Source: Alphaproteobacteria bacterium (GTDB taxonomy: Bacteria > Pseudomonadota > Alphaproteobacteria > ATCC43930 > CGMCC-115725). From it: a stretch of DNA of 35,603 bases. The DNA lies in assembly GCA_030041385.1 (NCBI GenBank), contig JASHNY010000017.1, positions 1 to 35,603 of the forward strand, read 5' to 3'. Below, piece after piece: positions 1 to 35,603 of the stretch (position 1 is the stretch's first letter; the number at the start of each line of letters is the position of its first letter). The notes beneath the pieces were generated by a model. The model saw only the letters and a program-made list of their open reading frames with translations, did not search any database and was not told the origin of the DNA. A program made the translations under genes and the position numbers.

Positions 1-159
1 ATTCACTCTGCATTCGTGGAGCTCGATCGAAAATATCAATCGTTTCGCGATATGAGGCGCAAGGGAGTCGAGCCCGATCCTGAGCAATACAAGCTTACAC
101 CCGCTGAATTGCATGCACTCCTATCCATTGACGACCACACATCGTCAAACCCGATCTGA
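1..159 (+). CDS. Unidentified C-terminal fragment cut by window edge
   Basis: Frame 1 is open from the first base to a TGA at 157-159, giving 52 residues with no in-frame stop. The composition (charged, with segments such as RRKGVEPDPEQYKLTPAEL) looks like real protein. I do not recognise a family. This stretch is visibly more AT-rich than the phage genes after about 160, and its last codons overlap the first codons of the next reading frame. It may be the tail of a gene that now abuts a truncated portal gene, or a frame-shifted part of the same disrupted gene. Confidence 0.4.
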   Translation: MHSAFVELDRKYQSFRDMRRKGVEPDPEQYKLTPAELHALLSIDDHTSSNPI

Positions 160-940
160 GGGGCTCACGCGGCTGGTCTGGGCGCCGAGCGGGACCGGGC
201 ACCAGGCTTTCGCGGAGGCGCCGTACCAGGACGAGTTTGACGAGTGGCTGGCGTGCATCGTCTGCTACGCGTTTTCGCTGCCGCCGACCCCGTTCATCAA
301 GCAGGTCAACCGCGCTACCGCCGACACCGCGCAGGAGGCGGCGCTCGACGAGGGCATGGCGCCCTTGATGGGCTGGGTCAAGCGGCTCGCCGATCATGTG
401 ATCCAGGACCGGCTCGGCGAAGGCGACCTCGAATTCGCCTGGGCCGAAGAGCGCGCGACCGATCCGGCGGAGCAGGCCAAAATTCTCGACACCTACGTTC
501 GCGACGGCATCTACGCGATCAACGAGGCGCGCGGCCTGCTGGGCCTCGACCCGGTTCCCGGCGGCGACCGCCCGATGATCTACCGTACCCAGGGCGCGGT
601 GCCGCTCACTGTCCCCGCAGCAGCCGTGAAAGCCGCACACACAGTCAATCTGCGGAAATACAATTCAGATGAGCCGCGCGTCCCGGCTGGCAGTCCTGCC
701 GGCGGGCAATGGACGAGCGAGGGTGGAGAAGGCGAGGTTGAGGTTGCGGCCGGCGGAACAAAATGTGACGGTTTCGCCGGTGGATGCCGAAGTGGCGGAA
801 GTTACGGAACTAGCCCATTATACACGATCAACGGTAGAAATTTATGCAGAGATTGTGCGGTAAAGTATCTGGGACTTGAGAATCTGCCCGCAGGGGCCCA
901 AACGAAAACCCTGGAAGACTACTACATTGACAGTGAGTAG
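113..940 (+). CDS. 5'-truncated phage portal protein with Cys-rich C-terminal extension
   Basis: Residues about 18-185 resemble the C-terminal part of HK97-type portal proteins: an APYQDEFDEWLA segment, FSLPPTPFIKQVNRATA, and the closing DGIYAINEARGLLGLDPVP. Portals are usually over 400 residues; here the N-terminal half is missing. The ATG at 113 lies inside the preceding reading frame and precedes the homologous part by only about 16 codons, so this may be a pseudogene. After the portal core comes PRVPAGSPAGGQWTS, a linker-like motif I associate with alphaproteobacterial phage proteins ahead of variable C-terminal domains. A tail of about 70 residues follows with paired cysteines (CDGFAGGC, then LCRDC), probably a small zinc-binding domain. 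The DNA for this tail is lower in GC than the portal core, suggesting separate acquisition. The portal assignment is good; the function of the tail is unknown. Confidence 0.72.
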   Translation: MHSYPLTTTHRQTRSEGLTRLVWAPSGTGHQAFAEAPYQDEFDEWLACIVCYAFSLPPTPFIKQVNRATADTAQEAALDEGMAPLMGWVKRLADHVIQDRLGEGDLEFAWAEERATDPAEQAKILDTYVRDGIYAINEARGLLGLDPVPGGDRPMIYRTQGAVPLTVPAAAVKAAHTVNLRKYNSDEPRVPAGSPAGGQWTSEGGEGEVEVAAGGTKCDGFAGGCRSGGSYGTSPLYTINGRNLCRDCAVKYLGLENLPAGAQTKTLEDYYIDSE

Positions 941-950
941 GACCTGCCTC

Positions 951-1343
951 ATGGACGAGAAAGAGACCGCCCTGGGCAAACTCGCTGTGGAAGACATCTT
1001 CCATGCCCGGAACTCCGTCACCAGGGCAAGCCTCACTTGTCTGGTGACCGCAGTTGATGAAGCGACGATCTACGCGCGGAGGATACACACCCAGGAGGAC
1101 GTGCAGTTCGACCGGAAAACCGGCGTTAAACGTGGAAATGTAAATACGAAGATCGATTGTGCCGCGCCGCTTGCGCCCGAGATTTACGACATCCTTGTAG
1201 GCTTGGACCGAAGATATCAAGCGCAAATGGAACTTGTCCGCAAAGGACGCGAACCTGACATGATGCAGGCCAGACAAACGCCCGATGAGCGGCGCGCGCA
1301 CAGCTTTCTCGACAGACATATCGCCGCCAATCCGATCAAATGA
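951..1343 (+). CDS. Small hypothetical protein downstream of the portal extension
   Basis: A 130-residue acidic/basic soluble protein without signal peptide or membrane segment. I chose ATG 951 because GTAGGA sits about eight bases upstream and the reading frame before it overlaps the portal tail. It lies 10 bases after the portal stop, shares that tail's lower GC, and is not part of the standard phage head module. I recognise no domain. The middle has a beta-rich look (TCLVTAVDEATIYARRIHT) followed by a helical C-terminus. Its position immediately after a variable C-terminal domain fits a cognate partner or immunity protein, but that is inference from context only. It could equally be ordinary phage cargo. 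Confidence 0.6.
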   Translation: MDEKETALGKLAVEDIFHARNSVTRASLTCLVTAVDEATIYARRIHTQEDVQFDRKTGVKRGNVNTKIDCAAPLAPEIYDILVGLDRRYQAQMELVRKGREPDMMQARQTPDERRAHSFLDRHIAANPIK

Positions 1344-1435
1344 CCGTACCGGTAGGTCTGGCGCTGGGGATGCGAAGTACTGGGCCTTTGCCAAGGCGCC
1401 CCGCAAGAAGGGACAAATGGCAATGGGCGACTCCG

Positions 1436-1862
1436 TCACACCGCGTGCGCTTCGGCGGGCGGGCTGATCATCCAGGTGCCGGCGAGGATCAAAACGGCCA
1501 TCACGCAGGGCACGACCGCCAGGTGCGAACCGGCCGCGACAAGCGCGGCGGCACCGGCCCAGGTGATCGACGACAATGCTTCGGCGATCGTGGCGATGCG
1601 CGACGAGGTCTGGCGCCGGCTGAATGGCTGCGTTTGGCCTGGGCGCGGAACCAGAACTGAATCAGCGTCGCCGAGCCCGCCGGCGAGCTGGCCGCCCGAC
1701 ATGACCAGCACCGGCACCAGGAGCGACGAGATGTGGCCGCCGTGATAGAATCCTTGATAGAGCAGGAACACCGGCGGCAGCAGGTAGAGAAGCTGCATCA
1801 GGCTTTGCGACACGAGCCACGGGTCGCGCAGCAGCAACGCCCATTCCTTGCGCCGCGCACTC
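1436..1862 (-). pseudogene. Decayed fragment of an ABC-2-type permease
   Basis: On the minus strand the segment from about 1862 down to a stop at 1436 encodes hydrophobic protein resembling the C-terminal half of alphaproteobacterial ABC-type exporter permeases: RRKEWALLLRDPWLVSQSL, a hydrophobic stretch with VPVLVMSGGQLAGG, then RRQTSSRIATIAEALSSITW and a last membrane span. Between the GGQLAGG and RRQTSS parts the frame changes: one alternative frame reads ATLIQFWFRAQAKRSH, which belongs just before RRQTSS. A large internal deletion and a frameshift have therefore occurred. The N-terminal half is absent. It lies antisense between portal remnant and protease, where no host transporter is expected. 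The family match is from memory of similar sequences, not a search. Confidence 0.6.
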
Positions 1863-1937
1863 TGCCGCCCGAAACGTACACTTCCGGTTAACGAAGGGTT
1901 GCGCGCGCAGCCCCGCCTTTGCAAAGGACGCCGCTCG

Positions 1938-3164
1938 ATGCGCTTCTACGCTCCGCTCGCCAAGATCGACGCCGATCAGCACATGGTCTGGGGCTATGCC
2001 TCGACCGAGGCCGAAGACGACCAGGGCGAGACCGTCACCCGCGACGCGCTCGCCGCGGCGCTCACCGACTACATGCGGTTCGCCAACATCCGCGAGATGC
2101 ATCAGATGTCGGCGGTCGGCGTGGCCGAGGAGGCGGCGATCGACGACAGGGGGCTTTACGTCGGCGCCCGCATCATCGACCCGCGCGCCTGGGCGAAGGT
2201 GAGCGGCGGCGTCTACAAGGGATTTTCGATCGGCGGCCGCGTCAAATCGCGCGATCCCGCCGATCGCAGCATGATCACCGGGCTGAGCCTTACCGAGATC
2301 AGCCTCGTTGACCGCCCGGCCAACCCCGAGGCGGTGTTCGATTGCTGGAAAGCCGAAGGAGCGAAAACCATGGCCGATGCCGCTGCGGCGGGTCACCAAC
2401 CGGTACAGATCTGGCACTGCGGCATCGCCGCACACCGTCACCTCGCCAAGGCAGAGGCGGCGCATTGCCTCGAACGGCGGGCCGCCGCCGGCGAAGACGA
2501 AACTGACACGGCCGAATACGCCGATCCCGGCTACCAGCCGGATGGGCAGAAGCGCTACCCGGTCGACAACGAGGCCCATATCCGCGCCGCCTGGGCCTAT
2601 ATCCACCAGCCCGACAACGCCGCGCGCTATACCCCGGCCGAGCTGGCGCATATCAAGGCGCGCATCCGCGCCGCCTGGCAGGACAAGATCGACCCCGCCG
2701 GCCCGCCGGCGAGCGCCATCGGCGGCGGCAAGGCGGCGCCCGGCGGCAGCCTCGGCCAGGATACGCCCGAGATCGGCCGCATCGGCGAGATCATCGGCCA
2801 TCTCGAATGGCTGTGCGGGTTTCTCCACGGGATGGCCGGCGGCGAGCCGGCGTCGCCGTCAAATCCCGCAATCAGCGGCGACAAGGCGGCGCGCGCCGGC
2901 GACCTCGCCAAGGCGCTCGCCGGCGAGATCGTGCCGCGGCTCGACGCGCTGGCGCGGCGGGTCGAGGACATCGCTGCGACACCCTTGCCGCCGCAGACCG
3001 CGGCGCGCGGTTACGCCGGGATCGCCAAGCGCGAGGACGGCGGCGTCTTTGCCGACGACATCGTCGGCGCGCTTTCCCGCATGAGCCAGGAGGAACGCAC
3101 GCTCACGCTGATCAAGGCCGCCCACGCCAACCCGATCCGCCCGGCCGGCATCCCGCGTGGGTGA
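1938..3164 (+). CDS. Prohead serine protease (XkdF/HK97-type) with DUF6582-like region
   Basis: A 408-residue protein. Residues 1-135 look like a phage prohead protease that processes the capsid and scaffold during head assembly: VWGYASTEAEDDQG near the N-terminus, a histidine in IREMHQM (candidate catalytic His), GGVYKGFSIGG with the candidate catalytic serine, and the family-typical ISLVDRPANPEA. Residues about 204-256 (RYPVDNEAHIRAAWAYI to KIDPAGPP) resemble the DUF6582 helical domain often found on phage proteases. The remaining C-terminus is helical and Ala-rich and may serve as scaffold; no separate scaffold gene is present. ATG 1938 is chosen because homology starts at PLAKIDADQHMVWGYA. 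It sits between the permease remnant and the capsid gene. Confidence 0.85.
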   Translation: MRFYAPLAKIDADQHMVWGYASTEAEDDQGETVTRDALAAALTDYMRFANIREMHQMSAVGVAEEAAIDDRGLYVGARIIDPRAWAKVSGGVYKGFSIGGRVKSRDPADRSMITGLSLTEISLVDRPANPEAVFDCWKAEGAKTMADAAAAGHQPVQIWHCGIAAHRHLAKAEAAHCLERRAAAGEDETDTAEYADPGYQPDGQKRYPVDNEAHIRAAWAYIHQPDNAARYTPAELAHIKARIRAAWQDKIDPAGPPASAIGGGKAAPGGSLGQDTPEIGRIGEIIGHLEWLCGFLHGMAGGEPASPSNPAISGDKAARAGDLAKALAGEIVPRLDALARRVEDIAATPLPPQTAARGYAGIAKREDGGVFADDIVGALSRMSQEERTLTLIKAAHANPIRPAGIPRG

Positions 3165-3177
3165 CATTCGTTTTGTC

Positions 3178-3231
3178 ATACCGGCGAAGGCCGGTATCCA
3201 CGCCGAAAGTGGGTCCCGGCCTCCGCCGGGA
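3178..3231. repeat. Two short hairpins of a dispersed repeat type
   Basis: Two adjacent perfect hairpins occur in the protease-capsid gap: ATACCGGC / GCCGGTAT around a GAAG loop (3178-3197), and TCCCGGC / GCCGGGA around CTCC (3214-3231). The motif CCGGCGAAGGCCGG followed by a TATCCAC-like end is typical of repetitive extragenic palindromes scattered through many proteobacterial chromosomes. Finding it inside a phage head operon suggests the element has long been resident in its host. Copy number in this genome cannot be seen from one window. Confidence 0.7.
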
Positions 3232-3262
3232 GGACACCGTAAACTTTGCAGCCCGCTCAGGA

Positions 3263-3284
3263 CCCGCCCTCCGGCGGGTTTTTT
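3263..3284 (+). terminator. Rho-independent terminator-like hairpin before the capsid gene
   Basis: The stem CCCGCC (3263-3268) pairs with GGCGGG (3273-3278) around a CTCC loop and is followed at once by six T residues (3279-3284). This is a textbook intrinsic terminator. It lies 52 bases before the major capsid start, so it would separate protease and capsid transcripts unless capsid has its own promoter or antitermination operates. Confidence 0.75.
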
Positions 3285-3335
3285 GTTGTCACCTCCTACG
3301 ACAACTCCCATGCCAACTCCCACGGGGAGAATTCG

Positions 3336-4826
3336 ATGAACCCGACCCAAGACACGCTCGATCTGGTCAAGGGGGCGTTGCGCGCGCCCGACGATCGGCT
3401 CGCCAAGACGATTTCGACCGGCACCGGCCTCGTCGCCTACGATCTGCAGGCGCCGGCGAAAAACCTGTACCCGTTCGTCACCCCGATCCGCAACGTCGTG
3501 CCGCGCATCGGCGGCGGCACCGGCACCGCCACCAATTGGCGCCAGGTGACGGCGCTGATCGGCTCCGGCTTCGACGCGATGGGCTGGGTGCCGGAAGGCC
3601 AGCGTTCGGGCCAGATGTCGTATGAGACCGCGACCAAATCCGCCACCTATGTGACGATCGGCGAGGAGGACGCGGCGACCTACGAGGCGATCAGCGCCGG
3701 CCGCTTTTTCGAGGACATCCAGGCGCGCATGACCTTTCGCCTGTTGCAGAAGATGATGCTGAAGGAGGAGATGGCGATCCTCGCCGGCAATGCGTCACTG
3801 CAGCTCGGCACCCCGGCGACGCCGGTATTGTCCGCTTCCGGCACCGGCGCCACCTTGCCGGCCGCGACCTATTACGTGAAGGTCGTGGGGCTGACGCTTG
3901 AAGGCTACCAGAATTCGAGCCTTGCCGGCGGTGTCGCGACGACCAAGGCCATCACCGGCGCCGACGGCCACAATTACACGCTGAACGGCGGCTCGTCGAA
4001 CATCAGCGCAGAGGCGAGCCAGGCGGTGACGCTGGGTCAGACCTTGTTCGCTACTGTCGCGCCGTTGCCGGGTGCGGTCGCCTATGCCTGGTATGTCGGC
4101 ACCGCCACCGGCGCCGAGACCCTGCAGGCACTCACGACGATTGACAGCGTCGCGATCTCGGCGCCGCTCGCCGGCGGTACGCAGGCGCAATCGGCGATCA
4201 CGGCCGACAACTCGGCCAATCCGAGCTATGCCTATGACGGGTTGCTGACGACGGCGCTGCTGCCCGGCTCCAACGCCTATGTCGCGACGCAGCCGACCGG
4301 TACCGCCGGCACCGGCACGCCGCTGACCGCCTCCGGGCGCGGCTCGGTCGTCGAAATCGACACGATGTTCCAGACGATGTGGAACAATTTCGAATTGTCG
4401 CCGACCGTGCTCTACGTCAACGTCCAGGAGCTCAAGAACATCACCGACAAGGTATTGTCGAACGCCTCGGCGCCGCTGTTGCGCTACGAGGCGAGCGCTG
4501 ACGGCAACGCCTATGACCTCGCCGCGGCCGGGGCGGTGTCGTTCTACTTCAACCCGTTCGCCCTGAACGGCGGGCTGCGCATCCCGATCCGCATCCATCC
4601 GCGCGTGCCGCCGGGGACGATCATCGGCTGGGCCGAGAACCTGCCGATCCAGTACCAGTCGAGCGAGGTTCCCAACGTCGCCGAGGTCAAGACCCGGCAG
4701 GATTACTACCAGATCGACTGGCCGGTAGTGACGCGGCAACGCCAGGTCGGGGTTTACGCCGAAGAGGTGCTGGCGGTCTACGCCCCGTTTGCGATGGGCG
4801 TCATCACCAATATCGGCAACGGCTGA
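3336..4826 (+). CDS. Major capsid protein with Ig-like insertion
   Basis: A 496-residue phage major capsid protein of HK97-like fold. The N-terminal part (NLYPFVTPIRNVVPRIGGGTG, ATNWRQVTAL, FDAMGWVPEGQRSG, TIGEEDAATYEAISAGRFFED) and the C-terminal part (GGLRIPIRIHPRVPPGTIIGW, YYQIDWPV, APFAMGVI) match capsid proteins of a Burkholderia/alphaproteobacterial phage group. Between about residues 155 and 320 lies a Thr/Ala/Gly-rich beta-type region (TPATPVLSASGTG to a TQAQSAITADNSANPSYAYDG segment) that looks like one or two Ig/fibronectin-like domains, probably displayed outside the shell. There is no N-terminal scaffold or delta domain. The start at 3336 is supported by GGGGAGA about seven bases upstream. 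It follows a terminator, so separate transcription is likely. Confidence 0.9.
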   Translation: MNPTQDTLDLVKGALRAPDDRLAKTISTGTGLVAYDLQAPAKNLYPFVTPIRNVVPRIGGGTGTATNWRQVTALIGSGFDAMGWVPEGQRSGQMSYETATKSATYVTIGEEDAATYEAISAGRFFEDIQARMTFRLLQKMMLKEEMAILAGNASLQLGTPATPVLSASGTGATLPAATYYVKVVGLTLEGYQNSSLAGGVATTKAITGADGHNYTLNGGSSNISAEASQAVTLGQTLFATVAPLPGAVAYAWYVGTATGAETLQALTTIDSVAISAPLAGGTQAQSAITADNSANPSYAYDGLLTTALLPGSNAYVATQPTGTAGTGTPLTASGRGSVVEIDTMFQTMWNNFELSPTVLYVNVQELKNITDKVLSNASAPLLRYEASADGNAYDLAAAGAVSFYFNPFALNGGLRIPIRIHPRVPPGTIIGWAENLPIQYQSSEVPNVAEVKTRQDYYQIDWPVVTRQRQVGVYAEEVLAVYAPFAMGVITNIGNG

Positions 4827-4832
4827 ACCGCA

Positions 4833-4903
4833 TTCACCACAGAGAACACGGAGAACACTGGGACCGATGGGCTCTCGGTGACCTCGGTGTTCTCCGTGGT
4901 GAA
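4833..4903. repeat. 17-nt inverted repeat flanking the capsid gene end
   Basis: TTCACCACAGAGAACAC (4833-4849) is repeated inverted at 4887-4903 (GTGTTCTCCGTGGTGAA) with one mismatch and a 37-base loop. It occupies nearly the whole gap between the capsid stop and the next start at 4920. The CACAGAGAACACGGAG type of sequence is a known dispersed bacterial repeat motif. In RNA it would form a long hairpin without a T tract, so transcript stabilisation or attenuation after capsid is plausible. Confidence 0.65.
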
Positions 4904-4919
4904 CTTTTCAGGATTTCAG

Positions 4920-5114
4920 ATGAAGACAAAGGCTGAAACGGCGGCGGGGCGGATCGCCTTGCGCCATCCCGATGCGTGCGCCTGCTCGGTTGCGGGGCGC
5001 GTCTATGTTGCCGACGAGCATGGCATGTTCCTGGTACCGGCCGAGGCGGTGACGGCGCTGGCCGCGCACGGCTTCGTGCCGGTGGCGCCCGCGCCCGAAA
5101 TGGCGCCGGAGTGA
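4920..5114 (+). CDS. Small phage protein between capsid and connector genes
   Basis: A 64-residue protein. ATG 4920 has CAGGA seven bases upstream; earlier codons would run into the inverted repeat. The sequence has two cysteines (ACACSV) and a short beta-rich body (GRVYVADEHGMFLVPAEAV), ending in a Pro/Ala tail. I recognise no family. Small open frames at this place between capsid and head-tail adaptor are common in siphophages and are often conserved head-completion or decoration factors, but nothing in the sequence decides this. It ends three bases before the next start, so it is in the same operon. Confidence 0.65.
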   Translation: MKTKAETAAGRIALRHPDACACSVAGRVYVADEHGMFLVPAEAVTALAAHGFVPVAPAPEMAPE

Positions 5115-5117
5115 CGG

Positions 5118-5756
5118 ATGGCCTTCGGCGATCTGACCACGCTCGACAATGTCAAGGCGTGGCTGCAAACCGGGCAGAACCCGTTTCCGGCGACCGACGA
5201 CGCCCTGTTGACCGGGCTGGTGACGGCGGCGAGCCAGTTCATCCAGACCTGGCTCGGCCGCTCGATCGCCGCCGCCGATTGGGTGGAGATCCGCGACGGC
5301 ACCGGCGGGCAGCGCCTGGTCTTCGCCGCTGCGCCGGTGACCGCGGTACTGTCGCTGACGATCGACGGGCTCACGGTCCCGCCGGTTCCGGCCGGCAGCG
5401 GCTTTGCCGCCGGCTACGTGTTCTCGCCGACCGAGCTGGCCCTGCGCGGCTACGTCTTCACCCGTCGCGCCCAGAACGTCGTGGTGACCTACACCGCCGG
5501 CTATGCGGTAACGCCGCCCGAGCTGGCGCAGGCTTGCACCGAATTGGTGTGCCAGCGCTATCGCGAACGCACCCGCATCGGCGAGGTGTCGAAATCGCTG
5601 GGCGGCGGCGAGACCGTCAGCTTTTCGCAAAAGGACATGAGCGACGACGTGAAGACGATTCTGTCGCAATATCGCGCCGTCGCGCCGGTTTCCGGCTTTG
5701 TGCAGATGCTGGCCGGCACCGCGACCGACCCGGCGACCGTGGCGGCCGTGCTGTGA
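5118..5756 (+). CDS. Head-tail connector (adaptor) protein
   Basis: A 212-residue protein resembling phage gp6-type head-tail connectors, which form the ring below the portal. The N-terminal part (LTTLDNVKAWLQTG, DALLTGLVTAASQFIQTWLGRSI) is the typical helical segment, followed by a beta region (VEIRDGTGGQRLVF, VTYTAGYAVTPPELAQACTELV) and the helix CQRYRERTRIGEVSKSLGGGETVSF, all usual features of this family. It equals g6 of the Rhodobacter GTA in position. It starts three bases after the small upstream gene, and its stop overlaps the GTG start of the next gene. Confidence 0.85.
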   Translation: MAFGDLTTLDNVKAWLQTGQNPFPATDDALLTGLVTAASQFIQTWLGRSIAAADWVEIRDGTGGQRLVFAAAPVTAVLSLTIDGLTVPPVPAGSGFAAGYVFSPTELALRGYVFTRRAQNVVVTYTAGYAVTPPELAQACTELVCQRYRERTRIGEVSKSLGGGETVSFSQKDMSDDVKTILSQYRAVAPVSGFVQMLAGTATDPATVAAVL

Positions 5757-6244
5757 TCGAGGCGACCGTTTTCGGCGCGGACGCGCTCGCCGCCCGGCTC
5801 GACGCAGTGCCCCAGGCGCTGGCGACGAATTTGGCGCAGACCGCCGAACGTCTCGCCGGCGAACTGAGCCGCCGGGTCAGAGGCAACCTTTCCGGCGCGG
5901 TGTTGCAGCAGCGCAGCGGCCGGCTCGCCGCCAGTGTCGCGGTGACGGTACAGCCCGCCGGCAGCGGCGTCACCGCGACCGTCGGCAGCGATGCCGTTTA
6001 CGCTGCGATTCACGAATACGGCGGCACGCTGCCGGCGCGCACGATCGTGCCGCGAAACGCCCGTGCGCTGGCCTTTCCGTGGCAGGGCGGCGAGCGCTTT
6101 TTCAAGCACGTCGCGGTGCCGCCGGTGCAGATGCCGGAGCGCTCGTTTCTGCGCTCGGCACTGGCGGCGATGACGCCCGAGATCCGCACTGCGCTGGCCG
6201 AGGCGGCGTTTGCCGCAGCCGCCGGCAAGTCGGTGCCGCCATGA
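5753..6244 (+). CDS. HK97 gp10-like head-tail joining / minor tail protein
   Basis: A 163-residue protein beginning at GTG 5753, which overlaps the TGA of the connector gene (GTGA); no ATG lies near. The body (LPARTIVPRNARALAFPWQGG, preceded by YAAIHEYGG) is the hallmark of HK97 gp10-family proteins: a helical N-terminus, GRLAASV, then the conserved EYGG motif and a C-terminal PERSFLRSAL. These proteins link head connectors to the tail tube. The stop overlaps the next ATG by four bases, indicating translational coupling. The GTG start is inferred from the overlap and the full-length match. Confidence 0.82.
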   Translation: MIEATVFGADALAARLDAVPQALATNLAQTAERLAGELSRRVRGNLSGAVLQQRSGRLAASVAVTVQPAGSGVTATVGSDAVYAAIHEYGGTLPARTIVPRNARALAFPWQGGERFFKHVAVPPVQMPERSFLRSALAAMTPEIRTALAEAAFAAAAGKSVPP

Positions 6245-6675
6245 TCAGCCGCGAACCGATTTACGCGGCATTGTTCGCGCTCGCCGCAGCGGCGGCCGAA
6301 TTCGTTACCGGCGGCCGGCGCTTGCGCCACTGGAGCGACGTTGCCCCGGCCGAGCAGCCGGCGCTGTTCATGAGCCAGAAATCGGAGGCTGCCGCGATCC
6401 CCGCGCTGGGGGCGCCGACCGTGTGGACGCTGACGGTCGATCTCTACGTCTATGTCCATTCGAGCGATCCGTATCTGGCCCCGGCGACGATGCTGAACCC
6501 GCTGATCGATGCGGTCGAGATGGCGCTGGCGCCGTCGCCGACGACCGGGCTCCAGGATCTCGGCCTGCCGGCGATGGTCCAGCACGCCTATATCGCCGGC
6601 GACATCGCCACCGACGAGGGTGTGCTGGGCGACCAGGCGGTCGCTATCGTCCCGGTCAAGATTCTTTGCCTGTAA
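6241..6675 (+). CDS. Probable tail terminator / tail completion protein
   Basis: A 144-residue protein starting with an ATGA overlap. It has the layout of tail terminator proteins: an N-terminal amphipathic helix (REPIYAALFALAAAA), RRLRHWSDVAPAEQPALFM, then beta strands (WTLTVDLYVYVHS) and a segment LNPLIDAVEMALAP. The family caps the tail tube at the head-proximal end. The position between the gp10-like gene and the tail tube gene is that of g8 in the Rhodobacter GTA. The assignment rests mainly on order and length plus a general family resemblance. Confidence 0.75.
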   Translation: MISREPIYAALFALAAAAAEFVTGGRRLRHWSDVAPAEQPALFMSQKSEAAAIPALGAPTVWTLTVDLYVYVHSSDPYLAPATMLNPLIDAVEMALAPSPTTGLQDLGLPAMVQHAYIAGDIATDEGVLGDQAVAIVPVKILCL

Positions 6676-6687
6676 AGGAGTGCACTG

Positions 6688-6876
6688 ATGGATGAACCCG
6701 CCGAGCCCCTCGCCGGCGAGGGCGACCCCGCCCCCGTCCACCCGCTCGCGGCGATCGTCGAGCGCTGGTGGCAAGACCATTTCCCGGGTTCCGTGGTGGC
6801 CCAGGTGGCACCGATCTGGAACCACGCTTTCACCGCCAAGGAAGAGTTGAAGCGACGCTTGAAGGAGGGCGCGTGA
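6688..6876 (+). CDS. Small acidic phage protein, unknown
   Basis: A 62-residue protein with a clear AAAGGAG (6674-6680) eight bases before ATG 6688. It has an acidic Pro-rich start, a tryptophan-rich centre (IVERWWQDHFPGS) and a basic helical end (KEELKRRLKEGA). Similar short proteins between terminator and tail tube genes occur in related phages. I know no function. It ends one base before the tail tube start. Confidence 0.65.
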   Translation: MDEPAEPLAGEGDPAPVHPLAAIVERWWQDHFPGSVVAQVAPIWNHAFTAKEELKRRLKEGA

Positions 6877-6877
6877 C

Positions 6878-7642
6878 ATGCAGCTTGCATTCGGCGCCGG
6901 CGCGTTGTGGGGCAACCGCACCGACACGACCGGCTCGGGCATCGGCCCAGACCAGTTCGCCATCCTGCAGGATGTCGAGATCGACTGGGACTGGCAGACC
7001 AAGGAACTGTTCGGCCAGTACCAGTTTCCGCTCGATATCGCGCGCGGCCAGGGCAAGGTGACCGGCAAGGCCAAGTTTGCCCGCATTTTCGGCGCGATCT
7101 ACGGCGATCTGTTCTTCGGCCAGACCGCTGCGACCGGTCAGCTGACGGTATCGGAAAACGAGGCGGCGGCGGTGCCGTCGACGACGCCCTACACGGTCGC
7201 GGTCGCCAATGCCGCCACCTATTCCGACGATCTCGGGGTTTATTACGCGAGCGGTGCCAATGCCGGCGGCCGCTTTACCCGGGTGACGACACCGGCGGCG
7301 GCCGGGCAGTATTCGGTCAACCTGGCGACCGGCATCTATACCTTCGCCGCGGCCGATGCCGGTGCGGCGGTGCAGATCAGCTACCTCTACACCACGACGG
7401 CCGGGAAAAAGCTGGTATTGACCAACCAGTTCATGGGCTACACCCCGACCTTCAAGGCAACGTTCTACACGCTGAAGACGACGCAGAACGTGCCGGCCGG
7501 ATTGTCGCTGGTATTGAATGCGTGCACCGCCAGCAAATTGACATTGCCGACCAAGATCGACGATTACGAAATCCAGGAATTCGATTTCAGCGCCTTTGCC
7601 GACGCCACCGGCACGATCGGCACGTTGAGCACCAACGAATGA
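6878..7642 (+). CDS. Major tail tube protein
   Basis: A 254-residue protein in the tail tube position (g9 equivalent). It opens with AFGAGALWGNRTD, followed by QFAILQDVEIDWDWQTKELFGQYQF, typical of tail tube proteins in alphaproteobacterial siphophages. The middle (about residues 85-180) is a Thr/Ala-rich beta region that may be a decoration insertion, then the tube fold resumes (KKLVLTNQFMGYTPTFKATFY to IDDYEIQEFDFSAFAD). Hexamers would stack to form the tube. The stop TGA overlaps the ATG of the chaperone gene. Confidence 0.85.
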   Translation: MQLAFGAGALWGNRTDTTGSGIGPDQFAILQDVEIDWDWQTKELFGQYQFPLDIARGQGKVTGKAKFARIFGAIYGDLFFGQTAATGQLTVSENEAAAVPSTTPYTVAVANAATYSDDLGVYYASGANAGGRFTRVTTPAAAGQYSVNLATGIYTFAAADAGAAVQISYLYTTTAGKKLVLTNQFMGYTPTFKATFYTLKTTQNVPAGLSLVLNACTASKLTLPTKIDDYEIQEFDFSAFADATGTIGTLSTNE

Positions 7643-8013
7643 GCGCGGCAACGATGCGGCTGGCCGGCCGCGAATTCGCGATCCGGCCGCTGACGCTGGG
7701 CCAGTTGCGCCTGGTGCTCGATGTCGTCGCCGGCCTTCCCGGCAAAGGCGGCGGCGATCTGGTCGAGGCCGCCGCGCGGATCATCCACGCCGGGCTGGTG
7801 CGCAACGATCCTGATCTCACTCTCGACGCGGTGCTGGCGATGGAGGCGAGCCTCGACGAGATCAACGCCGCGGTCGCCACGGTCTTGCGTACGGCCGGGC
7901 TGGCGCCGAGGGATTTGGCACCGGGGGAAGCGGTGCCGGTGGCGATGCCCGAGCCCGGCTCGCCGGCGTCTACGGCGCCCTCGCCACCGGCTGCGGCTAC
8001 CCCTATCCCGTGA
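7639..8013 (+). CDS. Tail assembly chaperone, first frame (G-like)
   Basis: A 124-residue protein starting with an ATGA overlap. MRLAGREFAIRPLTLGQLRLVLDVV is typical of the small tail assembly chaperones that bind the tape measure while the tube polymerises. About the first 95 residues look well conserved; the last 25 are Pro/Ala/Ser-rich and low in complexity. The next gene reads in the -1 frame, and protein-like sequence continues in that frame upstream of its GTG. This suggests a -1 programmed frameshift producing a longer fusion, as known for G/GT in lambda-like phages. Confidence 0.78.
   Translation: MSAATMRLAGREFAIRPLTLGQLRLVLDVVAGLPGKGGGDLVEAAARIIHAGLVRNDPDLTLDAVLAMEASLDEINAAVATVLRTAGLAPRDLAPGEAVPVAMPEPGSPASTAPSPPAAATPIP
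7923..7929 (+). promoter_or_regulatory. Candidate -1 ribosomal slip site
   Basis: Five consecutive G residues (7923-7927) followed by AAG lie in the zero frame as CCG GGG GAA. A one-base backward slip of the glycine tRNA on GGG keeps full pairing and enters the frame of the next gene, which stays open through to 8303. It is not a perfect X XXY YYZ heptamer, so other slip positions before 8010 remain possible. Confidence 0.3.
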
Positions 8014-8303
8014 TCGATGCGATGACCCTGGCCGAGGCCGAGGAGGTCTTCACCTACTGGGCCGACAACCCGCCGGCCCACCTGATGGTCCAGACGATCG
8101 CCGCGATGCTCGGGTGGAAGCCGCGTGCACCCGCTGCAACCGCCAGCGCAATGGCCGCGATCGCCGCGGCGCCGCCGCCCGGATTGGCGGTGGTGCGCGG
8201 CGGCGCGGCGATGCTGCAAGCGAGCTTCGACATCGACGCCTTGCGCGCAGCCAACCGCGCGCGGGCGGCGGATCAGCAGAACGGAGCCAAGCATGGCGGA
8301 TGA
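8010..8303 (+). CDS. Tail assembly chaperone, second frame (T-like extension)
   Basis: As a separate gene this would start at GTG 8010, overlapping the upstream TGA, and encode 97 residues. The core, AEEVFTYWADNPPAHLMV, matches the conserved WxxxPPxHLL motif of the second tail-chaperone segment in related phages. Upstream of the GTG the same frame reads YGALATGCGYPYPVIDAM, which looks like genuine chaperone sequence, so the true product may be a -1 frameshift fusion with the previous gene. The C-terminus overlaps the tape measure start by 11 bases. Confidence 0.7.
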   Translation: MIDAMTLAEAEEVFTYWADNPPAHLMVQTIAAMLGWKPRAPAATASAMAAIAAAPPPGLAVVRGGAAMLQASFDIDALRAANRARAADQQNGAKHGG

Positions 8304-9519
8304 AGTCCAGATCAAATTCGGCGCCGATGCCAGCGCGGCGATTGCAGCGATTGCCGAACTGCAAGGGGCCGTCGCCGGGATCGGCCCGTCATTCGCACGC
8401 ATGGGCGCGACCTCGGTCCGCGCGTTTCAGAACTCGATGCAGCAGATGGTCGACCTCAAAGAGATCACCACCCAGCAGGCGCTCGGCTTCGACATCGAAT
8501 ACACCGCGCAAATCTACGACCAGGAAGCGCAGCGCCTCGAGGCGGTCATCGCAAGCGATTCGGCGATGGTCGCGGACAAGATGAAGGCGGTCGCGCAGTT
8601 GCAAGCGCTCGACACGCGCTACACCGCCGCGATCGGTGCCGATCAGCGCCGCATCGCCGACCAGTCGCGCCAACAGGCCGAGGCGGTGCAGCGTTCGTAC
8701 GAGCAGGCGTTCGACCGCATCGGCAGCTCGCTCCAGCGCACCTTCAACGAGATGCTGACCGGCCAGACTACCTGGGCCAGGGGCTCGCGCCAGCTTGTGC
8801 AGCAGGTCGAGAGTTTTTTCCTGCAAGAGGTCGAGACGATGGCGGCGAAATGGGCCGCCTCCGGCCTGGCCAGCCTCGCTGGCGGCGCGGTTTCGACCGC
8901 GGTTTCCGGCGCGCAGGCGACCGGGGCGAGCGGGCTTGGCGCCGGGCTGATGGCGCTCGTCGGCCTCAACCAGCCGGGCGGCCTGTTCGGCAGCGGCCTG
9001 TTTTCCGGCACCGGCGGCGCCGCGCAAGCGACCGCGCTGACCGCCAACACCACCGCGCTGACCGCGAGCACGACGGCGCTGACCAGCCTGACCGCGGCGA
9101 TAACCGGCGCTGCGGCGAGCAGCGGCGCCGCCGCGGTCGGCGGCATTGGCACGGCCGGCGCGGCGGCTGCCGGGGCCGGAGGCGGCGGGTTCTTTTCCTG
9201 GGTCGGGGGGCTGTTCGGCTTTGCCAAAGGCGGCATCGTGCCGAGCGCGGCGGGCGGCTGGGCCTTGCCCAATTTCGCCGGCGCCACGCCGGCCTTGTTG
9301 CACGCCCGCGAGATGGTATTGCCGGCGCCGATCAGCGAGGGATTGCAGGAGATGATCGGCCGCGGTGCGTCAGGGGGCGGCCAGCATTTTCATGCCCATT
9401 TCCACGGGCCGGCCGACGCGCCGGCGATCGCCCGCTGGTTCCGCGACAACATGCGGCAGAATGCCGGCGCGATCCGCGACATGTTTCGCCAGAACGCGCT
9501 GACGCCGCGCAGCCTGTAG
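8293..9519 (+). CDS. Tail tape measure protein (short)
   Basis: A 408-residue protein. Residues 1-175 are helical and Gln/Ala/Arg-rich (coiled-coil type), the centre about 190-320 is Ala/Gly/Thr-rich and hydrophobic, and the end has the classic tape-measure C-terminus FAKGGIVPSAAGG followed by ALLHAREMVLPAPISEGLQEMI. A His-rich segment (QHFHAHFHG) precedes the last helix. The protein sets tail length and occupies the tube lumen. Using the usual rule of roughly 0.15 nm per residue, a tail of about 60 nm is inferred, close to GTA-like short tails. The start ATG 8293 has CGGAG about six bases upstream. Confidence 0.82.
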   Translation: MADEVQIKFGADASAAIAAIAELQGAVAGIGPSFARMGATSVRAFQNSMQQMVDLKEITTQQALGFDIEYTAQIYDQEAQRLEAVIASDSAMVADKMKAVAQLQALDTRYTAAIGADQRRIADQSRQQAEAVQRSYEQAFDRIGSSLQRTFNEMLTGQTTWARGSRQLVQQVESFFLQEVETMAAKWAASGLASLAGGAVSTAVSGAQATGASGLGAGLMALVGLNQPGGLFGSGLFSGTGGAAQATALTANTTALTASTTALTSLTAAITGAAASSGAAAVGGIGTAGAAAAGAGGGGFFSWVGGLFGFAKGGIVPSAAGGWALPNFAGATPALLHAREMVLPAPISEGLQEMIGRGASGGGQHFHAHFHGPADAPAIARWFRDNMRQNAGAIRDMFRQNALTPRSL

Positions 9520-9526
9520 CCGCGAC

Positions 9527-10171
9527 ATGACCGCGATCTTCCCGACGCTGCCGGGGCTGGCCTGGAGCGTCAGCAAGCAGCCGCGCTTTGCCACGCGCAT
9601 TCAGCGCGCCGTCTCCGGCCGGGAATTGCGGGCGCTCGACCAGCCCAACCCGATCTGGACCTGGACGCTGACCTATTCGCTGTTGCGCGACAAATGGGAT
9701 GCCCGCGGCGGTGCCGGCCCCGGCGCCGGCTATGACGAACTGCGCACGCTGATGGGATTCTTTCTGGCGCAGCAGGGCTCGTTTGCCCCGTTCCTGTTCG
9801 AGGACCCGAGCGACAGCAGCCTTGTCGGCCAGTTCCTCGGCACCGGCGACGGCAGCACCGCCGCGTGGCAGCTCGTCCGCGAAATGGGTGCCGCGCTGCC
9901 CGGCGGCGGGTTCTACGAGCCGGTCACCGCACCCAATACCGTTACCAACATCTATTTCAACGGCGTGGTGCAAAGCCCGGCGGGTTATACGGTCGATCCC
10001 GATACCGGCCTGGTCACCTTCACCGCGCCGCCACCCGCGGGCCAGGCGGTCAGCGCGGATTTCACCTATTACTTCCGCGTCCGCTTCTCCGACGACACGG
10101 CGGAGTTCGAGAACTTCATGTACCAGCTCTGGTCATTGCGCCAAGTCAAGCTTCAATCGGTGTTCCTATGA
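9527..10171 (+). CDS. DUF2460 tail protein (distal tail, GTA g12-like)
   Basis: A 214-residue protein of the DUF2460 family, conserved in alphaproteobacterial phages and gene transfer agents, where it forms the distal tail ring. Visible family features are an N-terminal PTLPGLAWSVSKQPRFATRIQ, a WTWTLTYSLLRD segment, LMGFFLAQQGSFAPFLFEDP, and a C-terminal FRVRFSDDTAEFENFMYQLW. It starts seven bases after the tape measure stop and ends in an ATGA overlap with the DUF2163 gene. Confidence 0.9.
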   Translation: MTAIFPTLPGLAWSVSKQPRFATRIQRAVSGRELRALDQPNPIWTWTLTYSLLRDKWDARGGAGPGAGYDELRTLMGFFLAQQGSFAPFLFEDPSDSSLVGQFLGTGDGSTAAWQLVREMGAALPGGGFYEPVTAPNTVTNIYFNGVVQSPAGYTVDPDTGLVTFTAPPPAGQAVSADFTYYFRVRFSDDTAEFENFMYQLWSLRQVKLQSVFL

Positions 10172-11085
10172 GAGAGGCATCGGCCGCGCTGCAGAACTAT
10201 CTGGCGCAGAACGACACCTTCGTCATCGTCGATCTGTACACGTTCTCGCTGCCGAGCGGGACGGTATTGCGCTATTCGGGCTGGACCACGGCCTTGAACA
10301 TTCCCGGCACGCTGTTTCCGGCCGGCAGCCTCAACTACAACGCCACCGGATACACCGTGTTCGCGCTCGGGCCGCGGTTTGGCCGGTCGATGGTCACCAC
10401 CAAGATCGGCGTCGAGCCGACCGAGCTCGACATTTCGGTATTGGCGGGCGCCGACGACATGGTCGGCACCTTCACCTTTGCCGAGGCGATGCGGGTCGGC
10501 GAATTCGACGGCGCGACCGTCGAGCTCGACCGCTTCTTCGCGCCGCCGCAGGCAGCGGGCGGCAGCCTCGCCAACACGCTCGGCGCCATCGTGTGGTTTT
10601 GCGGCCGTGTCGCGGAAACCGATGTCGGCCGCACCAAGATCGCGATCAAGGTGAAGTCGCTGATGAATTTGCTCGCCGTGCAGCAGATGCCGCGCCGGTT
10701 GTACCAGGCGGCCTGCACCCACATTTTCGGCGACGCCATGTGCGGGTTCAACCGCGCGAGCCTGGCGACGACGCAAAGCGCGCTCGCCGGCTCGAACCAG
10801 GCGCAGATCGTCACCGGCCTGACCCCGAGCCCGACGACATTGTATGACCAGGGCACGATCATCGGCCTCAGCGGCGCCAATGCCGGGCAGACCCGCACGA
10901 TCGCCCAGCTCAGCGGGGGCACCGTAGCACTGCTGCAGGCCTGGCTTTATCCGGTCGCGACCGGCGACACGTTCCAATTGCTGCCCGGTTGCGACCACAC
11001 CACCACTACCTGCCAGAACACGTTCAACAATCTCGCGCGGTTCGGCGGCTTTCCCTATATCCCACCGCCCGAACTGGCAGTGTGA
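10168..11085 (+). CDS. DUF2163 / phage_BR0599 tail hub protein (GTA g13-like)
   Basis: A 305-residue protein. The N-terminal two thirds fit DUF2163 (TFVIVDLYTFSLPSGTVLRYS, then a beta-rich body), and the end has the phage_BR0599-type signature: cysteines in QAACTHIFGDAMCGF, PGCDHTTTTCQNTFNNLARFGGFPYIPPP. In the R. capsulatus GTA the equivalent protein is part of the baseplate hub and carries an iron-sulphur cluster. The conserved cysteines here (in THIF..C, GCDH and TTCQ) are consistent with that. Start ATGA overlap; the next gene starts one base after the stop. Confidence 0.9.
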   Translation: MREASAALQNYLAQNDTFVIVDLYTFSLPSGTVLRYSGWTTALNIPGTLFPAGSLNYNATGYTVFALGPRFGRSMVTTKIGVEPTELDISVLAGADDMVGTFTFAEAMRVGEFDGATVELDRFFAPPQAAGGSLANTLGAIVWFCGRVAETDVGRTKIAIKVKSLMNLLAVQQMPRRLYQAACTHIFGDAMCGFNRASLATTQSALAGSNQAQIVTGLTPSPTTLYDQGTIIGLSGANAGQTRTIAQLSGGTVALLQAWLYPVATGDTFQLLPGCDHTTTTCQNTFNNLARFGGFPYIPPPELAV

Positions 11086-11086
11086 G

Positions 11087-11524
11087 ATGAACGAAACCGA
11101 CACGCGCCGCGCAGCGGTCGTCGCCGAGGCGCGCGAATGGCTCGGCACGCCGTTTCACCACCAGGGGCGGGTCAAGGGCGCCGGGGTCGATTGCGCGATG
11201 CTGCTCGCCGAGGTCTACGAGCGCTGCGGCCTCGTCGCCCATGTCGATGCCGGCTACTACCCGCCGGACTGGCACCTGCACCGCGACGCCGAGCGCTATC
11301 TCGACCGGTTGCTGCTCTATGCCCGCGAAGTGGAAGGGCTGCCGCTTCCCGGCGATGCCGCCGTGTTCCGCTTTGGCCGCACGTTCTCGCACGGCGCGAT
11401 CGTCATCGCCTGGCCGGTGGTGATCCATGCCTATTGGGCGGCGCGCCGGGTCGTCTGGGGCGATGCGACGCGCTACCCGCTCGTCGGGCGCGAGGCCAGG
11501 TTTTTCGGGGTGATCGATGACTGA
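11087..11524 (+). CDS. NlpC/P60-family phage cell-wall peptidase
   Basis: A 145-residue papain-like peptidase of the phage/GTA type that cuts peptide cross-links of peptidoglycan during DNA entry. Catalytic residues are visible: Cys36 in GVDCAMLL, His102 in SHGAIV, and a third polar residue, His114 in VIHAYW. The length is normal for the tail-associated form. Its place between DUF2163 and the tail-tip gene is that of g14. The stop overlaps the next start by eight bases. Confidence 0.9.
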   Translation: MNETDTRRAAVVAEAREWLGTPFHHQGRVKGAGVDCAMLLAEVYERCGLVAHVDAGYYPPDWHLHRDAERYLDRLLLYAREVEGLPLPGDAAVFRFGRTFSHGAIVIAWPVVIHAYWAARRVVWGDATRYPLVGREARFFGVIDD

Positions 11525-12869
11525 GATGGCGCCGGTCGGCAAGGGCGGCGGCCCGACGCCGTTTGTCAATTCCTTCGACCACCCGCAGGTCGGCTCGTTT
11601 CGCTACAACACCAGCCAGGCCGGCAGCCCGGTCGTGTTGTGCTATGGAACCCAGCGGGTGACGGTAAACCTGCTGGAGTTCTGGAACTTCACCGGCTCGG
11701 CCGGCGGCAAGGGCGGCAAGGGTCTGGGCGGGGGCGGTGGCAAAAAGGGTTCGGCAAACCAGCAATATGCAGTGGACGTGGCGATGGGCATCTGCCAGGG
11801 GCCGGTGTCGTTCACCGGTTCGGTCTATGGCAACAGCTCCGGCAACCGCATCTGGGCCAATGACGGCGTGGCCAACGGGCTCGGCCAGGTCGGCCTCAAC
11901 GGCTATGCCGGGAATGACGGCCAGGCGCCGGATCCGGTCTTTGCCAGCAGCGATCCCAACCAGCCGGTCGTGGGCTATTCCGGCACCTGCTATGCCACCG
12001 GGACGCCGCTGCAACTGGGCTCGTCGCCGGCAATGCCCAACATCTCGTTCGAGATCACCGGCTTTGCCGCCGGCAGCGCCGGCACCGCGTTCCCGAACGA
12101 TGCGCGGCCGGACCAGATCGTCACCGACCTGCTGACCGATCCCCGCTACGGCGCCGGCTTTCCGCCAGGCAATCTCGATGCCGCCGCGATCGCCGATTGG
12201 GGCAATTACTGCCAAGCCGCGGGGCTGGCGATGTCGCTGTTGCTCGATCGGCAGCAGCCGGCGGCGCGCTGGATCGAAGAGGTCGCCGACCTGACCGTGT
12301 CGGCCGTGGTGTGGTCGGGCAATGTGCTGCGTATCATCCCTTACGGCGACCAGGCGCTGTCGGCCTATGGCGCCGGCTGGAGCCCGAACCTTACCTGGCA
12401 ATACAGCCTCGGCGACGGCGATTTCCTGTCGTGGGGCAAGGGCGGCGACAGCGACGACCCAGTATTGCTGACCCGCAGCGACCCGGCCCAGGCGACCAAC
12501 TGGCTGTCGCTCGAATACATGGACGCCAACAACAGCTACAACCCGCAGATCATCGCCACGTTCGATCAGGGCCTGATCGACCAGTACGGCTTGCGCACCG
12601 AGCCATCGATCCAGGCCCACGAGTTCACCAATCCGACCAGCACGGCGATTTCGGCGCAACTGCAATTGCAGCGCAAGGCCTATGTCCGCAACACCTACCA
12701 GTTCAAGCTCGGCTGGCGCTACGCGCTGCTCGAACCGATGGACATCGTATTGATCACCGACGCGACGCTGGGCCTTGTTGCCGCGCCGGTGCGCGTCACC
12801 CAGATCGAGGAAGACGACAACGGCGAATTGACCGTCACTGCGGAAGAGATACCGGGGCTGACGCCGTAA
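11517..12869 (+). CDS. Phage tail-tip protein, N-terminal part (host-specificity type)
   Basis: A 450-residue protein like the large tail-tip / receptor-binding hub proteins that follow the NlpC/P60 gene. Recognisable parts are SFRYNTSQAGSPVVLCYGTQRV, a Gly/Lys-rich loop (about 60-80), ADLTVSAVVWSGNVLRIIPYGD, and NWLSLEYMDANNSYNPQIIATFDQ. In relatives the polypeptide runs on into the sequence encoded by the next gene. Here TAA at 12867-12869 ends it and the next ATG follows after one base in another frame. It is therefore either a natural two-gene split with coupling or a broken gene. Confidence 0.82.
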   Translation: MTEMAPVGKGGGPTPFVNSFDHPQVGSFRYNTSQAGSPVVLCYGTQRVTVNLLEFWNFTGSAGGKGGKGLGGGGGKKGSANQQYAVDVAMGICQGPVSFTGSVYGNSSGNRIWANDGVANGLGQVGLNGYAGNDGQAPDPVFASSDPNQPVVGYSGTCYATGTPLQLGSSPAMPNISFEITGFAAGSAGTAFPNDARPDQIVTDLLTDPRYGAGFPPGNLDAAAIADWGNYCQAAGLAMSLLLDRQQPAARWIEEVADLTVSAVVWSGNVLRIIPYGDQALSAYGAGWSPNLTWQYSLGDGDFLSWGKGGDSDDPVLLTRSDPAQATNWLSLEYMDANNSYNPQIIATFDQGLIDQYGLRTEPSIQAHEFTNPTSTAISAQLQLQRKAYVRNTYQFKLGWRYALLEPMDIVLITDATLGLVAAPVRVTQIEEDDNGELTVTAEEIPGLTP

Positions 12870-12870
12870 C

Positions 12871-13722
12871 ATGACCGGAACCATCGTCCCGATCGGCGTC
12901 GGCACGGCGCTCCTGCATGCAAAGCAGGCCAGCGCGGGCGCGGCGCTCGCGCCGTTTGTCGATCCCGGCAATACCAATACGCCGATCCTGTTCGAGCCGC
13001 CGCCCGGATTGACCGCCGGCATCAACGAAATGTGGGTGCTGGCGACGGGCGGCGCCGACTGGGGCGGCTGCCAGATCTGGGTGTCGAGCGACGGCAACAC
13101 CTATGCCTATGCCGGCACCTCGTACCGCGGCGGCCGCCAGGGCGTCTTGACCGCGGCGCTGCCTGCGCACGCCGATCCAGACACCGCCGATACGATTTCG
13201 GTCAGCCTCGCCGAGAGCCAGGGGCAATTGCTTTCCGGCACCAAGGCGGACGCCGACAATTTCGTGACGCTATGCTACTGCGACGGCGAGTTGGTGTCGT
13301 ACGAAACCGCGACGCTGACCGCGCCGTTCAGCTACAACCTCACCTATCTGCGGCGCGGCCTTTACGGCACGCCGATCGCGGCGCATGGGAGCGGCATGCA
13401 GTTCGGTCGGCTCGGCCCCAACGACCCGGCCCTGTTCCGCTATGCCTATCCGGCGAGCTTCATCGGCCAGACGATCTATTTGAAGCTGCCGAGCTTCAAT
13501 ATTTTCGGCCAGCAATTGCAGAACCTTGCCGAGGTGTCGGCGTATTCCATCACCCTGACCGGCGCCGGCACCAACCCGCTGTCGAACCCGCTGCTGGTCG
13601 CGCTCGCCGCCGGCATCGACGAGGATCTGGGCGCGGTCGGCACCAGCCTGATCGGCGCCGCCGACCTCGGCAATATCGCGGTGGCGGTCGGCGCCACGAT
13701 CAATCTCGGGACGATTCCCTGA
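12871..13722 (+). CDS. Phage tail-tip protein, C-terminal part
   Basis: A 283-residue protein. It resembles the C-terminal half of fused tail-tip proteins: PILFEPPPGLTAGINEMWV, GADWGGCQIWVSSDG, RQGVLTAALPAHADPDTADT, LTYLRRGLYGT, FRYAYPASFIGQTIYLKL. It is probably beta-sandwich domains at the tail tip. The ATG lies one base after the upstream TAA, in the +1 frame relative to that gene, and no good ribosome site other than coupling is visible. The C-terminal 50 residues are hydrophobic and Ala/Gly-rich. The stop overlaps the next ATG (TGATG). Confidence 0.8.
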   Translation: MTGTIVPIGVGTALLHAKQASAGAALAPFVDPGNTNTPILFEPPPGLTAGINEMWVLATGGADWGGCQIWVSSDGNTYAYAGTSYRGGRQGVLTAALPAHADPDTADTISVSLAESQGQLLSGTKADADNFVTLCYCDGELVSYETATLTAPFSYNLTYLRRGLYGTPIAAHGSGMQFGRLGPNDPALFRYAYPASFIGQTIYLKLPSFNIFGQQLQNLAEVSAYSITLTGAGTNPLSNPLLVALAAGIDEDLGAVGTSLIGAADLGNIAVAVGATINLGTIP

Positions 13723-14537
13723 TGTCGCATACCGAATTGCAGCTCGCCCGCGGCAACACTGCCGCCGTCGCCGCCTATACCGGGCCGCAGGGCGAGGTCG
13801 TGCTCAATACCGACGATTGGAGCCTGGTACCGCAGGACGGCGCCACCGCGGGCGGCATCGCCCGCTTGCGCCCGGCGGCGAACTGGCAGTTCCCCGGCGG
13901 CGCCGCGACCTACACCGCGGCCGTCGCCGATGGCGGCAAGGTGTTGTCGAGCTACAATTCGACCGGCGCCGCATTGGCCGTCACCTTGCCCGCGGTCGGC
14001 AGCTTGAGCAACGGCTGGTCGCTCGCCTTCGTCACCGACAACGGCAAGGGGTTGACCGTCGCCACCGCGGCGGCCGGCCAGAACATCCTGGTGCCCGGGG
14101 TCGGCGCGGCCGGCAACCTCGCGCTGGCGAGCGGCAATTACGAGTATCTGCGGCTCGAATACGACGGCGCCGGCAGCGATTTCCGCATCGTCGCGGCGAC
14201 GCCGGCGACCTGGGCGGCGATCGGCGCGCGCGGCGCCGGCAGCAACTACGCCTATGCGCAGCCGGCAAGCGGCGCGACCCTCACCGCGGCCGCCGCGCTC
14301 GGCGCCTATATCATCGACCCGGCCGCCACCCTGGCGAGCCTCACCGTCACCTTGCCGCCCGGCGCGATCGACGGCCAGCTCTTCGAGCTTTCGACCTCGC
14401 AGGCGATCACCGCGCTCAGCGTGTCGCCGGCCGCCGGGCAGACGGTCAACGGCGCCGGCCCGTTCCTGCTCGCCGCCGATGGCGGCTGCGGCTGGCGCTA
14501 CCGCGCCGCCAACAACACCTGGTATCGGAGGTTCTGA
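13722..14537 (+). CDS. Tail fibre-like protein with MTD/hyaluronidase-type N-terminus
   Basis: A 271-residue protein. The first 50 residues (ELQLARGNTAAVAAYTG, GEVVLNTDDWSLVPQDG) match the short N-terminal repeat of phage fibre proteins such as the major tropism determinant and phage hyaluronidase, a trimerising attachment segment. The rest is Ala/Gly/Thr-rich beta structure ending in WRYRAANNTWYRRF, like the C-terminal modules of many prophage fibres. It probably binds the tail tip or the cell surface. It starts in a TGATG overlap and ends in another. No template repeat or reverse transcriptase for tropism switching is present. Confidence 0.75.
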   Translation: MSHTELQLARGNTAAVAAYTGPQGEVVLNTDDWSLVPQDGATAGGIARLRPAANWQFPGGAATYTAAVADGGKVLSSYNSTGAALAVTLPAVGSLSNGWSLAFVTDNGKGLTVATAAAGQNILVPGVGAAGNLALASGNYEYLRLEYDGAGSDFRIVAATPATWAAIGARGAGSNYAYAQPASGATLTAAAALGAYIIDPAATLASLTVTLPPGAIDGQLFELSTSQAITALSVSPAAGQTVNGAGPFLLAADGGCGWRYRAANNTWYRRF

Positions 14538-15490
14538 TGCGACGCATCCTTGCAGCGCTCGCGCTGGCCGCTTCCGTCATCGGCCCGGCGCAGGCGCAGA
14601 CCACGGTGTCCGGCCCGATCACCTTCGCCACCGGGCTCAGCGTGTCGGGCACCGGCGCCGTGTCGGTATCGACCAGCCAGTCGGGGCTCACCTGCTCGAG
14701 CTGCACGTTGTCCTCGCCGACGGTCACCGGCGGCACGATCAACAACACGGTCATCGGCGGCTCGACGCCGGCCGCGGCGACGTTCACGACCGTCGTGGCT
14801 ACCTCCAGCGTCGAGGGCAGCGGCGGCACGACCCAGCTTAATTCGCAGGGGTTCACCAACAACAGCAGCAGCAGCTACGGGCTGCTGAACATCACGACGA
14901 GCGGCCCGACGATCTCGCGCAATGAGGCCGACGCCAACCCGACGTTCACCATCAACAACATGAACGCCAGCTCGACCGGCGACATCCTCGACATGAAAAA
15001 CAGCGGCGGCCTCGTCGCCAGCGTCAGCCAGGCCGGGGTCGCGAACTTCACCGCGGGACTCGCCGGCGTCGCCACCAACAGCAACGCCGCCACCGGCATC
15101 ATCGGGCAATATGTCAGCGCCGATGTGGCGGCCGGCTCGGCCGTGGCGCTGACCTCGGGAACCCCCGCCAACGTAACCTCGATCAGCCTTTCGGCCGGCG
15201 ACTGGGATGTCAGCGGCACCGTGGCCTTCGCCCCGGCGGGCACGACGACCACCACATCCTGCACCGCCGCGATCGGCACCAGCTCGGCGACGGTGCCGAC
15301 GCTCTCGGATACGGCGCCGGTGGCGATCGACAATGCCTCGCTCGGCGCCGGGCTCGGCCGCAACCTTTCGACCGGCACTGCGCGGCTGTCCCTTTCCACG
15401 ACGACGACGGTCTACCTCGTCGCCGAGAGCACGTTCGCGACATCGACCAGCGCAGCCTACGGCTTCATCCGCGCTCGGCGGGTCAGATAG
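14537..15490 (+). CDS. Fibre-like beta-rich protein with signal peptide
   Basis: A 317-residue protein starting in a TGATG overlap. Residues 1-20 look like a Sec signal peptide: two arginines, an Ala/Leu-rich core, then a GPAQAQ cleavage site. The mature part is Thr/Ser/Gly/Asn-rich with repeats of the GGTINNTVIGGSTPAAATFTT kind, typical of phage and autotransporter-like beta helices. The C-terminal 120 residues (VALTSGTPANVTSISLSAGDW, VSGTVAFAPAGTTTTTSC) resemble the head domain of prophage fibres. A secretion signal is odd for a virion protein assembled in the cytoplasm. It may be exported, or the signal-like stretch may be chance hydrophobicity. Confidence 0.72.
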   Translation: MRRILAALALAASVIGPAQAQTTVSGPITFATGLSVSGTGAVSVSTSQSGLTCSSCTLSSPTVTGGTINNTVIGGSTPAAATFTTVVATSSVEGSGGTTQLNSQGFTNNSSSSYGLLNITTSGPTISRNEADANPTFTINNMNASSTGDILDMKNSGGLVASVSQAGVANFTAGLAGVATNSNAATGIIGQYVSADVAAGSAVALTSGTPANVTSISLSAGDWDVSGTVAFAPAGTTTTTSCTAAIGTSSATVPTLSDTAPVAIDNASLGAGLGRNLSTGTARLSLSTTTTVYLVAESTFATSTSAAYGFIRARRVR

Positions 15491-15551
15491 GTGCGCGGGC
15501 ACAAGCTGGCGCCACCAGTCTCCATGGCTTTCAGGCGGAAAATACGGCCTC

Positions 15552-15851
15552 ATGCCGGTTAACGAGGCGACCAGCGTCGATCGGGCGCTCGGCATGTTGT
15601 GCGCTGAGGTGCGCGCGCTGGGCCAGCGGATCGATGAATTGCGCACCGATCTGCGCGCCAGGTCGGGAGATCTGGCCGAGCTTGACCGGCGCCTGCGACT
15701 GGTCGAATCCTATATCGCCAGCGAGGCCGCGGCGCGGGTCACGGCCGATCGCGCTCGCGCGCGGCGGCATGTATTGTGGACCGCGCTGTTGAGCGGCCTT
15801 TCGGGCGTATTGGGCGTATTGGCGGCGCGGCTGCTCGGGATCGGGCGATGA
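15552..15851 (+). CDS. XhlA-like coiled-coil protein with C-terminal membrane anchor
   Basis: A 99-residue protein. Residues 5-70 form a charged helical coiled coil (ALGQRIDELRTDLRARSGDLAELDRRLRLVE), then a basic segment and one transmembrane helix near residues 75-95. This layout is like haemolysin XhlA proteins that work with holin and endolysin in Bacillus PBSX-type lysis, and is common at the start of prophage lysis cassettes. No strong ribosome site is visible; ATG 15552 is the first start in frame after the upstream stop. It lies 61 bases after the fibre gene and 77 before the endolysin. Confidence 0.65.
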   Translation: MPVNEATSVDRALGMLCAEVRALGQRIDELRTDLRARSGDLAELDRRLRLVESYIASEAAARVTADRARARRHVLWTALLSGLSGVLGVLAARLLGIGR

Positions 15852-15928
15852 ACCCCACTCGCGCAGCGCCCGCCCCTCTCGGTTCGCGTTGTTTAACGGG
15901 TCTCTTCTCTCTTTCAAGGAGCCTCGCG

Positions 15929-16381
15929 ATGGCGCGCCAAATCAATGAAGCCGGGCTCGATCTGGTCAAGCGCAACGAGGGCCTGCGCCTGACCTCCTAT
16001 CAGGATGTCGCCGGGATCTGGACGATCGGCTACGGGCACACCCCGGCGCAGCCCGACACCACGATAACCGAGGAGCAGGCAACCTCGCTGCTGATCGGCG
16101 ATCTCGGCCTCGCTGAAGGCACCGTCGATGCGGCGACCGCCGATGTGGCGACCGGAGACAACCAGTTCGCGGCGATGGTCTCGCTCGCCTTCAACATCGG
16201 CGGAAACGCCTATCGATCCTCGACCGTATTGCGCTTGCACCGCGCCGGCGACTATGCCGGGGCGGCGGATGCGTTTCTGATGTGGGACAAATCCCGCGTC
16301 GGCGGGCAACTCACCACCGTGCCCGGCCTGCTGCGCCGGCGCCAGGAGGAGCGCACGCTCTATCTGGCCGCGACCGCCTGA
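15929..16381 (+). CDS. Phage endolysin, T4-type lysozyme (GH24)
   Basis: A 150-residue N-acetylmuramidase that cleaves peptidoglycan glycan strands at lysis. The catalytic triad pattern E-x8-D-x5-T of T4 lysozyme is intact: Glu17 in KRNEGLRL, Asp26 in SYQDVAG, Thr32 in GIWTIGYGHT. The later motif MVSLAFNIGGNAYRSSTVLR and the C-terminal GLLRRRQEERTLYL are also family features. AAGGA (15916-15920) lies eight bases before ATG 15929. There is no signal-anchor at the N-terminus, so release needs a holin, consistent with the membrane proteins on either side. Confidence 0.92.
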   Translation: MARQINEAGLDLVKRNEGLRLTSYQDVAGIWTIGYGHTPAQPDTTITEEQATSLLIGDLGLAEGTVDAATADVATGDNQFAAMVSLAFNIGGNAYRSSTVLRLHRAGDYAGAADAFLMWDKSRVGGQLTTVPGLLRRRQEERTLYLAATA

Positions 16382-16411
16382 TCGCGCCCCAACCGTCTTA
16401 ATCGCCGCCGA

Positions 16412-16433
16412 CCGGCCCGCGATCGCGGGCCGG
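16412..16433. repeat. Perfect 22-bp palindrome after the endolysin gene
   Basis: CCGGCCCGCGATCGCGGGCCGG is a perfect palindrome located 31 bases after the endolysin stop. As RNA it would fold into a very stable GC hairpin without a T tract, so it may end or stabilise the endolysin transcript. Confidence 0.6.
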
Positions 16434-16510
16434 CGTGCTGCCATTTCCCGACACCCGCGCCGCTGCGCCTTATGGCGGGGCGCGGCCGATTCTCGCGTAG
16501 AGGAAGACCC

Positions 16511-16738
16511 ATGAACAAGGACCATGTCGTCGCCGGAATCGGCTGCACCGGCGTCACCCAGATGCTCGCCACCGTGTTCGCCAACGTGCTGCACCAGGCC
16601 TCGGACACCGCCAATGCCGAGGCCGGGCTGATCGTGCTCGGCCTCGGCGCCGCCTACGCGCTGGCCCAGACCTGGCTGGGCCGCCGCGCCGCCGCGCCCG
16701 GGCGGACGGCGCCTGAGCCGGTACCGACCGCCGCCTGA
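16511..16738 (+). CDS. Holin-like small membrane protein
   Basis: A 75-residue protein with AGAGGAAG 5-12 bases before ATG 16511. Two hydrophobic segments are visible, at about residues 6-27 (less hydrophobic) and 37-57 (GLIVLGLGAAYALAQTWL), followed by a basic then Pro/Ala-rich tail. Size, topology and location just after the endolysin fit a class II-like holin that permeabilises the inner membrane. Holins share little sequence, so this rests on layout and context. Confidence 0.6.
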   Translation: MNKDHVVAGIGCTGVTQMLATVFANVLHQASDTANAEAGLIVLGLGAAYALAQTWLGRRAAAPGRTAPEPVPTAA

Positions 16739-16747
16739 CCGTTCTGC

Positions 16748-16774
16748 CCGGGCCGCATCGGGCGGCCCGGTTTT
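16748..16774 (+). terminator. Terminator-like hairpin after the holin-like gene
   Basis: CCGGGCCGC (16748-16756) pairs with GCGGCCCGG (16762-16770) around a five-base loop and is followed by TTTT. The T tract is short, and the ribosome site of the next gene starts directly after it, so termination may be partial. Confidence 0.55.
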
Positions 16775-16788
16775 CAGGAGCATTCCCA

Positions 16789-17184
16789 ATGAGCAAATCC
16801 CGCACGGCCGTCATGGCCGCGGCGCTGCTGCTGTGCGCCGCCGATCTGGGCGCCTGCACCACCGGCACGGCGCCATCCGCGCCCACCGCGCCGAACCCCG
16901 GGCAGGCCGCCGCCAACGGCGTCACGCTCGTCACCGCCGCATGCCAGGCGGCCGAGCCGGTCGTCGACGCGGTGCCCGCCGCATTGCCAAATGCCTCGGC
17001 CTCGACCAAGGCGACCGTCGACAACATCCTGACCTATTACCAGGCGGCGTGCTCGAGCGCACAGGCGATCGACGCGGTCGTCGCCGCCGACCCCAGCGGC
17101 GGCAGCAGCACCGTCACCTGGGTCAAGGGGCTGGCCGCCGGCATCGTCGCGGCCCTGCCGACCGTCGGCACCCTGGTTCATTAG
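16789..17184 (+). CDS. Putative small prophage lipoprotein
   Basis: A 131-residue protein with CAGGAG eight bases before ATG 16789. The N-terminus has a basic start (SKSR), a hydrophobic stretch and a lipobox-like LGAC at residues 20-23, followed by a Thr/Pro/Ala-rich linker. The mature part is Ala/Val/Thr-rich and helical with three further cysteines. It is the last gene of the lysis group. An outer-membrane lipoprotein here could act as an outer spanin-type disruptor, but it is longer than typical ones and no inner spanin partner is evident. Similar small lipoproteins end prophage modules in other alphaproteobacteria. Function unknown. Confidence 0.65.
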   Translation: MSKSRTAVMAAALLLCAADLGACTTGTAPSAPTAPNPGQAAANGVTLVTAACQAAEPVVDAVPAALPNASASTKATVDNILTYYQAACSSAQAIDAVVAADPSGGSSTVTWVKGLAAGIVAALPTVGTLVH

Positions 17185-17310
17185 GGCGATGTCCGCTAAT
17201 ACGGAATCGGCTCTCCGTCGCGCTTTGGCCCCCGGAACGCCCGCAGGGCGGCCATCCGGGGACCGGGGGAAGCGAGAAACAGGAACGCCTCAATCCAACA
17301 GAACCACGCG

Positions 17311-17386
17311 CTAGTGTGGCAGATTTGAAGTTCGCACGGTTTTGTGGCAGCCGCGGTTGCGAACTTCAAATCCAAGGCCACACTAG
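17311..17386. repeat. Large imperfect inverted repeat (MITE- or REP-like)
   Basis: CTAGTGTGGC followed by GATTTGAAGTTCGCA at 17311-17336 is repeated inverted at 17358-17386, with a three-base insertion in the right arm and a loop of about 21 bases. The ends are CTAG on both sides. It contains no gene. It lies in the 302-bp gap between the prophage and the convergent methyltransferase gene. The symmetry and CTAG ends look like a small non-autonomous element or a dispersed palindrome. Confidence 0.75.
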
Positions 17387-17413
17387 CTTTTTCAGAATAG
17401 CCCCGGGTGCTGT

Positions 17414-17468
17414 CGAATCCGAAATTCACGCTCAGCCTCACCCCAAGATATGGCGAATTTCGGATTCG
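17414..17468. repeat. Second inverted repeat with perfect 14-nt arms
   Basis: CGAATCCGAAATTC (17414-17427) is repeated inverted at 17455-17468 around a 27-base loop, directly next to the first palindrome and 18 bases before the methyltransferase stop. Between two convergent transcription units it may stop transcription in either direction, although no long T tract follows. Confidence 0.65.
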
Positions 17469-17486
17469 GCACACCAGCGCCGCCGC

Positions 17487-18419
17487 TCAGGCGAGGTCGA
17501 GCGGAAACTCCCGCGTGATCAGGCAGTCTTCGAGGATGCCGCGGCCGCGGTTGGGCAGGCGCCGCTCGCGGGCAAAGCGCTCCTGAGCCGGCGCTATCCC
17601 CTCGGGTCCGCGCGCCGGGCCGGTCGGCAGGTATTGCACGAGGTTGTCGCGAAACCCGCGCCGGGTCACGAAATTGCAATCGAGGCCGCGGGCGCGGGCC
17701 AGTTCGGCCTGCTGCTCGGCGATCGGCTTGACCTTGCGGTTGGTGGCGAAATCGGCCCAGTTGGTGGCGAGGCAGCCGCCGGGCGCGAGCGCGTCGAGGC
17801 AGCGTGTCCAGAACGCGGCGTCGATCGGCGCCGGGCCGTGCGCGTCGTAGAGGTCGACAAGGATCGCGTCGAAGCGCTGGGTCGTGCCGGCGAGAAAGCC
17901 GCGGGCGTCCTCGACCGTCACCGGCTGGCTCAGATAAAACCAGCGCCGCGCCACGGCGACCACGGCCTCGTCGCAATCGACCAGGGTCGGCGCGCATTCC
18001 GGCAGGTACGCGCGGACGAAGCGCCACATCGCCGCGCCGCCGACGCCGAGCAGCAGCGCCGTCACCGGCCGCTCGACCAGCGCGAAGGCCAGCGCCATCA
18101 GCCGCTCGTAATGGAACACCAGATGCGCCGGATACATCAGATCCATGCTCGATTGTTCGGTGATCTGGTCCGGACCGGCAAATCCCCCGACCGAGCCGAG
18201 CGTGCGGTAGTGCCGCGCGCCGCGGTCGAAATCGACGACGAAAACCGGGGCGTCGAACACCGCCGCCTCGCGCAGCAGGCGGATGCGCGCATCGTGGCCG
18301 AAATAGCCGTAAATCAGCCGCCGGTGACGCTCGGCGGCGGGGGTCGCCGACATCAAACGGCTGTCGAGGCCGTTTGCGGGGGCGCGGGCAGGTTCAGACT
18401 GGTTCGGGCGACGGGCCAT
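17487..18419 (-). CDS. Spermidine-synthase-like SAM-dependent methyltransferase
   Basis: A Rossmann-fold class I enzyme related to spermidine synthases. Visible motifs are ALLLGVGGAAMWRFV (SAM/dcSAM-binding loop), APTLVDCDEAVVAVARRWF (acidic residue binding the nucleoside), VEDARGFLAG, RFDAILVDLYDAHGPAP, and LAPGGCLATNW. I took ATG at 18419 (310 residues); an ATG at 18353 (288 residues) is also possible and neither has a strong ribosome site. The frame stays open further upstream, but that would overlap the divergent alcohol dehydrogenase gene. Whether it makes polyamines or methylates something else cannot be told, and the aminopropyltransferase gate residues are not obvious. It is divergent from the dehydrogenase with 139 bases between. 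Confidence 0.78.
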   Translation of the reverse strand: MARRPNQSEPARAPANGLDSRLMSATPAAERHRRLIYGYFGHDARIRLLREAAVFDAPVFVVDFDRGARHYRTLGSVGGFAGPDQITEQSSMDLMYPAHLVFHYERLMALAFALVERPVTALLLGVGGAAMWRFVRAYLPECAPTLVDCDEAVVAVARRWFYLSQPVTVEDARGFLAGTTQRFDAILVDLYDAHGPAPIDAAFWTRCLDALAPGGCLATNWADFATNRKVKPIAEQQAELARARGLDCNFVTRRGFRDNLVQYLPTGPARGPEGIAPAQERFARERRLPNRGRGILEDCLITREFPLDLA

Positions 18420-18558
18420 GCTCAAATCAAAGGAAGCGGAATTTTGCCGCCGATGCCAGCGCCTTGTGCCGCGCCGGGCGGCATGCGGCGTATGCTGAAA
18501 CGCAGCGGCTTCGTCGCGCCGCCGCCGGAATCGGCGATTCGCCGCAGGAGGCAAGGAA

Positions 18559-19542
18559 ATGCGTGCGCAAATCCTGACCGCTGCCAAACGCGAGCTGGCC
18601 GCCGCGGAATTGCCGCCGCCGCGTCCCGGGCCGGGGCAAGTGCTGCTCAACGTCGCCGCCTGCGCCGTGTGCCGCACCGACCTGCACATTCTCGACGGCG
18701 ACCTCGCCCACCCGAAACTGCCGCTGGTGCCCGGCCACGAGATCGTCGGGCATGTGGTCGAGGTCGGTGCCGGGGCCGAGCGGTTCGCGCCCGGCGACCG
18801 GGTCGGCGTGCCGTGGCTCGGCTGGACCTGCGGCACGTGCGAGTTCTGCCGCAGCGGGCGGGAGAATTTGTGCGACCGCGCCCGCTTTACCGGCTACGAC
18901 ATCGATGGCGGCTATGCCGAGCTCGCGGTTGCCGATGCGCGCTATTGCTTTGCGATCGATGCGGGCTACGGCGATGTCGAGGCGGCGCCGCTGCTGTGCG
19001 CCGGGTTGATCGGGTATCGCAGCCTCAGACTCGCCGGCGACGGCGAGCGGCTCGGCCTCTACGGGTTCGGCGCGGCGGCGCATATCGTCGCCCAGGTCGC
19101 CCGGCATCAAGGGCGCAAGGTTTTCGCCTTCACCCGCCCTGGCGATACCAAGGCGCAGCAATTCGCGCTCGCCCTCGGTGCCGTCTGGGCCGGCGATTCG
19201 ACCCTGTCGCCGCCCGAGAGGCTCGACGCCGCGCTGATCTTCGCCCCGGTCGGGGCGCTGGTGCCGGCGGCGCTGGCGGCAACCAATAAGGGTGGCACGG
19301 TCGTCTGCGGCGGCATCCATATGAGCGACATCCCGCAATTTCCCTATCGCCTGTTGTGGGAGGAGCGGGTGGTTCGCTCGGTCGCCAACCTGACCCGGCG
19401 GGATGCCGAGGAATTTCTCGCACTGGCGCCCAACGCCGGGATCAAGACGCGCACCACCGCCTATCCGCTCGCCATGGCCAACCGGGCGCTCGCCGATTTG
19501 CGCGCCGGCGCGCTCGACGGCGCCGCCGTCCTGGTGCCTTAA
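18559..19542 (+). CDS. Zinc-dependent alcohol dehydrogenase
   Basis: A 327-residue medium-chain dehydrogenase oxidising alcohols with NAD(P). Catalytic zinc ligands are Cys38 (AVCRTD), His60-Glu61 (PGHEIVG) and Cys147 (LLCAGLIGY). The structural zinc site is Cys91, 94, 97 and 105 in the segment CGTCEFCRSGRENLC. The dinucleotide loop reads GLYGFGAAAHIVAQVA, as in a known bacterial subgroup. AAGGA lies just before ATG 18559. The protein is complete and slightly shorter than the 340-350 usual for the family. It is divergent from the methyltransferase; the next gene follows after 44 bases and may be co-transcribed. Confidence 0.9.
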   Translation: MRAQILTAAKRELAAAELPPPRPGPGQVLLNVAACAVCRTDLHILDGDLAHPKLPLVPGHEIVGHVVEVGAGAERFAPGDRVGVPWLGWTCGTCEFCRSGRENLCDRARFTGYDIDGGYAELAVADARYCFAIDAGYGDVEAAPLLCAGLIGYRSLRLAGDGERLGLYGFGAAAHIVAQVARHQGRKVFAFTRPGDTKAQQFALALGAVWAGDSTLSPPERLDAALIFAPVGALVPAALAATNKGGTVVCGGIHMSDIPQFPYRLLWEERVVRSVANLTRRDAEEFLALAPNAGIKTRTTAYPLAMANRALADLRAGALDGAAVLVP

Positions 19543-19586
19543 TAGGCTGAATATCGTCAGTCCGCTCCAGAAGCGAGGGCCTTTCC

Positions 19587-20531
19587 ATGTCGCAGCACCA
19601 CGCGGTTTCGTGCCGCCCCGAGCATTGCCATTGGGGGTTTTTCGATGCGGCGCTGGCGCCGGTCGCGACAGTTTCGTCGGGCGACACGATCACGGTGGAT
19701 TGCGTCTCGGGCGGGCCGGACATCTTGCCCAAGGGCGCCGGGTTCGAGGTGTTGCCCGACCACCTCGGCATCCATAGCGGCCTCGAGCCGAAGCTCGGCG
19801 CGCACATCCTCACCGGCCCGGTCGCGGTCTCCGAGGCGATGCCCGGCGACGTATTGCAGATCGATATTCTCGATATCCAGTGCCGGCAGAACTGGGGCTA
19901 CACGCGCATCCGCCCGCTTGCCGGCACATTGCCCGAGGATTTTCCGGTCCGCAAAATCTGGCACAGCGGCATCGACCGGCAGCGCGGCGTCGCCACGCTG
20001 CCCTGGGGCGCCGAGATCGCGTTGGCGCCGTTTTTCGGGGTGATGGGGGTGGCGCCGCCGCCGGTTTATGGCGCCTGCACCTCGATCGTGCCGCGCGAGT
20101 TCGGCGGCAACATGGACCTGAAGGAACTGGTCGCCGGCACCACATTGTATCTGCCGGTCTTTGCGCCGGGTGCGCTGTTTTCGTGCGGCGACGGTCACGG
20201 CGTGCAGGGCGACGGCGAGGTTTGCGTGACCGCGCTCGAAACCGCGTTGTCCGGGACGTTTCGCCTGACATTGCGCAAGGATATGCATTTTGCCTTGCCG
20301 CGCGCCGAGACGCCGACGCACCACATCACGATGGCGTTTGACGACGATCTCGACGATGCGGCCAAAACCGCTCTGCGCGAGATGATCAAATTGATCGGCG
20401 AGCGCATCGGGCTCGCGCCCGATGATGCCTATATGTTTGCCAGCCTCGCGGTCGATCTGCGCGTGACCCAGCTGGTCGACGGCAACAAGGGCATCCACGC
20501 GATGCTGCCGAAGCACCACGTAAGGGCATGA
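19587..20531 (+). CDS. Acetamidase/formamidase family amidohydrolase
   Basis: A 314-residue member of the FmdA_AmdA family, which hydrolyses short amides such as formamide or acetamide to ammonia and acid. Family features are the N-terminal HAVSCRPEHCHWGFFDAALAPV, SGDTITVDCVSGGP, GPVAVSEAMPGDVLQIDI, the central FFGVMGVAPP, PREFGGNMDLKEL, and FSCGDGHGVQGDGEVCVTALE, which holds the Asp/His metal-binding region. It is complete. The substrate cannot be predicted; this subgroup is widespread and mostly untested. It may share a transcript with the dehydrogenase upstream. A nitrogen-scavenging role fits the hydantoinase and acylase genes further on. Confidence 0.88.
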   Translation: MSQHHAVSCRPEHCHWGFFDAALAPVATVSSGDTITVDCVSGGPDILPKGAGFEVLPDHLGIHSGLEPKLGAHILTGPVAVSEAMPGDVLQIDILDIQCRQNWGYTRIRPLAGTLPEDFPVRKIWHSGIDRQRGVATLPWGAEIALAPFFGVMGVAPPPVYGACTSIVPREFGGNMDLKELVAGTTLYLPVFAPGALFSCGDGHGVQGDGEVCVTALETALSGTFRLTLRKDMHFALPRAETPTHHITMAFDDDLDDAAKTALREMIKLIGERIGLAPDDAYMFASLAVDLRVTQLVDGNKGIHAMLPKHHVRA

Positions 20532-20633
20532 TGCCGACCGCGGGTTGCGTCGAATGATAAAGCAAGGGCCGGATAGAGCGGGAATGAGGCCTGGCCCATT
20601 CTCCTTGCCATGACGATGTCGAGGAGACGGAGG

Positions 20634-21698
20634 ATGTTGGACCAGGAGCAATGCTGGGCGGCGGTGGTCGCCCATGACGCCAGCCAGGACGGCGGGTTCT
20701 TCTATTCGGTCAGGACGACCGGGGTCTATTGCCGCCCGGGCTGCGCCTCGCGCCAGCCTTTGCGCAAGAACGTGGCGTTTCACGAAACCGCGGCGGCGGC
20801 CGAAGCGGCAGGGTTCCGGCCGTGCAAGCGCTGCCGGCCCAACGAGGGGTCGCCGGCCGACCGCCACATCGCCGCGGTGGAACGGGCCTGCGCGGTGATC
20901 CGCGCACGCGACACCTTGCCGACCCTGGCCGAACTGGCCGAGGCGGCGCATGTCAGCCCGTTTCATTTCCACCGCATGTTCAAGGCGGTCACCGGCACGA
21001 CCCCGCGCGACTGGGGCCGGGCCTATCGCCTCGGCCGTTTCGCCGCGCGGCTCGACGCCGGCGACGGGATCGCCGCGGCGACCTATGCCGCCGGGTTCGG
21101 CGCCAGCTCGCGGGTCTACGAGGCGGCGCCGGCGGCGCTCGGCATGACCCCGGCGGCACGCCAGCGCGGCGGCAGCGGCGAGACGATCCGCTACACGATC
21201 GTCGATACGCCGGTCGGCTGTGCGATCGTCGCGGCGACCGCGCGCGGTATCTGCATGACCGCGCTCGGCGACGACCGCAAGGCGCTCGAGGGGGAATTGC
21301 GCCGGCGCTTCCCGGCGGCGCTGATCTGGCCGGCCGATGCGCAGCTGGCCGACTGGGCCGGGCGCATCGTGCGCTTTGTCACCGCGCCCGACACCCAGCC
21401 CGACCTCCCGCTCGACATTCGCGGCACCGCATTCCAGGCGCAGGTGTGGCGGGCATTGCAAAAAATTCCGCCCGGCCGCACCGCGAGCTACAGCGACATC
21501 GCCGCCGCGCTCGGCCAGCCGCGGGCCGTGCGCGCAGTCGCCGCTGCCTGCGCCGCCAACAAACTGGCATTGCTGGTGCCGTGCCACCGCGTCGTCGGCA
21601 AGGACGGCGACCTCACCGGCTACCGCTGGGGCCTCGACCGCAAGCGGGCGCTACTGGAGCGCGAGCGGGACGCAGCGGCAACCGCGGCGGCGGAATAG
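20634..21698 (+). CDS. ada: Ada, bifunctional DNA repair methyltransferase and regulator
   Basis: A 354-residue protein, the same length as E. coli Ada. The N-terminal zinc domain has Cys33, Cys37, Cys64 and Cys67 (VYCRPGC, CKRC); Cys33 is the equivalent of the residue that takes methyl groups from phosphotriesters. An AraC-type helix-turn-helix follows (PFHFHRMFKAVTGTTPRDW). The C-terminal O6-methylguanine transferase domain has RGTAFQAQVWRAL and the acceptor Cys317 in PCHRVVGKDG, followed by LTGYRWG. I chose ATG 20634 over 20610 because GAGGAG (20621-20626) lies seven bases upstream. Methylated Ada is expected to activate its own gene and neighbours; the 2OG oxygenase gene lies 63 bases downstream. 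Confidence 0.93.
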   Translation: MLDQEQCWAAVVAHDASQDGGFFYSVRTTGVYCRPGCASRQPLRKNVAFHETAAAAEAAGFRPCKRCRPNEGSPADRHIAAVERACAVIRARDTLPTLAELAEAAHVSPFHFHRMFKAVTGTTPRDWGRAYRLGRFAARLDAGDGIAAATYAAGFGASSRVYEAAPAALGMTPAARQRGGSGETIRYTIVDTPVGCAIVAATARGICMTALGDDRKALEGELRRRFPAALIWPADAQLADWAGRIVRFVTAPDTQPDLPLDIRGTAFQAQVWRALQKIPPGRTASYSDIAAALGQPRAVRAVAAACAANKLALLVPCHRVVGKDGDLTGYRWGLDRKRALLERERDAAATAAAE

Positions 21699-21712
21699 GC
21701 AGGCCGCGCGTG

Positions 21713-21812
21713 CTTCGAGGCGGCGCGCTGCGCACGCCTCCTCAGCATGAGGAAAATTTCCATGAGCCTTGTCGCTCATCCTGAGGTGCCCGGCGCAGCC
21801 GCGCCTCGAAGG
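21713..21812. repeat. Inverted pair of dispersed palindromic repeats over a gene start
   Basis: A unit reading CTTCGAGG...CTCCTCAGCATGAGG (21713-21752) is followed, after 22 bases, by an inverted copy CTCATCCTGAGG...CGCCTCGAAGG (21775-21812). The pair can form a large hairpin. It belongs to the same family as the copies at 22611-22743. The ATG used by the oxygenase gene (21762) lies in the 22-base loop, and the GAGGA before it lies at the foot of the loop. Confidence 0.8.
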
Positions 21813-22514
21813 ACGCAAATCGATCCGGCCGCGATCGATTGGGCCAGGATCGCCGCCGCTCTCGACGCAGAGGGTTATGCGACGGTCCCGGCGCTGCTCG
21901 ATGCGCAGGAGTGCCGGGACCTGGCGGCGCTTTACGACGCCGAGGGCGCGTTTCGCAGCCGCGTCGTCATGGAGCGCCACCGCTTCGGCCGCGGCGAATA
22001 CAAATACCTGCGCTACCCGCTGCCGGCGGCGGTCGCGGCGTTGCGGCAGGGGCTTTATCCCGGTCTCGCCGCGATTGCCGAGCGCTGGCGCCGGGCGCTC
22101 GGCGAGGACGGCGGGTTTCCGCCATCGCTCGACGCCTACCTCGAAATCTGCCACGCGGCCGGCCAGTCCCGCCCGACCCCGCTGATCCTCAAATACGAGG
22201 CCGGCGACTACAACTGCCTGCACCAGGATTTATACGGCGCGCTGGTGTTTCCGCTGCAATTGACCGTGCTGCTCAGCGATCCCGCGGCGGAATTTACCGG
22301 TGGCGAGTTCCTGCTGGTCGAGCAGCGGCCGCGTACCCAGTCGAAGGGCGAGATCGTGCCGCTGCGGCAGGGCGAGGCGGTGATCTTTCCGGTGCATCAC
22401 CGCCCGGTTTTCGGCACGCGCGGCGCCTACCGCGCGGTGATGCGGCACGGGGTCAGCCGGGTGCGCTCCGGTCGCCGCTTTACCCTCGGCATCATTTTCC
22501 ACGACGCGGCGTGA
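21762..22514 (+). CDS. 2OG-Fe(II) oxygenase (COG3826-type)
   Basis: A 250-residue dioxygenase using 2-oxoglutarate, iron and O2 to hydroxylate or demethylate a substrate. The iron ligands are His154 and Asp156 (LHQDLYG) and His229 (MRHGVSRVRSGRR), with an arginine in the RSGRRF segment as likely 2-oxoglutarate ligand. The first 18 or so residues (VAHPEVPGAAAPRRTQ) are encoded by a dispersed DNA repeat, and family-like sequence begins only near IDWARIAAALDAEGY. No alternative ATG, GTG or TTG occurs in frame between the repeat and that point, so the start is repeat-supplied. ATG 21762 is preferred to 21747 because GAGGA precedes it by eight bases. It is next to ada, which suggests a role in alkylation damage, unproven. 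Confidence 0.82.
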   Translation: MSLVAHPEVPGAAAPRRTQIDPAAIDWARIAAALDAEGYATVPALLDAQECRDLAALYDAEGAFRSRVVMERHRFGRGEYKYLRYPLPAAVAALRQGLYPGLAAIAERWRRALGEDGGFPPSLDAYLEICHAAGQSRPTPLILKYEAGDYNCLHQDLYGALVFPLQLTVLLSDPAAEFTGGEFLLVEQRPRTQSKGEIVPLRQGEAVIFPVHHRPVFGTRGAYRAVMRHGVSRVRSGRRFTLGIIFHDAA

Positions 22515-22532
22515 ATGTCGGACCGCTTCCGT

Positions 22533-22565
22533 CTCGGCCGCAGGCGGGCGGGACGCCCGCGTTCC
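22533..22565. repeat. Dispersed repeat copy (family seen again at 30963)
   Basis: A 33-bp GC-rich unit with the core CAGGCGGGCGGGACGCC just after the oxygenase stop. It matches 27 of 33 positions with the unit at 30963-30995, which lies inside the 3' end of the G3E GTPase gene. It is non-coding here. Confidence 0.7.
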
Positions 22566-22610
22566 ATTTTCCGCGATGCGGGGTGAACGAGAACGGCACC
22601 ACCACGCCCC

Positions 22611-22743
22611 TCATCCTGAGCGCGAGCGCAGCGAGCAGTCGAAGGACGCACCGCGGTTGGGCTCAAGCGTCCTTCGAGACGGCGCTCCGCGCCTCCTCAG
22701 GATGAGGCTTCGAGACGGCGCTCCGCGCCTCCTCAGGATGAGG
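22611..22743. repeat. Cluster of palindromic repeats incl. perfect 36-bp tandem copy
   Basis: A unit starting CTTCGAGACGGCGCTCC and ending CTCAGGATGAGG occurs twice without change at 22672-22707 and 22708-22743. A related copy in the opposite direction (CCTCATCCTGAGCGCGAGC to TCGAAGGACGC) lies at 22611-22649. This is the intergenic repeat family also found over the oxygenase start. Together with the elements on either side it fills the 309-bp gap between oxygenase and livF, which holds no gene. Confidence 0.85.
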
Positions 22744-22766
22744 TTGGATGGAGAACGGCGTCACCC

Positions 22767-22798
22767 ACGCCCCTCATCCTGATCAGGATGAGGGGCGT
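22767..22798. terminator. Perfect 32-bp palindrome between convergent genes
   Basis: ACGCCCCTCATCCTGA followed at once by its exact reverse complement, centred on GATC at 22781-22784. It looks like two ends of the CTCATCCTGAGG repeat family joined head to head. It lies 26 bases beyond the livF stop and in the path of transcripts from the oxygenase gene, so it may act as a bidirectional transcript end; there is no T tract. Confidence 0.5.
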
Positions 22799-22823
22799 CA
22801 GCGGCCGCGTCGGCAACTGTGCT

Positions 22824-23618
22824 TTACGACAGCCAGCGTTTGCGACGGCGGTAGTGCTTGGTATCGCGGTAGGATTTGCGCGTGCCCGACTCGTTGAGGC
22901 CGAGATAGAACTCCTTGATGTCGGAGTTCTGGCGCAGCGCCTCGGCCGGGCCTTCGAGCACGATGCGGCCGTTTTCCATGACGTAGCCGTGGTCGGCAAT
23001 GGCGAGCGCCAGCGCCGCGTTCTGCTCGACCAGTAAGACTGTCAGCTTCTGCTCTTCCTTGAGGCGGCGGACGACCCCGAAAATCTCCTCGACGATCATC
23101 GGCGCGAGCCCGAGCGAGGGCTCGTCGAGGAGGATCACCTTGGGGTTCGACATCAATGCCCGGCCGATCACCAGCATCTGCTGCTCGCCGCCCGACAGGT
23201 AGCCGGCGATGTGCTGGCGGCGCTCCTTCAACACCGGAAAGGTGGCGTAGGTGCGCTCGATCCCGGCGCGGATTTCGCCGAGATCGTGGCGGGTATGGGC
23301 GCCGGCGACGAGGTTTTCTTCGACCGTCAGGTTCTCGAAGGTGCGCCGCCCCTCGAACACCTGGACGATGCCGCGCTTGACGACCTCGTGCGGCTGCAGG
23401 CGGTCGAGCCGCACGCCGTCGAGTTCGACGCTGCCTTTCGTTACCTCTCCGCGCTCCGCATGCAGCAGGCCGGAAATCGCTTTCAGGGTCGTGGTCTTGC
23501 CGGCGCCGTTGGCGCCGAGGAGGGTGGTGATCCGCCCCTCCTCGGCGGTCAGCGACACGCCCCGCAAAACGAGGATCACGCCGTCGTAGACGACCTCGAT
23601 GTTGTTGAGCGCCAGCAT
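22824..23618 (-). CDS. livF: Branched-chain amino acid-type ABC transporter ATPase LivF
   Basis: A 264-residue ATP-binding subunit on the cytoplasmic face of the importer. Walker A is LLGANGAGKTTTLK, the Q-loop region lies before RGIVQVFEGRRTFENLTVEENL, the signature is LSGGEQQ, Walker B is VILLDEPSLGLAP, and the switch segment is LLVEQN. The start at 23618 gives the conserved MLALNNIEVVYDG beginning. The C-terminus has an unusual basic tail (TRKSYRDTKHYRRRKRW) seen in a Rhodospirillales-type subgroup. It is the last gene of the transporter operon, 40 bases after livK. Confidence 0.92.
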   Translation of the reverse strand: MLALNNIEVVYDGVILVLRGVSLTAEEGRITTLLGANGAGKTTTLKAISGLLHAERGEVTKGSVELDGVRLDRLQPHEVVKRGIVQVFEGRRTFENLTVEENLVAGAHTRHDLGEIRAGIERTYATFPVLKERRQHIAGYLSGGEQQMLVIGRALMSNPKVILLDEPSLGLAPMIVEEIFGVVRRLKEEQKLTVLLVEQNAALALAIADHGYVMENGRIVLEGPAEALRQNSDIKEFYLGLNESGTRKSYRDTKHYRRRKRWLS

Positions 23619-23658
23619 GTTGCGACCCCGAAGGCGATCCGATGCCCGTGTGCGCCGC

Positions 23659-24900
23659 CTATTCGGCGGTCTTGACCGCGTGCTCGACCACGTCGCGATA
23701 GGCGCGGTACCAGCCGGTGGCCGGCACGAACTTGCCGCCATGCACCTGGAAGATCCGCACCCAGCCGCCGCCCTCGTGGTCGGCCGCGGTGATCTGCAGC
23801 GGCGGCACCAGCCCGCCGAGCGTGAAATTGTGGATCTGTTCGAGGCCGGCCTTGACCTGTTCGCCGGTCGGTTTCTTGCCGCCGCTGATCTTCAGGGCGT
23901 TCTTGATCGCCTCGATCTGGATCGCCGCCTGGAACACGCCGCGATTGTAGATGACCGTGTTCTTCATCGTGTCAGGCGGGTTCTGGCCCTCTTTCTTGTA
24001 CATCGCCTTGATTGCCTGGCGCACCGGATAGTTGTCGCCGGCGCCGGCAAACTGCATCGTGTTGTAGCCCTCGGCGACGCCCCAGCCGCCGGCAGCCGCG
24101 ATATCGGCCTCGGCCGAGGCCCAGACGAGCCCGACCACATGCGAGAGCGGATAGCCGGCGCCCCTCAGCCCCTTGATCAATACCGAGGGTGAGCGCCCGA
24201 ACAGGTGGGCGATCACGAAATCGGGGTGGAAGCGCTGGGTGATGTCGAGGATCTGCGCGCCCAGCTCGACCCCCGGCGGCGGCACCGCGAAGGTGCGCAT
24301 CTGGAAGCCTTCGATCTTCTGCAAGGCGTCGAGGATGACGATCGGCTCCTTGCCGGCCGGGTTGTCATAGTAGACGTAGGCGATCTTCTTGCCCTTCAGG
24401 CTGCCGCCCAGTTTGTCCTTGGCGAATTTGACCGCCCCCGCGGCTTGCGACCAATAGGTGGCGGCGATCGGGAACAGATAGGGGTAGCGGGTGCCGTCGG
24501 CCGCGGCCGAGATGCCGAACCCGGGCGAGGTGGTCGGCATGTGGTCCTGTTCGAGCCGCTCGTTGAGCGCGACGGTCTGCGGCGTGCCGTACAGCGTCAT
24601 CATCACGACGCCCATCTGCTTCTGCCGCTCGTAGGCCTCGATCCCTTGCGGCACCTTGTACTGGTTGTCGATCTCGTCGCCGCGGATCTTCCAGCCGTCG
24701 AGGCCGCCTTGGAAATTGACCAGCTTGTAATAGTCCTGCATGGCGGGGCACAGCGTGGTGCCGACGATCTGCGTCGGGCCGGTGCGGTCGCACTGGTCGC
24801 CGATGACGATCTCCTTCTGTTGCGCCGAGGCGGTGCCCGCCAGCGCCAGGAGCGTGGCGCCCGCCGCCAGCCCCAGCCAGGTCCTCGATAGGCTTGTCAT
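23659..24900 (-). CDS. livK: Periplasmic substrate-binding protein of the ABC transporter
   Basis: A 413-residue binding protein with a Sec signal peptide (Leu/Ala-rich core ending in TASAQQ, cleavage near residue 26). The mature protein starts KEIVIGDQCDRTGPTQIVG, the usual first strand and ligand loop of Leu/Ile/Val-type receptors. Later features are GVVMMTLYGTPQTVALNERLEQ, AYVYYDNPAGKEPI and FHPDFVIAHLFGRSPSVLIKGLRGAGY. Such large receptors in operons with an acyl-CoA ligase often bind aromatic or aliphatic carboxylates rather than leucine. The gene lies between livM and livF. A short purine-rich site precedes the start at 24900. Confidence 0.9.
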   Translation of the reverse strand: MTSLSRTWLGLAAGATLLALAGTASAQQKEIVIGDQCDRTGPTQIVGTTLCPAMQDYYKLVNFQGGLDGWKIRGDEIDNQYKVPQGIEAYERQKQMGVVMMTLYGTPQTVALNERLEQDHMPTTSPGFGISAAADGTRYPYLFPIAATYWSQAAGAVKFAKDKLGGSLKGKKIAYVYYDNPAGKEPIVILDALQKIEGFQMRTFAVPPPGVELGAQILDITQRFHPDFVIAHLFGRSPSVLIKGLRGAGYPLSHVVGLVWASAEADIAAAGGWGVAEGYNTMQFAGAGDNYPVRQAIKAMYKKEGQNPPDTMKNTVIYNRGVFQAAIQIEAIKNALKISGGKKPTGEQVKAGLEQIHNFTLGGLVPPLQITAADHEGGGWVRIFQVHGGKFVPATGWYRAYRDVVEHAVKTAE

Positions 24901-24927
24901 GGTCCTCCTCCTCCCTTCTACGCCCGG

Positions 24928-25995
24928 TTAGTATGAAAATGGCCACATGCGGAAATAATTGCGGATGTTGCCCCACAGCCGGTTGAGGCCGTCGGGCTCG
25001 ACGACCAGGAAAAAGATGATCAACCCGCCGAACATCACGAGCCGCAGGTTGGGCACCAGGCTCAAGAGGTCGGAATAGCTGAAGAACACCCGCCCGGCCG
25101 AATCGAGGACGATGCGGGTGACGACCGGCAACAGGGTCACGAACACCGCCCCGAACACCGAACCCAGCACCGAGCCGAGCCCGCCGATGATCACCATCGC
25201 CAGGTAGTCGATCGACACGTCGATCTGGAACTGCTCGTAATTGGCGATGCCCAGGTAATAGCTTTCGAGCGCACCCGCCACGCCAGCGTAAAACGACGAG
25301 ATCGCAAACGCGTAGAGCTTATAGCGGAAGATGTTGATGCCGATGATCTCGGCGGCGATGTCCTGGTCGCGGATCGCGATGAAGGCGCGGCCGATGCGGC
25401 TGCGCACCAGGTTCTGCGTCGCGACGATGGCGATGATCGCGAAGGCCAGGAGGAACAGGTAGATCTGCCGCTCGTGCACCAGCGCCACGCCGAACACCGA
25501 CGGGCGCGGGATCTGGATCGAGGCCTGCACCCCGCCCGAAATCCACTGCACGTGGTTGATCGTCCATTCGATGATCAGCTGCGCGGCGAGGGTCGAGATG
25601 CACAGATAGATGCCCTTGACCCGCAGCGACGGGATGCCGACGACAAGCCCGACCAGCGCGGCCATGATGCCGCCCGCCGGGATCGTCACCCAGAACGGCA
25701 GGTGCAGCGCGACCACGAGGTGCGCCGCGGTATAGGCGCCGACCGACATGAACGCGCCGTGCCCGATCGAGATCTGCCCGCTGTAGCCGACGAGGATGTT
25801 GAGGCCGAGCGCGCCGACCACCGCGATCAGAATGAGGTTCAGCAGCGAGACGACGTATTCGCCGAAGAACATCGGCGCGATCACGATGAACAGCACGGCG
25901 GTCGCCACCACCGCCCAGCGCGTGATCGGCAGCGGATAGAGCGCCATGTCGGCGGCATAGTTCGTCTTGAAGGCGCCGGCCTCGCGATAGAACAT
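24928..25995 (-). CDS. livM: ABC transporter permease LivM
   Basis: A 355-residue inner-membrane permease with about ten hydrophobic segments. The family signature LNILVGYSGQISIGHGAFMSVGAY is clear (residues about 80-105, discontinuous here), and the permease-ATPase contact region is RSRIGRAFIAIRDQDIAAE. Later comes VIIGGLGSVLGSVFGAVFV. The start at 25995 gives a long N-terminal lead (FYREAGAFKTNYAADMALYP) usual in this subgroup. The C-terminus RLWGNIRNYFRMWPFSY is also typical. It pairs with LivH to form the channel. Confidence 0.92.
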   Translation of the reverse strand: MFYREAGAFKTNYAADMALYPLPITRWAVVATAVLFIVIAPMFFGEYVVSLLNLILIAVVGALGLNILVGYSGQISIGHGAFMSVGAYTAAHLVVALHLPFWVTIPAGGIMAALVGLVVGIPSLRVKGIYLCISTLAAQLIIEWTINHVQWISGGVQASIQIPRPSVFGVALVHERQIYLFLLAFAIIAIVATQNLVRSRIGRAFIAIRDQDIAAEIIGINIFRYKLYAFAISSFYAGVAGALESYYLGIANYEQFQIDVSIDYLAMVIIGGLGSVLGSVFGAVFVTLLPVVTRIVLDSAGRVFFSYSDLLSLVPNLRLVMFGGLIIFFLVVEPDGLNRLWGNIRNYFRMWPFSY

Positions 25996-26021
25996 GCTTC
26001 AGCCCCGTTGTGTCGGCGTGG

Positions 26022-26918
26022 TCACACGCGCTCGATCCGGCGCCGCCCGAACATCCCTTCGGGCCGGATCATCAGCACGATCAGCATGACCAGGTACGGC
26101 GCGAAATCCTTGGTGCCGCCGCCGACGACCGGGTCGAAATACCCGGCCGCCAGGTTTTCAACGACGCCGATGATCAGCCCGCCGACGATCGCCCCGACGA
26201 TCGAATCGAGCCCGCCGAGGATCACCACCGGAAACACCTTGAGCCCGACGAGCGCGATCTGGTTGTCGACGCCGAGCATCGCGCCCCAGACGACGCCGCC
26301 GATCGCCGAGACGACCCCGGCCATCGCCCAGGCCAGCGCGAAATAGCGCCGCACGTTGATCCCCATCGCCATCGCCACCTGCTGGCTGTCGGCGACGGCG
26401 CGCATGGCGACGCCCACCCGGCTTTTCAGGAAGAACCAGCTGAACACGGCGAGGAAGATGATGCTGACGACGGCGCCGGCGAGCTGGGCCGGCGGCACCG
26501 AGACGATGCCGAGATTGATCGGCATGTCGCCGACCGGCATCGTGATCGCCCGCGTGTCGGGGCCAAAGATCAGCACGGCAACACCGCGCAATACCGCGGC
26601 GAGCCCGATCGTCGCCATGACCACGGCGATGATGCCGCGGCCGATCAGCGGCCGCAGCACCACGCGCTCGAGGCCGAAGCCGAGCGCCACCATGCCGATG
26701 ATCGAAACCAGCGCCGCCACCCAGAAATTGAGCCCGGCGCCGGCGACCCCGGCGGCGATGAAGGCGGCGAACATGACGAACTCGCCCTGGGCGAAGTTGA
26801 TCACGTCGGTGGCCTTGCAGATCAGCACAAAGCCGAGCGCGATCAGGGCATACATCAGCCCGACCATGACCCCGTTGACGACGAGGACGAAGGTGAAACC
26901 CCAGTCGAAGCCCCCCAC
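26022..26918 (-). CDS. livH: ABC transporter permease LivH
   Basis: A 298-residue inner-membrane permease with about eight hydrophobic helices. It has the LivH features GLMYALIALGFVLICKATDVINFAQGEFVM (read in pieces), VVMATIGLAAVLRGVAVLIFG, the coupling-helix region KSRVGVAMRAVADSQQVAMAMG and VILGGLDSIVGAIVGG. It is complete. It follows the acyl-CoA ligase gene by 14 bases in the direction of transcription and precedes livM by 26, so all are one transcript. Confidence 0.92.
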   Translation of the reverse strand: MGGFDWGFTFVLVVNGVMVGLMYALIALGFVLICKATDVINFAQGEFVMFAAFIAAGVAGAGLNFWVAALVSIIGMVALGFGLERVVLRPLIGRGIIAVVMATIGLAAVLRGVAVLIFGPDTRAITMPVGDMPINLGIVSVPPAQLAGAVVSIIFLAVFSWFFLKSRVGVAMRAVADSQQVAMAMGINVRRYFALAWAMAGVVSAIGGVVWGAMLGVDNQIALVGLKVFPVVILGGLDSIVGAIVGGLIIGVVENLAAGYFDPVVGGGTKDFAPYLVMLIVLMIRPEGMFGRRRIERV

Positions 26919-26932
26919 CGGAACGGCCCTCC

Positions 26933-28891
26933 TTAGCGCGCTTCGACCGGCTCGGGGCGCACCGCCGGCGCCGCCTTCAGCCGCTCGGCCGGGGCATCGA
27001 TGTCGGCGATGGCGAGGCGCGAGCGGAGCACCGCCTTGCGGCCATCCTCGTAGGTGATTTCGGCGGAGAGTTCCGCCTCGCTCGCGCCGGCGTACATCGC
27101 CTCGATCAGCGCGGCGTACTTCTCGCCGACAAAGCGGCGGCGGACCTTGCGGGTCCGGGTGATCTCGTCGTCGTCGGCGTCGAATTCCTTGTTGAGTACG
27201 ACGAAGCGGCGGATTTGCGTCGGCGCCGGCAGCGCCGCGTTGCAGCGGCGGATTTCATCGCCGATCAGCTCGCGGATTTCCGCCCGCGTGCTGAGGTCCT
27301 GGAACGAGGTATAGGCGATCCGCTCCCGCTCGGCCCATTTGCCCACGGTGGCCGGGTCGATCGCGATCAGCACCGCGATGAACGGCCGGGCCGCGCCGAA
27401 CACCACCGCCTCGCCGATATAGGGGCTGAATTTCAGCTTGTTCTCGATGAATTGCGGCGCGAACGAGCTGCCGTCGGCGAGCTTGCCGACATCGCGCGCC
27501 CGGTCGATGATGACGAGGTGCCCGCGCTTGTCGATGAACCCGGCATCCCCGGTGCGCAGCCACCCGTCGGCCGTCACCGCCTCGCTCGTCGCGTCGGGCT
27601 GCTTGTAGTAGCCGCAGAAGACCCCCGGGGAGCGGATCAGCACCTCGCCATCCTCGGCGATCTGCATGTCCATGCCGGACAGAATGGTGCCGACCGTGTC
27701 GGGATCGACCTCGCCGTCTTTCTGAACCGCGCACAGCCCCGACAATTCGGTGGCGCCGTAGACCTGTTTCAGGTTGATCCCGAAGGCGCGGAAAAAGCGG
27801 AACACCTCGGCGCCGAGCGGGGCGCCGCCGGTATAGACGACGCGGGCGCGGCGCCAGCCGAGCTGGTCGCGGATCGGGGCGTAAACCAGCACTTCGCCGA
27901 GCGCGCGGGCAAGCCTGAGCCCGGCCGGCACCGCCCGCCCCTCGGCGACAACGGCCTCGGCGCGTTCGGCGACCCCGCGGAAATAGTCGAAGAGCTTGCG
28001 TTTCAGCCACGAGGAATCAGCCGCCCTGACCAGCACGGCGGTCGCGGAATTCTCCCAGAACCGCGGCGGGCCGAGCCCGATCGTCGGGCCCAGTTCGCGC
28101 AGATCGCGCGCGACCGTCTCCGGCTTTTCCGGGAAATTGCAGGTGAAGCCGACGAGCAGGTGCAATGCAATCGACACCAGCGAGGTGCCGATCCACGCCA
28201 TCGGCAGATAGCTCAGGTGCTCCTCCTGCGGGCCGATGTGTTCGGCCGCGGCGAACTGTTCCGCCGGCAGCAGCAGATTGGCGTGCGACAGCATCACGCC
28301 CTTGGGCCGCGACGTCGTGCCCGAAGTGTAGGAAAACAGCGCCAGGTCGTCCGGCGTCCCGGAAGCGACCAGGTCCTCGACATAATTGGGATGCGCGGCG
28401 CCGAAGGTGCGCCCCGCTTCCTGCACCGCCGGAAACGACTGCAGCAACGCATGCGAAAGCCCGGCGAGCCCGCGCGGATCGTCGTAAACGATCAGCTTGA
28501 GGTGCGGCAACTGCCCTTCGAGCGACAGGATCTTGTCGACCTGCTCCTGGTCTTCGGCGACCACCACCGAGGTTTCGGCATGGTCCAGCACAAAGGCCAG
28601 TTCGCTGGCGATCGCGTCCTGATAGACCGGCACCGCAATGCCGCCGAGGCATTGTGCGGCAAGCTGCGCGAAGTAGAGCCGCGGCCGGTTCTCGCCGATC
28701 ACCGACAATTTGTCGCCGCGGCCGAACCCGGAGGCGGCGAGGCCGAGCGCAAAGTCGCGCACCTCGTCCCAGTACCGCTGCCAGCTGTAGGGCTGCCAGA
28801 TCCCCAGATCCTTCTCCCGCATCGCCGGACGGCGGCCGATCGTCTCGGCATTGCGGCGCAGCAATTTCGGCAGGGTGGCGCCGTCGATCAT
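26933..28891 (-). CDS. AMP-binding long-chain-type acyl-CoA ligase
   Basis: A 652-residue adenylate-forming enzyme that makes acyl- or aryl-CoA from a carboxylate, ATP and CoA. Motifs are the phosphate loop LFSYTSGTTSRPKGVMLSH (about residues 180-200), LSYLPMAWIG, VYTGGAPLG, QVYGATELSG, GWLRTGDAGFIDKRGH, and the C-terminal ITRTRKVRRRF holding the likely catalytic lysine. It starts in an ATGA overlap with the end of livG, so expression is coupled to the transporter. Ligases placed inside Liv-type operons are thought to trap an imported organic acid as its CoA ester. The substrate (fatty, aromatic or branched) cannot be read from the sequence. Confidence 0.9.
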   Translation of the reverse strand: MIDGATLPKLLRRNAETIGRRPAMREKDLGIWQPYSWQRYWDEVRDFALGLAASGFGRGDKLSVIGENRPRLYFAQLAAQCLGGIAVPVYQDAIASELAFVLDHAETSVVVAEDQEQVDKILSLEGQLPHLKLIVYDDPRGLAGLSHALLQSFPAVQEAGRTFGAAHPNYVEDLVASGTPDDLALFSYTSGTTSRPKGVMLSHANLLLPAEQFAAAEHIGPQEEHLSYLPMAWIGTSLVSIALHLLVGFTCNFPEKPETVARDLRELGPTIGLGPPRFWENSATAVLVRAADSSWLKRKLFDYFRGVAERAEAVVAEGRAVPAGLRLARALGEVLVYAPIRDQLGWRRARVVYTGGAPLGAEVFRFFRAFGINLKQVYGATELSGLCAVQKDGEVDPDTVGTILSGMDMQIAEDGEVLIRSPGVFCGYYKQPDATSEAVTADGWLRTGDAGFIDKRGHLVIIDRARDVGKLADGSSFAPQFIENKLKFSPYIGEAVVFGAARPFIAVLIAIDPATVGKWAERERIAYTSFQDLSTRAEIRELIGDEIRRCNAALPAPTQIRRFVVLNKEFDADDDEITRTRKVRRRFVGEKYAALIEAMYAGASEAELSAEITYEDGRKAVLRSRLAIADIDAPAERLKAAPAVRPEPVEAR

Positions 28892-29709
28892 GCCGCCTGC
28901 TCCTCCTCGGCGACGCCGCCCAGATAGGCGCGCATCACGTCCGGGTTGCGCTGCACCTCTGCGGGTGTGCCTTCGGCGATTTTGCGGCCGCGGTCGAGGA
29001 CGCTGACCCGGTCGGAAATGTCCATCACCAGCGCCATGTCGTGCTCGATCAGGATCACCGTCGTGCCCCACTGCTCGTTGACGTCGAGGATGTAGCGGGC
29101 CATGTCCTCCTTTTCTTCCTGGTTCATGCCGCCCATCGGCTCGTCGAGCAGCAGGACCTTGGGGTCGAGCGCCAGCGCGCGGGCCAATTCGACCCGTTTC
29201 CGCAATCCGTAGGCGAGGGCGCCGGCAGGCTGCCGGCGCAAATCCTGCAGGCCGAGGAAATCGATCAGCTCCTCGACCCGGGCGCGGTGGCGCACTTCCT
29301 CCCTCTGGGCCAGGCCCCAATAGACCAGCGACGACAGGATGCCCGCCTTCATGTGGACATGCCGGCCCAGCATGATGTTGTCGAGCACGGTCATGCCGCT
29401 GAACAGCGCGATGTTCTGGAAGGTGCGGGCGATGCCGCAGGCGGCGATTTCCGACGGCCGGAAGCGGGTGATGTCGGTGCCGTCGAACACGATCGAGCCG
29501 GTGTCGGGCTTGTAGAACCCGCTGATCATGTTCAACAGCGAGGTCTTGCCGGCGCCGTTCGGGCCGATCACCGAGGCGATCGCGCCGCGGCGGACCGCGA
29601 TCGACACGTCCTCTACGGCGCGGACGCCGCCGAACCGCTTCGATACCCCGGTAACGGCAAGCTGAATCTGGCCAGGCGCAGTCGTCGGCTCTGTGCGATC
29701 AATCGCCAT
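28888..29709 (-). CDS. livG: ABC transporter ATPase LivG
   Basis: A 273-residue ATP-binding subunit. Walker A is VIGPNGAGKTSLLNMISG, then GIARTFQNIALFSGMTVLDNIMLG (Q-loop), the variant signature LAYGLRKRVELARAL, Walker B KVLLLDEPMGGMN, and the switch region LIEHDM. The signature departs from the usual LSGGQ or LPYGQQR form by having Leu-Arg-Lys, a pattern known in the subgroup located next to acyl-CoA ligases. I set the start at 29709 because the MAIDRTEP beginning matches the family length. It is the first gene of the operon; its promoter must lie in the 232-bp gap shared with the divergent GTPase gene. Confidence 0.9.
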   Translation of the reverse strand: MAIDRTEPTTAPGQIQLAVTGVSKRFGGVRAVEDVSIAVRRGAIASVIGPNGAGKTSLLNMISGFYKPDTGSIVFDGTDITRFRPSEIAACGIARTFQNIALFSGMTVLDNIMLGRHVHMKAGILSSLVYWGLAQREEVRHRARVEELIDFLGLQDLRRQPAGALAYGLRKRVELARALALDPKVLLLDEPMGGMNQEEKEDMARYILDVNEQWGTTVILIEHDMALVMDISDRVSVLDRGRKIAEGTPAEVQRNPDVMRAYLGGVAEEEQAA

Positions 29710-29941
29710 CGCGCACGTGCTCCTCGGCCCCGAAACCGGCGTTTCATGCACCGTCGTTATGGCCGGCATGATGCTGAGGCAAGTTGCCGAATGCAACCAC
29801 TTGCATCGGGCGCGGCGAGCGGCCGCGGGCGCCTGTCGGGAACGCTCCCTGCGCTGCGGCGCCGGCCGGGCGGACGACCGGCTTGCCGCCGTGTCCCGGT
29901 CGTGAAACCATTGCCGCGGCGAGGGAGGATCGGATCGCGCG

Positions 29942-31006
29942 ATGGCTGCCGTGCCGGCGCAGGACAGAGTGCCGACCACCGTGCTGACCGGGTTTCTCGG
30001 CAGCGGCAAGACGAGCCTGCTGCGCCGCGCGCTGGCGGCGCCGGAATTTGCCGATACGGCGATCGTCGTCAACGAGATCGGCGAGATTTCGATCGACCAC
30101 TACCTCGTCGATTTCGTCGAGGGCGAGGTGCTGGAACTGCCCGGCGGCTGCCTGTGCTGCTCGGTGCGCGAGGATCTGGCGCAGACCCTGCGCGACCTCA
30201 TCGACCGCCGCGATGCCGGCGCGGTGCGGCCGTTTCGCCGCATCGTGATCGAAACCACCGGTCTCGCCGATCCGGCGCCGATCCTCTTCACGCTTGGCGC
30301 CGATCCGATGCTCGATGCGCGGCTGTCGCCGGCGCGCGTCGCGACGCTCGTCGACGCGGTCGAAGGCGCCGCGACGCTCGAACGGTTTGCCGAGGCCGCG
30401 CGCCAGGTGGCGGTGGCCGATGTGGTCGTCGTATCGAAAACCGACCTCGCGCCGTTGTCGGCCGACCTCGCGGCGCGGCTCGCCGCGCTCAACGACCGCG
30501 CCGAACGGGTGCTCGGGGCGGCGGCGCAAAATCCGGCGACGGTGCTTTTCGGCGCCCGGCCCCCACCCGTCCGCTCCGCGGGCTCCCTCCGCCGCAAGCG
30601 GGGGAGGGTTGGGGTGGGGGCGGACGCGCACGCCGAACACACTCACGGCATCGACAGCTTCGTGCTGCTGCTCGGCCGCGAGTGCAGCCCGCTCGACTTT
30701 GCCCTCGCGCTCGGCGGGCTGGCGCGCGACCGCGGCGGCGATTTGTTGCGGGTCAAGGGCCTCGTCGCGTTCGCCGACCGGCCCGGGCGCCCGGCCCTGA
30801 TCCAGGCGGCGCAACACGCGATGTCGGCGCCCGAATGGCTCGACGACTGGCCCGATGCCGACCGCCGCAGCCGGCTCGTCTTTGTCGTGCACGAAATCCC
30901 GCGCGCCGAGATCCTGGCCCATTTCGCCTTTGCGGCGCCGACCCTGTTGGGAACGGAGGTGTCCCGCCGGCAGGCGGGCGAGACGCCTGCGCTCCTCAAT
31001 CATTAA
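29942..31006 (+). CDS. G3E-family GTPase (COG0523/CobW-like metallochaperone)
   Basis: A 354-residue GTPase. Walker A is GFLGSGKT (residues 17-24), the metal-binding CxCC motif is Cys70-Leu-Cys-Cys in GGCLCCSVRED, then VIETTGLADPAPIL, and SKTD as guanine-specificity motif. A CobW C-terminal domain follows (LLRVKGLVAFADRPGRPALIQ, RSRLVFVVHEIPRAEI). Two parts are not family sequence: residues about 205-227 come from a palindromic DNA repeat, and the last dozen residues (SRRQAGETPALLNH) from another. A short His/Glu segment (HAEHTHG) follows the first insert, where homologs often have His-rich metal-binding loops. Such GTPases deliver Zn, Co or Ni to enzymes; the hydantoinase gene starts 10 bases downstream and is a likely client. 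Confidence 0.88.
   Translation: MAAVPAQDRVPTTVLTGFLGSGKTSLLRRALAAPEFADTAIVVNEIGEISIDHYLVDFVEGEVLELPGGCLCCSVREDLAQTLRDLIDRRDAGAVRPFRRIVIETTGLADPAPILFTLGADPMLDARLSPARVATLVDAVEGAATLERFAEAARQVAVADVVVVSKTDLAPLSADLAARLAALNDRAERVLGAAAQNPATVLFGARPPPVRSAGSLRRKRGRVGVGADAHAEHTHGIDSFVLLLGRECSPLDFALALGGLARDRGGDLLRVKGLVAFADRPGRPALIQAAQHAMSAPEWLDDWPDADRRSRLVFVVHEIPRAEILAHFAFAAPTLLGTEVSRRQAGETPALLNH
30560..30620. repeat. Palindromic repeat inserted in frame in the GTPase gene
   Basis: CCCCCACCC (30560-30568) is matched inverted by GGGTGGGGG (30612-30620), with an inner palindrome around GCCGCAAGC. This nested CCCCCACCC / GGGGGAGGG type is a common intergenic bacterial repeat. Here it is translated as an Arg/Val/Gly-rich insert between the GTPase domain and the C-terminal domain without breaking the frame. 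Confidence 0.7.
30963..30995. repeat. Dispersed repeat forming the 3' end of the GTPase gene
   Basis: A 33-bp unit with the core CAGGCGGGCGAGACGCC, matching 27 of 33 bases of the intergenic copy at 22533-22565. Its translation, RRQAGETPAL, forms the C-terminus of the GTPase. It is followed by the GTPase stop and by AAGGAG (31005-31010), the ribosome site of the hydantoinase gene. Confidence 0.7.
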
Positions 31007-31016
31007 GGAGGCTCAC

Positions 31017-32447
31017 ATGTTGGACATCGTGATCGCGGGCGGGCTCGCCGTCCTTCCTTCGGGTCCGGAAAAGGCCGATATCGGCGTCGAGCGCGACAAG
31101 ATCGCCGTGATCGGCGCGCCGGGCAGCCTTGCCGCGCTCGGCGCCCAGCGCACCGTGGACGCCGCCGGCCAGCTTGTCATTCCCGGCGGCATCGACCCGC
31201 ATGTGCATTGCCGCTGGCCGATGCCGGTGCCGGGGCAGACCCAGCACAACATGACCGATGGGCCGGATCGGGTCAGCCAGGCCGCATTGTTCGGCGGCAC
31301 CACGACGATCCTCGACTTTGCCCTCGTCGACGGCGACAACACGGTGCAGCAGGCGATTGAGCGGCGCCAGAAGGAATGGGCCGGCGACTGCCATTGCGAC
31401 TATGCCTTCCACACGATGGTCCAGGGCAAGCTCGACCCGTCGGTGCCCGACCAGCTCGCCGAATCGATCCGCGCCGGCTATCCGACGGTCAAGATGTTCA
31501 CCACCGACATCACCCCGAGCCGGAAGGGCCGGATGGTCCAGTTCGGCGACATCTGGGAGGTGCTGAAGGTGTTGGCGCGCGAGGGCGGTGTCGCCGCGAT
31601 CCACGCCGAAGACAACGATATCGTCATGCACATGTACGAGAAATTGACGCGCGAGGGCCGCACCGGCTTCGAGAACCTCGCCGAGGTCCACAACACGCTG
31701 AGCGAGGATCTGGCGTTCAACCGGGTGATCCGCCTCGCCGCCAATATCGAGGGCTGCGCGCTCTATATGCTGCACACCTCGGCGGCGACCGGGGTTCGGG
31801 CGATCGCGGCGGCGCGGGCCAATGGCGTGCCGATCTACGGCGAGACCCTGCACCAGTACCTGATGTACACGGCCGAGGACTACAAGCGCCCCAACGGCCA
31901 GATCTACCACACTTATCCGTCATTGAAATTTGCCGAGGACCACGCCGCGCTGTGGGCCGGCACCGACCACGGCGCGATCCAGACCGTCGCCACCGACGAG
32001 ATCTGCTGCCCGCTCAAATACAAGCTTCAGGGCCGTCGCATCGACGACACCACCGGCGGCAACGCCGGGGTCGAGCCGCGCGTGTCGCTGATCTACACCG
32101 AAACGGTTGAGAAGCGCGGCCGCAGCCTCGAAAATTTCGTCGGCCTGGTGTCGACCAACGCCGCCAAGATCATGGGGCTCTACCCGCGCAAGGGCGCACT
32201 TGCGGTCGGCTCGGACGCCGACATCGTCGTGCTCGACACGCGCCAGCGCCACACCGTGCGTGCCGCCGAGATGCACGAGGCCGATTATTCGCCATGGGAG
32301 GGGCGCGACCTCGCCTGCTGGCCGTCGATGACCCTGCTGCGCGGCAAGATCGTGGTCGAGGGCGGCGTCTTGAAGGGCGACCTTAAGGACGGCCAGTTCC
32401 TGCCGCGCAAGATCCCGGAGGCGGTGCGCGCCCACCCGGTCGTGTAG
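31017..32447 (+). CDS. Dihydropyrimidinase / D-hydantoinase family hydrolase
   Basis: A 476-residue cyclic amidohydrolase opening dihydropyrimidine, hydantoin or similar rings. Metal ligands are His62 and His64 in DPHVHC, Lys159 in PTVKMFTTD as the carbamylated lysine, and later histidines in AAIHAEDND and LHTSAA. The C-terminal KGALAVGSDADIVVLD and ISPWEG-like DYSPWEGRDL are family features. A strong AAGGAG lies seven bases before ATG 31017 and only 10 bases separate it from the GTPase stop, so the two are an operon. Substrate cannot be fixed from sequence; pyrimidine breakdown or hydantoin use are the main options, and related proteins are phenylhydantoinases or allantoinase-like. Confidence 0.88.
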   Translation: MLDIVIAGGLAVLPSGPEKADIGVERDKIAVIGAPGSLAALGAQRTVDAAGQLVIPGGIDPHVHCRWPMPVPGQTQHNMTDGPDRVSQAALFGGTTTILDFALVDGDNTVQQAIERRQKEWAGDCHCDYAFHTMVQGKLDPSVPDQLAESIRAGYPTVKMFTTDITPSRKGRMVQFGDIWEVLKVLAREGGVAAIHAEDNDIVMHMYEKLTREGRTGFENLAEVHNTLSEDLAFNRVIRLAANIEGCALYMLHTSAATGVRAIAAARANGVPIYGETLHQYLMYTAEDYKRPNGQIYHTYPSLKFAEDHAALWAGTDHGAIQTVATDEICCPLKYKLQGRRIDDTTGGNAGVEPRVSLIYTETVEKRGRSLENFVGLVSTNAAKIMGLYPRKGALAVGSDADIVVLDTRQRHTVRAAEMHEADYSPWEGRDLACWPSMTLLRGKIVVEGGVLKGDLKDGQFLPRKIPEAVRAHPVV

Positions 32448-32461
32448 CGGCCCCTTAACGG

Positions 32462-32510
32462 CCGCCTGCTCGAAGCGGCGGTTGGTTCCGCCGCAGCGAG
32501 GTTCAGGCGG
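32462..32510. terminator. Long stem-loop between convergent genes
   Basis: CCGCCTG at 32462 pairs with CAGGCGG ending at 32510, with CTCG/CGAG and the perfect inner stem GCGGCGG (32475-32481) / CCGCCGC (32488-32494) around TTGGTT. It lies just after the hydantoinase stop and before the end of the opposite-strand gene. There is no T run, so it may be a transcript-end hairpin or a factor-dependent terminator. Confidence 0.5.
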
Positions 32511-32639
32511 GCGGGCGCGGCGTAAGGGACAACCTCGGGCCGCCGGCGCGCCGCACCCGCTTCGTCATCGCGTCAGTTCCAGTGGCCGTCGATCCACATC
32601 CAGCCGTCCGGGCGCTCTTTTGACCCGCGGCGCCGGCGC

Positions 32640-33428
32640 TTAATCCTGGTACTCGTATTCGGACTGCGCCGGCTTGATCCAGCGCCGCCCGTCGGCGAGG
32701 AACGTGCGGCAAAAGCCGGTCTCGCGCTCCCGGCCGGCGCGGTCGCGATAGCGCACATAGCCGACCAGGTGCACGGCGCCGCCCGCCGCGGCCGCAGCCC
32801 GGTCGTCCAGCGGGCGGGCGATATAGGCGGTGAAATTCTCGACCTGGAACCGCCCTTTTTCGCCGCTCGCCAGCGTGGTCGAGACGATCTTGCGGCTGTC
32901 GAAGGTCAGCCCGGCCAAGTTTTCGCTGCCGGTGAGGGCGGTGCCGATCTCGGTGATCACCGCCGGCGCGTCGCCGGTATTGACGTAAAAAAAGGCGACC
33001 GACAGGTTTTCATTGCCCGGCCCGGCCCCTACCGTCTCGAAGCTGCGCACGGTGATGTGCGGGCGGTGCACCGCATCGAATTGCGACCGGGCGATCTGCC
33101 AGGATCTGTGCGTGCTGCGCCACAGCCCGCACACCGCGATCAGCAGCAGCAGCGAAAACAGCGCCAGCAGCGAATCGGTGATCTTCAGCCGAACACCCCA
33201 GACCGCCGGCCAATATTCCGTGCCTTGGCTCGCGTTTGCCGGTGCTTGCCCGGTCGTTTGATTCAATTGGATGGTCAGCGGCTGGGGAATCGTCACCGTT
33301 ATGTTGCGCGACGGCGCCTGCGCCGGCGCCGCGCCTTGCGACGGCTGGGCCAGCGCCGCAGGCGCGCCGAGAGAGGCCGGCAATGCCAGCAACAGCAACA
33401 GCGCACCCGAGCAAAGCGGATGTCGCAT
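32640..33428 (-). CDS. Hypothetical exported, membrane-anchored protein
   Basis: A 262-residue protein. Residues 1-27 form a signal peptide (Leu-rich core, ending AALAQP). A Gln/Pro/Ala linker follows, then a beta-like segment (ITVTIPQPLTIQLNQTTG), one transmembrane helix at about 83-103 (LLALFSLLLLIAVCGLW) and a C-terminal domain of about 155 residues with FYVNTGDAPAVITEIGTAL and VGYVRYRDRAGRERETGFC. Similar single-pass proteins with this C-terminal domain occur in many alpha- and betaproteobacteria without known function. Alone on its strand, it ends toward the hydantoinase gene and starts 178 bases from the divergent deacylase gene. Confidence 0.75.
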   Translation of the reverse strand: MRHPLCSGALLLLLALPASLGAPAALAQPSQGAAPAQAPSRNITVTIPQPLTIQLNQTTGQAPANASQGTEYWPAVWGVRLKITDSLLALFSLLLLIAVCGLWRSTHRSWQIARSQFDAVHRPHITVRSFETVGAGPGNENLSVAFFYVNTGDAPAVITEIGTALTGSENLAGLTFDSRKIVSTTLASGEKGRFQVENFTAYIARPLDDRAAAAAGGAVHLVGYVRYRDRAGRERETGFCRTFLADGRRWIKPAQSEYEYQD

Positions 33429-33606
33429 CCCCGGACGCCCCCTACCGAAGATGTGCCTGTCGTCGGCGGTTATAGCCGAGTTGGCACCCGGCGTCTCGTG
33501 CGAGGCCCTCGCGCGCCCGGCTGCATAGGGCCATGCGGAGCCGGCGGTTGTACAGCGCCGGGCGCAGGCCCATGCTGCGCGCCGGGCTGCAGGTGGGAGA
33601 AACCGG

Positions 33607-35322
33607 ATGCACGACTTCGTCATTCGCGGCGGCACGATCCTCGATGGAACCGGCGCGCCGGGCGCCGCCGGCGATGTCGCAATCGACGGCGCGCGCATCG
33701 CCCAGGTCGGCGGCAAGGCCGGCGCGGCGCGGCGCGTCATCGATGCCGACGGCCTCCTCGTCACCCCCGGCTGGGTCGATGTCCACACCCATTACGACGG
33801 CCAGGCGACCTGGGACCCGATCCTCGCGCCGTCGTCGTGGCACGGCGTCACGACGATCCTGTTCGGCAATTGCGGGGTCGGCTTCGCCCCGGTGCGGCCA
33901 CAGCATCGCGGCGACCTGATCGATCTGATGGAGGCGGTCGAGGACATTCCCGGCATCGCGCTCGCCGAAGGGCTCAACTGGGAGTGGGAGAGCTTCCCCG
34001 AATATCTTGATGCACTCGAACGGCTGCCGCGGAACATCGATGTCGCCGCCCAGGTGCCCCACCACCCGCTGCGCGTCTATGTGATGGGCGACCGCGGCGT
34101 CAACCGCGAGGCGGCGAACCAGGCCGACATCGCGGCGATGCGGCAGCTGGTCGAGGACGCGCTGCGGGCCGGCGCCTTCGGTTTCACCACCTCGCGCACC
34201 TATTCGCACAAGACCACAACCGGCGAGCTGGTGCCCGGCCACAAGGCCGAGGAGGCGGAACTGCTCGGCATCGGCCGGGCGCTCGGCGCGGTCGGGCGCG
34301 GCGCCTTCGGCATGAACAGCGATTTCGAGCGCGAGGCTGCCGAATTCGCCTGGATCACCGAATTGTCGAAGGCGACCGGCCGGCCGGTGTGGTTCCTGCT
34401 GACCGACCGCCCGACCGACCCGGCGCGCTGGCGCCGGCTGATGGCGGGGGTGCACCAGGCGCGCGCGGCCGGGGCCAACGTCACCGCGCAGGTTGCCGGC
34501 CGCCCGGTCGGGGTCATTCTCGGCCACGCCACCTCGATGAACCCGTTCACGTTTCGCCCGGCCTATCGCGCGCTCGACAAACTGCCCGCGGCCGAGCGCT
34601 GGGCGCGCCTGCGTGACCCGGCGGTGCGCGCCCGCATCCTCGCGGAAGCGCCGTCCGAGCGCGAATTGGCGCGCCAGGGCCAGTTCATCCGCTTTGTCGC
34701 GACCGCCTGGGACCGGATGTTCGAAATGGGCGACCCGCCCGATTACGAGCCGCCGGCAGAGCGGAGCGTCGCCGCCATCGCCGCCCGCACCGGCCGCACC
34801 CCGGACGAGGTCGCCTACGACTACCTGACCGAGGGCGCCGACCGCTTCCTGTTCTTCCCTGTCGTCGGCTATGTCCACGGCGACCACGAGCAGATTCGCG
34901 AATTGCTGCTCGATCCCGGCACCTTATTGGGCCTCGGCGACGGCGGCGCGCATTGCGGCCAGATCGTCGATGCCAGCCTGCCGAGCTATATGCTGTCGCA
35001 CTGGGGCCGCGACCGAAGCCGCGGGCCGGGCCTGCCGCTCGAGCAGATCGTCAAGATGCAGACCAGCGAGACCGCGGATTTCTTCGGTTTTCACGACCGC
35101 GGCCGGCTCGCGCCGGGGTTCCGCGCCGATGTCAACCTGATCGATTTCGCGGCGCTGCGCCTGCACCAGCCCGAGATCGTGCACGATTTGCCGGCCGGCG
35201 GGCGCCGGCTCGTGCAGCGCGCCGACGGCTACCGCGCGACCCTCGTCGCCGGCACGCCGGTCTTCGAGAACGGCGAGCATACCGGCGCGCTCCCCGGCCG
35301 CCTCGTGCGCAGCGGGCGATAG
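33607..35322 (+). CDS. N-acyl-D-amino-acid deacylase-family amidohydrolase
   Basis: A 571-residue amidohydrolase (D-aminoacylase-like, amidohydrolase family 3). The first beta-sandwich part has FVIRGGTILDGTGAPG, and the metal site has His60 and His62 in DVHTHYDGQ. The GVTTILFGNCGVGFAP segment carries the cysteine that bridges metal in D-aminoacylases. Later motifs are GAFGFTTSRTYSHKTTTGE, LGLGDGGAHCGQIVDAS and FFGFHDRGRLAPGFRADVNLID. It is longer than typical D-aminoacylases (about 480), in line with a large subgroup of uncertain substrate. GGGAGAAACC precedes ATG 33607. It is divergent from the membrane protein gene and not obviously in an operon within the window. Confidence 0.88.
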   Translation: MHDFVIRGGTILDGTGAPGAAGDVAIDGARIAQVGGKAGAARRVIDADGLLVTPGWVDVHTHYDGQATWDPILAPSSWHGVTTILFGNCGVGFAPVRPQHRGDLIDLMEAVEDIPGIALAEGLNWEWESFPEYLDALERLPRNIDVAAQVPHHPLRVYVMGDRGVNREAANQADIAAMRQLVEDALRAGAFGFTTSRTYSHKTTTGELVPGHKAEEAELLGIGRALGAVGRGAFGMNSDFEREAAEFAWITELSKATGRPVWFLLTDRPTDPARWRRLMAGVHQARAAGANVTAQVAGRPVGVILGHATSMNPFTFRPAYRALDKLPAAERWARLRDPAVRARILAEAPSERELARQGQFIRFVATAWDRMFEMGDPPDYEPPAERSVAAIAARTGRTPDEVAYDYLTEGADRFLFFPVVGYVHGDHEQIRELLLDPGTLLGLGDGGAHCGQIVDASLPSYMLSHWGRDRSRGPGLPLEQIVKMQTSETADFFGFHDRGRLAPGFRADVNLIDFAALRLHQPEIVHDLPAGGRRLVQRADGYRATLVAGTPVFENGEHTGALPGRLVRSGR

Positions 35323-35361
35323 AAGACCGACGCGATTCGACTGAATCGGGCTGATCCCCGC

Positions 35362-35380
35362 CCTCGCCGGCGAGGCTTTT
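35362..35380 (+). terminator. Weak terminator-like hairpin after the deacylase gene
   Basis: CCTCG (35362-35366) pairs with CGAGG (35371-35375) around CCGG and is followed by CTTTT. The stem is short and the T tract only four, so this is tentative. From here to 35603 I see no gene; the sequence becomes more AT-rich near the end. Confidence 0.35.
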
Positions 35381-35603
35381 GCGGCGAAAACGCGGAAAGC
35401 CCCAGCCGGGGGGACCGAGGCTCTCCGTCACAACATCTCCCCGGAACGTGCTTGTTGCCGGCCGGTCCACATACATAAAGCGAAGATCAAAAACCATTCA
35501 AATGAAGGTTAATTTTGAGTCATCGCCTCGACCCCCCGGCACCGGGAATTCGTCATCGGAACCGGGGCCTATCGGATAATCGATTGGTAATGCTTAAGCA
35601 TCT

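Follow-up and report, generated by a model that had tools for sequence, protein, structure and literature searches.

A dispersed palindromic repeat pair as the probable source of the ribosome-binding site, start codon, and N-terminus of an ada-linked 2OG-Fe(II) oxygenase gene

A head-to-head pair of dispersed palindromic repeat units has probably been inserted at the junction between an ada-type gene and a 2OG-Fe(II) oxygenase gene of an alphaproteobacterium, where it would supply the latter with a new ribosome-binding site, start codon, and N-terminus; sequence comparison points to the same event in at least three other genes. The junction lies within the window, i.e., the whole 35,603-nt stretch of contig JASHNY010000017.1 that was analyzed, and its features are listed in Table 1. 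According to Pfam profile matches, the ada-type gene encodes the Ada zinc-binding, AraC HTH, and O6-methylguanine methyltransferase domains, while the oxygenase matches the PF09859 profile over its full length (positions 1–172 of 172, 263.7 bits vs. a cut-off of 26.2).

The oxygenase frame is closed upstream by the TAG of ada itself (21696–21698). All in-frame starts located 5′ of the conserved domain (ATG 21747, ATG 21762, and GTG 21786) fall within the repeat pair, and the next ATG, GTG, or TTG is encountered only 153 nt past the repeat end (about 21815–21818), already inside the conserved oxygenase domain. ATG 21762, which is situated 64 nt 3′ of the ada stop and is separated by 8 nt from the GAGGA at 21749–21753, is the most likely start judging by the sequence; GAGG, AGGA, or GGAG precedes 52 of the 90 predicted ATG starts of the window genome vs. 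25.2 in shuffles. Initiation at GTG 21786 or at a non-standard codon, e.g., the ATC at about 21820, which follows the AAGGA at the unit tip, is also conceivable. From ATG 21762 to 21815 there are 18 repeat codons (MSLVAHPEVPGAAAPRRT), which specify the repeat-encoded stretch MSLVAHPEVPGAAAPR; the right unit is translated in the oxygenase frame and forms part of the N-terminus, and the residues conserved among relatives begin at most about nine codons 3′ of the repeat. Direct reading of the sequence is thus in agreement with the first-pass annotation, which had placed all usable in-frame starts of the oxygenase inside an inverted pair of palindromic repeats and had assigned residues 1–18 to the repeat. 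The same annotation put ATG 21762 in the loop of a hairpin and GAGGA at the loop edge; the ATG does lie in the short inter-unit spacer, and the picture is refined in that ATG 21747 and GAGG belong to the left unit.

Table 1. Features of the ada–oxygenase junction and genes with a putative repeat-supplied start
Feature	Position	Strand	Basis or remark
ada-type gene, upstream neighbor of the oxygenase gene	20610..21698	+	Pfam PF02805, PF12833, PF01035; stop TAG 21696-21698
Left repeat unit, outer end approximate	21709..21752; core match 21714-21751	+	Pattern match, compared with other copies
In-frame ATG within left unit, without Shine-Dalgarno-like sequence 5′ of it	21747..21749	+	Sequence
GAGGA, Shine-Dalgarno-like; GAGG is the left unit's own end	21749..21753	+	Sequence, other copies
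Inter-unit spacer	21753..21774	+	Sequence
Most likely start codon, ATG in spacer	21762..21764	+	Sequence
2OG-Fe(II) oxygenase, PF09859 Oxygenase-NA (case 1)	21762..22514	+	Profile match and relatives
Right repeat unit, inverted, outer end approximate	21775..21818; core match 21775-21810	-	Pattern match
In-frame GTG within right unit, alternative start without usable Shine-Dalgarno	21786..21788	+	Sequence; pick of a simple codon-based caller
Further repeat copies 3′ of the oxygenase gene: inverted partial 22609-22649, tandem direct 22672-22707 and 22708-22743	22609..22743		Pattern match
Class III CoA-transferase, L177 (case 2)	contig 207 of window genome		PF02515 position 1 = residue 32; first later start GTG at residue 35
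urtB-like permease, G005, L250 (case 3)			Signal peptide directly after element
Membrane protein, G007, L287 (case 4)			First helix directly after element

The unit, described by the pattern TTCGAGRCN{8,34}CTCAGSATGAG, is found 50 times (26 + 24 on the two strands) in the 4.39-Mb window genome, while the reversed control pattern gave 0 + 0 matches; both arms at the oxygenase gene are among these 50. There are 20 paired head-to-head cores in the window genome and, in the forward orientation, 209 in 17 of the 39 genomes of the family, with no control matches in either search. No overlap with predicted ORFs was seen for 48 of the 50 units of the window genome. Being a short palindrome with many dispersed, mainly intergenic copies and head-to-head dimers, the repeat resembles repetitive extragenic palindromes (REPs). 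CGTC is present inside the unit (CGTCTCGAAGGACGC), though not clearly as a terminal tag of the GTAG/CGTC kind. As for a RAYT association, no repeat unit was found in the 4-kb stretch surrounding the sole Y1_Tnp (RAYT-like) gene of the window genome (L188, contig 25, 705–1028). This missing link does not exclude the CGTC class because no transposase is reported for CGTC repeats in PMC3733652.

As a class, the repeat pairs carry GAGG followed by ATG 9–12 nt later on both strands far above chance. With an ATG required in the spacer 4–10 nt after GAGG, the pair core gave 185 strand matches (88 + 97) in 15 of the 39 family genomes, and without this demand 412 (209 + 203) in the 39 genomes, the two patterns differing slightly in the longest spacer allowed. 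Among 314 sides examined, 217 have a spacer ATG 4–11 nt after GAGG, the commonest distances being 10 and 11 nt, vs. 38.1 expected from shuffled spacers, in a set biased by 100 loci and a few of 33 later ones that were picked by a spacer-ATG pattern; the other later loci and the window genome's own dimers were not picked by ATG.

Homologs of the oxygenase are present in 34 of the 61 genomes searched and, at 1e-40, in 26 of the 39 within the family. Thirty loci, including that of the window, were examined together with 80 from named genomes (the best 80 of 562). The homolog alignment mostly starts around residues 27–35 of the window protein, and homologs often begin 5–15 codons before a conserved IDW motif. 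The repeat-encoded residues were not seen in the 29 relatives or in the best 80 of the 562 loci; the same N-terminal residues encoded by unrelated DNA, a sign of a native start, were sought in this set, and none were seen. In 15 of the 30 loci ada lies directly upstream, and 11 of them have an in-frame oxygenase start, chosen by the analyst among the in-frame codons of each relative, that overlaps the ada stop by 1–17 nt. The loci without such an overlap are the window, L006, L008, and L019; L009 is counted among the 11 despite its lengthened junction, and L025, whose truncated ada was missed by the search, overlaps by eye too.

The ada stop lies 162 nt from the conserved LDAEGYA anchor in the window vs. 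49–61 nt in L002, L004, L011, and L012, the four ada-linked relatives in the tree clade of the window (support 94/96). Subtraction of the element of about 110 nt leaves 52 nt, which falls within the range of these relatives. Counted from the anchor, the ada stop falls in frame 2 (mod 3) at seven of the overlap junctions and in frame 0 in the window, so that an old start in the end of ada would be out of the oxygenase frame. The nearest relatives share no more than 74% identity with the window oxygenase, none of them being a close strain with an empty site. Taken together, the absence of repeat residues in homologs and the start–stop overlap at ada-linked loci, revealed by the alignment that had been proposed as a check, support the earlier idea that a mobile or dispersed repeat has replaced the native start region.

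The following course of events is the most probable. A head-to-head pair of REP-like units of about 110 nt (21709–21818) would have entered the ada–oxygenase junction, at which the oxygenase start had originally overlapped the last nucleotides of ada. Because the spacing changed by a length not divisible by three, the old start would have been put out of the oxygenase frame. Translation would now begin at ATG 21762 in the spacer, with GAGGA of the left unit as the ribosome-binding site, and reading through the right unit would add an 18-residue N-terminal extension to the protein presumably produced. The repeat pair would serve as a portable start, with GAGG and an ATG 9–12 nt later available on both strands.

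The recurrence of this arrangement was examined at the same set of repeat-pair sides. The unit end was recognized at 258 of the 314 sides, and at 61 of them a coding frame is open from the element. In four genes, there is no ATG, GTG, or TTG between the element and the conserved coding sequence, and in all four the spacer ATG is in frame, vs. 5 of the 57 other sides (9 of 61 overall; hypergeometric 2.4e-4); it should be noted that this group was picked post hoc by coding score plus homology and that possession of a spacer ATG was the selection criterion for 100 of the loci. Each of the four has GAGG, a gap of 9 to 11 nt, an in-frame spacer ATG, and 18–20 repeat-encoded residues; the gap is 10–11 nt in three of them, i.e., slightly long. 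The CoA-transferase gene L177 has a codon score near zero (0.4), and this case depends on homologs: in its relatives L335–L338 (about 77% identity), WAGPLxG is preceded by GTG or TTG, and the element is absent. Among the 20 dimers of the window genome, which were not chosen by ATG, two show putative start capture. As the assemblies are drafts, an error in the native start of any single gene is conceivable.

A possible fifth case, the urtB-like gene of G006 (L370, contig 261, around 1219–1270), has a repeat pair at its 5′ end in a second species besides G005. It is ambiguous: the spacer ATG is in frame, yet TTG and ATG are found within the signal peptide, and because of a degenerate unit end the locus is outside the 61. 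Several other candidates were rejected. The aroC-like gene L180 gives the impression of starting in the repeat, yet an ATG of its own lies downstream; the ksgA-like L293 has its own AAGGA and TTG, the proB-like L279 a TTG 10 nt past the element, and the regB-like L228 GGAGG and GTG; the frames of L178 and L399 are antisense to better genes; and L222 offers a good ATG past the second of its elements. Such gene names come from reading the translations unless a Pfam match is cited. Two dnaE2-like insertions were left out as internal. In this connection, a DNA polymerase III alpha-type (dnaE2-like) gene in L285 (G007, contig 320) harbors two in-frame repeat pairs, with element ends at 428 and 2147 and no stop introduced.

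The repeat might alternatively represent an untranslated leader, with the real start just after it being a non-standard codon, such as the ATC mentioned above, or a native ATG that was mutated or misassembled, so that the repeat residues would be an annotation artefact. Most copies are indeed extragenic and often lie just 5′ of a native start, as the 48 units outside predicted ORFs and the aroC-like gene illustrate; the position of homolog starts shortly before the IDW motif fits as well, and many N-terminal REPs may be extragenic according to PMC3733652. We nevertheless regard this explanation as unlikely, given the 153 nt without ATG, GTG, or TTG past the element and the need for the same accident in three more genes, all four having an in-frame spacer ATG. 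Even less probable is that the element broke translation and that the oxygenase gene is an early pseudogene, open only by chance. The ada overlap is gone, and intergenic distances of about 20 nt nearly abolish translational coupling, as reported in PMC10666635. However, the 232 post-repeat codons are intact with no internal stop, the Pfam score exceeds its cut-off (263.7 vs. 26.2), and the better matches among family relatives share 62–74% identity over nearly the whole domain.

A regulatory role of the hairpin as an RNA switch gating oxygenase translation, which the first-pass annotation had raised, appears improbable. The 151-nt leader is very stable (−79.5 kcal/mol vs. −62.0 ± 4.0 for dinucleotide shuffles, z = −4.4), and the Shine-Dalgarno sequence and AUG, located in the apical part of the fold, are partly paired (mean unpaired probability 0.29 and 0.31, respectively). 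Yet all copies of the repeat pair share such stability, and opening of the initiation site costs 14.6 kcal/mol vs. a mean of 13.7 (sd 4.2) for the 90 predicted ATG starts of the window genome, 40% of which are as costly or costlier. The other three candidate starts are more structured (20.9, 18.4, and 22.4 kcal/mol, with 7%, 16%, and 3% of starts as costly), none being out of range. Since the opening cost is average for the genome, hairpin gating receives no special support; the loss of start–stop coupling with ada and the acquisition of a new independent start by insertion of the repeat pair are more likely consequences.

A search of 21600–22850 against Rfam gave RF00166 as the best match, below threshold (27.5 bits vs. 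a gathering score of 44) and on the downstream copies, not on the leader. The tandem copies 3′ of the oxygenase gene (22681–22799) accordingly bear a weak resemblance to the RsmZ sRNA family. CUCAGGAUGAG resembles a CsrA-type GGA hairpin, but regulation of this type was dropped from consideration, CsrA being found in 0 of the 39 family genomes.

Among known systems, Rickettsia palindromic elements (RPE) are comparable in that a palindromic repeat is inserted in frame in protein genes, N-termini included. RPE are known mainly as in-frame insertions, not as start donors; they occur in a different lineage, and their sequence appears to differ from that of the window repeat. The GTAG- and CGTC-tagged REPs in ORFs (PMC3733652) are also short, dispersed, mostly intergenic palindromes forming head-to-head dimers, some of them translated. 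REP hosts named there include DNA-repair genes and dnaE2, similar to the DNA-repair-type oxygenase and the dnaE2-like gene of G007 described here, and rickettsial RPE-1 N-terminal proteins are said there to be expressed. The same paper considers most N-terminal REPs to be probably extragenic and describes REPs as a frequent source of stop codons; its main text does not contain "start" as a whole word. Unlike those REPs, the repeat pair considered here appears to supply a Shine-Dalgarno sequence and a start codon to genes without another start. QMITEs of Coxiella burnetii (PMC5896051), small non-autonomous repeats, likewise overlap ORFs and confer residues, but in the example of EnhC it is the C-terminus and stop that the repeat contributes, and the main text of that paper contains neither "start codon" nor "N-terminal". 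Br-REP1 and Br-REP2 of Bradyrhizobium are alphaproteobacterial REPs as well, transcribed in 3′ UTRs; their consensus sequences differ by eye from the window repeat, and the part of PMC5082802 consulted describes no translation role for them.

REPs inside ORFs are known, while a REP pair repeatedly donating a ribosome-binding site and start codon was not found described in the titles and abstracts listed by searches of open-licence PubMed Central articles. Translation of 5′-end REPs has so far been seen mainly as a matter of annotation, and four genes that lack an alternative start and share the in-frame Shine-Dalgarno and ATG arrangement make it directly testable. According to the present data, a repeat of non-coding appearance may relocate start codons, alter N-termini, and disrupt translational coupling within operons. 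A more far-reaching possibility, which we consider doubtful, is that the repeat pair acts as a bidirectional portable initiation cassette: frames would exit through the units, so that an insertion at the 5′ end of a gene is rescued rather than lethal. This might be one reason why the element persists, and start capture might have occurred repeatedly in the family, uncoupling neighboring genes and adding N-termini of 18–20 residues.

The ada–oxygenase junction carries different palindromic repeats in L006, L008, L009, and L015, as if it tolerated insertions well. In L009 (G007), the ATG overlapping ada is retained, and the reading frame continues across a different repeat; in L015 (G031), where the start overlapping ada is a GTG, the N-terminus includes another repeat-like stretch, and in L006 and L008 the repeats lie just 5′ of the oxygenase starts. 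On the tree, the presence of a repeat at the junction requires four label changes, no better than shuffles, and the starred branches force only two. Copy number was counted for the L008/L009 type only: this GCGGGAGAGGGYGCCGA-type repeat is dispersed in the respective genomes, with 3 and 8 matches.
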